Below are positions 1-64,000 of a DNA stretch of 64,000 nucleotides, piece by piece. The stretch comes from Cupriavidus neocaledonicus (GTDB lineage: Bacteria; Pseudomonadota; Gammaproteobacteria; Burkholderiales; Burkholderiaceae), in assembly GCF_000372525.1 (NCBI RefSeq), contig NZ_AQUR01000101.1:124001-188000 (forward strand), written 5' to 3'. How positions within the stretch are numbered: position 1 is the stretch's first letter; each line of letters begins with the position of its first letter. The notes beneath the pieces were generated by a model. The model was not told the origin of the DNA. It made no database searches and worked only from the letters and a program-made list of their open reading frames with translations. The position numbers and the translations under genes were made by a program.

Positions 1-518
1 AGCACCACGTTGTTGCGCTTGCGGTCCAGCTTGATGACCTTGAATTCCAGGGTCTTGCCTTCGTACGGGGTGGTGTCCTTGATCGGACGCACGTCAACCA
101 GCGAGCCCGGCAGGAACGCGCGGATGCCGTTGACCATCACCGTCAGGCCGCCCTTGACCTTGCCGGTCACGGTACCCGAGATGATTTCGCCGTCTTCCAG
201 GGCCTTCTCGAGGTTCAGCCACGAGGCCAGGCGCTTGGCCTTGTCGCGCGAGAGGATGGTGTCGCCATAGCCGTTCTCGAGTGCGTCGATGGCCACGGAG
301 ACGTAGTCGCCGGCCTGCACTTCGAGTTCGCCCTGGTCGTTCAGGAACTCCTCCACCGGCACGAATGCCTCGGACTTGAGGCCGGCATTGACGACCACGA
401 AGTTGTGGTCGATGCGCACGACTTCAGCGGAGATCACTTCGCCAGCCTTCATATTGGAGCGGGCGATCGATTCCTCGAACAGTGCGGCAAAGGATTCGTT
501 AGTTTGCAGGTCGGACAT
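1..518 (-). CDS. rpsA: 30S ribosomal protein S1, N-terminal part (runs off the left edge)
   Basis: Ribosomal protein S1 binds mRNA on the 30S subunit and helps initiation on structured or weak Shine-Dalgarno messages. About 172 codons are present, beginning [17 protein letters not shown] at 518. The first S1-type OB fold covers about residues 20-90 ([19 protein letters not shown]), and a second begins near residue 105 ([15 protein letters not shown]), as in full-length S1 of about 560 residues. It lies downstream of cmk on the same strand, the conserved proteobacterial order. The 165 bp gap to cmk has no clear strong promoter; a good candidate lies inside cmk (856-884). The rest of the gene is outside the window. 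Confidence 0.97.
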
Positions 519-683
519 AAACGTAAGGTGAAATCCGCGATACGCTGGCCGGCGCGACGATCGCGCTCAGTCTGCCAGGGCAGCGGGGTCAGGTTTGACA
601 AAAGCCAGCCAGGGCACGGGCCCGGACCGACGCCATCGGGTACGGAAGGGGTGCGCCGCTTCTACGGATGCGCCCGCTGCATG

Positions 684-1352
684 TCATGCATCGGGCCGCA
701 CAGCGGCAAACCACTCCAGCACCTGCGCCACTGCCTGATCCACCGTCATGTCGGAGGTATCGAGCAGCTTTGCATCTTCGGCGGGACGCAGCGGTGCGGC
801 GGCACGGGTGCGATCCCGCGCGTCGCGCGCCTCGAGGTCACGCAAAAGGTCTTCGATATTAGCAGAAATTCCCTTATCAATCAATTGTTTATAGCGCCTG
901 CGCGCGCGCGCCTCGACACTCGCGGTCAGGAACACCTTGAGCTGGGCGTCCGGGAAGATCACGGTGCCCATGTCGCGGCCGTCCGCCACCAGCCCGGGCA
1001 GCTTGCGGAAGCTGCGCTGCAGCTGCGTCAGCGCGTCGCGCACCGGCTGGTGCACCGCGATGGCCGAGGCGCGGTTGCCGATCGCCTCGGCGCGGATCGC
1101 CAGGCTCACTTCCTCGCCCTGCAGCCACACGCGGTCGGGTCCGAACTTCACATCGAGGCGCGCAGCGATCCGCGCCAGGGTGTCCATGTCGGCCAGGTCA
1201 ACACCGGCGCGGTCGCTGGCCAGCGCTACCAGCCGGTACAGCGCGCCGCTGTCGAGCAGGTGGAAGCCCACCGCGTCGGCAACCTTGTGCGCAACCGTGC
1301 CCTTGCCGGAGGCGGTCGGCCCGTCAATGGTGATGACGTTGACGATAGTCAT
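684..1352 (-). CDS. cmk: Cytidylate kinase
   Basis: Phosphorylates CMP and dCMP with ATP in the cytoplasm, feeding nucleotide salvage and synthesis. The protein has 222 residues, the usual length. The P-loop GPTASGKGT is at residues 11-19 and the conserved substrate-site segment DGRDMGT is at 124-130, followed by the RRRYKQL lid region near 151-157. The ATG start at 1352 fits the family N-terminus. It sits between aroA and rpsA on the same strand, although the 360 bp towards aroA contains an opposite-strand gene, so cmk may have its own promoter. An AT-rich patch in the coding sequence looks like a promoter for rpsA. Confidence 0.97.
856..884 (-). promoter_or_regulatory. Candidate rpsA promoter inside the cmk coding sequence
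   Basis: On the minus strand TTGATT (884-879) is followed after 17 bases by TAATAT (861-856), which is preceded by TG plus one base (864-862), an extended -10. The stretch is strikingly AT-rich against the GC-rich cmk gene, and the codons it forces (TTG ATT GAT AAG GGA ATT TCT GCT AAT) are atypical for this genome. Promoters for rpsA inside the upstream kinase gene are known in E. coli; the assignment here is inference from sequence. Confidence 0.5.
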
Positions 1353-1386
1353 TGCTTATGGCACCCAGTGAAACGATTGATTGTTA

Positions 1387-1411
1387 ATTCTATTGAGAAT
1401 CATTATTATTT
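1387..1411 (+). promoter_or_regulatory. Fur-box-like operator
   Basis: The AT-rich segment AATTCTATTGAGAATCATTA (1387-1406), continuing as TTATT to 1411, matches the Fur consensus (GATAATGATAATCATTATC) well, especially GAGAATCATTATTAT. It lies 67 bp before the DUF2061 start at 1478 and 35 bp before cmk on the other strand, so it could control either. Binding is inferred from the motif only. Confidence 0.5.
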
Positions 1412-1477
1412 GATCCATGGCCCCGCGCCGCGGCAAGCGCGGCGCATCCCTCAGTATTGGTCGCGAGGCAATCTACC

Positions 1478-1723
1478 ATGGCAAAAACCCTGACGTTCGG
1501 CATCATGCACCTCGGCATCGCGTTCAGCGTGACCTATGCGCTGACCGGCAGCCTGGCCGTGAGCGGTGCGGTCACCTTTATCGAACCGGCCGTCAATACC
1601 GTGGCCCACTACTTCTTCGACAAGTACTGGGACAAGCGCCAGCACCGCCAGGCGCCGGCCAGCCGCGACAGCGCCGCAGCCCCGGCCGGCAACGTTGCCG
1701 AGGCCGGCCTGGTCAGCGCGTGA
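1478..1723 (+). CDS. Small DUF2061 membrane protein
   Basis: A predicted inner-membrane protein of 81 residues, starting [18 protein letters not shown]. The first 45 residues hold one or two hydrophobic segments, and the segment [20 protein letters not shown] is the conserved core of DUF2061. The tail is Ala/Pro-rich. Molecular function is unknown. A start 21 bases upstream (GTG at 1457) is possible, but the ATG fits family members better. The gene lies on the opposite strand inside the serC-to-rpsA cluster, and its last 11 bases overlap the 3' end of aroA. A Fur-box-like site lies upstream, suggesting iron-dependent expression. Confidence 0.8.
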
Positions 1724-3017
1724 CGCCGGCAAATACGCTGAAATAGTCCGGGAACGTCTTCGCCACGCAGCCCGGATCATTGATCCGCACCGGCAACGGG
1801 CCGAACGCCGCCAGCGAGAAACACATCGCCATGCGATGGTCATCATAGGTGCCAATGCCGTCGGCCGGGGTCTGCCACGGCTGCGGCGGCGTCACGCGCA
1901 GGTAGTCGGCGCCCTCCTCGACCACGGCACCCAGCTTGCGCAGTTCGGTCGCCATCGCCGCGATGCGGTCGGTTTCCTTGACGCGCCAACTGGCAATATT
2001 GGTCAGCGTGGTCGTGCCTTCGGCAAACAGCGCCGCCACCGCCAGCGTCATGGCGGCATCGGGAATATGGTTGCAGTCCAGCTCGATGCCGTGCAGGCGC
2101 CCGTCGTCGCGTTCCGTGCCGCGCACCTCGATCCAGTTGTCGCCCGCCATCACGTTGGCGCCCATGCGATTGAGCGCCTCGGCGAAACGGACATCCCCCT
2201 GGATGCTGGCCATGCCGACGCCTTCGACCCGCACCGGGCCGCCGCCGATCGCGCCGGCGGCCAGGAAGTACGAAGCCGATGACGCATCGCCCTCGACAAA
2301 GATCTCGCCCGGCGAACGGTAAGCCGCCCCCGCGGGCAGAATGAAACGCTCCCAGCCCTGCCGCTCGACCTCGATGCCGAAGCGCGCCAGCAGGTTCAGC
2401 GTGATCTCGATATACGGCTTGGAGATCAGCTCGCCCACCACTTCGATCTCGATGCGGCCGCTGGCAGTTTGCGCCAGCGGCAGGCTCATCAGCAGCGCGG
2501 TCAGGAACTGGCTCGAGACATCGCCGCGCACGCGGATCGGCGCGTCGATGCGCAGGCTGGCCGGCTGGATATGCAGCGGCGGGAAGCCTTCGTTGCCAAG
2601 GTAGTCGATCACCGCGCCCACCTGGCGCAGCCCATCGACAAGGTCGCCGATCGGCCGCTCATGCATGCGCGGCACGCCGGACAGCTTGTAGCTGCCGCCC
2701 TGCAGCGCCAGCGCGGCGGTCAGCGGACGGATCGCGGTGCCGGCATTGCCCATGAACAGCTCGGCCGACTTGTTGGGGAAATTGCCGCCGGCGCCGGTAA
2801 CGATGTAGTCGGCGCCTTCCTGCCGCCAGGCCACGCCCAGCGTGCGCAGCGCCTGCAGCATCACGCGCGTGTCGTCGGAGTCGAGCAGGTCGCGCACGCG
2901 GGTCTCGCCGTTGGCCAGCGCGGCCAGCAGCAGCACGCGGTTGGAGATGCTCTTCGAGCCCGGCAACCGGACGGTGCCGTGGGCGCGGGTCAGGGGGCCT
3001 AGCGTCAGGTGTTCCAT
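1713..3017 (-). CDS. aroA: 3-phosphoshikimate 1-carboxyvinyltransferase (EPSP synthase)
   Basis: Joins PEP to shikimate 3-phosphate to give EPSP, the sixth step of the shikimate pathway. The protein has 434 residues from [19 protein letters not shown] at residues 18-27 carries the substrate-binding lysine, and GNAGTAIRP at 90-98 is the PEP/glyphosate loop; the alanine after the NAGT core suggests a glyphosate-sensitive class I type enzyme. NHIPDAAMT and KETDRI occur in the second half. An upstream in-frame start would add 27 low-complexity residues and reach into the tyrA end, so 3017 is preferred. It follows tyrA by 49 bp in the same transcription direction and overlaps the convergent DUF2061 gene by 11 bp. 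Confidence 0.96.
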
Positions 3018-3066
3018 GGATGTCGTGGGCGCCGGGGCGCCGCGTTCAGGCGATGGGCCAGGGCCA

Positions 3067-3966
3067 TCAGGGTTCGATATGGTTGTTGCCCGCGGCACGC
3101 TCGGCGCCCCAGGCCAGCCGGGTCTTGCTGGCGCGCGTGAAGATGCGCTCGAGCGCGTCGCCGTCGCCCTTTTCGATCAGCATCTTCAGGTGTGCCAGCA
3201 CCGACTGGTAAGTATTCAGCTCGCGCAGCAGCGCGTCGCGGTTGGCCACGCAGATGTCGCGCCACATCTCCGGCGACGAGGCCGCGATCCGCGTGAAGTC
3301 GCGGAAGCCGCCGCCGGCGAAATCCAGCTTCAGCGCCGCATCTTCGGCATTGGCCACCTGCGCCACCAGCGCGTACGACAGCACGTGCGGCAGATGGCTG
3401 ACCGCGGCAAACACCGCGTCGTGCTGGACCGCCGACATCACGTGGCAATGCGCGCCAGCGCTTTCCCACATGGCACGCACGGCGGCCACGTCGGCGCGCG
3501 CGTTTTCCTGCAGCGGACACAGCACGGTGTTCTTGCCGTCGTACAGGTCCGGCAGCGCGGCCGCGACGCCGTTGAGCTCGCGCCCGGCGATCGGATGGGC
3601 GGGCACGAACTGCGCGGCCTTGTCGCCCAGCGCGGTCTTGGCGGCAATGATCACGTCGGACTTGGTACTGCCGGCATCGGTGACGATGGTGCCCGGCTGC
3701 AGGTGCGGCTCCAGCGCATGCAGCAGCGCAAAATTCTGCGCCACCGGCGCGCACAGCACGATCACGCTGGCGCCGCGCGCGGCATCGGCCAGCGTCGCGG
3801 CCTCGTCGATCACGCCGAGGTCGAGCGCCTTCTGCAGCGAGGCGGCCGAGCGCCCGACCCCGACCACCGTGCCCACCACGCCGGCGCGCTTGAGCGCCAG
3901 CGCGAGCGAGCCGCCGATCAGGCCGACGCCGACAATGACAACACGGGAAAAATGCAATGCACTCAC
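3067..3966 (-). CDS. tyrA: Prephenate dehydrogenase
   Basis: Oxidatively decarboxylates prephenate (or arogenate) on the way to tyrosine. With a GTG start at 3966 the protein has 299 residues. The Rossmann motif [11 protein letters not shown] is near residues 13-23, HPIAGRE appears mid-protein, and the C-terminal half is helical as in the TyrA family. The start is uncertain: no ATG is available, and TTG at 3981 or GTG at 3972 would also work. It lies between hisC (87 bp upstream) and aroA (49 bp downstream), so co-transcription is likely. Confidence 0.93.
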
Positions 3967-4053
3967 AATCACAAGCCGCAAGCGGCGGTAGTTCGGTTCA
4001 GACCGAGGTCAATCAAGGGGCGGCACGACCGGCGGCGCTTGCAGCGGCCAGCC

Positions 4054-5184
4054 TCAGGCCAGCGCCCGCTCCAGCGCCGCGATGAACGCCGCGTTCTCTT
4101 CCGGCAAGCCGATGGTCACGCGCAGCCAGCGCGGCAGGTTGTAGTTGCCCACCGGGCGCACGATCACGCCCTGCCGGAGCAACGCCAGGTTCACGCGCGC
4201 GCCGGCGCCGTCATCGTCGCCCACGCGCACCAGCACGAAGTTGCCGGACGACGGCACGTATTCCAGACCCATCCGCTCGAACGCCTGCGTCAGTTGCCGC
4301 TTGCCGTCGCGGTTGAGCTCGGCGCTGCGGCGCAGGAAGTCGGCATCGGCCAGCGCGGCGATGGCCGCGGCTTGCGCCACGCTGTTGACATTGAACGGCT
4401 GGCGGATGCGGTTCAGCAAGTCGGTCAGTTCGGGCTGCGCCACCGCGTAGCCGATGCGCAGGCCCGCCAGGCCATAGGCCTTGGAAAACGTGCGCGACAC
4501 CATCAGGTTGGGGTAGCGGCGCACCCAGGCAATCGCGTCGTATTGCTGGTCGGCGTCGAGGTACTCGTTGTAGGCCTCGTCCAGCACTACCACCACATGG
4601 CGCGGCACGCGCTGCAGGAAGGCCTCGATCTGCGCCGCCGGCAGGAAGGTGCCGGTCGGGTTGTTCGGGTTGGCGATAAAGACCAGGCGCGTATCCGGCG
4701 CAATCGCCGCGGCCATCGCGTCGAGGTCGTGGCCGTAGTCGCGCGCGGGCACTTCGATGGCGCGCGCGCCGATCTCCTGCGTGGCCAGCGCGTACACCGC
4801 GAACGAGAATTCGGCATAGACAATCGACTGGCCCGGTTCCACCAGCGCATGCGCGGCCAGTTCCAGGATGTCGTTGCTGCCGTTGCCCAGCGTCAGCCAG
4901 TCGGCGGGCACGCCGAAGCGCGCCGACAGCGCGCCCTTCAGCGCAAAGCCGTTGGCATCGGGATAGCGGCCCAGTTCGGCCACGGCCGCGGCCACCGCGG
5001 TGCGCGCCGATTCCGGCATGCCCAGCGGATTCTCGTTGGAGGCGAGCTTGACGATGCCGGCCTCGTCCAAACCGAACTCGCGCGCGACTTCGGCAATCGG
5101 CTTGCCCGCCACGTAGGGCGAAATCGCCCGCACATAATCCGGCCCGAAAGCCGTTGCGCCGCCCTGCCTGCCCTGCTCTGCCAT
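4054..5184 (-). CDS. hisC: Histidinol-phosphate aminotransferase
   Basis: A class I/II PLP aminotransferase that converts imidazole acetol phosphate to histidinol phosphate, and in such clusters probably also aromatic keto acids. It has 376 residues. NPNNPTG is at 172-178, DEAY at 202-205, and the Schiff-base lysine is K235 in SKAYGLAGLRIGY. It sits 28 bp after pheA and before tyrA, which suggests work on phenylpyruvate or hydroxyphenylpyruvate. Such copies are often called HisC2, and a second hisC may sit in the his operon elsewhere. Confidence 0.93.
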   Translation of the reverse strand: MAEQGRQGGATAFGPDYVRAISPYVAGKPIAEVAREFGLDEAGIVKLASNENPLGMPESARTAVAAAVAELGRYPDANGFALKGALSARFGVPADWLTLGNGSNDILELAAHALVEPGQSIVYAEFSFAVYALATQEIGARAIEVPARDYGHDLDAMAAAIAPDTRLVFIANPNNPTGTFLPAAQIEAFLQRVPRHVVVVLDEAYNEYLDADQQYDAIAWVRRYPNLMVSRTFSKAYGLAGLRIGYAVAQPELTDLLNRIRQPFNVNSVAQAAAIAALADADFLRRSAELNRDGKRQLTQAFERMGLEYVPSSGNFVLVRVGDDDGAGARVNLALLRQGVIVRPVGNYNLPRWLRVTIGLPEENAAFIAALERALA

Positions 5185-5212
5185 CTCGTCTCCTTGTGCT
5201 GTCCCGGCTGCC

Positions 5213-6376
5213 TTACTTGCTCGACGGATACGAGCCCAGCACCTTCAGGTAGGCGGCGTTGCGGCGCAGCTCTTCGATCGCGCGCGCCACCGCCGGCTCA
5301 TGCTGGTGCCCTTCCACGTCGACGTAGAAGTAGTATTCCCACGCGCCGCTGCGCGCCGGGCGCGACTCGAAGCGGCACATCGACACGCCGTTCGCGGCCA
5401 GCGGCGCCAGCAGCTGGTACACCGCGCCGGCCTTGTTGGGCACCGACAGGATCAGCGAAGTCTGGTCGCTGCCGGAAGGCTCGGTCTCATAGCGGCCGAT
5501 CACGGCAAAGCGCGTGCGGTTGTGCGGATCGTCCTGGATATGCGTGCGCACCAGGTGCAGGTGGTAGCGGTTGGCGGCGGACTCGCCGGCAATCGCGGCC
5601 ACGGTCGGGTCTTCGCTGGCCATGCGCGCCGCTTCGGCATTGCTCGACACCGCCTGGCGCTCGAGCTGCGGATAGTTGGCGGTCAGCCAGTGCTGGCACT
5701 GCGCCAGCGCCTGCGCATGCGCGCGCACCACCGTGACGCCCTTCATGTCGGGCGTCGACGCCATCAGGTTGTGGTGCACCTTGAGCGCGATCTCGCCGCT
5801 GATCTTCAGCGAGGTCTGCAGGAACAGGTCAAGCGTGCGCGACACCGCGCCTTCGGTGGAGTTTTCGACCGGCACCACGCCGTATTCGACCGTGCCCGCC
5901 TCGACCGCGCGGAACACCTCGTCGATGCTGGGGCAAGGCACGCCCGACACCTCGTGGCCAAAATGCGCGTACAGCGCCTGCTCCGAGAACGTGCCGGCCG
6001 GGCCCAGGAACGCCACCTCCAGCGGCTTCTCCAGCCCGCGGCAGGCGGACATCACCTCGCGCCAGATGGCCGCCACGCTTTCGCCCAGCAGCGGACCCGG
6101 GTTGGCCCCCTGCACCTTGCGGATGACCTGCAGCTCGCGCTCGGGCCGGAACACCGGCGCGCCGTACTTTTTCTTGACCTCACCCACCTCGAGCGCCAGC
6201 TTGGCGCGGCGGTTCAGCATCGCCAGCAGCTCGCGGTCCACGGTATCGATCTGCTCGCGCAGCGGGCCCAGTTCGACCGACAGCTTGCGCTCGGCATCAC
6301 TCAGGTGGCTGTCGCCGTTCTGCGGCGCATTGGGCGGCGTCTCCTCGCGCGCGGGGGTGCGGTCTTGGCTTGTCAT
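5213..6376 (-). CDS. pheA: Bifunctional chorismate mutase / prephenate dehydratase (P-protein)
   Basis: Converts chorismate to prephenate and then to phenylpyruvate in phenylalanine synthesis. From MTSQDRTPA the protein has 387 residues. An AroQ-type chorismate mutase helix (LREQIDTVDRELLAMLNRRA) lies near residues 38-60, the dehydratase domain starts at FLGPAGTFSEQA and includes PVENSTEGAV, and a C-terminal ACT domain carries the ESRP phenylalanine-binding motif. Feedback inhibition by phenylalanine is expected from the family. The upstream in-frame start at 6439 would add 21 unlikely residues. It is preceded by serC (103 bp) and followed by hisC (28 bp). Confidence 0.96.
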   Translation of the reverse strand: MTSQDRTPAREETPPNAPQNGDSHLSDAERKLSVELGPLREQIDTVDRELLAMLNRRAKLALEVGEVKKKYGAPVFRPERELQVIRKVQGANPGPLLGESVAAIWREVMSACRGLEKPLEVAFLGPAGTFSEQALYAHFGHEVSGVPCPSIDEVFRAVEAGTVEYGVVPVENSTEGAVSRTLDLFLQTSLKISGEIALKVHHNLMASTPDMKGVTVVRAHAQALAQCQHWLTANYPQLERQAVSSNAEAARMASEDPTVAAIAGESAANRYHLHLVRTHIQDDPHNRTRFAVIGRYETEPSGSDQTSLILSVPNKAGAVYQLLAPLAANGVSMCRFESRPARSGAWEYYFYVDVEGHQHEPAVARAIEELRRNAAYLKVLGSYPSSK

Positions 6377-6479
6377 GTTGTATCTATCCGGTGGGCCGCC
6401 GGGCGCGACGGCCAGAAAACTGCCCGCGCGGGCCGGCATGCCGAACCTGGCATGCGCGGCCCGCCAGCGGGAATGCGCG

Positions 6480-7637
6480 TCAGGCGGAGGTCCGCTCGAA
6501 CTCGCGCATGAATTCGATCAGCGCCATCACGCCTTCCAGCGGCATGGCGTTGTAGATGCTGGCGCGCATGCCGCCCACGGTCTTGTGCCCCTTCAGCTGC
6601 ACCAGGCCGTTGGCCCGGGCCTGCTGCAGGAAGGCCTCGTTGCGCGATTCGTCGCCCAGGAAGAACGGTACGTTCATGCGCGAGCGGCAGCTCGGGTGGA
6701 TCTCGTTGCGATAGAAATCGCTCTGGTCGAGGTAGTCGTACAGCGCCGACGCCTTGGCGATATTGCGCTGTTCGATCGCGGGCACGCCGCCCTGGCGCTT
6801 GAGCCACTGGAACACCAGGCCGGCGATATAGATCGCGTAGGTCGGCGGCGTGTTGTACATCGAGTTGTGCTCGGCCACCAGGCGCCAGTTGAATGCCGAC
6901 GGGCACAGCGGATGGGCATGGCCGAGCAGGTCCTCGCGCACGATCACGATGGTGACGCCGGCCGGGCCGATGTTCTTCTGCGCGCCGCCGTAGACCACCT
7001 GCACGCGCGACCAGTCGATGGGTCGCGAGAGGATATGGCTGGAAGCATCGGCCACGACGACGCGGTCGCCCTTGACCTGGCCAATGTCGGGAATGTCCTG
7101 GAACTCCACGCCGACGATGGTCTCGTTGGTGCACAGGTGGACGTAGCCGGCGTCGTCCGACAGCTTCCAGTCGGCCACGGCGGGAATGCGGTGGTATTTC
7201 TGTGCCTCGCTGCTGGCCGCGATATTGACCGCGCCGTAGCGGCGGGCCTCCTGCTCGGTCTTGACCGACCAGGTGCCGGTGACGACAAAGTCCGCCTTGG
7301 GCGCGTCGGCATGGCGCAGGCGCATCAGGTTCAGCGGCACGATGCCGTTTTCGCCGATGGCGCCGCCCTGCAGGAACAGCACGCGGTAGTTGGCGGGAAT
7401 ATGCAGCAGCTCGCGCAGGTCGGCGATGGCCTGGTTGTGGATGCCCTCGAACTCGCGGCTGCGGTGGCTCATCTCCATCACCGAGACCCCGGTCCCGCGC
7501 CAGGACAACATCTCCTCGGCGGCCTGTTGCAGCACTTCGGCAGGCAGCGCTGCCGGGCCCGGCGAGAAGTTGTAGACGCGTTCGGCCAATGCACGCTGCA
7601 TCATGCCGGCAAGAGCGGGATTCTGGGGATCGTTCAT
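6480..7637 (-). CDS. serC: Phosphoserine aminotransferase
   Basis: A PLP enzyme of serine synthesis (phosphohydroxypyruvate to phosphoserine) that also serves pyridoxal phosphate synthesis. It has 385 residues from MNDPQNPAL. The N-terminal signature [11 protein letters not shown], the MSHRSREF segment and the PLP lysine in [12 protein letters not shown] are all present. A longer start at 7694 lacks family support. It is the first gene of the aromatic cluster; 160 bp separate it from the DUF2059 gene upstream. Transcription through pheA-hisC-tyrA-aroA is likely. Confidence 0.96.
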
Positions 7638-7713
7638 GAGACGGGGGATGGAAAAATGGCTGCCGGTGTTACCCAAGCAGCCATTATCCCTCAAACCCGC
7701 GCCCCGTTGGGCG

Positions 7714-7732
7714 CCCGGGGTTCAGCCCCGGG
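7714..7732 (-). terminator. GC-rich hairpin after the DUF2059 gene
   Basis: CCCGGGG (7714-7720) pairs with CCCCGGG (7726-7732) around a 5-base loop. There is no U-run on either side, so this is a possible RNA-end-stabilising or factor-dependent structure rather than a clear intrinsic terminator. Confidence 0.3.
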
Positions 7733-7797
7733 TTGCCGCGCCCGCCCGAACATGCTCGGACAAGCGGCGGGCGGATCCGTTGCGGCTCACGCCGGCA

Positions 7798-8361
7798 TCA
7801 CTTCGAAGCGGCGGTGATTTCCTTCTCGGCGGCGTCGCGCATCGACTTGCCGACCTGCGGACCGTACTTCTGCATCATCGAGCCCCAGATTTCCTGGGTC
7901 GCCTTGCCCTGGTTGGCCATGAACTTCTGGCCGGTCGGCGACTTCAGGAAGGTGGTCAGGTCCTTCAGTTCCTGCGTGGTGTAGTACTTGCCGAAGGCAT
8001 CGTAGTGCGCCTGGATGGCGTCCTTGCGGAAGCCGTCGGTGGTGAACGCCGTGCCGGCACCGTCCACGATGCGCTGGACCGCGCCGTTCTTCTTCAGCTT
8101 TTCAACCGCGGCCTGCTTCTGCTTGTCGCTCAGGGTCTTGTTTTCGACCAGCACCTGCTCGAGGACCAGCGGCGCTTCCTGCTTGGCGCCCTGCTGCCAG
8201 TTCTCTGCCTGGCCCTTCACAGCCTGGTCTGCCTGCATGACGGAAAGCAGTTCCTTGATGGCCGCCGTCTTTTCCGCGTCCTGTGCGTGGGCATGCTGCG
8301 CCATCATGAAGGTCGGGACAAAAGCAGCCAGAACAGCGATACGTCGATAGGTTTTGAGCAT
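7798..8361 (-). CDS. Exported DUF2059 protein
   Basis: A predicted periplasmic protein of 187 residues with a signal peptide: a basic start (MLKTYRR), a hydrophobic core and an AHAQ cleavage site near residues 24-27. The mature part is helical and charged, and matches DUF2059 (a segment resembling YTTQELKDLTTFLKSPTGQK near residues 140-160). Function unknown. It lies between gyrA and serC on the same strand, but 94 bp after gyrA and 160 bp before serC, so it is probably its own unit. A TTGTTGCAACAA palindrome lies upstream. Confidence 0.85.
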   Translation of the reverse strand: MLKTYRRIAVLAAFVPTFMMAQHAHAQDAEKTAAIKELLSVMQADQAVKGQAENWQQGAKQEAPLVLEQVLVENKTLSDKQKQAAVEKLKKNGAVQRIVDGAGTAFTTDGFRKDAIQAHYDAFGKYYTTQELKDLTTFLKSPTGQKFMANQGKATQEIWGSMMQKYGPQVGKSMRDAAEKEITAASK

Positions 8362-8430
8362 TGTGACTCCCTGGTAAATACGTCCGTTTTAGTCCGGACA
8401 GCCGCGAGGCGAGTTCCGGCTGGCGTCCTA

Positions 8431-8442
8431 TTGTTGCAACAA
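8431..8442. promoter_or_regulatory. 12-bp perfect palindrome TTGTTGCAACAA
   Basis: A perfect 12-base palindrome in the short gap between gyrA and the DUF2059 gene, 70 bp before the DUF2059 start. It could be an operator for that gene or part of the gyrA 3' end. No regulator is assigned. Confidence 0.3.
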
Positions 8443-8455
8443 CTTACGTTTTGTC

Positions 8456-11125
8456 TTACGGCTTGGCGTCGGCGTCCGCGCCGGCGGCACCTTCGGCGCC
8501 CTCGGCCTCATCCGGCTCTTCCCCGTTGCCGCCGTTGTCGGCATCGCTTTCGACGATGCGCTGCAGCCCGGACAGCTTGGTGCCCTCGTCCACGTTGATC
8601 AGCGTGACACCCTGGGTGGCGCGGCCCATTTCGCGGATTTCCGCCACGCGGGTACGGATCAGCACGCCGCCGGTGGTGATCAGCATGATTTCGTCCTCGG
8701 GCGAAACCAGTGCAGCAGCCACCACACGGCCGTTGCGCTCGCTCGTCTGGATCGCAATCATGCCCTTGGTGCCACGGCCATGTCGAGTGTACTCGGCGAT
8801 GGGCGTGCGCTTGCCGTAACCGTTCTCGGTCGCGGTCAGCACGCTGCCGCGCACGCCGGCCTCCGCCGACTCTTCAGCGGTCTCGGCCGGCGCCACCAGC
8901 ATCGCGATCACGGCCTGGCCGTCTTCCAGGTTCATGCCGCGCACGCCGCGCGCCTGGCGGCCCATCGGGCGCACGTCGTTCTCGTCGAAACGCACGGCCT
9001 TGCCGGCGTCCGAGAACAGCATCACGTCGTGCTGGCCGTCGGTCACCGCCGCACCAATCAGGTAGTCGCCCTCGTCGAGGTCGACCGCGATGATGCCGGC
9101 CTTGCGCGGGTTGGAGAACTCCGTCAGCGCGGTCTTCTTGACCGTGCCGCGCGCGGTCGCCATGAAGATGAAGTGCTCGGCGTCGAACTGCCGCACCGGG
9201 AGGATGACGTTGATCTTCTCGCCTTCCGACAGCGGGAACATGTTGACGATCGGCCGGCCGCGCGAGTTGCGCGAGCCTTGCGGCACCTCGTAGACCTTCA
9301 GCCAGTACAGCCGGCCGCGGTTCGAGAAGCAGAGGATGTAGTCGTGGGTATTGGCCACGAACAGGGTGTCGATCCAGTCGTCTTCCTTGGTCGCCGCCGC
9401 CTGCTTGCCCCGGCCGCCCCGCTTTTGCGCGCGGTATTCGGAGATGGGCTGGCTCTTCATATAGCCGCTGTGCGACAGCGTGACCACCATGTCCTGCGGG
9501 GTGATCAGGTCCTCGGTGTCCAGCTCGGTCGCGTTCAGCTCGATCTGCGAGCGCCGTTCATCGCCGAACTCGGCGCGGATTGCCGTCAGTTCGTCGATGA
9601 TGATGGTGGTAATACGTTCAGGGCGCGCGAGGATATCGAGCAAGTCCGCGATTTCCGCCATGATGTCGCGATATTCCTGAACGATCTTGTCTTGTTCGAG
9701 CCCGGTGAGGCGTTGCAGGCGCATTTGCAGGATTTCCTGCGCCTGGCCATCCGACAGACGGTACAGGCCATCCGCCTGCATGCCGAACACCGCGGGCAGG
9801 CCGTCCGGCCGGTACGAGGCACGCCCGCCCGGGGTTTCGCCCTCGGCCCGGGCCAGCATTTCGCGGACCAGCGCGGAATCCCACGCCTTGCTCATCAGCT
9901 CCTGCTTGGCGATCGGCGGGGTCGGCGCGGCCTTGATGATGGCGATGAACTCGTCGATGTTGGCCAGCGCCACCGCGAGGCCTTCCAGCACATGGCCGCG
10001 CTCGCGCGCCTTGCGCAGCTCGAACACCGTCCGGCGGGTCACCACCTCGCGGCGGTGCGCCAGGAAATACTCCAGCATCTGGCGCAGGTTCAGCAGGCGC
10101 GGCTGGCGGTCGACCAGCGCCACCATGTTCATGCCGAAGGTGTCCTGCAGCTGGGTGTTCTTATATAGGTTGTTGAGAACGACCTCGGGCACCTCGTTGC
10201 GCTTTAGCTCGATCACTACCCGCATGCCGGACTTGTCCGACTCGTCGCGGATATCCGAGATGCCTTCGATCTTCTTCTCGGTGACCAGCTCGGCAATGCG
10301 CTCCAGCAGGGTGCGCTTGTTGACCTGGTACGGCAGCTCGTCGACGATGATGGCCTGGCGCTGGCCACGGTCGATATCCTCGAAGTGCGTCTTGGCGCGC
10401 ATCACCACGCGGCCGCGGCCGGTGCGGTAGCCTTCGCGCACGCCCTGAATGCCATAGATAATGCCGGCGGTCGGAAAATCCGGAGCCGGAATCAATTCAA
10501 TCAGCTCGTCCACCGTCGCCTGCGGGTTGCGCAGCAGGTGCAGGCAACCGTCGACGATTTCATTCAGGTTATGCGGCGGGATATTGGTGGCCATGCCCAC
10601 CGCAATACCCGACGAACCATTGATTAGCAGATTGGGAATACGCGCCGGGAGAATCGAAGGCTCTTTTTCAGAACCGTCGTAGTTGCTGTCGAAATCGACG
10701 GTTTCCTTGTCGATGTCATGCAGCATCTCGTGGGCGATTTTCGACAGGCGGATTTCGGTATAACGCATGGCCGCGGCGTTATCACCGTCCACCGAACCGA
10801 AATTCCCCTGCCCGTCGACCAGCATGTAGCGCAGGGAGAAGTCCTGCGCCATGCGCACGATGGTGTCGTAGACAGCGGTATCACCGTGCGGGTGGTACTT
10901 ACCGATCACATCCCCGACGATACGGGCCGACTTCTTGTAGGCGCGGTTCCAGTCGTTGTTGAGCTCGTGCATCGCATACAGCACGCGCCGGTGCACCGGT
11001 TTCAGGCCATCCCTGACATCGGGAAGCGCGCGCCCGACGATCACGCTCATGGCGTAATCCAGGTAGGAGCGGCGCATTTCCTCTTCTAGGGAGACCGGAA
11101 GGGTTTCTTTTGCGAATGGATCCAT
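8456..11125 (-). CDS. gyrA: DNA gyrase subunit A
   Basis: The breakage-reunion subunit of DNA gyrase, 889 residues, acting with GyrB to introduce negative supercoils. The catalytic tyrosine is Y122 in the segment [13 protein letters not shown]. The quinolone-determining region shows T83 and D87; I see no obvious known resistance change at these two sites. A GyrA box (QKRGGRG) lies in the C-terminal beta-pinwheel region, and the tail is acidic and alanine-rich (about residues 860-889). The gene diverges from ompA across about 430 bp. Confidence 0.98.
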
Positions 11126-11213
11126 TGCGGCGTGGTTTATGCGGCAGGTTTAAGCAAATGACAGGCCTTTGGCACGTGGCGCCGGCGGGCGCCTGACGGC
11201 TGGGCAACGTGCC

Positions 11214-11222
11214 ATTCTAACA
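11214..11222 (-). promoter_or_regulatory. Candidate extended -10 for gyrA
   Basis: The minus strand reads TGTTAGAAT (11222-11214), an extended -10 about 90 bases before the gyrA start. No convincing -35 element is seen at the usual distance. Confidence 0.35.
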
Positions 11223-11474
11223 TGCCGGCACCCCCTGCCCGGCGCTCTCCGGACAGGCTCCCCGGGGGCCCGCGAAGGTCGCTACTGAAACCCGGAATCC
11301 CTGATGCCACAAGGCTTTGCGGGCGATACAAGACCCATGTTGCACAAACACCACAGGCCCAAAACCCGTGCGGCGAATCGAATATATTTACTTCTTAGGA
11401 AACGACCCTTGTGGCACAATTCCCCAGCGAAGAGCCAGACATTGTTCGAAGTGGAGCATCCGCCACATCGAGAA

Positions 11475-11483
11475 TGTTATACT
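11475..11483 (+). promoter_or_regulatory. Candidate ompA promoter (extended -10)
   Basis: TGTTATACT at 11475-11483 is an extended -10 in an AT-rich stretch, 75 bp before the ompA start. The -35 is poor. The resulting leader of about 70 bases carries a strong ribosome site (GAGAGGAGAAAT) directly before the ATG at 11559. Confidence 0.5.
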
Positions 11484-11558
11484 CCGAAGAATGTATGACT
11501 TGTTTTCGTCCATTTGCTCGCAGTAACCCTGCGGTGATCTCATCCTGAGAGGAGAAAT

Positions 11559-12212
11559 ATGAAAAAATTTGCCAAGCTCGCGCTCGTTGCAGCTACCGCA
11601 GTAATGGCTGCATCCGCTCAAGCTCAGTCCGTCCCTTATGAAAAGAAGGCAGTGAACGACAACTGGGGCAACGGTACGAGCGAGTACGTGTGGAAGAATG
11701 GCACGAACGAGCTCTGCTGGCGCGACAGCTCCTGGACCCCGGCCACGGCCAACGCGCTGTGCGACGGCGCCCTGGCCCCGGCCGTGGCTGCACCGGCCCC
11801 GGCTCCGGTGGCCCCGCCGGTTGTCTCGAGCGAGAAGGTCACTTTCGCTGCTGACACCCTGTTCGACTTCGACAAGGCTGTGCTGAAGCCCGAAGGCAAG
11901 GCCAAGCTGGACGACCTGGTCTCGAAGCTGCAAGGCATCACCCTGGAAGTCATCATCGCCGTTGGCCACACCGACTCGTTCGGCTCGGACAAGTACAACG
12001 ATCGCCTGTCGATCCGCCGCGCTGAATCGGTCAAGGCTTACCTGGTGAGCAAGGGCGTCGAAGCCAACCGCGTCTACACCGAAGGCAAGGGCAAGCGCCA
12101 GCTGAAGGTTGATCCGAAGTCGTGCAAGGGCAACCGCAAGTCGCAGATCGCCTGCCAGCAGCCGAACCGCCGCGTGGAAGTCGAAGTGGTCGGCACCCGC
12201 AGCGCACGTTAA
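11559..12212 (+). CDS. ompA: OmpA-family outer membrane/peptidoglycan-binding protein
   Basis: A 217-residue exported protein with a signal peptide (basic MKKFAK, hydrophobic core, SAQAQ cleavage near residues 19-24). It lacks the large beta-barrel of E. coli OmpA. A short N-terminal module with two cysteines (LCWRDSSW, ALCDGALAP) is followed by an Ala/Pro linker (about 70-85) and a C-terminal OmpA peptidoglycan-binding domain (about 90-215) with TLFDFDKAVLKPEGK, GHTDSFGSDKYND and LSIRRAESVKAYL. It probably tethers the outer membrane to peptidoglycan. Strong ribosome site, own promoter and strong terminator suggest a highly expressed single gene. Confidence 0.93.
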   Translation: MKKFAKLALVAATAVMAASAQAQSVPYEKKAVNDNWGNGTSEYVWKNGTNELCWRDSSWTPATANALCDGALAPAVAAPAPAPVAPPVVSSEKVTFAADTLFDFDKAVLKPEGKAKLDDLVSKLQGITLEVIIAVGHTDSFGSDKYNDRLSIRRAESVKAYLVSKGVEANRVYTEGKGKRQLKVDPKSCKGNRKSQIACQQPNRRVEVEVVGTRSAR

Positions 12213-12233
12213 TCGGAACCCTTCCGATCCAAG

Positions 12234-12262
12234 AAGCCCAGCGCAAGCTGGGCTTTTTTTTT
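12234..12262 (+). terminator. Intrinsic terminator after ompA
   Basis: AAGCCCAGC pairs with GCTGGGCTT around a GCAA loop, followed by a run of nine T, starting 22 bp after the ompA stop. Confidence 0.92.
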
Positions 12263-12326
12263 GGTACAGTTGCCCGGACTGTCCCTTCCTTCACCCGCCG
12301 CGGCAGCGCGGCCGGACCCGCATACG

Positions 12327-13085
12327 ATGACGTTGCAATCGCAAACCCTCCCCGCAGCCGACGCCGCCAGCCAGCACCCGCAGCGCCGGAACGCCGACCC
12401 CAAGGAAATCGACAAATTCAGCGAACTGGCCCATCGCTGGTGGGACCCGCAAAGCGAGTTCAAGCCGCTGCATGAGCTGAACCCGCTGCGCCTGGGCTGG
12501 ATCGACGGCATTGCCGGGCTGGCGGGCAAGCGGGTGGTCGACGTGGGCTGCGGCGGCGGCATCCTGTCCGAGAGCATGGCGCGGCTCGGTGCCACCGTGC
12601 GCGGCATCGATCTCTCCAGCAAGGCGCTGAAGGTGGCCGATCTGCATAGCCTGGAGTCCGGCGTTGCCGTGACCTACGAGGAGATCGCCGCCGAAGCGCT
12701 GGCCGCGCGCGAGCCGGCCAGCGTGGAGGTGGTCACTTGCATGGAGATGCTGGAACACGTGCCGGACCCGGCTTCGATCGTGCAGGCGTGCGCGACGCTG
12801 GTGCGGCCGGGCGGCCACGTGTTCTTCTCCACCATCAACCGCAACCTGAAGGCGTACCTGCTGGCCATCGTTGGTGCCGAATACGTGCTCAACATGCTGC
12901 CGCGCGGCACCCACGACTACGAGAAGTTCATCACGCCGTCCGAACTCGCCCGCTTCGCGCGCCAGGCCGGCCTGGACCTGGTCGAGATGCGCGGCATGAC
13001 CTACAACCCCCTGTCCCAGGTCTATACGCTTGGCCGCGACACGGACGTGAATTACCTGATGGCGTTCCGCCGGGTGGCGGCATGA
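12327..13085 (+). CDS. ubiG: Ubiquinone biosynthesis O-methyltransferase
   Basis: A SAM-dependent methyltransferase of 252 residues that performs both O-methylations in ubiquinone synthesis. The N-terminal segment [16 protein letters not shown] is typical for UbiG, the SAM motif [20 protein letters not shown] is near residues 71-90, and [13 protein letters not shown] is motif II. The ATG at 12327 fits the family; a longer start would overlap the ompA terminator. Its stop overlaps the gph start (ATGA), so the two are translationally coupled. Confidence 0.95.
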
Positions 13086-13756
13086 GCGCGGCGATCGCAG
13101 GCGTCTTCTTCGACCTCGACGGCACCCTCGCCGACACCGCGCCGGACCTGGCTGCGGCGGCAAACCGGCTGGTGGTCGAACGCGGCCGCCCGCCGGTGGC
13201 CTATGACAAGCTGCGACCCGTGGCCTCGCATGGCGCGCGCGGACTGCTGGGCGCCGCTTTCGGCCTGCGCCCCGAAGACGCGGAATTTCCGGCCCTGCGC
13301 GATATCTTCCTGGATTATTACGAAGCCGACATCGCGGTGCACACGTGCCTGTTCGACGGCATGCCGCAGGTGCTCGCCGCGCTCGAGGCGGCGGGCATTC
13401 CGTGGGGGATCGTGACCAACAAGATCGCGCGCTTCACGGTGCCGCTGGTCGCCGCGATCGGCCTGGCGCCCCGCGCCAGCGCCGTGGTCAGCGGCGACAC
13501 CACGCCGCACGCCAAGCCCCACCCGGCGCCGCTGCTGCATGCCGCCGCAAGTGCGGGCGTCGACCCGAGCCGCTGCGTCTACGTGGGCGACGATCTGCGC
13601 GACATCCAGGCCGGCAAGGCCGCCGGCATGATCACCGTGACCGCCGCCTATGGCTACTGCGGCGACGGCGAGCCGCCCGAGGCCTGGGGCGCGGACCACC
13701 TGATCCGCCACCCGGCGGAGCTGATCCCGCTGCTGGTGCCTGCCGCGATCGCCTGA
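13082..13756 (+). CDS. gph: Phosphoglycolate phosphatase (HAD family)
   Basis: A 224-residue HAD hydrolase that dephosphorylates 2-phosphoglycolate. The nucleophile motif [15 protein letters not shown] is at residues 9-23, the lysine region includes HAKPHPAPL, and the metal motif [16 protein letters not shown] is near 164-179. It overlaps ubiG by four bases (ATGA), an arrangement common in Proteobacteria. In Cupriavidus a separate cbbZ may exist in the Calvin operons; this copy would be the housekeeping one. MupP-like activity on MurNAc phosphate, as in some close relatives, cannot be excluded. Confidence 0.87.
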
Positions 13757-13821
13757 AAGTGCGCTGGCAGTATCCACGCACCCGGCCTGGAACTCCCCAA
13801 GACAGCTTGCGTCCAACCGGG

Positions 13822-13827
13822 TACAAT
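13822..13827 (+). promoter_or_regulatory. Candidate ssrA -10 element
   Basis: TACAAT at 13822-13827, with a weak -35 (AAGACA, 13799-13804) 17 bp upstream, 15 bp before the mature tmRNA 5' end. Confidence 0.45.
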
Positions 13828-13841
13828 CCAGCTTCCTCACT

Positions 13842-14200
13842 GGGGCCGACCTGGTTTCGACGTGGGTTACAAAGCAGTGGAGGGCATACCGAGGACCCGT
13901 CACCTCGTTAATCAATGGGAATGCAATAACTGCTAACGACGAACGTTACGCACTGGCAGCCTAAGGGCCGCCGTCCTCGCACTGGCTCGCTGACGGGCTA
14001 GGGTCGCAAGACCACGCGAGGTCATTTACGTCAGATAAGCTCCGGAAGGGTCACGAAGCCGGGGACGAAAACCAAGTGACTCGCCGTCGTAGAGCGTGTT
14101 CGTCCGCGCTGCGCCGGTTAAATCAAATGACAGAACTAAGTATGTAGAACTCTCTGTGGAGGGCTTGCGGACGCGGGTTCGATTCCCGCCGGCTCCACCA
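13842..14200 (+). ncRNA. ssrA: Transfer-messenger RNA (tmRNA)
   Basis: Rescues stalled ribosomes by trans-translation. The 5' end GGGGCCGACCTGGTTTCGAC and the 3' end GGTTCGATTCCCGCCGGCTCCACCA form the tRNA-like domain with acceptor stem and T arm. The tag reading frame starts at GCT 13932 and encodes ANDERYALAA before TAA at 13962-13964, the betaproteobacterial-type tag. CCA is encoded. The length of 359 bases is normal. It lies after ubiG-gph and is followed by an intrinsic terminator. Confidence 0.97.
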
Positions 14201-14233
14201 GTATTCAGTCCGTGCAGTACCAGCAGGACCCGA

Positions 14234-14266
14234 AACCCGCGACAGCTCAGGCTGCGCGGGTTTTTT
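14234..14266 (+). terminator. Intrinsic terminator after ssrA
   Basis: AACCCGCG and CGCGGGTT form a stem, followed by TTTTTT, 34 bp after the tmRNA CCA end. Confidence 0.88.
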
Positions 14267-14307
14267 GCTTGCCCGGCGGGGCCACGGGCATGCGCCGGAA
14301 AAAACCG

Positions 14308-14327
14308 CATCCCCAGATTTGGGGATG
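14308..14327. repeat. Perfect hairpin CATCCCCA-GATT-TGGGGATG
   Basis: An 8-bp perfect inverted repeat with a 4-base loop, lying between two plus-strand terminators in a region with no convincing gene (14267-14604). It could be part of a small RNA or a processing site. Confidence 0.5.
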
Positions 14328-14393
14328 CCGGGCACCGCCATGCTGGCCGATGATGGATGCGGGCGATCCGCGACTCGCCCGCTGCCACTTCGA

Positions 14394-14428
14394 GCCCTCG
14401 CCCGCCCGGCCGAGGGCTTTTTCTTTTT
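14394..14428 (+). terminator. Second intrinsic terminator downstream of ssrA
   Basis: GCCCTCG (14394-14400) pairs with CGAGGGC (14411-14417), followed by TTTTTCTTTTT. It lies about 130 bp after the ssrA terminator, with no protein gene between, so it ends either readthrough or a separate short transcript. The 14429-14604 stretch shows no further structure that I can assign. Confidence 0.75.
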
Positions 14429-14604
14429 GCGCGACGGACTGGGACGGGAAAATTTCCGACCCCAAAATAGGCGAAGCCTTATCGCTTCACGAGTGTGCGG
14501 GTCCTATCGTAGCGAGGAACTTTGACTGGCATGCCGCTGGTTGTCATTGGCTGGTTCCCGCGCCACGCGGGCGCCGGCGAGCAAGCCGCATCCGTGACCC
14601 TGCT

Positions 14605-15627
14605 ATGAACCGAACCCAACTCTTCCGTCTCCTGCGCCGCTGGCTGCTCGTGGTGGCGTGCCTTGCGGCACCGCACCTTGCCCATGCGAAGTGCACCGCC
14701 ACGCCATCGCTGCCTTATGAGCAGACTCTCAACAGCATGGCCATCGCGGTCAACCTGACCCAGGGCAGCACGATTCCCGGAACGGTGCGCAGCTACCAGT
14801 TCAGCGGCAGCTGTGCCACCGTGCTGCCCTGGGTGGTGCCCGGGGCTCCGATCGTCTCGTGCTACTACGGGTCTGGTACGGAAGTGCTGCCCGGCGTCTA
14901 TTCCACCGGTGTCCCGGGCGTCGGCATCCGCCTGCGCAATGCCGCCGGCCAGCCGATGACCAATGCTGCAGGGGTCTGGTGCGACACCCGCGCGGCCAAC
15001 CTGGGCTACCTCAATGCCGACATGACCTATTCCGTGTCGGTCACCATCGAGTTCGTCAAGACCGGGCCGATTTCGCCCGGCAACCTCGACCCCGCCCAGA
15101 CCCGCTTCGGCTTCGGGGTCTATAACGGGTCGTTGGAAGGCGCGCTGGGCGGCACGGGTAACCGCGATAACTACATCGGCTTTTCCGGCACCATCGCAAC
15201 GCGCGAAATCGCCTGCAATGTCGCGGCTCCCACCACGGTGAGCCTGCCCGCGATCAGCGCCAGGACCCTTGCAACACAAGGCGCGGGCGGCAACACGCCG
15301 TTTGCCATCCAGCTGAACTGCAACAGCGCAGCCATCGTCGGCATCACGCTGGACGGTGCCGCCGGCACGCCGGTGATGTCGGCCGCGTCCGGCATCCTCG
15401 GCCTCAGCAACGCCGGGGCCCCGGGCGCGGCGAGCGGCGCGGGCGTGCAGATCATGAATGCCAGCGGCACCGCGCCGGTACCGCTGCAGGTGCGCAACGC
15501 CATGGGAAGCATCCAGGCCAACGTGCCCGCCACCTATCGTTTCGGCGCCCGCTATGCGAGCCTCGGCGGCACCCCTGCGCCGGGTAATGTCACCAGTTCG
15601 ATGGTATTTACGCTGGACTACCAGTAA
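14605..15627 (+). CDS. Exported fimbrial-type (tip adhesin-like) protein
   Basis: A 340-residue secreted protein with a signal peptide (MNRTQLFRLLRRW, hydrophobic core, AHAKC cleavage near residues 27-31). The first half (about 30-190) has paired cysteines and resembles the receptor-binding half of two-domain fimbrial adhesins. The second half (about 195-340) starts with a cysteine (EIACNV), has a second one (QLNCNSAA), and ends in SSMVFTLDYQ, the alternating hydrophobic C-terminal strand recognised by chaperones in chaperone-usher pili. No chaperone, usher or major pilin gene is nearby. The family assignment is from pattern only; a spore coat U-like protein is an alternative. Confidence 0.62.
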   Translation: MNRTQLFRLLRRWLLVVACLAAPHLAHAKCTATPSLPYEQTLNSMAIAVNLTQGSTIPGTVRSYQFSGSCATVLPWVVPGAPIVSCYYGSGTEVLPGVYSTGVPGVGIRLRNAAGQPMTNAAGVWCDTRAANLGYLNADMTYSVSVTIEFVKTGPISPGNLDPAQTRFGFGVYNGSLEGALGGTGNRDNYIGFSGTIATREIACNVAAPTTVSLPAISARTLATQGAGGNTPFAIQLNCNSAAIVGITLDGAAGTPVMSAASGILGLSNAGAPGAASGAGVQIMNASGTAPVPLQVRNAMGSIQANVPATYRFGARYASLGGTPAPGNVTSSMVFTLDYQ

Positions 15628-15689
15628 CGCTATCGCGGCAGTGATGCAACGCAGGCATGGTTCATCGCTACATCGCGGAATCGAAGGAC

Positions 15690-15695
15690 TACAAT
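15690..15695 (+). promoter_or_regulatory. Candidate -10 element for the 133-residue protein gene
   Basis: TACAAT at 15690-15695, 30 bp before the ATG at 15726, in a short relatively AT-rich patch. Confidence 0.35.
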
Positions 15696-15725
15696 AGCCC
15701 GCTGCAGTCCTTCAAGGTTTTCGCG

Positions 15726-16127
15726 ATGTCCGACCATCCCCGCTTCACCATCAACCGCTCCATGATCGCCCTGGTTCCGGAGCAGCCGTTCCTGGACTGG
15801 ATCCAGGCGGTCGATCCCCAGCCCGTGGCCGGCCTCACGCTGGAGCAGGTGCGCGAAGATCAGAGCGTGTTCCTGCTGCCCGAGGAGCTGGCGGACACGC
15901 ACGAGAACGCCGTACGCTGGGTCGAGAAGCGCTGGCAGGATTTCTTCGAATTCATGCTCGGCGAATGGTTCGACGACTCGGCGTGGCCCGAGGAACTGTC
16001 GCTGAAAATGTTTCGCGAGTGGTTCAGCGTGCGCTATCACTCGATGGTGTTCGACATGGCGCCCGATGTGCCGGTGATGCACGACGACTGGGACGACGAG
16101 GACGATTCGTCCGAGCTGCTGCACTGA
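15726..16127 (+). CDS. Conserved acidic protein of unknown function
   Basis: A 133-residue soluble protein that I do not assign to a named family, though similar proteins seem common in Burkholderiaceae. It is rich in Trp, Phe, Asp and Glu (for example RWQDFFEFMLGEWFDD near residues 70-85), has no signal peptide or membrane segment, and ends in a strongly acidic tail (HDDWDDEDDSSELLH). It stands alone with its own possible promoter. The ATG at 15726 is preferred over 15657 because the extra 23 residues would cover the promoter-like site. Confidence 0.72.
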   Translation: MSDHPRFTINRSMIALVPEQPFLDWIQAVDPQPVAGLTLEQVREDQSVFLLPEELADTHENAVRWVEKRWQDFFEFMLGEWFDDSAWPEELSLKMFREWFSVRYHSMVFDMAPDVPVMHDDWDDEDDSSELLH

Positions 16128-16181
16128 TCTCCCGGCTGTGCCGGAACGGCAACCAGGCAAGCCTTCCGCGCACCCCTACCC

Positions 16182-16676
16182 TCAAAGGAAGCGGTCAAGT
16201 ATCTTGCGGCTGTGCTTGTCCAGCGCCATCAGGTCGCGGATCAGGTAGTGGATGCCGTGCGTGTCCGAGATCAGCAGCGTGCTGCCCGCCAGGCGCCGGA
16301 TCGCTTCTTCGCCGCGCAGCACCAGATCGGTCTGGCCGCGGTCGGTCTTCACCGTCCACACGCTGGGCGTGGCGTAGGTCGAAACACTGACGATGCGCTC
16401 GATCTCCGGCATGAACTCACGCGAGGCGAGCTCCGCCTCGATCATGTCGCGCTCGGCGATCGGCAGGTCTTCGAGCCGCGGGATCCATACCACCTCATGC
16501 CCGTCGGCGCTCATCATGCCGATGCCTCCCTGCGGCGCCGAGATCGGGAAGGCACGCACCGGCACCACGCCTTCGTGGACGGTGCCGTCTTCGGCGATCA
16601 GCACCAGGCGGCCGAACGGATTGCGGTCCAGCGTGAACACGGGGGCCGGCGCGGCGGCGGCGATGTCATTGGGCAT
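16182..16676 (-). CDS. DUF1854 protein associated with the cyanophycin-locus ABC transporter
   Basis: A 164-residue protein of the DUF1854 family, found next to cyanophycin synthetase genes and a dedicated ABC transporter in betaproteobacteria. Visible features are FTLDRNPFGRLVLIAEDG near the start, a GGIGMMSADGHEVVWI segment, and a C-terminal helix (RDLMALDKHSRKILDRFL). There is no signal peptide or membrane helix, so it is likely cytoplasmic. Its start at 16676 lies inside the last codons of the ABC transporter gene (11-base overlap), so translation is coupled and the two products probably act together. Its function is unknown; an accessory or regulatory subunit is inference. Confidence 0.83.
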   Translation of the reverse strand: MPNDIAAAAPAPVFTLDRNPFGRLVLIAEDGTVHEGVVPVRAFPISAPQGGIGMMSADGHEVVWIPRLEDLPIAERDMIEAELASREFMPEIERIVSVSTYATPSVWTVKTDRGQTDLVLRGEEAIRRLAGSTLLISDTHGIHYLIRDLMALDKHSRKILDRFL

Positions 16677-18960
16677 GGGCGGTCTCGGGAATCTGGATGG
16701 GCTCTTGGGCGTCGTCGTCTTCGGTATCGACATTGCGCGCCTGCGCCTGGTAAAGCTTGTAATACGCGCCTTCGCGCAGCAGCAGTTCGTCGTGACTGCC
16801 CACTTCGACGATCTGGCCGCGGTCCATCACCACCAGCCGGTCGGCCTTGCGCAGCGTCGACAGGCGGTGCGCGATGGCAATCGTGGTACGGCCCTGCACC
16901 AGGTTGTCGAGCGCCTTCTGGATTTCCTTCTCGGTCGCGGTATCGACCGACGAGGTGGCCTCGTCCATGATCAGGATGCGCGGGTTGATCAGCAGCGCCC
17001 GCGCAATCGAAATGCGCTGGCGCTCGCCGCCCGACAGCGCCTGGCCGCGCTCGCCGACCAGCGAGTCATAGCCGTGCGGCAGCCGCAGGATGAACTCGTG
17101 CGCATGCGCGGCGCGCGCCGCGGCGATGATCTCCTCGCGCGTGGCGTCCGGCTTGCCGTAGGCGATGTTGTCTGCGATCGTGCCGAAGAACAGGAACGGC
17201 TCCTGCAGCACCAGGCCGATATGGCGGCGGTACTCCGAGACCGGCAGCGAGCGGATATCGACCCCGTCGACCCGGATCGCGCCCTCCGAGACGTCGTAGA
17301 AGCGGCAGATCAGGTTGACCAGCGTGCTCTTGCCCGAGCCGCTGTGGCCGACCAGCCCGATCATCTCGCCCGGCGCGATCGACAGGTTCAGGCCGCGGAT
17401 CACCGCGCGGTTGCCGTAGCGGAAGCCCAGGTCGCTCATGTCGATGGCGCCCTCGACCCGCTCCAGCCTGGCAGGCCGCGCCGGCTCCGGCACGCTCGAG
17501 ACATGGTCAAGGATGTCGAAGATGCGCTTGGCACCGGCGGCGGCCTTCTGCGTCACCGAGACGATGCGGCTCATCGAATCCAGCCGCGTATAGAACCGGC
17601 TGATATAGGTCAGGAACGCCACCAGCACGCCCACGGTGATGGCGCTGTGCGAAACCTGCCAGATGCCGAATACCCACACGATTAGCAGCCCGATCTCCGT
17701 CAGCAGCGTCACGGTCGGCGTGAACAGCGACCACACCGCGTTGACGCGGTCATTGATCGCCAGGTTGTGCTTGTTGGCCTCGCGGAAACGCGTGACTTCG
17801 CGCTTCTCCTGGGCAAACGCCTTGACCACGCGGATGCCGGGGATGGTGTCGGCCAGCACGTTAGTGATCTCGGACCAGATCCGATCGATCTTTTCGAAGC
17901 CGTGACGCAGGCGGTCGCGCACCAGGTGGATCATCCAGGCGATAAATGGCAACGGTACCAGCGTCACCAGCGCCAGCCACGGGTTGATCGAGACCAGGAT
18001 CACCGCCGTCATCAGGATCATCAGCACGTCGGTGGCGAAGTCCAGCAGGTGCAGCGACAGGAACACGCAGATGCGATCGCTTTCCGAGCCGATGCGTGCC
18101 ATCAGGTCGCCGGTGCGCTTGCCGCCGAAATACTCAAGCGACAGTTTGAGCAGATGTTCGTAGGTGGTCGTGCGCAAATCGGCGCCGATGCGCTCCGAAA
18201 CGCGCGCAAGCAGGTAGGTGCGCGCCCAGCCCAGCGACCAGGCCACCAGCGCCGCCCCGAGCAGCCCCGCCAAGTACAGCCGCACCAGCCCGTAGTCGAT
18301 CGGCACGCCGTTCTGGAACGGGATCAGCACCCGGTCCATCAGCGGCATGGTCAGGTACGGCGGTACCAGCGTGGCGGCGGTAGACAGTAGCGTCAGGAGG
18401 AAGCCGCCGAGCAGCTGCCAGCGGTAGGGGCGGGCAAAGCGCCAGAGCCGCAGCAGCGCCCAGGTCGACGGCGGCGTCTCCAGTTCGCGGCTGCATTGCG
18501 GGCACTGTTCCTCATCCGGCGGCAGCGGCGCCTTGCAGGTGGGGCACAACACCTCGCCCGCGGCGGCGGCCGGCCGCGACGCGGCGGCATCGCGCTGGGC
18601 CTCGAACTGGTCCGCCAGCCGCAAGGCCGCGGGATTGTAACCAAGCGTATATCGCCAGGTGGCGAGCCGGCCCGCCGGGCCGCTCAGTTCCAGCGTGCCT
18701 ACCCCCGCGTGGTCGGTATGCGAAAGGCGCAGCGCCGGTGCGATGTTCCATTCCCGCACAATTTTTTCGCCGGGGGCGCGGGCAACGATGCGCTGGTCGG
18801 TCACAACCAGCCACCCTTGGGTAAAATGCAGCCTCGCGTCGAGGTCCAGCCCCAGTCCGGCCAGGACAGTCTCGCCGGGTCGGAGCCACGATCCGGCTTC
18901 ATCCCGCCAGGGTTCATCGGCGGCAGTGGCAGTAGGGACAGGCAGGGAGGACTGGGTCAT
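16666..18960 (-). CDS. Cyanophycin-locus ABC exporter, fused permease/ATPase with N-terminal zinc ribbon
   Basis: A 764-residue half-transporter. Residues 1-125 form a soluble domain (PH-like or similar; LRPGETVLAGLGLDLDARL, LVVTDQRIVARA). A zinc ribbon follows with cysteines at 139, 142, 153 and 156. A six-helix exporter-type membrane domain starts near 165 (ARPYRWQLLGGFLLTLLS), and a C-terminal ATPase has GHSGSGKST, the signature LSGGERQRISIARAL, and IMDEATSSVD. It would act as a homodimer in the inner membrane. It diverges from cphA across 238 bp and overlaps the DUF1854 gene. Substrate unknown. The N-terminal additions are absent from ordinary lipid or peptide exporters of this type. Confidence 0.88.
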   Translation of the reverse strand: MTQSSLPVPTATAADEPWRDEAGSWLRPGETVLAGLGLDLDARLHFTQGWLVVTDQRIVARAPGEKIVREWNIAPALRLSHTDHAGVGTLELSGPAGRLATWRYTLGYNPAALRLADQFEAQRDAAASRPAAAAGEVLCPTCKAPLPPDEEQCPQCSRELETPPSTWALLRLWRFARPYRWQLLGGFLLTLLSTAATLVPPYLTMPLMDRVLIPFQNGVPIDYGLVRLYLAGLLGAALVAWSLGWARTYLLARVSERIGADLRTTTYEHLLKLSLEYFGGKRTGDLMARIGSESDRICVFLSLHLLDFATDVLMILMTAVILVSINPWLALVTLVPLPFIAWMIHLVRDRLRHGFEKIDRIWSEITNVLADTIPGIRVVKAFAQEKREVTRFREANKHNLAINDRVNAVWSLFTPTVTLLTEIGLLIVWVFGIWQVSHSAITVGVLVAFLTYISRFYTRLDSMSRIVSVTQKAAAGAKRIFDILDHVSSVPEPARPARLERVEGAIDMSDLGFRYGNRAVIRGLNLSIAPGEMIGLVGHSGSGKSTLVNLICRFYDVSEGAIRVDGVDIRSLPVSEYRRHIGLVLQEPFLFFGTIADNIAYGKPDATREEIIAAARAAHAHEFILRLPHGYDSLVGERGQALSGGERQRISIARALLINPRILIMDEATSSVDTATEKEIQKALDNLVQGRTTIAIAHRLSTLRKADRLVVMDRGQIVEVGSHDELLLREGAYYKLYQAQARNVDTEDDDAQEPIQIPETAHAQ

Positions 18961-19130
18961 GGATGGCGCGGCGTGCGTCCAGGAGTTGCGGACATAACTT
19001 GAAACAATTTAGGCCGGGCACGCGCTGGCGGCCCGCGAATTCGCCCGCAGTATACATAACGACGAACGGGCGGGTATTCCTGATGCATTGCACAATCACT
19101 TTTAGACCAAGAAAGTCAACCCGCTCTGTG

Positions 19131-19144
19131 CTGTAACGTTACTG
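19131..19144. promoter_or_regulatory. Palindrome CTGTAACGTTACTG between the ABC exporter and cphA
   Basis: GTAACGTTAC (19133-19142) is a perfect 10-bp palindrome, about 57 bp before the first cyanophycin synthetase start and 170 bp before the divergent transporter. It is a plausible operator for either direction. The rest of the 238-bp gap shows AT-rich patches but no promoter that I would call with confidence. Confidence 0.35.
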
Positions 19145-19198
19145 AAAGGTTAGGCTTCCATTTCTCGGGCGTTCCGCCCACTGCCTCAAGCTAATTCA

Positions 19199-21832
19199 AT
19201 GAAAAAGAAGGACATTGAGATTTTCGATGTCATGTCGCTGCGCGGCCCGAATATGTGGACATATCGGCCCGTTCTGGAGGCATGGGTCGATATCGGGGAA
19301 CTGGAGGATTTTCCCTCCAACACGATTCCGGGGTTCTACGAGCGCCTGTCGGCCTGGCTGCCGTCGCTGATCGAGCATCGATGCAGCATCGGCGAGCGGG
19401 GCGGCTTCCTGCAGCGGCTGAAGGAAGGCACGTGGCCGGGCCATATCCTGGAACACGTGACGCTTGAGCTGCAAAACCTGGCCGGGATGCCGGGCGGCTT
19501 CGGCAAGGCCCGCGAGACCCCGGTGCGCGGCGTCTACAAGGTGATCGTGCGCGCCTGGCACGAGGAAGTCACCCGCGCCGCCCTGTTCGCCGCGCGCGAC
19601 CTGGTCATGGCCGCGATCGAGGACCGTCCCTACGACGTCCCGGCCACGGTGGACCACCTGCGCCGCCTGGTCGACAAGCATTGCCTCGGTCCCAGCACCG
19701 CCTGCATCGTCGATGCCGCCGACGACCGCGACATCCCCGCGATCCGCCTGTCCGACGGCAACCTGGTGCAGCTGGGCTACGGCGCGCGCCAGCGCCGCAT
19801 CTGGACCGCCGAGACCGACCGCACCAGCGCCATCGCCGAAAGCATCTCGCGCGACAAGGACCTGACCAAGAGCCTGCTGGAATCCTGCGGCGTGCCGGTG
19901 CCGGAAGGCCGCCTGGTCGAATCGCCGGAGGACGCCTGGGACGCCGCCGAGGACATCGGCGTGCCGGTGGTGGTAAAGCCCTATGACGGCAACCACGGCC
20001 GTGGCGTGTTCACCAACCTGATGACCCGCGAAGAAGTCGAAACCGCCTACGGCGTGGCCATCGACGAAGGCAGCGGCGTCATCGTCGAGCGCTTCATCCC
20101 CGGCAACGAGCACCGCCTGCTGGTGGTGGGCGGCCGCCTGGTGGCCGCGGCCATGGGCGAGAGCGCCAGCGTGGTCGGCGACGGCAAGTCCACCATCGAC
20201 GAGCTGATCGAGCTGCAGATCAATTCCGATCCGCGCCGCGGCAGCACCGAGGACCACCCGCTCAACCGCGTGCGGCTCGACTCCGCCGCGCGGCTGGAAC
20301 TGAAGCGCCAGGGCATGGACGGCAGTTCGGTGCCGCCGGAAGGCCGCACCGTGCTGATCCAGCGCAACGGCAACGTCGCCTTCGATGTCACCGACCGCGT
20401 GCACCCCAGCGTCGCCGCGCATGCCGCGCTGGCCGCGCGCGTGGTGGGGCTGGACATCGCCGGCGTGGACCTGGTGGCCGAGGATATCTCGCGCCCGCTG
20501 CACGAACAGCGCGGCGCCATCGTCGAAGTCAACGCCGGCCCCGGCCTGCTGATGCATATCAAGCCGGCCGAAGGCACGCCGCGCCCGGTGGGCCGCGCCA
20601 TCGTCAACCACCTGTTCCCCGAGTCGGAAGACGACCAGGGCCGCATCCCGGTGGTGGGCGTGACCGGCACCAACGGCAAGACCGTGGTGGCGCGCCTGGT
20701 CGCGCGCCTGCTGCAGTTGTCGGGCAAGCATACCGGCCTGGCCTGCAGCGATGGCCTGTTCCTGGACCGCCGCCAGGTCGAAAGCGGCGACCGCGCCAAC
20801 TGGGAAGCCGGCCACCGCATCCTGATGAACCGCGCGGTCGAGGCCGCCGTGTTCGAGAACGACAGCGGCAGCATCCTGTCCGAGGGCCTGCCCTATGACC
20901 GCTGCCAGGTCGGCGTGGTCACCAACTTCGACCAGCCCGACCATCTCGGCGACTATTACGTCGAGGACGAAGACCGCATGTACAACGTGCTGCGCACGCA
21001 GGTCGACGTGGTGCTGCAGAACGGTGCCGCCGTGCTCAACGCGCGCGACGAGCGCCTGGTCGAGATGGCCGGACTGTGCGACGGCGACGTGATCTTCTTC
21101 GGCCTGACCCCGGAGCTGCCTGCGATCATGTCGCACCGCGCCGCGGGCAAGCGCGCGGTGTACGTGCGCGAAGGCAAGATCGTGCTGGCCAGCGGCACCA
21201 GCGAGACCGCGCTGGTCGACGTGGCCGCGGTGCCGCTGACCTACGACGGCCGCGTCGCGTTCCAGATCGAGAACGTGCTGGCGGCCGTGGCCGCCGGCTG
21301 GGCGCTGGGCATCTCCAATGACCTGATCCGCGCCGGCGTGGTGACCTTCGATGTGGGCCAGGTCGACGTGCCGGGCCGCTTCACGCTGTTCGAGCGCAAC
21401 GGCGCCACGGTGGTGGTCGACGACGCCCACAACGCTCCCGCGCTGGAAGCGCTGGCGACCGCGCTGGAGCGCTTCCCGGCCGAGCGCCGCATGGTGGTCT
21501 ACGGCGCCGGCGTGCAGCGCCGCGACGACGACCTGGTGCGCCAGGGCAAGGCCCTGGGCCAGCATTTCGACCGCGTGTTCCTGTGCGAGGATCGCAGCGT
21601 CAAGCGCGCCCTGCCCGACGCCGAGGCGCGCGCGCTGCTCAAGCAGGGCCTGTACGAAGGCCGGCGCGTGACCAAGATCATCGACGAAGGCACGCGCGCC
21701 AGCGCCATCGAAGCCGCTCTCGGCCAGCTGGTGCCGGGCGACCTGCTGGTGCTGCAGTGCGATGAGGCCGCCACCGGCGCCACCGTCGACCTGGTGCACC
21801 ACTGGATGGGCCAGCCCCCCCGCCGCGCCTGA
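19199..21832 (+). CDS. cphA: Cyanophycin synthetase (first copy)
   Basis: Makes multi-L-arginyl-poly-L-aspartate, a cytoplasmic nitrogen and carbon store, using ATP, aspartate and arginine. The protein has 877 residues: an N-terminal domain (1 to about 165), an ATP-grasp domain (about 190-480; DKDLTKSLLESCGVPVPEG, VVVKPYDGNHGRGV), and a Mur-ligase-like domain with P-loop GVTGTNGKT at residues 487-495 and DDAHNAPALEAL. The length matches CphA rather than the shorter CphA2. It is followed 42 bp later by a paralogue. Cupriavidus species are known to carry such a tandem pair. Confidence 0.95.
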   Translation: MKKKDIEIFDVMSLRGPNMWTYRPVLEAWVDIGELEDFPSNTIPGFYERLSAWLPSLIEHRCSIGERGGFLQRLKEGTWPGHILEHVTLELQNLAGMPGGFGKARETPVRGVYKVIVRAWHEEVTRAALFAARDLVMAAIEDRPYDVPATVDHLRRLVDKHCLGPSTACIVDAADDRDIPAIRLSDGNLVQLGYGARQRRIWTAETDRTSAIAESISRDKDLTKSLLESCGVPVPEGRLVESPEDAWDAAEDIGVPVVVKPYDGNHGRGVFTNLMTREEVETAYGVAIDEGSGVIVERFIPGNEHRLLVVGGRLVAAAMGESASVVGDGKSTIDELIELQINSDPRRGSTEDHPLNRVRLDSAARLELKRQGMDGSSVPPEGRTVLIQRNGNVAFDVTDRVHPSVAAHAALAARVVGLDIAGVDLVAEDISRPLHEQRGAIVEVNAGPGLLMHIKPAEGTPRPVGRAIVNHLFPESEDDQGRIPVVGVTGTNGKTVVARLVARLLQLSGKHTGLACSDGLFLDRRQVESGDRANWEAGHRILMNRAVEAAVFENDSGSILSEGLPYDRCQVGVVTNFDQPDHLGDYYVEDEDRMYNVLRTQVDVVLQNGAAVLNARDERLVEMAGLCDGDVIFFGLTPELPAIMSHRAAGKRAVYVREGKIVLASGTSETALVDVAAVPLTYDGRVAFQIENVLAAVAAGWALGISNDLIRAGVVTFDVGQVDVPGRFTLFERNGATVVVDDAHNAPALEALATALERFPAERRMVVYGAGVQRRDDDLVRQGKALGQHFDRVFLCEDRSVKRALPDAEARALLKQGLYEGRRVTKIIDEGTRASAIEAALGQLVPGDLLVLQCDEAATGATVDLVHHWMGQPPRRA

Positions 21833-21874
21833 CGCCCCAGCCCAACCGCGCATAGAAGACACGGAAACCGTTCC

Positions 21875-24445
21875 ATGGAAGTCTCCCGAATCAGGGCCCT
21901 GCGGGGCCCGAACCTGTGGTGCCGCCACACCGCCATCGAAGCGATCGTGGCCTGCCAGGACACCGCCAACATGCTGTCGGCCCTGCCCGGCTTCGAAGAC
22001 CGGCTGCGCGCCCGCTTCCCCGAGATCGGGCCGCTGCGCCCGGACGAGGAATCGGTCGAGCTGTCGCTGGCCCACGTGCTGGAAGTGACGGCGCTGCGCC
22101 TGCAGGCCGCCGCCGGCTGTCCGGTCACGTTCAGCCGTACCGCGCAGACGGTCGAGCCCGGCATCTACCAGGTGATCGTGCAATACAGCGAGGAAGAAGT
22201 CGGCCGGCTCGCCTTCGAGCTGGCCGAGGCGCTGTGCCACGCCGCGCGTCACGACACCCCGTTCGACCTGGCCGACGCGCTGCACCGCCTGCGCGAGCTG
22301 GACGAGGACGTGCGCCTGGGGCCAAGCACCGGCTCGATCGTCTACGCCGCGGTCGCGCGCGGGATCCCGTACCGGCGCCTGACGCAGGGCTCGATGGTGC
22401 AGTTCGGCTGGGGCAGCAAGCAGCGCCGCATCCAGGCGGCCGAGACCGACCGCACCAGCGCCGTGGCCGAGTCGATCGCGCAGGACAAGGAACTGACCAA
22501 GAGCCTGCTGCACGCCGCCGGCGTGCCGGTGCCGCTGGGCCGCTCGGTGCGCAGCGCCGACGAAGCCTGGGCCGCGGCGCAGGAAATCGACGCGCCGGTG
22601 GTGGTCAAGCCGCGCGACGGCAACCAGGGCAAGGGCGTGGCGGTGCGCATCCGCACCCGCGAGGAAGTGATGGCCGCCTACGAGGTCGCCTCGGACATCA
22701 GCTCCGACGTGATCGTCGAGCGCTATATCCCTGGTCATGATTTCCGCCTGCTGGTGGTCGGCAAGCAGCTGGTCGCGGCCGCGCGCCGCGATCCGCCGCA
22801 GGTGATCGGCGACGGCGTGCACACCGTGCGCCAGCTGGTCGAGGAAGTGAACCGCGACCCGCGCCGCGGCGAAGGCCATGCCACCTCGCTGACCAAGATC
22901 CGCTTCGACGATATCGCGCTGGCGACGCTGGCCAAGCAGAACCTGACCGCCGATTCCGTGCCGGCCGCCGGCACCCGCGTGGTACTGCGCAACAACGCCA
23001 ACCTGTCCACCGGCGGCAGCGCCACCGACGTGACCGACGACGTCCATCCGGACATCGCGGCGCGCGCCGTGGCCGCCGCGCAGATGGTGGGCCTGGACAT
23101 CGCCGGCGTCGACGCGGTGTGCGAGACCATGCTCAAGCCGTTCGAGGAACAGGCCGGCGGCATCGTCGAGGTCAACGCCGCGCCAGGCCTGCGCATGCAC
23201 CTGCAGCCGTCCTACGGCAAGGGCCGCGCGGTCGGCGAAGCCATCGTCTCGACCATGTTCGCCGACGGCGACGACGGCCGCATCCCGGTGGTGGCGGTCT
23301 CGGGCACCAACGGCAAGACCACTACGGTCCGCCTGATCACCCACATCATGGCCAGCAGCGGCCTGCGCATGGGCATGACCGGCACCGACGGGGTCTATAT
23401 CCAGGGCGAGCGCATCGACACCGGCGACTGCAGCGGCCCGCGCAGCGCGCGCAACGTGCTGCTGCACCCCGACGTCGACGCCGCCGTGTTCGAAACCGCG
23501 CGCGGCGGACTGCTGCGCGAGGGCCTGGCCTTCGACCGCTGCGACGTGGCGGTGGTGACCAACGTCGGCGAAGGCGACCACCTGGGCCTGTCCTACATCA
23601 ACTCGGTCGAAGACCTGGCGGTGCTCAAGAGCGTGATCGTGCAGAACGTCGCGCCGCACGGCATGGCCGTGCTCAACGCCGCCGACCCGATGGTGGTGCG
23701 CATGGCCGACGCCTGCCCCGGCAGCGTCACCTTCTTCGCGCACGATCCCGACCAGCCGGCCATGGCCACGCACCGCGCGCAGGGCAAGCGCGTGGTGTTC
23801 GTCGACGGCGCCGAGATCGTCGCCGCGGAAGGCGATGCCGAAGTACGCATCGCGCTGGCGGAGATCCCGCTGACGCGCAACGGCACCATCGGCTTCCAGG
23901 TCGAGAATGCGATGTCGTCGATCGCCGCCGCATGGGCGCTGGGCATCGACTGGTCGGTGATCCGCCGCGGGCTGGCCACCTTCGTCAACGATGCGCAGAC
24001 CGCGCCCGGACGCTTCAATGTGTTTGACTACCGCGGCGCCACGCTGATCGCCGACTACGGCCACAACCCGGATGCGATCCTGGCGCTGTGCAACGCGATC
24101 GAATCCATCCCGGCCCGGCGGCGCGTGGTGGTGATCAGCGGCGCGGGCGACCGCCGCGACGACGACATCCGCCGCCAGACCCAGATCCTGGGCGGCGCGT
24201 TCGACGAGGTCGTGCTGTATCAGGACCAGTGCCAGCGCGGCCGCGCCGACGGCGAGGTGCTGGCGCTGCTGCGCGAAGGCCTGCAGGGCGCGCAACGCAC
24301 CAGCCAGGTCGAGGAAATCCGCGGCGAGTTCCTGGCCATTGATACCGCGCTGTCGCACCTGCAGCCGGGCGACCTGTGCCTGATCCTGGTGGACCAGGTG
24401 GAAGAGGCGCTGGGGCACATCGCCGGGCGCATCGCGCAGGGGTAA
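21875..24445 (+). CDS. cphA': Cyanophycin synthetase (second copy)
   Basis: A second full-length cyanophycin synthetase, 856 residues, paralogous to the preceding gene and probably co-transcribed. The N-terminal part is shorter and begins VSRIRALRGPNLWCRHTAIEA. The ATP-grasp domain contains VVVKPRDGNQGKGV, and the Mur-like domain has P-loop AVSGTNGKTTT from residue 474. Both active centres look intact, so it may work as a partner, in a heteromer, or under other conditions. No cyanophycinase (CphB), CphE or isoaspartyl dipeptidase gene is present in the window. The gene converges with the permease gene at 24695. Confidence 0.94.
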   Translation: MEVSRIRALRGPNLWCRHTAIEAIVACQDTANMLSALPGFEDRLRARFPEIGPLRPDEESVELSLAHVLEVTALRLQAAAGCPVTFSRTAQTVEPGIYQVIVQYSEEEVGRLAFELAEALCHAARHDTPFDLADALHRLRELDEDVRLGPSTGSIVYAAVARGIPYRRLTQGSMVQFGWGSKQRRIQAAETDRTSAVAESIAQDKELTKSLLHAAGVPVPLGRSVRSADEAWAAAQEIDAPVVVKPRDGNQGKGVAVRIRTREEVMAAYEVASDISSDVIVERYIPGHDFRLLVVGKQLVAAARRDPPQVIGDGVHTVRQLVEEVNRDPRRGEGHATSLTKIRFDDIALATLAKQNLTADSVPAAGTRVVLRNNANLSTGGSATDVTDDVHPDIAARAVAAAQMVGLDIAGVDAVCETMLKPFEEQAGGIVEVNAAPGLRMHLQPSYGKGRAVGEAIVSTMFADGDDGRIPVVAVSGTNGKTTTVRLITHIMASSGLRMGMTGTDGVYIQGERIDTGDCSGPRSARNVLLHPDVDAAVFETARGGLLREGLAFDRCDVAVVTNVGEGDHLGLSYINSVEDLAVLKSVIVQNVAPHGMAVLNAADPMVVRMADACPGSVTFFAHDPDQPAMATHRAQGKRVVFVDGAEIVAAEGDAEVRIALAEIPLTRNGTIGFQVENAMSSIAAAWALGIDWSVIRRGLATFVNDAQTAPGRFNVFDYRGATLIADYGHNPDAILALCNAIESIPARRRVVVISGAGDRRDDDIRRQTQILGGAFDEVVLYQDQCQRGRADGEVLALLREGLQGAQRTSQVEEIRGEFLAIDTALSHLQPGDLCLILVDQVEEALGHIAGRIAQG

Positions 24446-24470
24446 ATCCCTTCGCTGTGCTGCGGGGGCG

Positions 24471-24620
24471 CGCCCCTCTCCCGCTCGCGGGAGAGGGGCG
24501 GAGGTTAGGGCCGGCGTTTCAACGGGCAAGTCGTGCTGTAAAAACCGAAGGCTTCGCTCGATGTGGTACCTCGCCAGACCACCCCTCACCCCGGCCCTCT
24601 CCCCATGAGGGGAGAGGGAG
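24471..24620. repeat. Pair of REP-like palindromes between convergent genes
   Basis: Two long palindromes. CGCCCCTCTCCCGC (24471-24484) pairs with GCGGGAGAGGGGCG (24487-24500), and CCCTCTCCCC (24595-24604) pairs with GGGGAGAGGG (24609-24618), with CCCTCACCCC beside the second. They fill the 249-bp gap between cphA' and the permease gene. Related palindromes occur at 40200 and 60622. I see no gene here. Confidence 0.82.
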
Positions 24621-24694
24621 AACACCTTGCTTGGGCTAGTTCGGTCGGCTTGGGAGCACCCGACCCCACTCCCCTCTTCCTTGTCGGTGGGGTC

Positions 24695-25354
24695 TCAATG
24701 CCTCCCCGGCAGCGACAACCTCCGCTCCAGCCTGTGCTGCAGCCCTGACAACCCAGTGCTCAGCACCCAGTAGATCGCCGCCACCGCCAAATACAGCGGC
24801 AACGGCTGGTACGTGGCGGCGATCACCTCCTGCGCGGTGCGCAGCAGTTCGGTGACGGTGATCACCGATACCAGCGAGGTATCCTTGATCAGGCTGATCA
24901 GGCTGTTCGACAGGCTCGGCACCGCCAGCCGCAGCGCCTGCGGGCCCACCACGTAGCGCAGCGCCTGCGCCGGCGTCAGGCCCAGGCTGTAGGCCGCCAG
25001 CCACTGCCCGCGCGCCACGCCCAGGATGGCGCCGCGCATGCTCTCCGACAGATACGCGCCGACGTTCAGGCTCAGCGTCAGCACGCCCGCGGGCGTCGGT
25101 TCCAGCGCGATGCCGATGCCAGGAAGCCCGTAATAGACCACGAAGATCTGCACCAGCAGCGGCGTGCCGCGCATGATGCTGACATAGCCCCGCGCCGCCC
25201 CCTTGAGCGCGCGGCTATGGCTGATGCCCATCAGCGCCACCACCGTGCCCAGCATCAGCCCGAACACCATCGACCACAACGCGAACTTGATGGTCAGCAG
25301 CGTGCCCTGCAGCAGCACGGGCAGGGAGTCGATGACGAGCTGGAGAGCGGACAT
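24695..25354 (-). CDS. Amino-acid ABC transporter permease, cystine type
   Basis: A 219-residue inner-membrane permease of the polar amino acid (His/Glu/Gln/Arg) family. Several hydrophobic segments and the EAA-like loop (SLGLTPAQALRYVVGPQALR) are visible. It is about the size of TcyL/YecS of E. coli. It lies 109 bp after the cystine-type binding protein on the same strand. The ATPase subunit usually encoded next is missing here; the cyanophycin genes follow instead. It must borrow an ATPase encoded elsewhere. The exact substrate is inferred from the partner protein. Confidence 0.88.
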   Translation of the reverse strand: MSALQLVIDSLPVLLQGTLLTIKFALWSMVFGLMLGTVVALMGISHSRALKGAARGYVSIMRGTPLLVQIFVVYYGLPGIGIALEPTPAGVLTLSLNVGAYLSESMRGAILGVARGQWLAAYSLGLTPAQALRYVVGPQALRLAVPSLSNSLISLIKDTSLVSVITVTELLRTAQEVIAATYQPLPLYLAVAAIYWVLSTGLSGLQHRLERRLSLPGRH

Positions 25355-25463
25355 GGCGTGGCGGCGCGAAAAGGATCAGCAATAAAGGGCACAAAGCAAA
25401 GCGGCGCGGCAGCCATGCAGGCCGCCGCGCCGCGACATGATAACGCCCTGCCTGCCGTCCGGC

Positions 25464-26285
25464 TTACTTGACCGGCTTGCCGGCGGGCTTGGTCACATCG
25501 GTGCCGAACCACTTCACCGACAGCTTGCCGAGCGTGCCGTCCTTGGCCAGGTCCTCCAGCGCGTGGTTGATTGCCTGCGCGAACTTGGGGTTGTCCTTGC
25601 GGAACGGGATCGCCACCTGCGTGGTGGCACCCGCCACGATCGCGCCCGGGCGCAGCGGCAGGTTGGTGGTCTTGACCAGGTACGCGACCATCAGCCGGTC
25701 GTTCAGCGCGGCGTCGACGCGCTGTGCCGCCAGGTCGCGCAGGTACTCCGGCGCGCCGGGATAGGTCTTGACCTCGATGCCGGCCACCGACTTGGCCAGG
25801 TCGTTGTAGTTGCTGCCCAGGCTCACGCCCAGCTTGTGGCCCTTCAGGTCTTCCAGCGACTTGAACTGGCGCTTGTCATCCTTGCGCTGGATCAGCTGCG
25901 CATCCGAGTAGACGTAGGGCGTGGAAAAATCCAGCACCTGCTGGCGCTGCGGCGTGACGTTGACCTGGTTGACGATCACGTCGAACTTGCCCGCCTGCAG
26001 GCCGGCGATGATGCCGCTCCATTCGGTGGTGACGAACTCCGGCTTGACCCCGAGCTTGCCCGCCACCGCCCGCGCCACGTCGACGTCGAAGCCTTCCAGC
26101 TCGTTCTTTGCGCCACGGAAACCGAACGGGGGGTAGGTGCCTTCCAGCCCGATCTTCAGCACGCCGGCCTGCTTGACGGTGTCGAGCAGGTCGGCGGCAT
26201 GGGCGGCGGTGGCCGCCAGGCCGGCGCCGGCCACCAGGGAAGCGGCCAGCAGGGATTTGAACCAGCCAGTACGAAGCGATCGCAT
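25464..26285 (-). CDS. Amino-acid ABC transporter binding protein, cystine-binding (TcyJ/FliY) type
   Basis: A 273-residue periplasmic solute-binding protein (family 3) with a signal peptide (MRSLRTGWFKSLLAASLVAG, then AHAAD cleavage). Conserved segments LLDTVKQAGVLKIGLEGTYPPFGF, KFDVIVNQVNVTPQRQ and KWFGTDVTK resemble E. coli TcyJ (FliY) more than glutamate or arginine binders. L-cystine uptake is therefore likely, but substrate assignment by resemblance is tentative. It forms a pair with the downstream permease. Confidence 0.85.
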   Translation of the reverse strand: MRSLRTGWFKSLLAASLVAGAGLAATAAHAADLLDTVKQAGVLKIGLEGTYPPFGFRGAKNELEGFDVDVARAVAGKLGVKPEFVTTEWSGIIAGLQAGKFDVIVNQVNVTPQRQQVLDFSTPYVYSDAQLIQRKDDKRQFKSLEDLKGHKLGVSLGSNYNDLAKSVAGIEVKTYPGAPEYLRDLAAQRVDAALNDRLMVAYLVKTTNLPLRPGAIVAGATTQVAIPFRKDNPKFAQAINHALEDLAKDGTLGKLSVKWFGTDVTKPAGKPVK

Positions 26286-26479
26286 ATGTTCTCCAGTCGA
26301 TGCGGATAAGCAGTGTGGGGCAGCGCCGGCCGGCCTCTTTTGGAGCGCCGACGGCTGTTGTGCTGCTATGAGCCTATATCGGGCTCAACACTACCGCAAA
26401 CACTATCGAACGCTAAATATCGATTCATCATGGCTAAATAACCGCGGGGCACGATTGCGCTCCCGCGGGCCATCCTGCC

Positions 26480-27391
26480 CTACTGGTAGGCCTTGTCGTT
26501 GGGCGCCGCGAACAGCGCCTTCATGTCGGCCGACAGCGGGTAGTTCATGTTGATGCCGCGCGGCGGAATCGGCGACATGAACCACTTGTTGTACAGCTTC
26601 TCGGCGCGGCCGCTGGTCTGCAGGTCGGCGATCACGCCGTCGGCCAGCTTCTTGAACGAGGGATCGTCCTTGCGGAACATGCAGGCGTAGTTCTCGGTCT
26701 GCAGCGGCGCGCCCACCACCACCCAGTCGGCGGCGTTCTTGGCCTTGGTGCGCTCGCCGTACAGCAGCGGCTCGTCCATCACGAACGCGGCGGCACGGCC
26801 CGTTTCCAGGATCAGGAAGGACTGGCCGTGGTCCTTGGTGCTGATCAGGTTCATGTTCATGGCCTTCTCGCCGTTCATCTTGACCAGCAGGCGCTCGCCG
26901 GTGGTGCCGGCGGTGGTAACCACGTTGCGGTCCTTCAGGTCGGCAAACTCCTTCACGCCCGAATCCTTCTTGGTCAGCATCTTGATGCCGTAGACGAACA
27001 GGCTGTTGGAGAACGCCACCTGCTTCTGGCGCTCGAGATTGTTGGTGGTGCTGCCGCATTCGATGTCGATGGTGCCGTTCTGCACCAGCGGGATGCGGTT
27101 CTGCGAGGTGATCGGCGTCAGGCGCACCTGCAGGTTGGGCATCTTCAGCTCGCTCTTCACCTTGTCGACGATCTGCAGCAGGATCTCGTGCGAGTAGCCC
27201 ATGACCTCCTTGCCGTCGGTGTACGAGAACGGGATCGACGATTCGCGGTAGCCGAGCGAGATCACGCCGCTGTCCTTGATCTTCTTCAGCGTGTCGCCGT
27301 CGGCGGCATGGGCAGCGCCGGCGGCGAGCAGCAGCGTGGCGGCGGCAAGCGCGCGGCGGGTGGCGGTTCGATGGGGGTGCAGCGTTTGCAT
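26480..27391 (-). CDS. Glutamate/aspartate-type ABC transporter binding protein (GltI-like)
   Basis: A 303-residue periplasmic binding protein with a signal peptide (MQTLHPHRTATRRALAAATL, AHAAD cleavage). It closely follows GltI of E. coli: VISLGYRESSIPFSY, ITSQNRIPLVQNGT, ECGSTTNNLERQKQVAFS and NPIPPRGINMN-like (here SPIPPRGINMN) segments. The ATG at 27391 has a good ribosome site (AAGGAGCG). No permease or ATPase is adjacent, so it is an orphan binding protein, lying between a cystine-type pair and dadA on the same strand. It may serve a GltJKL transporter encoded elsewhere. Confidence 0.87.
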   Translation of the reverse strand: MQTLHPHRTATRRALAAATLLLAAGAAHAADGDTLKKIKDSGVISLGYRESSIPFSYTDGKEVMGYSHEILLQIVDKVKSELKMPNLQVRLTPITSQNRIPLVQNGTIDIECGSTTNNLERQKQVAFSNSLFVYGIKMLTKKDSGVKEFADLKDRNVVTTAGTTGERLLVKMNGEKAMNMNLISTKDHGQSFLILETGRAAAFVMDEPLLYGERTKAKNAADWVVVGAPLQTENYACMFRKDDPSFKKLADGVIADLQTSGRAEKLYNKWFMSPIPPRGINMNYPLSADMKALFAAPNDKAYQ

Positions 27392-27496
27392 GTGGCGCTC
27401 CTTGTAGTGGGGCTTGGTCATTGAGGCATGCTTCATGGACAGCTTCAGGTACTGCGGACTTGCCGGTACGGCAACAACCCATGCTCGGCCGCGGCG

Positions 27497-28780
27497 CTAG
27501 GCGTGCGCCGCGTCGAAATCTTCTGCGTCGATGGCGGGGCGGCGCCCCGCCAGGCGGTCGGCCAGCAGGCCGGCACTGCCCATCGCCAGCGTAAAGCCCA
27601 GCGCGCCGTGGCCCAGGTTTAGCCACAGCCCCGACACCCGTGACGGCCCCACCAGCGGCAGGCCGTCCGGCGTGGCCGGGCGCAGCCCCGCCCACGGCTG
27701 CAGCTGCGCCAGCGGCTGGTCCGGCACGATGCCGGGAAACAGCGCGCGGGTCTGGGCCACCAGCGTGCCGACGCGCTCCGGATCGATGCGGGTGCCGCCG
27801 CGTACCAGGTCGGCCATGCCCGCCACCCGCAGTGTATTGCCGATCCGGGCATAAACGATCTTGTTGGCAAAATCCGTCACGCTGATATGCGGCGCCGGCG
27901 CGCCGCCGGCCAGCGGCACCGTGATGCTGTAGCCCTTGAGCGACCACAGCATCGGCCGCACCCCGAGCGGACGCAGCAGCGGCACGCTGCCAATGCCGCC
28001 CGACATGATCACCACGTCGGCGGGCACCACCCCGGCCGGCGTGCGCACCCCGGTGACGCGCCCGCCCTGCTGCACCAGCCCCTGGACCACGGTGCCGAAG
28101 CGCAGCGACACGCCCGCGTACGCGCCGTCTTGCAGCAACCGTGCCAGCGACAGGCAGAAACGATGGCAGTCGCCCACCTCCTCGCTCGGGGTATGGATGG
28201 CGCCGGCGATCTGGTCGCGGATGCCGGCCAGCGCGGGCTCCAGCGCCACGCAGGCATCGCGGTCCAGCGCCTGCTGCTCGCAGCCCAGGCTGGCCTGGTA
28301 GTCCAGCAGCCGGCACGCCGAAGCGAACGCCGCCGCATCGCGGTGCACCACCAGCTTGCCGCGCCGCGCAAAATGGAAGCCGGCGCCGCCGCCGTCATGC
28401 TGGTGCCGGGCCACGAAGGCCTGCATCAGGTCGCGCGAATAAAAGCCCAGCCGCAGCAGCTTGCGCGTGGTCGCCTCGCTGGTGGCGGCGTTGCAGGCGG
28501 ACATGAAGGCGGCCAGCCAGCGCCACTGCGCCGGGTCCGCCGCCGGGCGGAAGCGCATCGGCGAATCGCGCCGCAGCAGCCAGCCCGGCACCTTGGCCAT
28601 CACGCCCGGCCCCGCCAGCGGCGCCACATAGCTGTAGCTGAGCTGCCCGCCATTGGCAAAGCTGGTTTCCTCGCCGGGGCCGTCGTGGCGCTCGAGCACC
28701 GTCACCTGGTGGCCATCCTCGGCCAGGCGCCATGCCGTAGTCATGCCCACCACGCCCGCGCCCACGATCACCACCTGCAT
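27497..28780 (-). CDS. dadA: D-amino acid dehydrogenase (small subunit-like, FAD)
   Basis: A 427-residue FAD-dependent oxidoreductase that would deaminate D-amino acids to keto acids, passing electrons to the respiratory chain. The N-terminal FAD motif VIVGAGVVGMTTAWRLAEDG is at residues 3-22, and the C-terminal segment LWLNLGHGALGFTLAMGSA is typical of the DAO family. The start at 28780 has a ribosome site (AAAGGACAGGC). It lies 105 bp upstream of the GltI-like gene and diverges from a LysR regulator. No alanine racemase (dadX) is adjacent, so the substrate may not be alanine. Confidence 0.82.
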   Translation of the reverse strand: MQVVIVGAGVVGMTTAWRLAEDGHQVTVLERHDGPGEETSFANGGQLSYSYVAPLAGPGVMAKVPGWLLRRDSPMRFRPAADPAQWRWLAAFMSACNAATSEATTRKLLRLGFYSRDLMQAFVARHQHDGGGAGFHFARRGKLVVHRDAAAFASACRLLDYQASLGCEQQALDRDACVALEPALAGIRDQIAGAIHTPSEEVGDCHRFCLSLARLLQDGAYAGVSLRFGTVVQGLVQQGGRVTGVRTPAGVVPADVVIMSGGIGSVPLLRPLGVRPMLWSLKGYSITVPLAGGAPAPHISVTDFANKIVYARIGNTLRVAGMADLVRGGTRIDPERVGTLVAQTRALFPGIVPDQPLAQLQPWAGLRPATPDGLPLVGPSRVSGLWLNLGHGALGFTLAMGSAGLLADRLAGRRPAIDAEDFDAAHA

Positions 28781-28923
28781 TGCCTGTCCTTTGCTTGTGT
28801 CCACCAGGCAGAGCGTAGTGCAAGCGCGCCGGCTTGCCCAATGCGAATACGTGCCAGAATATGTCTTCAGGCTATGGCTGCCCCAGCCCCGCCTTGCGCC
28901 CCTTCCACCACCCCCCAGATGCC

Positions 28924-29889
28924 ATGCGCCTGCGCCAGATCGAAGTGTTCCGCGCCGTAATGCTGACCGGCACCGTCAGCGAGGCCGCGCGCCTGCTGCA
29001 CGTGTCGCAGCCGGTGGTCACGCGCGTGCTGCAGCATGCCGAGGCCTCGCTCGGCTTCCGGCTGTTCGAGCGGGTGCGCGGGCGGCTGCAGGCCACGCCC
29101 GAGGCCAACGCGCTGTCTGGGGATGTCGAAAGGCTATATGGCGAGATCGAACGCGTGCGCCGGGTCTCGGAAAGCCTGCGCCACAAGGGCGCCGGCCGGC
29201 TGCGCGTGGCCGCCACGCCGAGCCTGGCCAACCCGCTGCTGGTGCCGGCGGTGCGCAGCTTCTGCGCGCGCCATCCCGACACCCAGGTACAGGTGCTGAC
29301 GCACCATACCGACGAGATCGTCGATGCGCTGCTGGCCAACCAGATCGACCTCGGCTTTGCCTTCGCTCCGCCGCGCCACGAAGCCATCTCTAGCGAACCG
29401 GTGGCCAGCGGCCGCATGCTGCTGGCGGTGCCGCGTACGCAGCCGCTGCCCGCCGGCGGACGCCGCGGCGTGGTGCCGATGCAGCGGCTGATGGAGCGCG
29501 CCTTCATCGGCTATGACGACAACAGTTCGCTCGGCCTGCTGGTGCGCCAGACCCTGGCGCGGCACGCGCTGGAACCGCGCTCGACGCTGGAGGTGCAGAC
29601 CTACTCGCTGGCGCTGGCGCTGGTCGACGCCGGCCTGGGCATGACGCTGCTGGACCAGTACACCGCGCTCAGCGCCAGCGCCGAGCGCGTCGCGCTGCAT
29701 GACGTGGCGCCGGTGCTGCCGTTCGAGATCCAGATGCTGCGCGCCAGCCACCGCGCCGGCTCGAGCCTGGCCGATGAGCTGCGCGCGCAGTTCGCGCAGG
29801 CCGCCGCGGCGCTCGCGTCAACGCTGCCGCAACGGCTCGAAGCGCCGACGGCAAGCTTCGACGCCGGCCCCGCCAGGCGCCGCGACTGA
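28924..29889 (+). CDS. LysR-family transcriptional regulator
   Basis: A 321-residue regulator with an N-terminal winged helix-turn-helix (RLRQIEVFRAVMLTGTVSEA, then ARLLHVSQPVVTRVLQHAEA, residues 2-40) and a C-terminal effector domain of the periplasmic-binding type (from about residue 92). It is divergent from dadA across 143 bp, the classic LysR arrangement, so it probably controls dadA and the linked binding protein in response to an amino acid. The ATG at 28924 fits; upstream starts would add 30 atypical residues. Confidence 0.88.
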   Translation: MRLRQIEVFRAVMLTGTVSEAARLLHVSQPVVTRVLQHAEASLGFRLFERVRGRLQATPEANALSGDVERLYGEIERVRRVSESLRHKGAGRLRVAATPSLANPLLVPAVRSFCARHPDTQVQVLTHHTDEIVDALLANQIDLGFAFAPPRHEAISSEPVASGRMLLAVPRTQPLPAGGRRGVVPMQRLMERAFIGYDDNSSLGLLVRQTLARHALEPRSTLEVQTYSLALALVDAGLGMTLLDQYTALSASAERVALHDVAPVLPFEIQMLRASHRAGSSLADELRAQFAQAAAALASTLPQRLEAPTASFDAGPARRRD

Positions 29890-29972
29890 CGGGGGCACAG
29901 ATTGACAGCCGCGCGCGCCGTGCACCATCATCAAGCCGCCTGCAGACACAAGCTGCCAGCGCAACCCTGCCT

Positions 29973-31292
29973 ATGTTCGTCCTGACCCTGATCCTGCTCG
30001 TCCTTGTCAGCGCGTTCTTCTCGATCTCCGAGATCGCGCTGACCGCTGCCCGCCGCACCAAGCTGCAGGTGCTGTCCGAACGCGGCGACGGCCGCGCCAC
30101 GCGCGTGCTGCTGCTGAAGGAAGAGCCCGGGAATTTCTTCACCATCGTGCAGATCGGGGTCAACAGCGTCGCCATCCTGGCCGGTATCCTGGGCGAGAAG
30201 CATGTGTCCGACCTGCTGCTGGAAACACTGTCGCCCTACATGCAGGTGGTGCACGCGCAGCGCGTTGCCAATATCGGCTCGTTCCTGATCGTGACGCTGC
30301 TGTTCATCCAGTTCGCCGACCTGATCCCCAAGCGCATCGCCATGACCTTTCCCGAGGCCTGCGCGCTGGCGGTGATCGACCCGATGCTGACGCTGCTGCG
30401 CGTGCTCAGGCCGCTGGTGTGGGTCTTCAACGCCGCCGCCGATGCCATGCTGCGGCTGCTGCGGCTGCCAACCAAGCCGGTCGACCAGATCACCACCGAG
30501 GACATCGCCGCGATGGTCGATGCCGGCGCCGAGGCCGGCGTGCTGCACAAGCATGAGCTGCACCTGATCGAGAACGTGTTCGAACTCGACTTCAAGGGCA
30601 TCACCGCGATCATGACGCCGCGCGACGAGGTGGTCTACCTGAGCCTGGACGAGCCCGCCGACAGCGTGCGCCGCAAGCTGGTCAACCAGCCGCACGCGCA
30701 ATACCCGGTGTGCGGGCACGATCTCGACGACGTGCAGGGCTATATCGATTCCAAGGACATCCTGCAGCTGCTGCTGGCCGATGAAAGCGCCGCGGTGATG
30801 GGCAACATCGGCCGCCACCACGACAAGAACGTGCTGGTGATCCCCGACACGCTGACCCTGTCCGAGGCGCTGACGCGTTTCCGCGAGATGCACCAGAGCT
30901 TCGCCGTGGTCATGAACGAGTACGGGCTGGTGGTAGGCATCGTCACGCTGGACGACATCGTCGGCGCGCTGATGGGCGACATCCTCTATTCCAGCGAAGA
31001 CGAGCAGATCGTGCGGCGCGACGACAGCTCCTGGCTGGTCGATGGCCTGACGCCGCTGGTGGACCTGAAGAAGGCGCTGGAGCTGGATACGCTACCGGGC
31101 GAGGACTACGTCGATACCGCGGCCGGGCTGGTGATCTATGCGCTCAAGCGCATCCCGAAGAAGTCCGAGTCGATCACCGTGGCGGGCTATCGCTTCGAAG
31201 TGCTGGACATCGACCATCACAAGATCGACCAGTTGCTGGTGTCGCGCCTGCCGCAAGCGCCGGAGGCCGCAGCGGCGGCGACGCCAGCGTAG
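29973..31292 (+). CDS. CNNM/CBS-domain membrane protein (HlyC/CorC family)
   Basis: A 439-residue inner-membrane protein. The CNNM (DUF21) domain covers about residues 1-190 with hydrophobic segments at the start (MFVLTLILLVLVSAFFSISE) and around 90-110. Two CBS motifs follow (about 210-330; IMTPRDEVVYLSLDE, GIVTLDDIVGALMGD), then a C-terminal CorC_HlyC domain (about 345-425). Members are linked to magnesium or cobalt efflux; haemolysin naming is historical. It resembles YtfL of E. coli. Its 3' end overlaps the convergent PAP2 gene by 119 bp. Confidence 0.9.
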   Translation: MFVLTLILLVLVSAFFSISEIALTAARRTKLQVLSERGDGRATRVLLLKEEPGNFFTIVQIGVNSVAILAGILGEKHVSDLLLETLSPYMQVVHAQRVANIGSFLIVTLLFIQFADLIPKRIAMTFPEACALAVIDPMLTLLRVLRPLVWVFNAAADAMLRLLRLPTKPVDQITTEDIAAMVDAGAEAGVLHKHELHLIENVFELDFKGITAIMTPRDEVVYLSLDEPADSVRRKLVNQPHAQYPVCGHDLDDVQGYIDSKDILQLLLADESAAVMGNIGRHHDKNVLVIPDTLTLSEALTRFREMHQSFAVVMNEYGLVVGIVTLDDIVGALMGDILYSSEDEQIVRRDDSSWLVDGLTPLVDLKKALELDTLPGEDYVDTAAGLVIYALKRIPKKSESITVAGYRFEVLDIDHHKIDQLLVSRLPQAPEAAAAATPA

Positions 31293-32303
31293 CGGCACCG
31301 GCCAGGCGATAGCGCTCGAGCGTTTCCGGCAGCCGGAACCACGCCACGTAGCCGAACGCCGCCACCACCGCGACCGCCGTCACCATGCCGAGCCGCGACG
31401 GCGCCACCGAGCCCCGCGGGGCCGGCCCGTGCAGCGTGCGGTAGGCCGTGCCCAGCAGCGCGATCCACGCCAGCCCGAGCGCATAGTCCGCGGCCACGTC
31501 GGACAACCAGTGCATGCCCAGGTAAAGCCGCGACACGCCGATCGCCGCCACCGCTACCACGGTCAGCGCCAGCACCGGAATGCGCACGCGCCACGGCTGG
31601 CGCAGGCACATCAGCAAGGCCAGGAAGCCATAGGTGACCATGCTGCTGGTGGCGTGGCCGCTGGGGAAGGAGTACGACTCGAGGCCGCTGTAGATGCTGG
31701 CCGGACGCACCCGCGCCATGCCCAGCTTGAGCGCCATCACGCAGGCGCGCGCGCCAAGCAGCGCGGCCGCCCAGTACAGCGCCACGATCCAGGCCCGGCG
31801 CCAGCACAGCCACGCAAACACGGCCACGCCCACCGCCACCGAAATACGCCCGCCGCCGAGCTCGGTCACGGCGACCATCGCCAGGTCGAGCCAGTCGGTG
31901 CGCAAGCTGCGCAGCCTGCGAACACCTGCTGGTCGAGGCGTACCACCTCGGCGTTTTCGGCGATCTCGCCGGCCAGCCAGAACAGCGCGCAGCCGCAGGC
32001 GAGCAGCACGGCGCCGGCCAGCAGCACCAGCAGCAGCTCGGCCATGTCGCGCTCGAGCACGCGCAGCGTGAGTGTGCCCAGCCGCCGCGGCCGCGCCGCC
32101 ACGCGCGACGACAGCGCGCCGGCGCCCCACACGCGCCAGCGGTCCAGCCAGCGCACCACCGGCCGCAACAGCGCCACCAGCAGCGGCACCAGGCTCAGCA
32201 GCAGCAACGTCACCAGCGCAAACAGCGCAAGCAGCCCTAGCGCCGTGCCCGGCGTGAGCCAGGCGTGGACCAGGCCGCTCGCGCGCGCCGCCGCGTCAGT
32301 CAC
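31174..32303 (-). pseudogene. PAP2-family phosphatase gene with a frameshift
   Basis: A membrane PAP2 (type 2 phosphatidic acid phosphatase) gene read in two frames. The first part (GTG at 32303) gives a hydrophobic N-terminus ending EVVRLDQQVFAG; the sequence then continues in another frame as LRSLRTDWLDLAMVAV. Adding one C in the GGC at about 31915-31920 would restore one protein of about 375 residues. The catalytic motifs are intact in the second part: KLGMARVRP, FPSGHATSS and SRLYLGMHWLSD. It may be a real mutation or a sequencing error. It overlaps the end of the upstream HD gene (32296-32303) and its C-terminal 119 bases overlap the convergent CNNM/CBS gene. Confidence 0.8.
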
Positions 32304-33204
32304 TGGCCCCCTCCGCCGCGGCCACGGCGCGGGCGATATTGGCGCGCGCCAGCGCCTCGCAGTCGGCGAAGGCCGCGGTCAGGAACAGTTGCAGGCGCTG
32401 CGCCAGGTGGCTCAGGAATGCCGCGCGCCGGCGCATGAATTCGGCAAGCAGTGCATCGCCCTGCTTGCCGGTGCGCGCCGCCAGCAGCGCGCGGTTCTCG
32501 GCGAAGACGTCCTGGCTGTGGCGGTCGAACACGTCGGGCGGCGCGGCCAGCCTGAACAGGTCGAGATCGAGCACGATTTGCGCATCCGCGCTGCTCGGAC
32601 GATGGTCGCGCGTATCGAGCACGATCCGCGCGGCACGCTCCAGCACCGCTCGTGCTTCGCCTGGCGCAACGGATTCGATCATGGCGGCCGAGGCGGCTTC
32701 GTTGTGCTCGCAGCCGGGCACATAGACCGCGTCGTGGCACAGCACCGCCAGTGCCTGCGCGCGATCCAGCGCCACGCCGCGCGCATGGGCGGCCTCGAAC
32801 ATCTCCAGGATATGGCGGCGGTCGTGGTAGCGGCGGTACGGCGTGTCGTGCAGCGCCAGCACGTCGAGCACCGCCTGGCGCGGCAGGAAGTCCAGGCAAG
32901 CCAGCGCCGCGGGCCAGTCGGGCGCGAAACGCGGCACCGCGCCCTGCGGCGTCGCCACCGGCTCGCTGAACACATCGGCGCGGCGCACCCACAGCAGGGA
33001 CGGGTCGCGCAGGGCGCGGTAGACCACCACCGGCGCCAGGTCGGCCTCGAAGCGGCCGACGCCTACCGCCGCATAGGCGCCGCCCTTGTAGTGCCGGTAC
33101 GGCATACCGTAGACCAGGTCGGGATCGGCCGGCAGTTCGGACGGATCGCCGTGAAAAGTCGGTGCGGCCGGCGCGGCCGCCGGTTTGTCGGGTGGCTGGG
33201 TCAT
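32296..33204 (-). CDS. DUF1653-HD domain fusion protein
   Basis: A 302-residue soluble protein. The N-terminal part (about residues 25-90) has a DUF1653-like module (YRHYKGGAYAAVGVGRFEAD, VVVYRALRDPSLLWVRR). The rest is an HD-superfamily phosphohydrolase domain with YHDRRHILEMF, LAVLCHDAVYVPG and HNEAASAAMI, resembling the COG4339 group. It probably hydrolyses a phosphate-containing small molecule, with metal. The ATG at 33204 is chosen; longer starts add 37 low-quality residues. Its stop overlaps the start of the PAP2 gene, implying coupling. Confidence 0.78.
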   Translation of the reverse strand: MTQPPDKPAAAPAAPTFHGDPSELPADPDLVYGMPYRHYKGGAYAAVGVGRFEADLAPVVVYRALRDPSLLWVRRADVFSEPVATPQGAVPRFAPDWPAALACLDFLPRQAVLDVLALHDTPYRRYHDRRHILEMFEAAHARGVALDRAQALAVLCHDAVYVPGCEHNEAASAAMIESVAPGEARAVLERAARIVLDTRDHRPSSADAQIVLDLDLFRLAAPPDVFDRHSQDVFAENRALLAARTGKQGDALLAEFMRRRAAFLSHLAQRLQLFLTAAFADCEALARANIARAVAAAEGASD

Positions 33205-33305
33205 GGTGCGGCATCCTGCGTTGCGGATCGCCATGATAGTGCACCGGCCGGCGCCGCCGGCGGCACCCTGTCGCCACGTGTGGCCGCAGCACGAAACCGG
33301 CCGCG

Positions 33306-33343
33306 GAAAAAACAAAACCGACGCCTGCTTGCGCGGGCGTCGG
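33306..33343 (-). terminator. Intrinsic terminator after tRNA-Ser
   Basis: CCGACGCC (33318-33325) pairs with GGCGTCGG (33336-33343). On the minus strand the hairpin is followed by TTTTGTTTTTTC. It lies 58 bp downstream of the tRNA 3' end. Confidence 0.85.
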
Positions 33344-33401
33344 CCTGAGTTTTACTACGCTGTTGTTGCCTGCCGGTGGTCGAGCCGGTCAGCTTCTTGT
33401 A

Positions 33402-33491
<90 letters not shown>

Positions 33492-33593
33492 GGTAACTTG
33501 TTGCCGTGTGGCGAAACCGAGATTATAGCCACGCTCTGCCGGCCGATGCAAGAGGCTGGCAGCAGATTTTTTGCGACGCCTGGTTGCGGCGCC

Positions 33594-34973
<1,380 letters not shown>

Positions 34974-36368
34974 TCAAACCTGTTCGCCCGACTTGCCGCC
35001 CCTGCCGTCGCCCCTCGCGCCGTCCTTCGCGCCGTCCTTTGCCTTCGTGGCGCGCTGTTCGCGCTGCCAGGCCTGGTCCAGCTCGCGCAGGTGGCGCAGC
35101 TTCTCGGCGATCTTGCCTTCCAGCCCGCGCGGCACCGGCTGGTACCAGCCCTGCGCCTTGAGGTCGTCCGGAAAGTAATGCTCGCCGGCGGCATAGGCCT
35201 CGGGCTCGTCGTGCGCGTAGCGGTAGGCGTGGCCGTAGCCCAGTTCCTTCATCAGCCGGGTCGGCGCATTGCGCAGGTGCACCGGCACCGCGCGCGACTT
35301 GTCCCTGGCGACGAAGGCGCGTGCGGCGTTGTAGGCGTTGTAGCCGGCATTGGACTTGGGTGCGACCGCCAGGTAGATCAGCGCCTGGCCCAGCGCCAGT
35401 TCGCCCTCGGGCGAGCCCAGCCGTTCATAGGTCTCGGCCGCGTCCAGCGTGATGCGCGCGGCGCGCGGATCGGCCAGGCCGATATCCTCCCACGCCATGC
35501 GCACGATGCGGCGCGCCAGGTAGCGCGGGTCGGCGCCGCCGTCGAGCATGCGGCAGAACCAGTACAGGGCGGCGTCGGGGTCCGAGCCGCGCACCGACTT
35601 GTGCAGCGCGCTGATCTGGTCGTAGAAGGCATCGCCGCCCTTGTCGAAGCGGCGCAGGTTCTCCGACAGCGCACTGCCCAGCAGCGCGGTATCGATCTGC
35701 GCGGCGCCGGCAGTGCGCGCGGCGCGCGCGACGATCTCGATGTTGTTCAGCAGCTTGCGGCCGTCGCCGTCGGCCGAGGCGACGATCAGCTGCAGCGCTT
35801 CATCCTGCCAGCCGATGCCGCCCAGTTCCTCGGAGGCGCGCAGCGCCAGCCGGGTCAGCTCGGCATCGTCCAGGCTCTTGAGCACGTAGACCGCCGCACG
35901 CGACAGCAAGGCGCCGTTGACCTCGAACGACGGGTTCTCGGTGGTGGCGCCGATAAACGTGAACAGCCCGCTTTCCACATGCGGCAGGAACGCGTCCTGC
36001 TGGCTCTTGTTGAAGCGGTGCACCTCGTCGACGAACACCAGCGTGCGCCGGCCGTGGGCGCGGAATTGCTCGGCGCGCTCGACCGCCTCGCGGATGTCCT
36101 TGACGCCCGACAGCACCGCCGACAGCGCGATGAATTCGGCGTCGAACGCATCCGCCATCAGCCGCGCCAGTGTGGTCTTGCCCACCCCGGGCGGCCCCCA
36201 CAGGATCATCGAATGCGGCTCGCCCGACTCGAACGCCACGCGCAGCGGCTTGCCCGCGCCAAGCAGGTGCTGCTGGCCGATCACCTCGTCGATGGTGCGC
36301 GGGCGCAGGCGCTCCGCCAGCGGTTGCCGGGAACGATCGGGAGATTCGGAAAACAGCGTGTCCGCCAC
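34974..36368 (-). CDS. rarA: Replication-associated recombination protein A (AAA+ ATPase)
   Basis: A clamp-loader-like AAA+ ATPase (MgsA/RarA, related to WRNIP1) acting at stalled forks. It has 464 residues. Walker A GPPGVGKTT is at residues 58-66, Walker B is in LVFVDEVHRFNKSQQD, sensor 1 is in FIGATTENPSFEV, and the C-terminal part is the MgsA tetramerisation domain. The final 30 residues are Lys/Gly-rich. It lies directly before serS, as in many Proteobacteria, but lolA, the usual upstream neighbour, is about 7 kb away. Confidence 0.95.
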   Translation of the reverse strand: MADTLFSESPDRSRQPLAERLRPRTIDEVIGQQHLLGAGKPLRVAFESGEPHSMILWGPPGVGKTTLARLMADAFDAEFIALSAVLSGVKDIREAVERAEQFRAHGRRTLVFVDEVHRFNKSQQDAFLPHVESGLFTFIGATTENPSFEVNGALLSRAAVYVLKSLDDAELTRLALRASEELGGIGWQDEALQLIVASADGDGRKLLNNIEIVARAARTAGAAQIDTALLGSALSENLRRFDKGGDAFYDQISALHKSVRGSDPDAALYWFCRMLDGGADPRYLARRIVRMAWEDIGLADPRAARITLDAAETYERLGSPEGELALGQALIYLAVAPKSNAGYNAYNAARAFVARDKSRAVPVHLRNAPTRLMKELGYGHAYRYAHDEPEAYAAGEHYFPDDLKAQGWYQPVPRGLEGKIAEKLRHLRELDQAWQREQRATKAKDGAKDGARGDGRGGKSGEQV

Positions 36369-36446
36369 GGTAGTCAGGCCCTGTCAGTGCGCAAGATGCA
36401 GAACGCCACAGTGTAGACCATCGGCGCCTGCCGCTTGCGCGCGCGC

Positions 36447-37580
36447 TCAGGCGGCAAACGCCACCACGTCCTCGATTTCGACGCGGATGCCGATACGCTC
36501 GCCCACGGCGTGGTTGTGGTGCGAGGGCACCAGCGCCAGCACGCGCCCGCCGCTGGCCAGGCGCAGCGTGTACAGGATTTCGGCGCCGCGGAAAGCCTTG
36601 TGCACGACCTCGGCCCGCATCGGGCTGGCATCGTCGTGGATGATGTCGTCGGGCCGTACCAGCACGTCGACCGGCGCGCCGGGCGGCAGGTCCAGCGGCA
36701 CGGCCGGGCGCAGCAGGCCCAGCTCCAGCTCGATCTGCGCGGCATCGCGCATCCGTCCCGCCATCAGCACGCCCTGGCCGATAAAGCCGGCGACAAAGCG
36801 CGACGCCGGCCGGTGGTACAGGTCGTGCGCGCTGCCCCATTGCTCGATCACGCCGTCGTGCATCACGCCGATCTCGTCGGCCATGGCGAAGGCTTCATGC
36901 TGCTCGTGCGTGACCAGGATGGCGGTGGTGCCCTGCGCCTTCAGGATCGCGCGCACTTCCAGGCTCAGGCGTTCGCGCAGGTCCACGTCCAGGTTGGAGA
37001 AGGGCTCGTCGAGCAGCAGCAGCTCCGGGCGCGGCGCCAGCGCGCGTGCCAGCGCCACGCGCTGCTGCTGGCCGCCGGACAGCTCGTGCGGGTACTGGCG
37101 GCCGGCGCCGTCCAGGCCCACCAGCTGCAACACCTCGTCCACCCGCGCCGCGCGCTCGGCCCGGCTGGCGCGGGTCAGGCCGAAGCCGACGTTGGCGGCC
37201 ACGTCCAGGTGCGGAAACAGCGCGTAGTCCTGGAACACCATGCCGATGCGGCGCTGCTCCGGCGCCAGCAGCGTGCCCGACGAGGACACGGTCTGCCCGT
37301 CCAGCACGATGCGGCCGTCCTGCAGCGGCTCGAAGCCCGCGATCGCGCGCAGCACCGTGGTCTTGCCGCAGCCGCTGGGGCCCAGCAGGCAGGCGATATG
37401 GCCGCGCGCCACCGAGAACGACAGGCCCTTGACCACGGCATGGCGGCCGAAGGCGTGGCGGATACGATCCACCTCGATGACAGCCGGAGCGGGGACGGCC
37501 GCATCCGGAGCATCGGCACGGGTAGCCGGCCGAGTGCGGGCCTGGGTGCCGGGCAGGCGTGAATAGGAATCGGTTCGCAT
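36447..37580 (-). CDS. fbpC: Ferric iron ABC transporter ATP-binding protein
   Basis: The ATPase of an FbpABC-type importer, 377 residues. Walker A GPSGCGKTT, signature LSGGQQQRVALARAL and Walker B LLLLDEPFSNLD are present, and a C-terminal regulatory (TOBE-like) domain follows from about residue 275. The N-terminus has about 35 extra low-complexity residues. The ATG at 37580 lies only 6 bases after a perfect minus-strand TATAAT (37592-37587), so the transcript is probably leaderless. It diverges from the permease gene fbpB across 153 bp. Confidence 0.9.
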   Translation of the reverse strand: MRTDSYSRLPGTQARTRPATRADAPDAAVPAPAVIEVDRIRHAFGRHAVVKGLSFSVARGHIACLLGPSGCGKTTVLRAIAGFEPLQDGRIVLDGQTVSSSGTLLAPEQRRIGMVFQDYALFPHLDVAANVGFGLTRASRAERAARVDEVLQLVGLDGAGRQYPHELSGGQQQRVALARALAPRPELLLLDEPFSNLDVDLRERLSLEVRAILKAQGTTAILVTHEQHEAFAMADEIGVMHDGVIEQWGSAHDLYHRPASRFVAGFIGQGVLMAGRMRDAAQIELELGLLRPAVPLDLPPGAPVDVLVRPDDIIHDDASPMRAEVVHKAFRGAEILYTLRLASGGRVLALVPSHHNHAVGERIGIRVEIEDVVAFAA

Positions 37581-37586
37581 GTGCGC

Positions 37587-37592
37587 ATTATA
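37587..37592 (-). promoter_or_regulatory. Perfect -10 (TATAAT) just before fbpC
   Basis: TATAAT on the minus strand ends 6 bases before the fbpC ATG, placing the transcription start at or near the A of the start codon. The -35 region is poor (GGCCGC at 17 bp). Confidence 0.5.
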
Positions 37593-37655
37593 GGGACGTG
37601 CCGGCCCGTGCGGCCGGTGTCCCAGCCTCGCCCGACGCGCCGACGCCGCCGGCAT

Positions 37656-37664
37656 TGCTAGAAT
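37656..37664 (+). promoter_or_regulatory. Candidate extended -10 for fbpB
   Basis: TGCTAGAAT at 37656-37664 is an extended -10, about 70 bp before the fbpB start. No clear Fur box lies in this divergent region. Confidence 0.35.
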
Positions 37665-37733
37665 GCGTCAGCCCGCACACCGCGCCGCCAGGCACAGGTT
37701 CGGCGGGCGGCACTTTGCTCACCGTTCCCGCGC

Positions 37734-39377
37734 ATGCTCCCGTCCAGCCGCCGCCGCTTCCATCCCCTGACCCTGGCCACCGTGGCGATGGCGCTGCTGA
37801 TCGCCGTGCCGGTGCTGGTGATCGCCTCGGCCGTGCTGCTGCCCGCCGGCGACACCCTGCGCCACCTGATCGACACGGTGCTGGCCGAGTACGTGCTCAA
37901 TACCGTCTGGCTGCTGTGCGGCGTCGCCGCGGGCGTGCTGCTGCTGGGCGTGAGCACCGCCTGGCTGGTCTCGACCTACCGCTTCCCCGGCCACGCCGTG
38001 ATGGAATGGGCGCTGGTGCTGCCGATGGCGATGCCGGCCTATGTGATCGCCTACGCCTACACCGACGCGCTGCAGTTCGCCGGCCCGGTGCAGGGCTGGC
38101 TGCGCGAGCTGACCGGCTGGCGCGCGCGCGAGTACTGGTTTCCCGAGATCCGCTCGCTCGGCGGCGCGATCGTGCTGTTCTCGCTGGTGCTGTACCCGTA
38201 CGTCTACCTGACCGCGCGCGCTGCCTTCCTGCAGCAGACCCAGAACACGCTCGAGGCCGCGCGCCTGCTCGGCCACGGCACCTGGAGCCGGCTCTGGCGC
38301 GTGGTGCTGCCGCTGGCACGACCGGGCATCGTCGCCGGCACCGCGCTGGCGATGATGGAAACGCTGGCGGACTTCGGCACCGTCGCCTATTTCGCCATCC
38401 CGACCTTCTCCACCGGCATCTACCGCGCCTGGTTCTCGCTGGGCGACAAGAATGCCGCGGCGCAACTGTCGGCCTGCATGCTGCTGTTCGTTGCCGCGAT
38501 CCTGCTGATGGAGCGCGCCAGCCGCGGCCGCGCGCAGGTGTTCGGCAACCAGCGCCGCGCCGCGGCCTGGACGCTGGACGGCGCACGCGGCTGGCTGGCG
38601 CTGGCGGCATGCCTGGTGCCGGTGCTGCTGGGTTTCCTGGTGCCCGCGTTGATGCTGTGCCGCATGGCCTTTACCGATGGCGACGCGCAGTTCGGCCCGC
38701 GCTTTGTCGGCCTGGTGCGCAACAGCTTCCTGCTGGCCAGCGCCACCGCGCTGGCGGCGGTGGCGGTCGCGCTGGCGGTGGGCTATGCCGCGCGCGCGGT
38801 CAACGGCAAGCGCAGCTGGCTGATGCGCGGCCTGACCCGGCTGTGCGGCATGGGCTATGCGCTGCCGGGCTCGGTCATCGCGGTGGGGGTGCTGGTGCCG
38901 GTGGCGCGGCTGGACAATGCGCTGTCGGTCTGGCTGCAGCAGCAGTTCGGTCTTTCGGTGGGGCTGCTGCTGACCGGCGGCATCGCCGCGCTGGTCTATG
39001 CGCTGCTGGTGCGCTTCCTGGGGGTGGCGCTGCAGGCCGTCAATGCCGGGCTGGGCAAGATCACGCCCAGCATGGACGCCGCCGCGCGCAGCCTCGGCCA
39101 CGGCCCCGGCGCCACGCTGCGGCGCGTGCATTTGCCGATGCTGCGCGGCAGCCTGCTGACCGCCGCGCTGATCGTCTTTGTCGACGTGATGAAGGAGCTG
39201 CCGGCCACCTTCGTGATGCGGCCGTTCAATTTCGACACGCTGGCGGTGCAGGCCTACAACCTGGCCGCCGACGAGCGCCTGACCGAGGCCGCCACCGCCT
39301 CGCTGGTGATCGTGGCGGTCGGGCTGCTGCCGGTGATCGTGCTGTCGCGCACGATCCGCCGCCAGGCGCAGCGCTGA
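37734..39377 (+). CDS. fbpB: Ferric iron ABC transporter permease (fused double-domain)
   Basis: A 547-residue inner-membrane permease made of two homologous halves, as in FbpB/SfuB. Each half carries the ATPase-docking EAA-like loop: ARLLGHGTWSRLWRVVLPLA near residue 180, and AARSLGHGPGATLRRVHLPM near residue 455. About twelve hydrophobic segments are visible. It pairs with the divergent fbpC and with the binding protein fbpA encoded further along on the opposite strand. The ATG at 37734 is chosen because the hydrophobic core begins soon after it. Confidence 0.92.
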   Translation: MLPSSRRRFHPLTLATVAMALLIAVPVLVIASAVLLPAGDTLRHLIDTVLAEYVLNTVWLLCGVAAGVLLLGVSTAWLVSTYRFPGHAVMEWALVLPMAMPAYVIAYAYTDALQFAGPVQGWLRELTGWRAREYWFPEIRSLGGAIVLFSLVLYPYVYLTARAAFLQQTQNTLEAARLLGHGTWSRLWRVVLPLARPGIVAGTALAMMETLADFGTVAYFAIPTFSTGIYRAWFSLGDKNAAAQLSACMLLFVAAILLMERASRGRAQVFGNQRRAAAWTLDGARGWLALAACLVPVLLGFLVPALMLCRMAFTDGDAQFGPRFVGLVRNSFLLASATALAAVAVALAVGYAARAVNGKRSWLMRGLTRLCGMGYALPGSVIAVGVLVPVARLDNALSVWLQQQFGLSVGLLLTGGIAALVYALLVRFLGVALQAVNAGLGKITPSMDAAARSLGHGPGATLRRVHLPMLRGSLLTAALIVFVDVMKELPATFVMRPFNFDTLAVQAYNLAADERLTEAATASLVIVAVGLLPVIVLSRTIRRQAQR

Positions 39378-39482
39378 GCCGCGCCGCTCGCGCTAAAGTC
39401 GCGCGCGCCTCGCGCCGATAGCCTCTTATGGCCCGGCATCCGCCCGGGCGCGACCCGCGGCATGCCCGCCGCGCAAGAGCCT

Positions 39483-40154
39483 ATGCTGCGATATCACATC
39501 CTGCTGTTCAAGTTGAACCGGCTCAGCCGCACCAGGCTGAGCGGCGTGGAAGAAGTCTCGCTGGCCGGACAGCTGGCCGAGATGATCGGCTCGGCCGACA
39601 CCGCCGCGCGCGTGATCGACGACCTGTTCGACCATGCCAACCCGCAGGTACGCCGCATCGCCCTTAACGCGGTGCGCCGCGCGCGGCAATTTTCCGCGCC
39701 CGCGCTGCAGCCGGCGCTGGTGCGCCGCATGGCCGACGCCGAGGCGGCGGTGCGCCACGACGCCGTCTGGATCGTGCAGGAAACCCGCATGGACGGCGCC
39801 GAACTGCGCGCCGCGCTGCGCCGCCTGGCCGGCAAGGTGCAACTGCCTTGGGACGCCGAGCGCGCCCGCGCCAACCCGGGCGATACCGCGCTGGCCGCGC
39901 AGGTGCGCGCCCGCATGGCGCTGGACAAGCTGCTGGAGAAAAGCGCGGCGCAGCGCAACCAGGCGCTGGCGGCGATGGCGCTGGGTTCGACCTCGGGCCA
40001 GCCCTATGCCGAAGGCACGGTCGGCCACAAGGGCTTGCTGCACCGGGCGCTGGTGCGCAGACAGGCGGGACGGCGGCTCAACAGCAGCGTCAAGCTGACG
40101 TTCCGCAAGGTTGAGCCGACCCAGGTGACGGGAAACAAGCGGTTTTTGCTGTGA
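39483..40154 (+). CDS. HEAT-repeat-like protein
   Basis: A 223-residue soluble, helical, basic protein. About residues 40-120 look like two HEAT-like repeats (DDLFDHANPQVRRIALNAVRRA, RRMADAEAAVRHDAVWIVQE). The C-terminal 40 residues are basic. Function unknown. It follows fbpB by 105 bp and converges with fbpA, so a link to iron uptake is only positional. Resemblance to PBS-lyase-type HEAT repeats cannot be judged reliably by eye. The start at 39483 is preferred over 39462. Confidence 0.7.
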   Translation: MLRYHILLFKLNRLSRTRLSGVEEVSLAGQLAEMIGSADTAARVIDDLFDHANPQVRRIALNAVRRARQFSAPALQPALVRRMADAEAAVRHDAVWIVQETRMDGAELRAALRRLAGKVQLPWDAERARANPGDTALAAQVRARMALDKLLEKSAAQRNQALAAMALGSTSGQPYAEGTVGHKGLLHRALVRRQAGRRLNSSVKLTFRKVEPTQVTGNKRFLL

Positions 40155-40199
40155 CCGCGCCGTCCGGCAGCTGACAGCTCGGCAATCGCTTGCCTGCTT

Positions 40200-40221
40200 C
40201 CTCTCCCGCTTGGGGGAGAGG
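40200..40221. repeat. REP-like palindrome between convergent genes
   Basis: CCTCTCCC (40200-40207) and GGGAGAGG (40214-40221) form a hairpin, related to the palindromes at 24471 and 60622. It lies in the 101-bp gap between the HEAT gene and fbpA. Confidence 0.7.
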
Positions 40222-40255
40222 AGAGAAAAAACCGCGGCAAGCCAAGCGCTTCGAT

Positions 40256-41293
40256 TTACTTGAAACCCGCCCGATCCACCAGCTTCTGCGCCTGCGGCTG
40301 GTACTTGCCCAGCTCGGCCACGTTGATGGTGTCGGACTTGAACTCGCCCAGCGCCTCTAGCACGGGGTTGCTGACCTTCACGCCTTTCACCACCGGCCAT
40401 TCGTTGTTGCCGTCGGCAAAGTAGCGCTGCGCCTCGTCGCTGGCCAGGTACTCCAGGAACTTGACCGCCGCGTCCTTGTTCGGCGCATGCTTGAGCATGC
40501 CGCCGCCGGAGACGTTCATGTGCACGCCCTGGCTCGACTGGTTGGGCCATACCACGCCCAGCTTGTCGGCCACGGCCTTGTCTTCGGGCTTGGTCGACTT
40601 CAGCAGGCGCGCGATGTAGTAGGTGTTGGCGATGGCCACGTCGCACTCGCCGGCGGCAACCGCCTTGAGCTGGTCGGTGTCGCCGCCCTTGGGCACGCGA
40701 GCCAGGTTGGCGGCCACGCCGCGCGCCCATTGCTCGGTGCGGGCCTCGCCGTCGTGCGCGATCAGGCTGGAGATCAGCGACAGGTTGTAGACATGGCCGC
40801 TGGAACGCGTGCAGACCTTGCCCTTCCACCTGGGATCGGCCAGGTCTTCATAGCTGGCGATGTCGCCGGGCTTGACCGTGGCCTTGTTGTAGGCAATCAC
40901 CCGGCCGCGTGCCGAGAAGCCGAACCACTCGCCATTGGGATCGCGGTAGTTGGCCGGGATGCGCGACTCCAGCACCTTGGACTTCACCGGCGCGAACACG
41001 CCGGCCTGCTGGGCGCGCCACAGGCGCCCGATATCCACCGTGATGAACACGTCCGCCGGGCTGTTGGCGCCTTCATTGCGGATGCGCTCCAGCAGCGGGT
41101 CTTCCTGGCCTTCGATGCGGTTGATCTTGATGCCGGTCTGCTTGGTGAAGTTGGCGTACAGCGCTTCGTCGGTCTGGTAATGCCGCGCGGTGTAGAGGTT
41201 GAGTACCTTTTCCTGCGCCGCCGCGGCAAGCGGCAGCGTCAGCAGGGCCAGTGCCGCGGCGCGCGGCAGCAAGGTTCGGAGGGTGGTTTTCAC
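40256..41293 (-). CDS. fbpA: Ferric iron ABC transporter binding protein
   Basis: A 345-residue periplasmic Fe(III)-binding protein with a signal peptide (MKTTLRTLLPRAAALALLTL, AAAQE cleavage). The mature start KVLNLYTARHYQTDEALYANF is typical of FbpA/FutA, and ANTYYIARLL carries the tandem tyrosines that ligate iron in the family. It works with FbpB and FbpC encoded 1-5 kb away. A Fur-box-like site lies 81 bp upstream, suggesting repression when iron is plentiful. Confidence 0.93.
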   Translation of the reverse strand: MKTTLRTLLPRAAALALLTLPLAAAAQEKVLNLYTARHYQTDEALYANFTKQTGIKINRIEGQEDPLLERIRNEGANSPADVFITVDIGRLWRAQQAGVFAPVKSKVLESRIPANYRDPNGEWFGFSARGRVIAYNKATVKPGDIASYEDLADPRWKGKVCTRSSGHVYNLSLISSLIAHDGEARTEQWARGVAANLARVPKGGDTDQLKAVAAGECDVAIANTYYIARLLKSTKPEDKAVADKLGVVWPNQSSQGVHMNVSGGGMLKHAPNKDAAVKFLEYLASDEAQRYFADGNNEWPVVKGVKVSNPVLEALGEFKSDTINVAELGKYQPQAQKLVDRAGFK

Positions 41294-41373
41294 GCGGTTG
41301 GCTCCCCAGCATGGTTCGGGCAGCCGCCGGGCACCCCCGAGGCCGCCCGGTGTTTGGATTCCGGTTAGCGGAA

Positions 41374-41392
41374 AACAATATTGATTCTTGTT
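41374..41392 (-). promoter_or_regulatory. Fur-box-like operator before fbpA
   Basis: AACAATATTGATTCTTGTT (41374-41392) is a 19-base imperfect palindrome with matching 5-base ends (AACAA/TTGTT), like Fur boxes, 81 bp before the fbpA start. A role as operator is inferred. Confidence 0.45.
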
Positions 41393-41474
41393 CAGGCGGT
41401 CAAATTACATTTCTGTCATGTTGGGCGGCGCTTGCGCCGGATCAAGATGACCCGTCAACAGCGGCACGGCGGCC

Positions 41475-41828
41475 TCAGCCGCGGCGCACCCAAACCACCT
41501 TGCCGGCCTTGATGCCAAGCGTGCGCCGCTGCGGGTTGTAGTCCATGGTGCCGGGGAACTGCTGGCCGTCGCGTTCGCCCAGGCGCCACGCACAGCCTTG
41601 CAGCAGGCCGATGGCTTCGGCCTCGGGCTTGCCGACCAGCGCATCGTCGGCCAGCTTGTCCGCGGCGCAGCCGGCCGGCGTGCCGAGCGAACCTTGCGGG
41701 CCGGGCGCCGGTGCCGGCGCCGCGGGCTCCGTCGGCACGGCCGTGCAGCCGGCCAGCAAGGCGCCGCCCGCGGCCAGCCACAACAGTTGATGGGTGCGGC
41801 TGCGCATGGTGGCAAGCATCGTGATCAT
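41475..41828 (-). CDS. Lipoprotein with peptidase-inhibitor I78-like domain
   Basis: A small lipoprotein, 117 residues from 41828 or 110 from the ATG at 41807. The lipobox is LLAGC (cysteine at residue 28 or 21). The mature part has a Pro/Ala linker, then AADKLADDALVGKPEAEA and TMDYNPQRRTLGI(K)AGKVVWV, which fit the I78 serine-protease inhibitor fold. Target unknown. It stands alone on the minus strand, between fbpA and adh. Confidence 0.7.
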   Translation of the reverse strand: MITMLATMRSRTHQLLWLAAGGALLAGCTAVPTEPAAPAPAPGPQGSLGTPAGCAADKLADDALVGKPEAEAIGLLQGCAWRLGERDGQQFPGTMDYNPQRRTLGIKAGKVVWVRRG

Positions 41829-41891
41829 GGGGGCTCCTGTCAGGGATGGCGAGTCAAAGGATTCTGGGACACATGGCGACGCATGGGGTTC

Positions 41892-41918
41892 AGTTTCCTT
41901 TCACTCAGATCTGAAACT
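41892..41918. promoter_or_regulatory. Inverted repeat AGTTTC-15-GAAACT upstream of adh
   Basis: Six-base inverted repeats (41892-41897 and 41913-41918) about 155 bp before the adh start, between the I78 lipoprotein and adh. A possible operator for adh; the evidence is weak. Confidence 0.3.
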
Positions 41919-42071
41919 TTTGCCGGATTGGCGCAGCCGCCGCGTTGTTGCTGTCTGGTCCGCGCTTGACCTGGATAAACCAGCCTATAACCCATGCGTG
42001 TTATCAAGGATCAGGCAGGGCCCGGCCACGGCCTGCCCTTTTGCCCCACCCGCACATATTGGGAGAAACGC

Positions 42072-43172
42072 ATGACCACGATGATGAAAGCCGCCATCTT
42101 TGTCGAGCCCGGCCGGATCGAACTGGCCGACAAGCCCATCCCCGATGTCGGTCCCAACGATGCGCTGGTCCGCATCACCACCACCACCATCTGCGGCACC
42201 GACGTGCATATCCTCAAGGGCGAATACCCGGTCGCCCGCGGCCTGACGGTGGGCCACGAGCCGGTCGGCGTGATCGAGAAGCTGGGCAGCGCGGTGGCCG
42301 GTTACCGCGAAGGCCAGCGCGTCATTGCCGGCGCGATCTGCCCCAACTTCAATTCCTACGCGGCGCAGGACGGCGTGGCCTCGCAGGACGGCAGCTACCT
42401 GGTGCCGCAGGGGCTGTGCGGCTGCCATGGCTACAAGGCCACCGCGGGCTGGCGCTTCGGCAACCTGATCGACGGCACGCAGGCGGAATATGTGCTGGTG
42501 CCCGATGCGCAGGCCAACCTCGCGCCGATCCCCGACGGACTCACCGACGAGCAGGTGCTGATGTGCCCCGACATCATGTCGACCGGCTTCAAGGGCGCGG
42601 AGAATGCCAACATCCGCATCGGCGACACCGTCGCGGTATTCGCCCAGGGCCCGATCGGCCTGTGCGCGACGGCCGGCGCGCGGCTCTGCGGCGCGACCAC
42701 GATCATCGCCATCGACGGCAACGACCACCGCCTCGAGATCGCGCGCAAGATGGGCGCAGATGTCGCGCTGAATTTCCGCAACTGCGACGTGGTGGACGAA
42801 ATCATGAAGCTGACCGGCGGCCGCGGCGTCGATGCCTCGATCGAGGCGCTCGGCACCCAGGCCACCTTCGAGCAGGCCTTGCGCGTGCTCAAGCCCGGCG
42901 GCACGCTGTCCAGCCTAGGCGTGTACTCCAGCGACCTGACCATCCCGCTGGCGGCATTTGCCGCCGGGCTGGGCGACCACAAGATCAACACGGCGCTGTG
43001 CCCCGGCGGCAAGGAACGCATGCGCCGGCTGGTCAATGTGATCGAATCCGGCCGCGTCGACCTGGGCCTGCTGGTGACGCACCACTACCCGCTGGCGGAT
43101 ATCGTCGCGGCGTACGACCTGTTCGCCAACCAGCGCGACGGCGTGCTGAAGATCGCCATCAAGCCGCACTGA
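42072..43172 (+). CDS. adh: Zinc-dependent alcohol dehydrogenase (MDR family)
   Basis: A 366-residue zinc-dependent medium-chain dehydrogenase/reductase. Zn-ligand motifs are visible: CGTD near residue 38, GHEPVG near 62-67, and a long insertion with two cysteines (LCGCHGYKA). The nucleotide-binding segment is VAVFAQGPIGLCATAGA. Length and type match the multifunctional fermentative alcohol dehydrogenase described for C. necator, which reduces or oxidises short primary and secondary alcohols and acetoin; the orthology is my recollection and not tested. A well-placed start at 42072 follows a GGGAGAAACG ribosome site. Confidence 0.87.
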   Translation: MTTMMKAAIFVEPGRIELADKPIPDVGPNDALVRITTTTICGTDVHILKGEYPVARGLTVGHEPVGVIEKLGSAVAGYREGQRVIAGAICPNFNSYAAQDGVASQDGSYLVPQGLCGCHGYKATAGWRFGNLIDGTQAEYVLVPDAQANLAPIPDGLTDEQVLMCPDIMSTGFKGAENANIRIGDTVAVFAQGPIGLCATAGARLCGATTIIAIDGNDHRLEIARKMGADVALNFRNCDVVDEIMKLTGGRGVDASIEALGTQATFEQALRVLKPGGTLSSLGVYSSDLTIPLAAFAAGLGDHKINTALCPGGKERMRRLVNVIESGRVDLGLLVTHHYPLADIVAAYDLFANQRDGVLKIAIKPH

Positions 43173-43199
43173 GCGGCTTCGCGCCGGCTCGCGACCGAC

Positions 43200-43649
43200 T
43201 CAGCCCCTGGCGCGGCTGGCCAGGCTTTTCATCGCATCGGCCGGCAACGGACCGTGGCAGGTGCGTTCGCCGCCGGACTCGCTGACCACCAACCAGACCT
43301 GGCCGGGTTGGTCCTTCGGGTGCAGCAGCCAGGCCGGGCCGCGCGCGTTGCTGCTCGGCGGCAGGTCTTCCAGCACGCCGGTGCTGGCCGACTGCAGCAT
43401 TACCGCACAGTCGGTGGCGGACACCCGGGTGGCGGCGAGAAAGGCCGGATTGCCGACCACTTCGGGCAACGCCGAGTCCGGCGCGCGCAGGAAGGCATCG
43501 ACATCAAACTTGCTGGCGCCGCCGCCGCTGCTGGCGCATGCCGCCAGCATCAGCACGCCAGCGCCGGCCAGCAACGCCGCGCCATGGCGGCGCCAGCTTG
43601 CGCCCGATCCTGCCGATCCTTCGCTTGCATCCATCATGGCGGCCCTCAT
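43200..43649 (-). CDS. Lipoprotein of unknown function, coupled to lolA
   Basis: A 149-residue predicted lipoprotein with a lipobox LMLAAC (cysteine at residue 38 from this start). The mature part has two more cysteines ([16 protein letters not shown]) that could form a disulfide, and a WLVVSESGG segment. I do not recognise the family. Its ATG overlaps the lolA stop (ATGA), so it is translated with lolA, the lipoprotein carrier that could deliver it to the outer membrane. Confidence 0.7.
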
Positions 43650-44281
43650 TGCTTCATCACGTCGGCGCCCTTGGGCACCGTGAACCGGAACGCATCGGCC
43701 GCCAGCGGCGGGTTTTTCTGCATGCCGGTGAAGGTCAGCAGCGTGGTGTTGCCGAACGCATCGCGCAGTTCCATGGCTTCGAGATTGCCGGCCTTGAAGC
43801 CGATGCCGATGCGCTCGAACTGCGTGTCTTTAGCCTTGGGCGTCAGCTCCAGCCATTCCACGCCATCGCGCGTCGGCCCGTTCCTGACCACAAAGTTCTT
43901 GTCCAGGTCGTTGCTGCCGAACAGGATCGCCGCCGGGCTGGAACCCAGCGCGCCATCGAGCTTGCGCTCGGTGACCTGGTTCAGGTCCTTGTCATAGATG
44001 TACAGGGTCTGGCCGTCGGCCTGCAGCAGCTGCTCGTAGGGCTTGGTATAGCGCCAGGTGAACTTGCCCGGGCGCGAGAACACGAAGGTGCCGCTGGAGG
44101 TACCGGTCACCTTGACGTTGGCGCCCTGCCCCTTGACCTGGCGCTGCGTGAATTCGCCGCGCGCGCTCTTCACGCCGGTCACAAAGCTCTGCAACTGGTC
44201 GGTGGCGGCGGCGTGGGCCGGCGCCTGCAGCGCAAACATCGCCAGCGCGGCGCAAGCCGACACGAGGATGCGGTTTCGCAT
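43646..44281 (-). CDS. lolA: Outer-membrane lipoprotein carrier protein
   Basis: Periplasmic chaperone that takes lipoproteins from LolCDE to the outer-membrane receptor LolB. It has 211 residues with a signal peptide ([25 protein letters not shown] cleavage). Conserved segments include [32 protein letters not shown] and [17 protein letters not shown]-like ([20 protein letters not shown]). The start at 44281 is preferred over 44365. It follows ftsK, as usual, but the next standard neighbour, rarA, is displaced. Confidence 0.95.
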
Positions 44282-44635
44282 GGTTCGGGTCCTGGTAGTT
44301 GTAGGGCGTATAGGGTGATTTGTTGCGTGTGCTGGGCTCAACGCCGTAGGCCGCTGCACGGGCAACTCGTCTGGTTAGAGCAGGGGGCAGCCGGAGGATT
44401 CCACACGGCGCACGCTCTCGGGTAACGGGATATTACGGCAGATGTTTCGGGAACTGCGCCGCGTTTGCGGCGAAATCTCCGAATTGATGGAAAAAGGCAG
44501 GTTGTGGCGACATCTCGTATCCAGCCGAAACACATCCTTGCCTGACCCGAGGCACAATGCCATGTACGTAGTGCAATCTCCACGTTGCGCCACGCGTGCT
44601 TCCTGCCACGCGGCCATTCTTACTGGGTCCGCAAT

Positions 44636-44905
44636 ATGACCACGACCGCATCCAACACTTTTCACGACAAGCGCACCGAGGGCCCCCAGCCGTTCCGGCA
44701 CGGCTTCAAGCGTATTGACCGCGACGAAATCGACACGATCGCGGCGCGCAGGGTCAGGATCGAACTCGAAGCTCGACAGGGAAAGACTGCCGCTGCCAGG
44801 CCCCTTGGTCCCGCCATGGTCGGCACGGGCATCCTGGCGGGCGTGGCCTTTTTCTTTTCCGTGATGACATGGCTGAATGAGACCACGCAGGACAAGGTCG
44901 GCTAG
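44636..44905 (+). CDS. Small single-helix membrane protein, possibly truncated by an amber codon
   Basis: An 89-residue protein with a basic N-terminal half (HGFKRIDRDEIDTIAARRVR) and one hydrophobic segment near residues 61-81 (GPAMVGTGILAGVAFFFSVM), ending at TAG 44903-44905. The same frame continues without a stop as ATAPLASR and then a coiled-coil segment to 45064. This suggests an originally longer membrane-anchored coiled-coil protein now split by a TAG codon. Function unknown. It sits on the plus strand between lolA and ftsK. Confidence 0.55.
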   Translation: MTTTASNTFHDKRTEGPQPFRHGFKRIDRDEIDTIAARRVRIELEARQGKTAAARPLGPAMVGTGILAGVAFFFSVMTWLNETTQDKVG

Positions 44906-44929
44906 GCCACCGCGCCGCTCGCGAGCCGG

Positions 44930-45064
44930 ATGGCCGAAATGGACCGCCGCATCACGGATCGCCTCGATGCGGTCGATGCGCGCATTGAGCGCCTGGAAGT
45001 GCGTGTCGACAAGCAATTTGAAACCATCAACACGAAGCTCGACCAGCTGCTCAAGCGCCGCTAG
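44930..45064 (+). pseudogene. Coiled-coil remnant or short gene in frame with the preceding membrane protein
   Basis: Reads as a 44-residue peptide starting MAEMDRRITDRLDAVDARIE and ending LDQLLKRR, with clear heptad repeats. It has the same reading frame as the 44636 gene and follows its amber stop after eight codons, so it is probably the C-terminal part of one original protein. Alternatively it could be reached by readthrough or reinitiation. Confidence 0.5.
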
Positions 45065-45118
45065 CACAAATCATCAGCCGGGCACAAACCAGGTCGGCCG
45101 GGATGAGCGCTGGCAAGC

Positions 45119-47458
45119 TCAGTCATCGTCACGCGCGGCCGCACCGCTCCCCTGCACCAGGATGTCGCGGTTGCCGTTGCCCGACATGGCCGAGACCAGC
45201 CCGGCCTTCTCCATGTCTTCGAGCAGCCGCGCGGCGCGGTTGTAGCCGATGCGCAGGTGGCGCTGCACCAGCGAGATCGACGCGCGCCGGTTCTTCAGCA
45301 CCACCTCTACCGCCTGGTCGTACAGCGGATCGGCTTCGCCGCCACCACCGCCGATGCCGGCACCGCCCCCGAAACCATCGCCACCGCCGCCGTCATCGGT
45401 CAGCCCGCCTTCCAGGATGCCTTCGATGTAGTTGGCCTCGCCGGATTCCTTGAGCTTTTCCACCACCCGGTGGACTTCGTCGTCCGAGACAAAGGCGCCG
45501 TGCACGCGCACCGGCAGCCCGGTGCCGGGCGCCAGGTAGAGCATGTCGCCCATGCCCAGCAGCGTCTCGGCGCCCTGCTGGTCGAGGATGGTGCGCGAAT
45601 CGATCTTGCTGCTGACCTGGAACGCGATCCGGGTCGGCACGTTGGCCTTGATCAGGCCGGTGATCACGTCCACCGACGGGCGCTGCGTGGCCAGCACCAG
45701 GTGCAGACCGGCGGCGCGCGCCTTCTGTGCGATGCGGGCGATCAGTTCTTCCACCTTCTTGCCGACCACCATCATCAGGTCGGCCAGTTCGTCGATGACG
45801 ATGACGATGGTGGGCAGCTTTTCCAGCGGCTCCGGTGCGTCCGGGGTCAGGCTGAACGGGTTCGGGATCTTCTCTTCCCTGGCCGCGGCCTCGTCGATCT
45901 TCTTGTTGTAGCCGGCCAGGTTGCGCACGCCCAGCTTGCTCATCAGCTTGTAGCGGCGCTCCATCTCGCCGACGGCCCAGTTCAGCGCGTTGCCGGCCTG
46001 GCGCATGTCGGTCACCACCGGGCACAGCAGGTGCGGAATGCCCTCGTAGACGCTCATTTCGAGCATCTTCGGGTCGATCAGGATCAGGCGCACGCTTTCG
46101 GGCTTGGCCTTGTACAGCAGCGACAGGATCATCGCGTTGATGCCCACCGACTTGCCCGAGCCGGTGGTGCCCGCCACCATGCAGTGCGGCATGCGCGCCA
46201 GGTCGGCCACCATCGGCTTGCCGGCGATGTCCTTGCCCAGCGCCATGGTCAGGCTGGAGGCGCTCTCGTTGTAGACCTGCGAGCCCAGGATTTCCGACAG
46301 GCGCACGGTCTGGCGCTTCGGGTTGGGCAGCTCCAGCCCCATGTAGTTCTTGCCCGGGATGGTCTCGACCACGCGGATCGACACCAGCGACAGCGAACGG
46401 GCCAGGTCGCGCGCCAGGTTCACCACCTGGCTGCCCTTGACCCCGGTGGCGGGCTCGATCTCGTAGCGGGTGATGACCGGGCCCGGGTAGGCCGCCACCA
46501 CCTTGACCTCGACGCCGAAGTCCTTGAGCTTTTTCTCGATCAGGCGCGACGTGAACTCCAGCGTCTCGGCGCTGACGGTCTCCTGGTGCGGCGGGATCGG
46601 ATCCAGCAGCGACAGCGGCGGCAGGTCCGAATCCTGGATATCGGCGAACAGCGGCTGCTGCTTCTCGCGCTCGACGCGCTCGTGCTTGGGCACTGCCTGC
46701 GGGCGCACGATCTGCACCGGCGCCGCCTCTTCGATGCGCACGCGCTGCACCTCGACGGTTTCCTTGCGCTCGGTCTTGGCGGCCTCGCCGATGATGCGGT
46801 CCTGCTTGCTCTCGCGGCGGGCCTTGAAGCCCAGAAACAGGGTCTCGACAAAGCCGCCGATCTGCTCGGCCACGCTCAGCCACGAGAAATGGAAGAACAG
46901 CGACAGCCCGATCGCCAGCAGCAGCAACAGCAGCAGGGTCGCGCCGGTAAAGCCCAGCGCCACCTGCAGCCAGCCGCCGAGCAGGTCGCCCAGCACCCCG
47001 CCGGGCGCGCGCGGCAGCGCGGCGCGCAGCGGGTACATGCGGATCGCCTCCAGGCCCATGCTGGAGAACAGGGTCAGCACGAAGCCGATCCAGCTGACGG
47101 TGACGCCCTGGCGGTGCAGGCCGTGGTCGGTGCGCTCGGGCAGTTCGGCGGTCAGCGTGCGCCAGCCGCGCCAGCAGCGGCGCACCAGCAGCACCGCCAG
47201 CCAGTAGGCGGAAAAGCCGAAGATGAAGAACAGCACATCCGCGACCCAGGCGCCGACGCGGCCGCCCAGGTTATGGATGTCGGCCACCTGGTTGGCATGG
47301 GACCAGCCGGGGTCGGTCTTGCTGTAGCTGGCCAGCACGCACAGGAAACCCAGCGTGACGGCCAGCAGCAGGAACCAGCGGACCTCGCCCAGCAGTTTGC
47401 CGATGCGGGATGGCAAGGCTGAGGGATCGGTGCGGGTGGTCGTGGTAGCTCGGGCCAT
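45119..47458 (-). CDS. ftsK: DNA translocase FtsK
   Basis: A division-septum DNA pump that resolves chromosome dimers through XerCD at dif. It has 779 residues, shorter than E. coli FtsK (about 1,330), with a short linker. Four or so membrane helices fill residues 20-195. The motor domain has Walker [15 protein letters not shown] and Walker [19 protein letters not shown]. The C-terminal gamma winged-helix domain ([20 protein letters not shown], then [20 protein letters not shown]) reads KOPS-like sites. A Gly-rich linker precedes it. It diverges from trxB. Confidence 0.95.
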
Positions 47459-47630
47459 GCCTGGTTGAAACTCGCGTGTTAGGGGATTCCGGATCGGTTT
47501 CGGACCGATGCCGCCGGCGGCCGGGGTTCGTTCGCCGGGTGACGGACAGGCATCGTGGCGGCCATTTTAACGTGGCCCGAGACTATCGCACCCATTGGAA
47601 TTTGCAACAGTGAGCAAATGCGGCTCCTCT

Positions 47631-48658
<1,028 letters not shown>

Positions 48659-48737
48659 GCCATCCCCTCCGCCGGCAGCCGTCAGCGCCGCCGGCGCGTC
48701 ACACGGGCGCGGGCCCGCCCGCGGCCCCGCCAGTCGA

Positions 48738-48743
48738 TATAAT
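48738..48743 (+). promoter_or_regulatory. Perfect -10 (TATAAT) for the Smr gene
   Basis: TATAAT at 48738-48743, 29 bp before the ATG at 48773, with a CCGGAG ribosome site between. Confidence 0.5.
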
Positions 48744-48772
48744 CGGCGCCGAGCCTCCGGAGATTTTTTTCA

Positions 48773-49447
48773 ATGACGCACGGCGCCCGCAAACCCGACC
48801 GACCGCCCCAACGCCTCGGCCTGAACGACCTTGCCAGGCTGCGCGACACCCTCAAGGCCGATACCGAGCGCCGCGAAGCCGAGCGCCTTGCCGCCGAGCA
48901 GGCGGCCGCGCGCGCGCGTGCCGAAGCCGATGTGTTCCGCACCAGCGTGGGCCAGGTCAGCCAGCTGCGCGACCGCAACCGCGCCCACCATCCCCCCAGC
49001 AAGCCCGCGCCGGTGCCGGTGCAGTCGCAGCGCAACGACCAGGCGGTGCTGCAGGCGTCGCTGTCGGACGAATTCGATGTCGAAAGCCTGCTCGAGACCG
49101 ACGAGACGCTGTCGTTCCGCCGGCCCGGCATCGGCATGGACGTGGTGCGCAAGCTGCGCCGCGGCGAATGGGTGCCGCAGGACAAGGTCGACCTGCACGG
49201 CCTGCGCAGCGACGAGGCGCGCGAGGCGCTGGCCGAGTTCCTGCGCCGCTCGGTGCGCAACGGCGTGCGCTGCGTGCGCGTGATCCACGGCAAGGGCCTG
49301 GGCTCGCCCGACAAGCTGCCGGTGCTCAAGGGCAAGGTGCGCAGCTGGCTGGTGCAGAAGGAGGAAGTGCTGGCCTTCGTGCAGGCGCGCGAGGCCGAAG
49401 GCGGCGCCGGCGCGCTGATGGTGCTGCTGCGCCAGCCGCGCGCCTGA
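48773..49447 (+). CDS. Smr-domain protein (possible DNA/RNA nuclease)
   Basis: A 224-residue soluble protein. The N-terminal part is charged and probably disordered (RLAAEQAAARARAEADVFRT). The Smr domain fills about residues 135-220, with VDLHGLRSDEAREALAEFL and VIHGKGLGSPDKLPVLKGKV, the LDLHG and HGKG motifs of MutS2-type Smr endonuclease domains. It probably nicks branched or structured DNA or RNA. It is just before a TRIC-type gene and has its own promoter. Confidence 0.9.
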   Translation: MTHGARKPDRPPQRLGLNDLARLRDTLKADTERREAERLAAEQAAARARAEADVFRTSVGQVSQLRDRNRAHHPPSKPAPVPVQSQRNDQAVLQASLSDEFDVESLLETDETLSFRRPGIGMDVVRKLRRGEWVPQDKVDLHGLRSDEAREALAEFLRRSVRNGVRCVRVIHGKGLGSPDKLPVLKGKVRSWLVQKEEVLAFVQAREAEGGAGALMVLLRQPRA

Positions 49448-49459
49448 CGCCCCGCCCGG

Positions 49460-50101
49460 ATGCATCTTCCGCTCGAGTTGCTGATGGGGCGGCTGCCCCT
49501 GATCCTCCACATCATGGAGGTGATCGGCGTGCTCGCCTTCGCGGTCTCGGGGGTGGTCGACGCGCGCAAGCAGCGCCTGGACGTGGTCGGCACCTTCGTG
49601 GTGGCCTTTGCCACCGCCTTCGGCGGCGGCACCGTGCGCGACGTGCTGCTCGACCGGCGCCCGTTCTACTGGGTCGACCATGAAGGCTACGTGCTGCTGA
49701 TCTTCGTGATGTCGTTCGGCGCGTCGTTCGTGCTGCGCGTGGTCAGCCGCGTAGCCTCGGACCGGGCCATGATCGTGGCCGACGCCATCGGGCTGGGGCT
49801 GTTCTCGGTGACCGGCGCCTCGCTGGCGCTGGTGGCGCAGATGACGCCGACCGTGGCGGTCATGATGGGCATCATCTCGGCCGTGTTCGGCGGCGTGGTG
49901 CGCGACGTGCTGTGCAATGAAGTGCCGATGATCCTGCGCGACCGCTCGCCCTATGCCACCTGCTCGTTCATCGGCTGCTGGATCTATATCGGCCTGAGCT
50001 GGGTCGAGGTGCAGCAGGAGGCGGCGCTGCTGACCGGCGCGCTGGCGATCATCGCCATGCGCCTGGCGTCGGTGCGGTATGGCTGGAAGCTGCCCAGCTG
50101 A
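49460..50101 (+). CDS. TRIC-family (UPF0126) cation channel-like membrane protein
   Basis: A 213-residue inner-membrane protein with seven hydrophobic segments and a two-repeat layout: FAVSGVVDARKQRLDVVGTF and GTVRDVLL near residues 25-60, and the second copy FSVTGASLALVAQ and FGGVVRDVLCNEVP near 115-160. The GG(T/V)VRD repeats are typical of UPF0126/TRIC, trimeric cation channels. Physiological ion in bacteria is probably K+. It follows the Smr gene by 12 bp and is probably in the same transcript. Confidence 0.9.
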   Translation: MHLPLELLMGRLPLILHIMEVIGVLAFAVSGVVDARKQRLDVVGTFVVAFATAFGGGTVRDVLLDRRPFYWVDHEGYVLLIFVMSFGASFVLRVVSRVASDRAMIVADAIGLGLFSVTGASLALVAQMTPTVAVMMGIISAVFGGVVRDVLCNEVPMILRDRSPYATCSFIGCWIYIGLSWVEVQQEAALLTGALAIIAMRLASVRYGWKLPS

Positions 50102-50131
50102 GCCTCGGCCAGGGCGTACCCACCAATGAAA

Positions 50132-50153
50132 ACGCCGCCCTGCAGGGCGGCGT
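50132..50153 (-). terminator. Palindromic terminator after glnB
   Basis: A perfect 22-bp palindrome (ACGCCGCCCTGCAGGGCGGCGT, 50132-50153; ACGCCGCCCT pairs with AGGGCGGCGT). On the minus strand it is followed by TTTTCATTGG, so it is a good terminator for glnB, and may also stop plus-strand transcription from the TRIC gene. Confidence 0.75.
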
Positions 50154-50175
50154 GTCGCTGGAGCGGGACGATGAC

Positions 50176-50538
<363 letters not shown>

Positions 50539-50585
50539 TCACGCCTGGCGGCGCATCGCCGCGGACGCGGCGCTCTCCGGAGGGC

Positions 50586-50594
50586 ATTTTAACA
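50586..50594 (-). promoter_or_regulatory. Candidate extended -10 for glnB
   Basis: The minus strand reads TGTTAAAAT (50594-50586), an extended -10 about 72 bp before the glnB start. No strong -35. The rest of the 243-bp nadE-glnB gap has no other clear feature. Confidence 0.4.
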
Positions 50595-50757
50595 GCCCTT
50601 GGACCCTTGCATTTCCGCCAGGGCCCCGGCCGGCGCGACCGCTACGTGGGCTGCACGCATCCGGCGCCATTCGCGCCTGTGGATAAGCCTGTGGGTAGCC
50701 GCTGGAGAACCTGTGCATAAACCGGCACTCCAACGACTCCTCAACCGGGCCTGGCGC

Positions 50758-52806
<2,049 letters not shown>

Positions 52807-53012
52807 ATCGGGCCTTGGTGAGGGGAGTCGTGCGGCGGTCTGTTGGACCAACCGCAAGCGTGCGGGTCGCCGGGTGCATCCGTGAATGCCTGCGAGAGCA
52901 CTATTGACCAGGATGCTCCATTTTACGACGCCAGCCCTGGCGTTGCCGCGCCGCGCAGCCGGGGCACAGTGTTTCCGGTAGACTCGACCGGTCCACACAG
53001 GGAACTGGTGCA

Positions 53013-54254
53013 ATGCAGTCTGAACCATGCGTGCCCGGCCAGGGCGAGCCGGCACGGGAACCGCACGACCGAGCCGGCGCAGCCGCGGCGCAATACCGTA
53101 CCGAGATCGTCTCCGACCTGGGCCAGATCGATGCCGCCGCCTGGGACGCCCTGGTGGCCCGCCACGCCGATGCCACGCCCTTCCTCAGGCATGCCTTCCT
53201 GCACGCGCTGCACGCCAGCGGCAGCGCCTGTCCGGATACCGGATGGCATCCGCGCTACCTGACCTTGTGGGCGCCGCCCGCGGCCGGCCGCCCGCAACGG
53301 CTGGCCGCCGCCATGCCGCTCTACGCCAAGGCGCATTCCTATGGCGAGTATGTCTTCGACTGGGCCTGGGCCGACGCCTATGCCCGCAACGGCATCGAGT
53401 ACTACCCCAAGTGGCTGGCGGCGATCCCGTTCACGCCGGTGCGCGGCGCGCGGCTGCTGGCCGAAGACGCCGAGGCGCGCCGGCTGCTGCTGCAGGTGGC
53501 GCTGGCGCTGGCCGCCGACAGCCAGATGTCGTCGCTGCACATCCTGTTTCCGGACGAGGCCGAGGCCGCGCTGATGGCGCAGGCCGGCATGCTGATGCGG
53601 CACGGCGTGCAGTTCCACTGGACCAATGACGGCTACGGCAGCTTCGACGACTTTCTCGCCACGCTGTCGCAGAAGAAGCGCAAGAACATCCGCGCCGAGC
53701 GCCGCCAGGTGGCGCAGGCCGGCATCACCTTCCGCCGCCTGCGCGGCGCCGAAATCGACGACGAAGCGTGGAAGTTCTTCAACCGCTGCTATCGCCAGAC
53801 CTACCGCGAGCACCATTCCACGCCTTACCTGAACCTGGATTTCTTCCGCCGCATCGGCGCCGCCATGCCGCAGCACCTGCTGCTGGTGATCGCCGAGCGC
53901 GCGGGCCGGCCCATCGCCAGCTCGCTGCTGGTCTATGACGCCGCGCCGGAAGTCAGCACGCTCTACGGGCGCTACTGGGGCGCGCTGGAATATCACCCGT
54001 GCCTGCATTTCGAGACCGCGTATTACCAGCCGCTCGAGTTCTGCATCGAACACGGCATCGGCACCTTCGAAGGCGGCGCGCAGGGCGAACACAAGATGGC
54101 ACGCGGCTTCCTGCCGGTGGCCACGCGCTCGGCCCACTGGCTGGCGCACCCGGCCTTCTCCGATGCCGTCGAGCGCTTCCTCGCGCGCGAGCGCCAGGGC
54201 ATCGACGCTTATCTGGACGAGCTCGGCGAACGCAACCCGTTCGCGCGTACCTGA
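53013..54254 (+). CDS. FemAB-like / GNAT acyltransferase (COG3146 group)
   Basis: A 413-residue soluble protein of the peptidogalycan biosynthesis-type (PF04339) acyltransferase group. Features include [14 protein letters not shown] near residue 57, [20 protein letters not shown] near 119, [15 protein letters not shown]-like ([20 protein letters not shown]), and [20 protein letters not shown] near 350. It probably transfers an acyl or aminoacyl group; substrate unknown. It diverges from nadE across 206 bp. Confidence 0.83.
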
Positions 54255-54266
54255 CGCCTGCGTCGC

Positions 54267-54839
54267 TCAGCGCCACATGCGCCGCAGCGTGTCGTCGCCC
54301 AGCATGTAGTGATGGAACAGCGATGCCATCGCATGCAGGCCGATGACCAGGTAGAACGCGGTGCCGAGGGTTTCGTGGAAGTCCTTGACGGTGTCCTTCA
54401 GCACCGGGTCGGGCGCGACCAGTGCCGGCACTTCGACGCCCAGCGCAGGCAGCGCCAGCAGGTGGCCGCCGGCATTCATCGCCAGCAGGCCCAGCAGCGG
54501 CTGGGTCAGGATGAACAGGTACAGCACCCAGTGCATGGCCGCGCCGGCCCGTTGCATCCAGCGCGCGCCCGGCTCCGGCGCGGGCGCGCCGCGCAGCAGC
54601 CGCCACAGCAGGCGCGGCACCGCCAGCCCCAGCACCAGCGCGCCGGCCCATTCATGCACCGCCATGGCGAGCGCGCGCGGCGGCGTGCCCCTGGCGAAGC
54701 TGCCCTTCAGCTCGATCGCGGCATAGGCCAGTGCCACCAGCACGAACACTGCCCAATGGAACGACACCGCCAGCCGGTCATAGCGGCGCGACGATGGCAG
54801 GGTCTGCGGCAAAGGCTGGATTTCGGTGATGGGATGCAT
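54267..54839 (-). CDS. Cytochrome b561
   Basis: A 190-residue inner-membrane dihaem cytochrome b of the CybB family, an electron carrier between quinone and other partners. There are four hydrophobic segments. Likely haem-ligand histidines lie in SFHWAVFVL near the start, AVHEWAGALVLG and YLVIGLHAMASLFHHYMLGD at the end. From the ATG at 54839 the length is normal. It converges with the FemAB-like gene, 12 bp away. Confidence 0.88.
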   Translation of the reverse strand: MHPITEIQPLPQTLPSSRRYDRLAVSFHWAVFVLVALAYAAIELKGSFARGTPPRALAMAVHEWAGALVLGLAVPRLLWRLLRGAPAPEPGARWMQRAGAAMHWVLYLFILTQPLLGLLAMNAGGHLLALPALGVEVPALVAPDPVLKDTVKDFHETLGTAFYLVIGLHAMASLFHHYMLGDDTLRRMWR

Positions 54840-54919
54840 GGGGACTCCTCTTGTCAGTACCCGCCTAGCGTAGCCCGGGCCACTTTTCCGGGTGCTAACG
54901 CGCATCAAGCGCTCGGCAA

Positions 54920-54943
54920 TAAAAAACCCCGCCGGAGCGGGGT
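54920..54943 (-). terminator. Intrinsic terminator after ppa
   Basis: ACCCCGC (54926-54932) pairs with GCGGGGT (54937-54943). On the minus strand it is followed by six or more T. It lies 20 bp after the ppa stop. Confidence 0.88.
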
Positions 54944-54963
54944 CTGTTCAGCGGGCGTTCAGC

Positions 54964-55491
54964 TTACTTCTTGTAGTTGGCCACGCCGTCGGTGATTTCC
55001 TTGTGGGCTTCCTCGATGCCGGCCCAGCCTTCGACCTTGACCCACTTGCCGGCTTCCAGTGCCTTGTAGTGCTCAAAGAAGTGCTTGATCTGGTCGAGCA
55101 GGTTTTGCGGCACGTCGGACAGGCCCTTCATGTAGGCGGTGGCGGGCGACAGCTTGTCCACCGGCACGGCGACCAGCTTGGCGTCGACGCCGGACTCGTC
55201 GGTCATCTTCAGCATGCCGAGTGCGCGGCAGCGCACCACGGCGCCGGCCAGGATCGGGAACGGCGACAGCACCAGCACGTCAACCGGGTCGCCATCGCCC
55301 GACAGCGTCTGCGGGATATAGCCGTAGTTGGCGGGGTAGCGCATGCCGGTGCCGATGAAGCGGTCGACGAACAGCAGGCCGGTTTCCTTGTCGGCCTCGT
55401 ACTTCACCGGATCGCTCTGGGCCGAGATCTCGATGATGACGTTGAAATCGTTGGGAATGTCCTTGCCCGGGGATACGAGGTTGAAGCTCAT
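54964..55491 (-). CDS. ppa: Inorganic pyrophosphatase
   Basis: Cytoplasmic family I pyrophosphatase, 175 residues from MSFNLVSPG, which pulls biosynthetic reactions by hydrolysing PPi. The signature [10 protein letters not shown] (metal-binding aspartates) is near residues 66-75, and the family segments [12 protein letters not shown] and YGYIPQTL are present. The longer start at 55692 adds 67 atypical residues. It ends in a strong terminator. Confidence 0.97.
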
Positions 55492-55694
55492 GCGGTTCTC
55501 CAGATGCCTGCGCTGTGTTGTCGGATGGCGGGCATTATAGCGGCTCGCGCCTGACCGGTTGCTGACACGCCGCCGCCGGTTCCGACTTCGCGGGCCCGCT
55601 GCAACGCGTTGCAGCGGCGCCGGCGTGGGCGATAATGGCGCATTCTTCAGCCGACACTGAATAGCCGCAGCCTTTATGCTGCCCGGAGCCACCC

Positions 55695-57131
55695 ATGCAC
55701 GCCCAGCACTTCGTCGCCAACCGCCTGATCGCCCCCGACAACGGCCTGCGCATCAAGGTCTTCGATCCCTCCAACGGCGAGCCCTTTGCCGAGATTGCGC
55801 GCGGCAACGCCACCGATATCAACGTCGCCGTCCATGCGGCGCGCCAGGCCGCCGACGGCGCCTGGGGCCAGATGGCCCCGGCCGAGCGGGTGCGCCTGCT
55901 CAACCGCGTCGCCGTGGCCCTGATCGCCCATGAAGAAGAACTGGGCGCGCTCGAGGCCCGCGACACCGGCAAGCCGCTGCGCCAGGCGCGCGCCGATGCC
56001 CGCGCGGTGGCGCGCTACTTCGAGTTCTATGCCGGCGCCGTGGACAAGCTGCACGGCCAGACCATCCCCTACAACCCGGGCTACACCGTGCTGACGGTGC
56101 GCGAGCCGCACGGCGTGACCGGCCACATCATCCCGTGGAACTACCCGCTGCAGATCTTCGGGCGCAGCGTGGGCGCGGCGCTGGCCGCCGGCAACGCGTG
56201 CGTGGTCAAGCCGGCCGAGGATGCCTGCCTGTCGCTGCTGCGCGTGGCCGAGATCGCCGCCGAGGCCGGCCTGCCCGAAGGCGCGCTCAACCTCATCACG
56301 GGCTACGGCCACGAGGCCGGCGCCGCGCTGGCGCGCCACCCCGGCATCCAGCACATCTCGTTCACCGGCTCGCCGCAGACCGGCAAGCTGGTGTCGCAGC
56401 TGGCCGCCGAGAACCACGTGCCGGTGACGCTGGAACTGGGCGGCAAGTCGCCGCAGATCGTGTTCGCCGATGCCGACCTCGACGCAGTGGTGCCGGTGGT
56501 GGTCAACGGCATCGTGCAGAACGCCGGACAGACCTGCTCGGCCGGCAGCCGCCTGCTGGTGGAGCGCCCGGTCTACGACGTGCTGCTGGATCGGCTCGCG
56601 TCGGTGTTCGAAGCGCTGCGCGTGGGCCCGTCCGAGCTCGACCTGGAATGCGGCCCGCTGATCAGCCGCAAGCAGCAGCAGCGCGTGTGGGACTTCGTCT
56701 CCGACGCGCAGCACGCCGGCGTGGCGGTAATGGCGCAGGGCCAGATCGTGGCCGAGGCGCCCGAGGCCGGCTATTACCAGGTGCCGATGCTGTTCCGCGA
56801 CGTGCCGCCCGCGCACCGGCTGGCGCAGGAAGAAGTGTTCGGCCCGCTGCTGGCCGCGATGCCGTTCGACACCGAAGCCGAAGCCGTCGCGCTGGCCAAC
56901 GGCACGCCCTATGGGCTGGTCGCCGGGGTCTGGACCCGCGACGGCGGGCGCCAGCTGCGCCTGGCGCACAAGCTGCGCGCGGGCCAGGTCTTTATCAACA
57001 ACTACGGCGCCGGCGGCGGCGTGGAGCTGCCCTTCGGCGGCAGCGGCCAGTCCGGCTACGGCCGCGAAAAGGGCTTCGAGGCCCTGTACGGATTCACCAC
57101 CCTGAAAACCATTGCCATTCAACATGGGTAA
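55695..57131 (+). CDS. NAD(P)-dependent aldehyde dehydrogenase
   Basis: A 478-residue ALDH-superfamily enzyme, oxidising an aldehyde to an acid. The general base is E247 in [10 protein letters not shown], the catalytic cysteine is C281 in [11 protein letters not shown], and [13 protein letters not shown] plus [11 protein letters not shown] mark the coenzyme site. The substrate is not obvious; a small exported-substrate or sugar-acid role is suggested by the SDR and MFS genes downstream. Its stop overlaps the start of the next gene (57124-57131). Confidence 0.91.
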
Positions 57132-57366
57132 CATCAATTTCCTGTCGGTCGCCTTTGCCATCTTCTTTTTCTGGATGGCCTGGCATGTGCGGAACAAGCG
57201 CGCCACCAATCCTTCCGGCATGCCGCGACTGCAGGTGTTCAAGCGCAAGTGGGGCGACGTGGTCGGCGACCGCGTGCACTGGTGCCTGTATGTGGCGCTG
57301 CCGTTCCTGCTGGCGCTGATGATGGTGGCGAATGCCCTGAGGGGGCGCGGGCCGTTTTCGCACTAG
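57124..57366 (+). CDS. Small two-helix membrane protein
   Basis: An 80-residue protein with two hydrophobic segments (residues 6-19, FLSVAFAIFFFWMA; and about 55-71, WCLYVALPFLLALMMVA) and a basic loop between (FKRKWGDVVGDRVH). I do not recognise the family. Its ATG lies inside the end of the aldehyde dehydrogenase gene (CATGGGTAA), so translation is coupled, and it may be a partner or unrelated hitch-hiker. Confidence 0.65.
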   Translation: MGNINFLSVAFAIFFFWMAWHVRNKRATNPSGMPRLQVFKRKWGDVVGDRVHWCLYVALPFLLALMMVANALRGRGPFSH

Positions 57367-57412
57367 CCCCGCCCTGCACCGGATATCACCAAGAACAACC
57401 GAGGAGACAAGC

Positions 57413-58171
57413 ATGAGACTGGCCAACAAGGTAGCGATCGTCACCGGCGCAGGTTCCGGCTTCGGCGAAGGCATTGCCCATACCTTTGCGCGCGAGGGCG
57501 CCAACGTGGTGGTGGCCGACCTGCGCGAGGACGCCGCCGAGCGCGTCGCCGCGGCGATCCGCGACGCCGGCGGGCGCGCCCGCGCGGTACGCGCCGATGT
57601 CTCGCGCGAAGCCGATACCGAGGCCATGCGCGACGCCGCCCTGTCCGTCTTTGGCGACGTGCATATCGTCGTCAACAACGCCGGCACCACGCATCGCAAC
57701 AAGCCCATCCTCGAAGTCACCGAGGACGAGTTCGACCGTGTCTACGCCGTCAACGTCAAGAGCATCTACTGGTCGGCGCGCGCGTTCGTCCCGCATTTCC
57801 GCCGGCGCGGCGGCGGCGTGTTCGTCAATATCGCTTCCACCGCCGGCATCCGGCCGCGGCCGGGGCTGGTCTGGTACAACGGCAGCAAAGGCGCGGTGAT
57901 CACGGCGAGCAAGGCCATGGCCGCGGAGCTGGGCCCGGACAATATCCGCGTCAACTGCGTCAACCCGGTGATCGGCGCCACCGCGCTGCTCGAGGAATTC
58001 ATGGGCATGCCCGACACGCCCGAGAACCGCGCCAGGTTCCTCGCCACCATCCCGATGGGCCGCATGTCGACGCCGCAGGACGTGGCCAACGCCTGCCTGT
58101 ACCTGGCCTCGGACGAAGCTGCCTTCATCACCGGCACCTGCATCGAAGTGGACGGCGGCCGCTGCGTCTGA
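57413..58171 (+). CDS. Short-chain dehydrogenase/reductase
   Basis: A 252-residue classical SDR. The coenzyme motif TGAGSGFGEG is at residues 11-20, NNAG follows near residue 87, and the catalytic YNGSK is in the segment LVWYNGSKGAVITASKA, with a serine upstream (NIASTAG). An Asp (ADLRED) after the second strand suggests NAD(H) preference. It probably oxidises a sugar, polyol or hydroxy acid taken up by the MFS transporter downstream. Strong ribosome site (GAGGAGACAAGC). Confidence 0.9.
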   Translation: MRLANKVAIVTGAGSGFGEGIAHTFAREGANVVVADLREDAAERVAAAIRDAGGRARAVRADVSREADTEAMRDAALSVFGDVHIVVNNAGTTHRNKPILEVTEDEFDRVYAVNVKSIYWSARAFVPHFRRRGGGVFVNIASTAGIRPRPGLVWYNGSKGAVITASKAMAAELGPDNIRVNCVNPVIGATALLEEFMGMPDTPENRARFLATIPMGRMSTPQDVANACLYLASDEAAFITGTCIEVDGGRCV

Positions 58172-58260
58172 CGCCACGCCGCTGGCGTCTTTCTGCCGGC
58201 CCAGTCGTACCGTAGCTGTAAGAACGCGTCACACAGAAACGCATTTCCTCAGGAGACAGC

Positions 58261-59568
58261 ATGACAACGACCGCAGTGAACCCCGGCGTCAGCGACGCCG
58301 CCTTCGAAGACGCCACCTACCGCAAGGTCAGCTGGCGCCTGGTGCCCTTCCTGCTGCTGTGCTACGTGGTGGCCTACCTGGACCGCGTCAACGTGGGCTT
58401 CGCCAAGCTGCAGATGCTGAACGACCTGAAGTTCAGCGAGACCGTCTACGGCCTGGGCGCCGGCATCTTCTTCATCGGCTACTTCCTGTTCGAAGTGCCG
58501 AGCAACGTGATCCTGCACAAGGTGGGCGCGCGCATCTGGATCGCGCGCATCATGATCACCTGGGGCGCGATCTCGGCGGCGATGATGTTCGTCACCACGC
58601 CGACCATGTTCTACGTGCTGCGCTTCCTGCTCGGCATTGCCGAGGCCGGCTTCTTCCCCGGCATCATCCTGTACCTGACCTACTGGTACCCGGCCAACCG
58701 GCGCGGCCGCACCACCACCTTCTTCATGACCGCGATCGCACTGTCGGGCGTGATCGGCGGGCCGCTGTCGGGCTGGATCATGCAGTCCTTCGATGGCCAC
58801 AACGGCTGGGCCGGCTGGCAGTGGATGTTCCTGCTGGAAGGCATTCCGTCGATCCTGGTGGGGCTGTGGGTGCTGGGCTACCTGGATGACCGCATCGCCC
58901 ACGCCAAGTGGCTGTCGGCCGAAGAGAAGGCGCTGCTGGAGCGCAATATCGCCAGCGAGAACGCGCACAAGGAAGACCCGCCGATCCGCACCGTGTTTGC
59001 CAGCCCGCGCGTCTGGCTGATGAGCGCGATCTACTTCTGCTTCGTCATGGGCCTGTACGGCGTCAGCTTCTGGCTGCCGACCATCATCAAGCAGACGGGC
59101 GTCAAGGGCGCGCTCGATATCGGCCTGCTGACCGCCATCCCCTATGGCTGCGCGGTGGTCGGCATGGTGCTGATGGCCTACAGCGCCGACCGCAGCGGCG
59201 AGCGCCGCTGGCATATCGCGGTGCCGGCGCTGGCCGGCGCCGTCGGGCTGCTGCTGTCGGTGCAATGGCATGGCGACACCACGCTGGCGATGGTGGCGCT
59301 GACGCTGGCGACGATCGGCATCCTGACCACGCTGCCGCTGTTCTGGAGCCTGCCCACGGCGTTCCTGGCCGGCACCGGCGCGGCCGCGGGCATTGCGCTG
59401 ATCAACTCGCTGGGCAACCTCGCCGGTTTTCTCAGCCCGTATGCGGTGGGCTGGCTCAAGGACCTGACCCACAGCACCGATTCCGGCATGTACCTGCTGG
59501 CCGCGTGCCTGGTGGTTGGCGCCGCGCTGACGCTGTCGGTACCGAAGCGGCTGGTGAGCCGGAAGTGA
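58261..59568 (+). CDS. MFS transporter, anion:cation symporter (phthalate/sugar-acid) type
   Basis: A 435-residue inner-membrane symporter with twelve expected helices. The N-terminal segment VVAYLDRVNVGFAKLQML is typical of the anion:cation symporter group (phthalate, tartrate, galactonate, glucarate carriers). It also contains GAISAAMMFVTTPTMFYVLR and FLLGIAEAGFFPGIILYLTY. Probably imports an organic anion that the upstream SDR and aldehyde dehydrogenase act upon; the substrate is not deducible. An AGGAGACAGC ribosome site precedes ATG 58261. Confidence 0.9.
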   Translation: MTTTAVNPGVSDAAFEDATYRKVSWRLVPFLLLCYVVAYLDRVNVGFAKLQMLNDLKFSETVYGLGAGIFFIGYFLFEVPSNVILHKVGARIWIARIMITWGAISAAMMFVTTPTMFYVLRFLLGIAEAGFFPGIILYLTYWYPANRRGRTTTFFMTAIALSGVIGGPLSGWIMQSFDGHNGWAGWQWMFLLEGIPSILVGLWVLGYLDDRIAHAKWLSAEEKALLERNIASENAHKEDPPIRTVFASPRVWLMSAIYFCFVMGLYGVSFWLPTIIKQTGVKGALDIGLLTAIPYGCAVVGMVLMAYSADRSGERRWHIAVPALAGAVGLLLSVQWHGDTTLAMVALTLATIGILTTLPLFWSLPTAFLAGTGAAAGIALINSLGNLAGFLSPYAVGWLKDLTHSTDSGMYLLAACLVVGAALTLSVPKRLVSRK

Positions 59569-59740
59569 TGTCGCGCGCGCGCCGCTTGCCGGCGCGAATG
59601 CGCTGTCGGCTGACGCGGATGTAGGACCACGCCCGGCAGTGTCGCCTATTCCCGGGCTCTAGCATGGAAAAGAGACACCCGGAGTGATCCCGACGGGGTC
59701 CTCCGGGGCATCGATTCCCAAGCTTGCCAAGGAGGCCACG

Positions 59741-60577
59741 ATGCCGCAACTGCTCCCGTTTGCCCCTACCCGTTCACTGAAGGTGGTCGAAGCGCGGCTG
59801 GCCCGCCGCTCGCGCGTGAAGCGCCTGGTGCTCGCGCTCAGCGCCGGCGTGATCGCGCTGCTCGCCCTGGTGCCCGCCGCCAGCCATGCACAGGCGCCCG
59901 TGGTCGAGCCCAGTCCCGTGCCGGCAACCCCGGCCGCGCCTGCGACTGCTGCACCGGCTCCCGCGCCAGGCACCATGGCACCGACGCCGGGTGTCGCTAC
60001 GCCGCCCGCCGCGACCGTGCCGCCGGCCGCGACCGTGCCCCCCTCCACCACTGTGCCGCCAGCGGCCACCATGCCGCCCGAGACCCTGCCCGCGCCTGGC
60101 ATAACGGCTCCGGCCACGGCCGCGCCGCCGCCAACGGCTTCACCGATGCCCGCGCCCACCGGCACGCCGCCCGCGGTGCCCGCGCCGCCGCCGGTAGCAG
60201 CCCCGGCCCAGCCCCGGCCGCCGCTGACCGTGCCGTCCCCGCCGCCGCCACGTGACGCAATGGTGCCGCGCCAGGCCGGCCCGGTGTCATATATCTGCGG
60301 CGGCGTGGCCGAGGACGAGCAGGTCGCGCTGCAATCGCAGGCGCGCAAGTACAACATGAGCCTGCTGTTCACGCAGGGCGCGCGCGGCGAATACCTGTCG
60401 GATGTCGACGTCAGGCTGATGCGCGGCGGCAGGGAAGTCGCGAGCTTTGTCGCGGACGGGCCGCGCTGCCTGCTGAAGGCGCCGTCGGGCACGTACAACG
60501 TGCGCGCGACCTATCAGGGGCGGACCAGGACCATGAGCGTCAGCACCAACAGCAAGAATGCGCAGATGCGGTGGTAG
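59741..60577 (+). CDS. Exported proline-rich protein of unknown function
   Basis: A 278-residue protein with an N-terminal membrane or signal segment (about residues 28-50; LVLALSAGVIALLALVPAAS, HAQAP cleavage). About residues 50-190 are low-complexity Pro/Ala/Thr with short repeats of TVPPAA type. The C-terminal globular part (about 190-278) starts VSYICGGVAEDEQVAL and includes RCLLKAPSGTYNVRATYQG, resembling a beta-sandwich domain. The ATG at 59741 has an AAGGAGG ribosome site. It may be a periplasmic or envelope linker protein. No family recognised. Confidence 0.7.
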   Translation: MPQLLPFAPTRSLKVVEARLARRSRVKRLVLALSAGVIALLALVPAASHAQAPVVEPSPVPATPAAPATAAPAPAPGTMAPTPGVATPPAATVPPAATVPPSTTVPPAATMPPETLPAPGITAPATAAPPPTASPMPAPTGTPPAVPAPPPVAAPAQPRPPLTVPSPPPPRDAMVPRQAGPVSYICGGVAEDEQVALQSQARKYNMSLLFTQGARGEYLSDVDVRLMRGGREVASFVADGPRCLLKAPSGTYNVRATYQGRTRTMSVSTNSKNAQMRW

Positions 60578-60621
60578 TGGGGCTGAAGCACTGATGCGCT
60601 TTGCATGACCGCTTGGGTACT

Positions 60622-60740
60622 CCCTCTCCCGCGTGCGGGAGAGGGTTGGGGTGAGGGCAGGAGTATCCACGAAGTGAAGGTTCTCGCTATTGCCACCGCT
60701 CGCCCTCACCCCCGCCCCTCTCCCGCACGCGGGAGAGGGG
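60622..60740. repeat. Inverted pair of REP-like palindromes
   Basis: CCCTCTCCCGC/GCGGGAGAGGG (60622-60645) and CCCCTCTCCCGC/GCGGGAGAGGGG (60715-60740) flank a spacer, with GGGGTGAGGG after the first and CCCTCACCCC before the second, so the two units are in opposite orientation, like a BIME. They lie between convergent genes. Confidence 0.85.
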
Positions 60741-60749
60741 AGCAAACCC

Positions 60750-63700
60750 TCAGCCTGGTGGCCCATCCCCCAGCATCTGCGCCACCGACCCCGCCGTCCC
60801 CGCCGCGCGCTCGCCCAGCAGGCGGTGCAGCGTCCCCAGCAGTTCATCCTCGTTATACGGCTTGCCCAGGTACACGTTGACGCCGATTTCCTCGGCGTAG
60901 CGGCGGTGCTTGTCGGCGGTGCGCGAGGTGATCATCACCAGCGGCAGGTGCGCGAGGCGCGCGTCGGAGCGCACGTTGCGGGTCAGGTCGAAGCCGTCCA
61001 TGTGCGGCATCTCGATATCGACCAGCATCGCATCCGGCATCACGTCCTGCAGCTGCTTGAGCGCGTCGACCCCGTCGCGGGCCAGCACCACGTGGTAGCC
61101 CGCGCGCCCCAGCAGGCGCTGGGTGGCCTTGCGCACGGTCAGCGAATCGTCCACCACCATCACGGTGGGCTGCGCCGCCAGTCCCGGCACGGGCTCGGCG
61201 GTGCCGTCGCCCGCCAGTTCCGCGACCGCCCCCGGTGGCGCGGCCACGGCCTGCCCTGGCTGCGATGACGACCGCGGCGGATCCAGCGGCAGCGACCGGC
61301 CACGCTCGCGCACGAAGCGCTGCGCCAGCACCACCGGGTTGTAGATCAGCACGATCTCGCCGTCGCCGAGCGTGGTCGCGCCGGCGATGCCCTCCAGCCG
61401 CGCCAGGTGCGGGCCGATATGCTTGACCACCACTTCGCGGTTGCCGACCACGTCGTCGACATGCACGGCGACGCGCTCGGCGCCGCTGCGCACCACCACC
61501 ACGGGCGAGTACTTGCGCCCCGCGGGCGCGCCCTCAACCTGTTCCAGCAGCGCGCCGAAGTAGAAGAACGGCACCTCGGCGCCGGCCACGGTCACTCGGC
61601 CGCGGTTGTACGCGTCCAGCAACGCCGGCGCGCGCAGTTGCTGCACCTGGTCGATCATGCCGCTGGGTACCGCATAGCGGCGCGCGCCCAGCGCGATCAC
61701 CAGCACCTGCGTGATGGCGGTGGTCAGCGGCAGGTGCACGGTAAAGGTGGTGCCTTGCCCGGGCTGCGAGGCCAGCGTGATGCGACCGCCCAGCGCCACG
61801 GTCTCGGCGCGCACCACGTCCATGCCCACGCCGCGGCCGGCCAGCTCGGACACCGCCTCCGCGGTGGAAAAGCCGGGGGTGAAGATCATCTCGGTCAGGC
61901 GCGCCTCGCTGGCGTCATCGTCCGGCGCCAGCAGCCGGCGCTCGACCGCGCGGGCGCGGATGCGCGCCAGGTCCAGCCCGCCGCCATCGTCGATGAAATG
62001 CAGCACCACTTCGTTGCCTTCCTGCTGCACCTCCAGCGTAAGCGCGCCGGTGGCGGGCTTGCCCGCGGCACGGCGCTGCGCGGCGGGCTCGATGCCGTGC
62101 GCCACCGCGTTGCGGATCAGGTGCTCGATCGGGCCGGCCATGCGGTCAAGCACCGAGCGGTCGATCTCAACCGTGCCGCCCTTGATCAGCAGCCGCACTT
62201 CCTTGCCGGTCTCGGCCGCGGCCTGCCGCGCGACGCGGTAGAGCCGCTCGGCCAGCGCGTCGAACTGCACCATGCGCGCCTGCATCAGCCCGCGCTGCAG
62301 TCCGCGCGTCAGCCGCGCCTGCGCGGCCAGGTCGCCGGCGGCGCGGTCGAAGCCGCGCTGCAGGTTCTGCTCGACGGTGGCGACGTCGTTGACCGACTCG
62401 GCCATCATCCGCGTCAGCTCCTGGAAGCGCGTGAAGCGGTCGAACTCGAGCGGATCGAATTCCTGCTTGTGCTGTGCGTCGGCAATGCGCGATGCCATCT
62501 GCGATTCGGCCTGGATCTCGATCTCGCGCAGCTGGCCGCGCAAGCGCGCGACGTTGTCGTTCAGTTCGCCCAGATAGGCGCGCATCGCCTCGAGCTCGCT
62601 GTCCAGGCGCGCGCGCGTGGCGCCGACCTCGCCGGCCTCGTTGATCAGCGTATCGAGCGCACGCGCCTGCACGCGCACCAGCGCGCGCTGCGGCTCGGCC
62701 GATACCAGCGGTGCGAACGGGGCCAGCGGCGCGGCCGGCGGCATCGGCACCATCACGTCGGCCGGTCCCGGCACCGCGGGCAGTTCAGGCACAACCACCT
62801 CTGCGGCGGATACGCCGGAAGCTTCGGCGTCTTCAGGCCGCACGGCGGCGTCGGCCGGCTGCGGCGGATCGGCCAGGCCGTTGACCACATCGGCATCGTC
62901 GGCCGGCAGCAGGCGGCCGGCCTGCAAGGCCTCGGCATGCGCCAGGATGCGGTCGTACCAGGCGTAGAGCCGCTCGAACACCTTCGGCGCAACCGGCTGC
63001 TGCGCCTGCCCGCGCAGCGTGCCGTCGAGCAGCGTCTCCATCTCGTGCGCGGCCTGTCCCAGCGCCATCGCGCCGGCCATGCGCGCGCTGCCCTTGAGCG
63101 TATGCAGTGCGCGCAGCACCAGGCCGCCGTGGCGCGCGTCGGCGGGCGCGGCTTCCCAGCCGCGCAACAGCTTGCCCAGTTCGGGCAGCGAGCCCTGCGC
63201 CTCTTCCAGGAAGATCTGCACCAGTGCCGGGTCGGGTGCGGTGCCAGGGTCAGCGGCGGGCGCCTCGGGCGCGCGCGGCGCCGTCGGCAGCGCGATCACC
63301 ACCGCATCCTGCGCGCAGACAGGCGGCACGGCAGGGGCGGCAGCGGCTGCCTGGGTTGCGTCGGCCGGCGGCACGGCGGGTGCGGCCTGTGCCGCCGGCG
63401 GCTGGCGGCCAAACACTTGCGCCATGGCGTCATCGGCCTCGGCCGGCGGCGGCGCGGGCACTGCCACGCGCGGGCGCAGCAGCGCGCGCTCGCCGAACTC
63501 GACCAGGCTGCGGCGCAACGCGGCATCGGACTGCGGCCAGATGCCCGCGGCAAACTGGTGCAGCATGCCGCGCATGCGTTCGGCGGCCTGCTCCAGCAGG
63601 CGGAAATCGCCCGCATGCATCGCCACCGGATGCGAGCCCAGCTGCAGCAGCAATGCTTCCAGCGCCTCGGCGATCTCGCGCACCGGCTCCAGGCCGACAG

Positions 63701-64000
63701 TCGACGCGCTGCCCTGCAGCGTGTGGGCCACGCGCAGCGCCAGCTCGCTCGGGCACGGATGGGCTTCATGCCGCCATTCGGAGATATCGATGGCGAACTG
63801 GCGCAGCAGGCCATCGGCCTCCTGCAGGTAGACGTTGTACAGCGCCAGGCCGATTCGCACCGGACCGACGACCTTGTAGTGATCGTCCTCGTCCGACAGG
63901 GCGCCGGCCAGGCGGAAGGGGATCACGTTGTGGTCGGGCGTGCCGGTGTCGGCAGGGGCGCCGGTATCGGTGTCCGCGATGGCGGCCGCCTCCGGATGTC
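60750..64000 (-). CDS. CheA-type hybrid histidine kinase (PilL/ChpA-like), N-terminus outside the window
   Basis: A large chemotaxis-type kinase of at least 1,083 residues; the frame stays open to the right edge, so the start is missing. Two Hpt domains are seen: the phosphorylated histidines lie in HTLQGSAS (codon 63723-63725) and HTLKGSAR (63102-63104). Then come a dimerisation region, the ATPase with N-box HLIRNAVAHGIEPAA, G1 (FIDDGGGLDLARI) and G2 (GRGVGMDVVRAE), a CheW-like domain, and a C-terminal receiver (VMVVDDSLTVRKATQ, LVDIEMPHMDGFDL, MITSRTADK). This layout fits PilL/ChpA, which controls type IV pilus twitching. Confidence 0.9.
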   Translation of the reverse strand, partial: HPEAAAIADTDTGAPADTGTPDHNVIPFRLAGALSDEDDHYKVVGPVRIGLALYNVYLQEADGLLRQFAIDISEWRHEAHPCPSELALRVAHTLQGSASTVGLEPVREIAEALEALLLQLGSHPVAMHAGDFRLLEQAAERMRGMLHQFAAGIWPQSDAALRRSLVEFGERALLRPRVAVPAPPPAEADDAMAQVFGRQPPAAQAAPAVPPADATQAAAAAPAVPPVCAQDAVVIALPTAPRAPEAPAADPGTAPDPALVQIFLEEAQGSLPELGKLLRGWEAAPADARHGGLVLRALHTLKGSARMAGAMALGQAAHEMETLLDGTLRGQAQQPVAPKVFERLYAWYDRILAHAEALQAGRLLPADDADVVNGLADPPQPADAAVRPEDAEASGVSAAEVVVPELPAVPGPADVMVPMPPAAPLAPFAPLVSAEPQRALVRVQARALDTLINEAGEVGATRARLDSELEAMRAYLGELNDNVARLRGQLREIEIQAESQMASRIADAQHKQEFDPLEFDRFTRFQELTRMMAESVNDVATVEQNLQRGFDRAAGDLAAQARLTRGLQRGLMQARMVQFDALAERLYRVARQAAAETGKEVRLLIKGGTVEIDRSVLDRMAGPIEHLIRNAVAHGIEPAAQRRAAGKPATGALTLEVQQEGNEVVLHFIDDGGGLDLARIRARAVERRLLAPDDDASEARLTEMIFTPGFSTAEAVSELAGRGVGMDVVRAETVALGGRITLASQPGQGTTFTVHLPLTTAITQVLVIALGARRYAVPSGMIDQVQQLRAPALLDAYNRGRVTVAGAEVPFFYFGALLEQVEGAPAGRKYSPVVVVRSGAERVAVHVDDVVGNREVVVKHIGPHLARLEGIAGATTLGDGEIVLIYNPVVLAQRFVRERGRSLPLDPPRSSSQPGQAVAAPPGAVAELAGDGTAEPVPGLAAQPTVMVVDDSLTVRKATQRLLGRAGYHVVLARDGVDALKQLQDVMPDAMLVDIEMPHMDGFDLTRNVRSDARLAHLPLVMITSRTADKHRRYAEEIGVNVYLGKPYNEDELLGTLHRLLGERAAGTAGSVAQMLGDGPPG

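Follow-up and report, generated by a model that had tools for sequence, protein, structure and literature searches.

Cyanophycin locus of Cupriavidus neocaledonicus joins two sister CphA paralogues, predicted to have lost opposite active sites, to an ABC transporter and a DUF1854 protein

Cyanophycin, a polymer rich in nitrogen, is made by enzymes of the CphA1 type. SuCphA1 of Synechocystis holds three active sites, in its N, G and M domains, in one chain, and the endo-cyanophycinase motif Cx19HxxEH has been described for CphA1, whose known N-site cutting activity is slow (PMC9262961). A SuCphA1 whose G and M sites have been inactivated primes the Tatumella enzyme TmCphA1 in trans (PMC9262961), and Arg323 has a role in aspartate binding (PMC9427784). 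TmCphA1 is primer-dependent, with its N site lost and its G and M sites kept, and is encoded by a single gene for which no N+ partner was found described. The text of PMC9262961 makes no mention of paralogous, tandem, truncated or two-copy CphA, nor of Proteobacteria or any term beginning Burkholderi-. The architecture closest to the one reported here is the Group 1 cphA cluster from activated sludge, which, in the accessible part of PMC10687191, has two cphA genes, an ABC transporter and no cphB; that part terms the two cphA genes copies and mentions neither DUF1854 nor a division of sites. The Burkholderiales strain Ralstonia eutropha H16 likewise has two CphA homologues (cphA/cphA'), and no cyanophycin was seen in its wild type, according to PMC11362209.

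We analyzed a window of 64,000 nucleotides from Cupriavidus neocaledonicus, in which all four genes of the locus were confirmed at their positions, with Pfam and NCBIfam in agreement. The minus strand carries a gene for a DUF1854 protein, a proposed ABC-transporter accessory subunit (16182..16733; PF08909, 178.3 bits; NF052234, 234.8 bits against the 150 needed), and one for an exporter-type ABC half-transporter (16666..18960; NF052233, 1453.1 bits against the 880 needed), which overlap by 68 bases if the DUF1854 protein starts at its first ATG. Diverging from them on the plus strand, beyond a 238-base gap (18961..19198), are the genes for CphA' (19199..21832; 877 aa) and CphA (21875..24445; 856 aa). 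The divergent arrangement and the overlap are as the preliminary description had them, and so is the makeup of the ABC protein, a soluble N-terminal domain followed by a zinc-ribbon-like segment with the cysteine pairs C139-x2-C142 and C153-x2-C156 (18493..18546, minus strand). A scan of 18900-19300 returned 0 promoters and 0 terminators, a sigma-54-like pattern gave 21 matches against 42.5 expected, with none in 18961-19198, and comparison of the intergenic region with that of a congener yielded nothing informative. We considered a larger conserved operon including the amino-acid uptake genes at 24695-27436 and rejected it, given that no extra ORF cluster occurred in at least 8 of the 51 loci; the eight clusters listed were the four genes themselves and frames inside them. 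A plasmid search with CphA' returned 140 records, every one of which was below 60% identity.

CphA' has the three domains of SuCphA1 and also its Cx19HxxEH motif, which forms a metallopeptidase-like site in the N domain (Cys62-His86; 19382..19456, plus strand). Among 51 CphA' orthologues, the motif residues C59, H79, E82 and H83 (SuCphA1 numbering) are each present in 51, as are their neighbors H57, F67, R70, E87 and Y110, so that every one of these proteins has both the motif and its surrounding site. The aspartate pocket of the G domain has gone from all of them. Arg323 is found in 0/51 and is replaced by Gly in 49 (Gly320 in the window, 20156..20158), Arg458 is likewise found in 0/51 and is replaced by Leu in 48 (Leu451, 20549..20551), and the loop bearing Ser396 is deleted, with a gap at 396-398 in 51/51 (20366..20371; all on the plus strand), while the aligned Asn394 is retained in 45/51. 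Adames 2013 reportedly describes a shortened loop in the CphA' of Ralstonia eutropha H16. CphA, compared across 50 orthologues, has the opposite losses: its HxxEH motif is broken to HVLEV (22073..22087, plus strand), the Cys is also missing, and the equivalents of Cys59 and His83 occur in 0/50. Its aspartate pocket is kept (Arg323, Ser396 and Arg458 each in 49/50, with one row gapped), and so are Lys499, Arg561, Asp585 and His586 of the M domain, all in 50/50. CphA thus resembles TmCphA1 in its sites, but the catalytic His267, which TmCphA1 keeps and which is His in all four kinds of solved CphA1, is Gln in 47/50 CphA proteins, and given this replacement CphA may itself be altered. CphA' for its part resembles the N+ G- M- mutant of SuCphA1 (PMC9262961).

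In eight other full-length CphAs, all 18 scored sites were present in one protein. In the tree, each paralogue formed a single clade (100/100), and both together were separate from the rest (100/94). Judged by these residues and this tree, CphA' and CphA are sister paralogues that have lost opposite active sites, and the sites that SuCphA1 combines in one chain are here divided over two. The preliminary description had called them two full-length cyanophycin synthetases; the length holds, but by its residues CphA' is unlikely to be a synthetase. Both window proteins do exceed the 850-bit cut-off of TIGR02068 (895.8 bits for CphA' and 987.6 for the three-domain CphA), and the window CphA' is long and retains its P-loop, as two redundant or differently regulated synthetases would. 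However, most CphA' orthologues score below 850 bits, 44/51 are 660-773 aa long (the window protein is among seven of 813-878 aa), the pocket loss extends to all 51, and 42/51 have a gap at residue 745 in the C-terminal M subdomain. Redundancy was rejected as very improbable because the site loss is complementary and fixed within each clade. A literature search covering paper listings and selected passages and sections found no description of this split of sites. What is new here, on the sequence evidence, is the nature of the two synthetases as a split pair with opposite site losses; the tie of the transporter and DUF1854 to cyanophycin was already known from NCBIfam, and a cluster with two cphA genes and an ABC transporter but no cphB is in print (PMC10687191).

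The remainder of CphA' bears on what the protein may do. Its arginine-adding M domain is, by its residues, degenerate, with Lys499 in 15/51, Asp585 in 13/51 and His586 in 11/51, even though the window protein retains the P-loop Lys and the Asp-His pair. We considered that CphA' could be a noncatalytic or regulatory pseudo-enzyme partner of CphA, its N domain binding cyanophycin with no useful cutting, a reading with which both this decay (as at Lys499) and the slowness of the studied N site (PMC9262961) would agree. We regard it as quite unlikely, given that nine N-site residues, including the zinc ligands and the general base, are present in 51/51, that a domain for binding alone would have no need of the catalytic Glu, and that dN/dS against a congener is lower in the N domain than in the other domains of CphA' (0.066; in CphA the lowest is the G domain, at 0.063). 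The ATP-grasp core of the CphA' G domain is also kept (of 51: K220 50, K261 51, E300 51, R309 51, H267 49, E450 50, N452 50), and the commonest replacement has a mean share of 0.84 in G versus 0.43 in the M core. These conserved replacements beside a kept core would suit an altered ligase no less than a scaffold. CphA' might accordingly cut and also ligate a new acceptor, its ATP-grasp domain activating the polymer end and adding something other than aspartate, to give a modified beta-Asp-Arg oligomer that is exported and secreted, not stored. The kept ATP-grasp core, the uniformity of the changes at Arg323 and Arg458, the linked exporter and the lack of cyanophycinase all favor such a ligase; yet the G domain may be retained merely for assembly with CphA, the most divergent CphA' (G091, L007) has lost His267 and kept the N site, and the flanks of the 51 loci hold no recurrent tailoring gene. 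We consider it unlikely. The wider version of this idea, in which the locus is no nitrogen store at all and CphA builds, CphA' cuts and tags the ends with a non-aspartate group, and ABC-DUF1854 secretes short zwitterionic oligomers, seems to us rather unlikely; were it true, about one-third of the sampled Burkholderiales genomes would encode an undescribed secreted isopeptide derived from a duplicated storage-polymer enzyme.

We instead favor a reading of the locus as a split cyanophycin system, which is probably correct, with CphA as builder, CphA' as cutter and, much less surely, ABC-DUF1854 moving the products. An ancestral CphA would have duplicated and the copies then lost opposite active sites. 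CphA would polymerize, adding Asp via its G domain and Arg via its M domain, with no ability to cut, whereas CphA', with Asp and Arg addition unusable, would cut through its intact N site as a dedicated endo-cyanophycinase and primer maker. CphA' would provide primers for CphA and, on demand, cut cyanophycin to short (beta-Asp-Arg)n in place of the absent CphB, and the separate genes would let building and cutting be adjusted independently. What the sequences show is which genes are present, how they co-occur, that the two CphAs are paralogues and which sites each kept or lost; the catalytic activities, complex formation, and the substrate and direction of transport we infer.

The preliminary description noted no cyanophycinase in the window, and we found no match to TIGR02069 at E<=0.001 in the entire genome, so a cyanophycinase elsewhere in it was rejected and a canonical CphA with CphB is not what this genome has. 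Cyanophycinase lay beside cphA in 0/50 split loci, and TIGR02069 matches occurred elsewhere in 7/50 split-pair genomes, four of them above the cut-off. One PF01112 protein in the window genome (373.2 bits; G000:C104) belongs to a family of isoaspartyl-dipeptide-hydrolyzing enzymes and is a candidate by family. According to Sharon and Schmeing (PMC10206079), beta-proteobacteria make up 903 of 1,614 CphA1 genomes and only 2.8% of them have cyanophycinase, a rarity that the same text calls unanticipated and for which it proposes unknown isozymes. CphA' would be a candidate for this missing beta-proteobacterial cyanophycinase.

The ABC exporter and the DUF1854 protein would act together and may carry charged cyanophycin-derived molecules out of the cytoplasm, with short beta-Asp-Arg oligomers or the dipeptide as the likeliest cargo. 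This outward movement is the weakest step and remains doubtful, because ABC-DUF1854 elsewhere occurs without cphA nearby. The window proteins belong by score to NF052233 and NF052234, whose names give the cyanophycin association, as the preliminary description had it, and no function or substrate; neither DUF1854 nor the phrase 'cyanophycin metabolism-associated' was found in any paper by our literature search. Against the PDB, a fold search with DUF1854 gave no match at E<=0.001 and a sequence search gave 5 hits, all with E>=0.17. The AF2 model of the ABC N-terminal domain (mean pLDDT 90.2) is PH-like, and the zinc ribbon is inconstant, at least 6 of 39 aligned relatives lacking the cysteine pairs by eye. 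With helix limits also set by eye, helices 3 and 6 of the Burkholderiales branch have D307 in 48/49 and D311, R455, R459 and D461 in 49/49, whereas just 2 of 12 relatives share D307 and D311, and at the remaining three positions the residues are mostly different. A claim of unusual charge in the ABC helices was dropped, given a summed six-helix mean of about 8.0 versus 8.8 in relatives.

Of 150 Burkholderiales genomes, 50 had the ABC gene, and DUF1854 was present in exactly these 50, all of which have cphA' and cphA, including three in which the pair lies away from the cphA genes (G329, ~0.77 Mb; G298, ~13 kb; G218, ~8 kb). Of the 6 DUF1854 genomes in the class sample, 3 (G001, G043 and G184, all gamma) were without CphA. 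Twelve DUF1854 loci had no cphA in the available DNA, up to 10 kb per side. Their sources were gamma-proteobacterial MAGs, Armatimonadota, Poribacteria, Clostridia and unplaced bacteria, and three of the loci lie on the same contigs as G184, G001 and G043; L148, L150 and L153 have an ABC-DUF1854-ABC arrangement. The preliminary description had proposed a survey of cphA loci and reckoned that genes found mostly away from cphA would speak against the association. Within Burkholderiales they are not so placed, but outside the order they are. ABC-DUF1854 is a wider module, tied to cyanophycin in one lineage, because it occurs outside Burkholderiales without CphA. It is quite possible, if short of an even chance, that the pair has a general function, such as exporting lipids, drugs or arginine, and is no more than a companion of the cyanophycin genes, perhaps relieving stress or arginine overload. 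The loci from Armatimonadota, Poribacteria and Clostridia, the three gamma genomes and the PH-like domain are consistent with this, but the pair always accompanies cphA'-cphA in Burkholderiales, unlinked cases included, and its charged helix residues are fixed in that branch and mostly not in relatives.

In summary, if CphA' is a dedicated endo-cyanophycinase, the beta-proteobacterial cyanophycinase gap gains a named, assayable candidate, a hydrolase currently annotated as a second synthetase. This would explain why testing one gene alone may mislead, and it would make available a polymerase that can be expressed apart from its cutter. The uncharacterized exporter and its DUF1854 partner would gain a defined biochemical context, and the split, with a dedicated pump, may explain why these beta-proteobacteria lack the usual breakdown enzyme.

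The locus that the preliminary description proposed, a cyanophycin locus with a divergent ABC exporter and a DUF1854 gene, is real, and all four genes are where it placed them. On the minus strand, the gene for an exporter-type ABC half-transporter (16666-18960; 764 aa; NF052233, 1453.1 bits) is overlapped at its end by the DUF1854 gene (16182-16733; NF052234, 234.8 bits). A gap of 238 bases separates these from the plus-strand genes cphA' (19199-21832; 877 aa; TIGR02068, 895.8 bits) and cphA (21875-24445; 856 aa; TIGR02068, 987.6 bits), both of which exceed the TIGR02068 cut-off of 850 bits. The association with cyanophycin genes was, as also stated there, already known, given that both transporter-pair families carry the NCBIfam name "cyanophycin metabolism-associated" and that the available part of one study describes a cluster of two cphA genes and an ABC transporter without cphB (PMC10687191). 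A 156-aa reading frame adjoining DUF1854 (15657-16127) had no Pfam or NCBIfam match. Amino acid uptake genes (a cystine-type permease and binding protein and a glutamate/aspartate-type binding protein) lie just past cphA on the opposite strand (24695-27436) in a neighborhood that is not conserved, and a tmRNA gene with the tag peptide ANDERYALAA is found at 13842-14200.

The reading of two synthetases holds insofar as both proteins pass TIGR02068, but by its residues the first, CphA', resembles a cutter and not a builder. We aligned 51 CphA' and 50 CphA sequences with SuCphA1, part of TmCphA1, and seven other CphAs (input, 57 matches minus 7 of ≤700 aa), using SuCphA1 numbering. The primer-making endo-cyanophycinase site of the SuCphA1 N domain consists of C59, H79, E82, and H83 (PMC9262961, available text). 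All four are present in 51/51 CphA' sequences, as are H57, F67, R70, E87, and Y110. In CphA, C59 and H83 are each found in 0/50 and F67 and R70 fall within a deletion; H79 (41/50) and E82 (33/50) persist despite the broken site. The G-domain pocket for the substrate aspartate (Arg323, Asn394, Arg458, and the space next to Ser396; PMC9427784, available text) is kept at each site in 49/50 CphA sequences, the remaining row being gapped. In CphA', Arg323 (0/51; Gly in 49) and Arg458 (0/51; Leu in 48) are replaced, the Ser396 loop is deleted in 51/51, and the aligned Asn394 is retained in 45/51. The M-domain residues Lys499, Arg561, Asp585, and His586 are present in 50/50 CphA sequences; in CphA', Lys499 is found in 15/51, Asp585 in 13/51, and His586 in 11/51, and 42/51 are gapped at residue 745 in the last M subdomain. 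Seven CphA' sequences, that of the window among them, are long (813-878 aa); each retains the P-loop Lys along with the Asp-His pair and has an altered ETARGG.

Among 11 other CphAs, eight (L099-L102 and L156-L159) hold all 18 scored sites in a single chain, the two at a second locus of genome G239 have lost the N site and carry Gln267, and a CphA-like piece in G319 is without an N domain. Gln also replaces the catalytic His267 in 47/50 CphA sequences, and His267 is present in solved CphA1s from four organisms. This replacement may be tolerated, since both CphAs of the G239 second locus, which has a cyanophycinase, share it. The CphA' G domain retains its ATP-grasp core, and one replacement tends to predominate at each of its lost invariant sites (the most frequent residue having a mean share of 0.84, versus 0.43 in the M core). 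Judged from these residues, the domain does not appear plainly dead, and it may have a role in assembly or act as a ligase on another substrate.

In a maximum-likelihood tree of the N and G domains (60 rows; bootstrap not fully settled), CphA' and CphA each formed one clade (100/100 each) and were jointly set apart from the rest (100/94); thus, a single duplication suffices. In this tree, the closest relatives of the split pair are the CphAs of the G239 second locus (L106, 9470-15625), two divergent genes with a cyanophycinase match adjoining one. Against one congener (G568), dN/dS for the N domain, G domain, M core, and M lid was 0.066, 0.146, 0.180, and 0.287 in CphA' and 0.154, 0.063, 0.123, and 0.189 in CphA. 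The strongest constraint in each paralogue coincides with its retained site.

The claimed co-occurrence at cphA loci stood in Burkholderiales; its exclusiveness did not. In a tool-drawn sample of 150 Burkholderiales genomes, DUF1854 and the ABC family each occurred in 50, the identical 50, and cphA' and cphA were present in 50/50 of these (the pair being cut by contig ends in G189, G214, and G234). CphA in G195 (L082, 15267-17844) and the ABC gene in G234 (L095, 4013-6246) are each in two adjoining pieces, from assembly error or a real break, and were kept as pieces. The two gene pairs are divergent and adjoining in 45/50 genomes, all four genes share one orientation in G246 and G294 (order ABC, DUF1854, cphA', cphA), and the pairs are separated in G329 (~0.77 Mb), G298 (~13 kb), and G218 (~8 kb), where they are still co-inherited. 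In a 51st genome with the cphA pair, G305, the contig ends within the ABC gene. Both ABC and DUF1854 were absent from G225, G269, G310, and G296, which have only an other-type full-length CphA; G319 (79% complete; incomplete CphA-like gene) was kept out of the classification. In a class sample of 185 genomes, seven had CphA at E ≤ 1e-170: the window genome (G000), G107, and G091 have the tandem with DUF1854, and the other four are without DUF1854. With G305 excluded, ABC and DUF1854 occurred in 51/51 tandem genomes versus 0/8 others (Fisher exact, 4.5e-10, kinship ignored). CphA was nonetheless absent from three of the six DUF1854 genomes of the class sample (G001, G043, and G184). An ABC gene adjoins DUF1854 in two of these; G043 retains only a shortened DUF1854 (L011, 9944-10276) with no recognizable ABC gene adjoining. 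This locus is decayed, given that G184, of the same family, has both genes.

Scanning genome contigs for DUF1854 yielded 12 loci, three identical to those of G184, G001, and G043. An ABC gene adjoins DUF1854 at 10/12 (exceptions, L145 and L151), and no cphA was found in the examined flanks (≤10 kb per side). DUF1854 was also found in the control genome Sulfolobus acidocaldarius; the ABC-DUF1854 module is thus wider than its cyanophycin tie. Three clostridial loci have ABC genes on both sides of DUF1854 (L148, 7557-12704; L150, 6092-11156; L153, 6894-13076), which suggests a heterodimeric exporter built round DUF1854. In the window ABC protein, which carries the Walker A, Walker B, and signature motifs, the N-terminal domain evolves fast (dN/dS, 0.282 versus 0.087 for the membrane domain) and models as a PH-like fold (mean pLDDT, 90.2). 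The sole PDB match of this domain at E ≤ 0.001 was 4tyz (8.1e-4), and most of the next-ranked matches were PH-domain proteins (E, 2e-3 to 1.5e-2). The DUF1854 model (mean pLDDT, 88.7) had no PDB fold match at E ≤ 0.001. In helices 3 and 6 of the ABC protein, D307 (48/49) and D311, R455, R459, and D461 (49/49 each) are fixed in this branch; among 12 relatives, two have D307 and D311, and the other three positions mostly differ. These charges would match a zwitterionic beta-Asp-Arg substrate, which is weak evidence because the helix boundaries were set by eye and the summed helix charge is no greater than in relatives.

The absence of a cyanophycinase from the window was borne out and extends to the whole of G000 (6.77 Mb, 107 contigs), with no TIGR02069 match at E ≤ 0.001. 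This genome has one PF01112 protein (373.2 bits), a family that we take to be that of IaaA. TIGR02069 was over the cut-off in 9/150 Burkholderiales genomes, and no match lay near any of the 50 split loci. Four split-locus genomes have a match elsewhere (G205, G239, G251, and G285) and three a weaker one (G189, G258, and G295), on other contigs or at least ~179 kb distant. At four of five other-type CphA loci (G225, G310, G296, and the G239 second locus), a cyanophycinase lies within 5 kb (Fisher versus split loci, 1.5e-5); in the fifth, G269, it is on a different contig. This scarcity agrees with Sharon and Schmeing, who in the available text report that 2.8% of 903 beta-proteobacterial genomes with CphA1 have a cyanophycinase and call this "unanticipated" (PMC10206079).

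By its residues, CphA' resembles a natural form of the SuCphA1 construct with dead G and M sites, which primes TmCphA1 in trans (PMC9262961). We propose that CphA' would supply primers to CphA and would open the polymer on nitrogen demand. As described in the same text, the balance of two activities in one enzyme is not adjustable through expression; placing building and cutting in two genes would remove this limit. The SuCphA1 N site is slow and yields mainly tetramers (PMC9262961), so further breakdown steps would be needed beyond CphA'. Wild-type R. eutropha, which has two CphA homologues, shows no cyanophycin according to the available part of one report (PMC11362209), which would fit the cutter reading. 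The reason to follow this locus is that, in bacteria without a cyanophycinase, one "synthetase" looks from its sequence more like a cutter than a builder.
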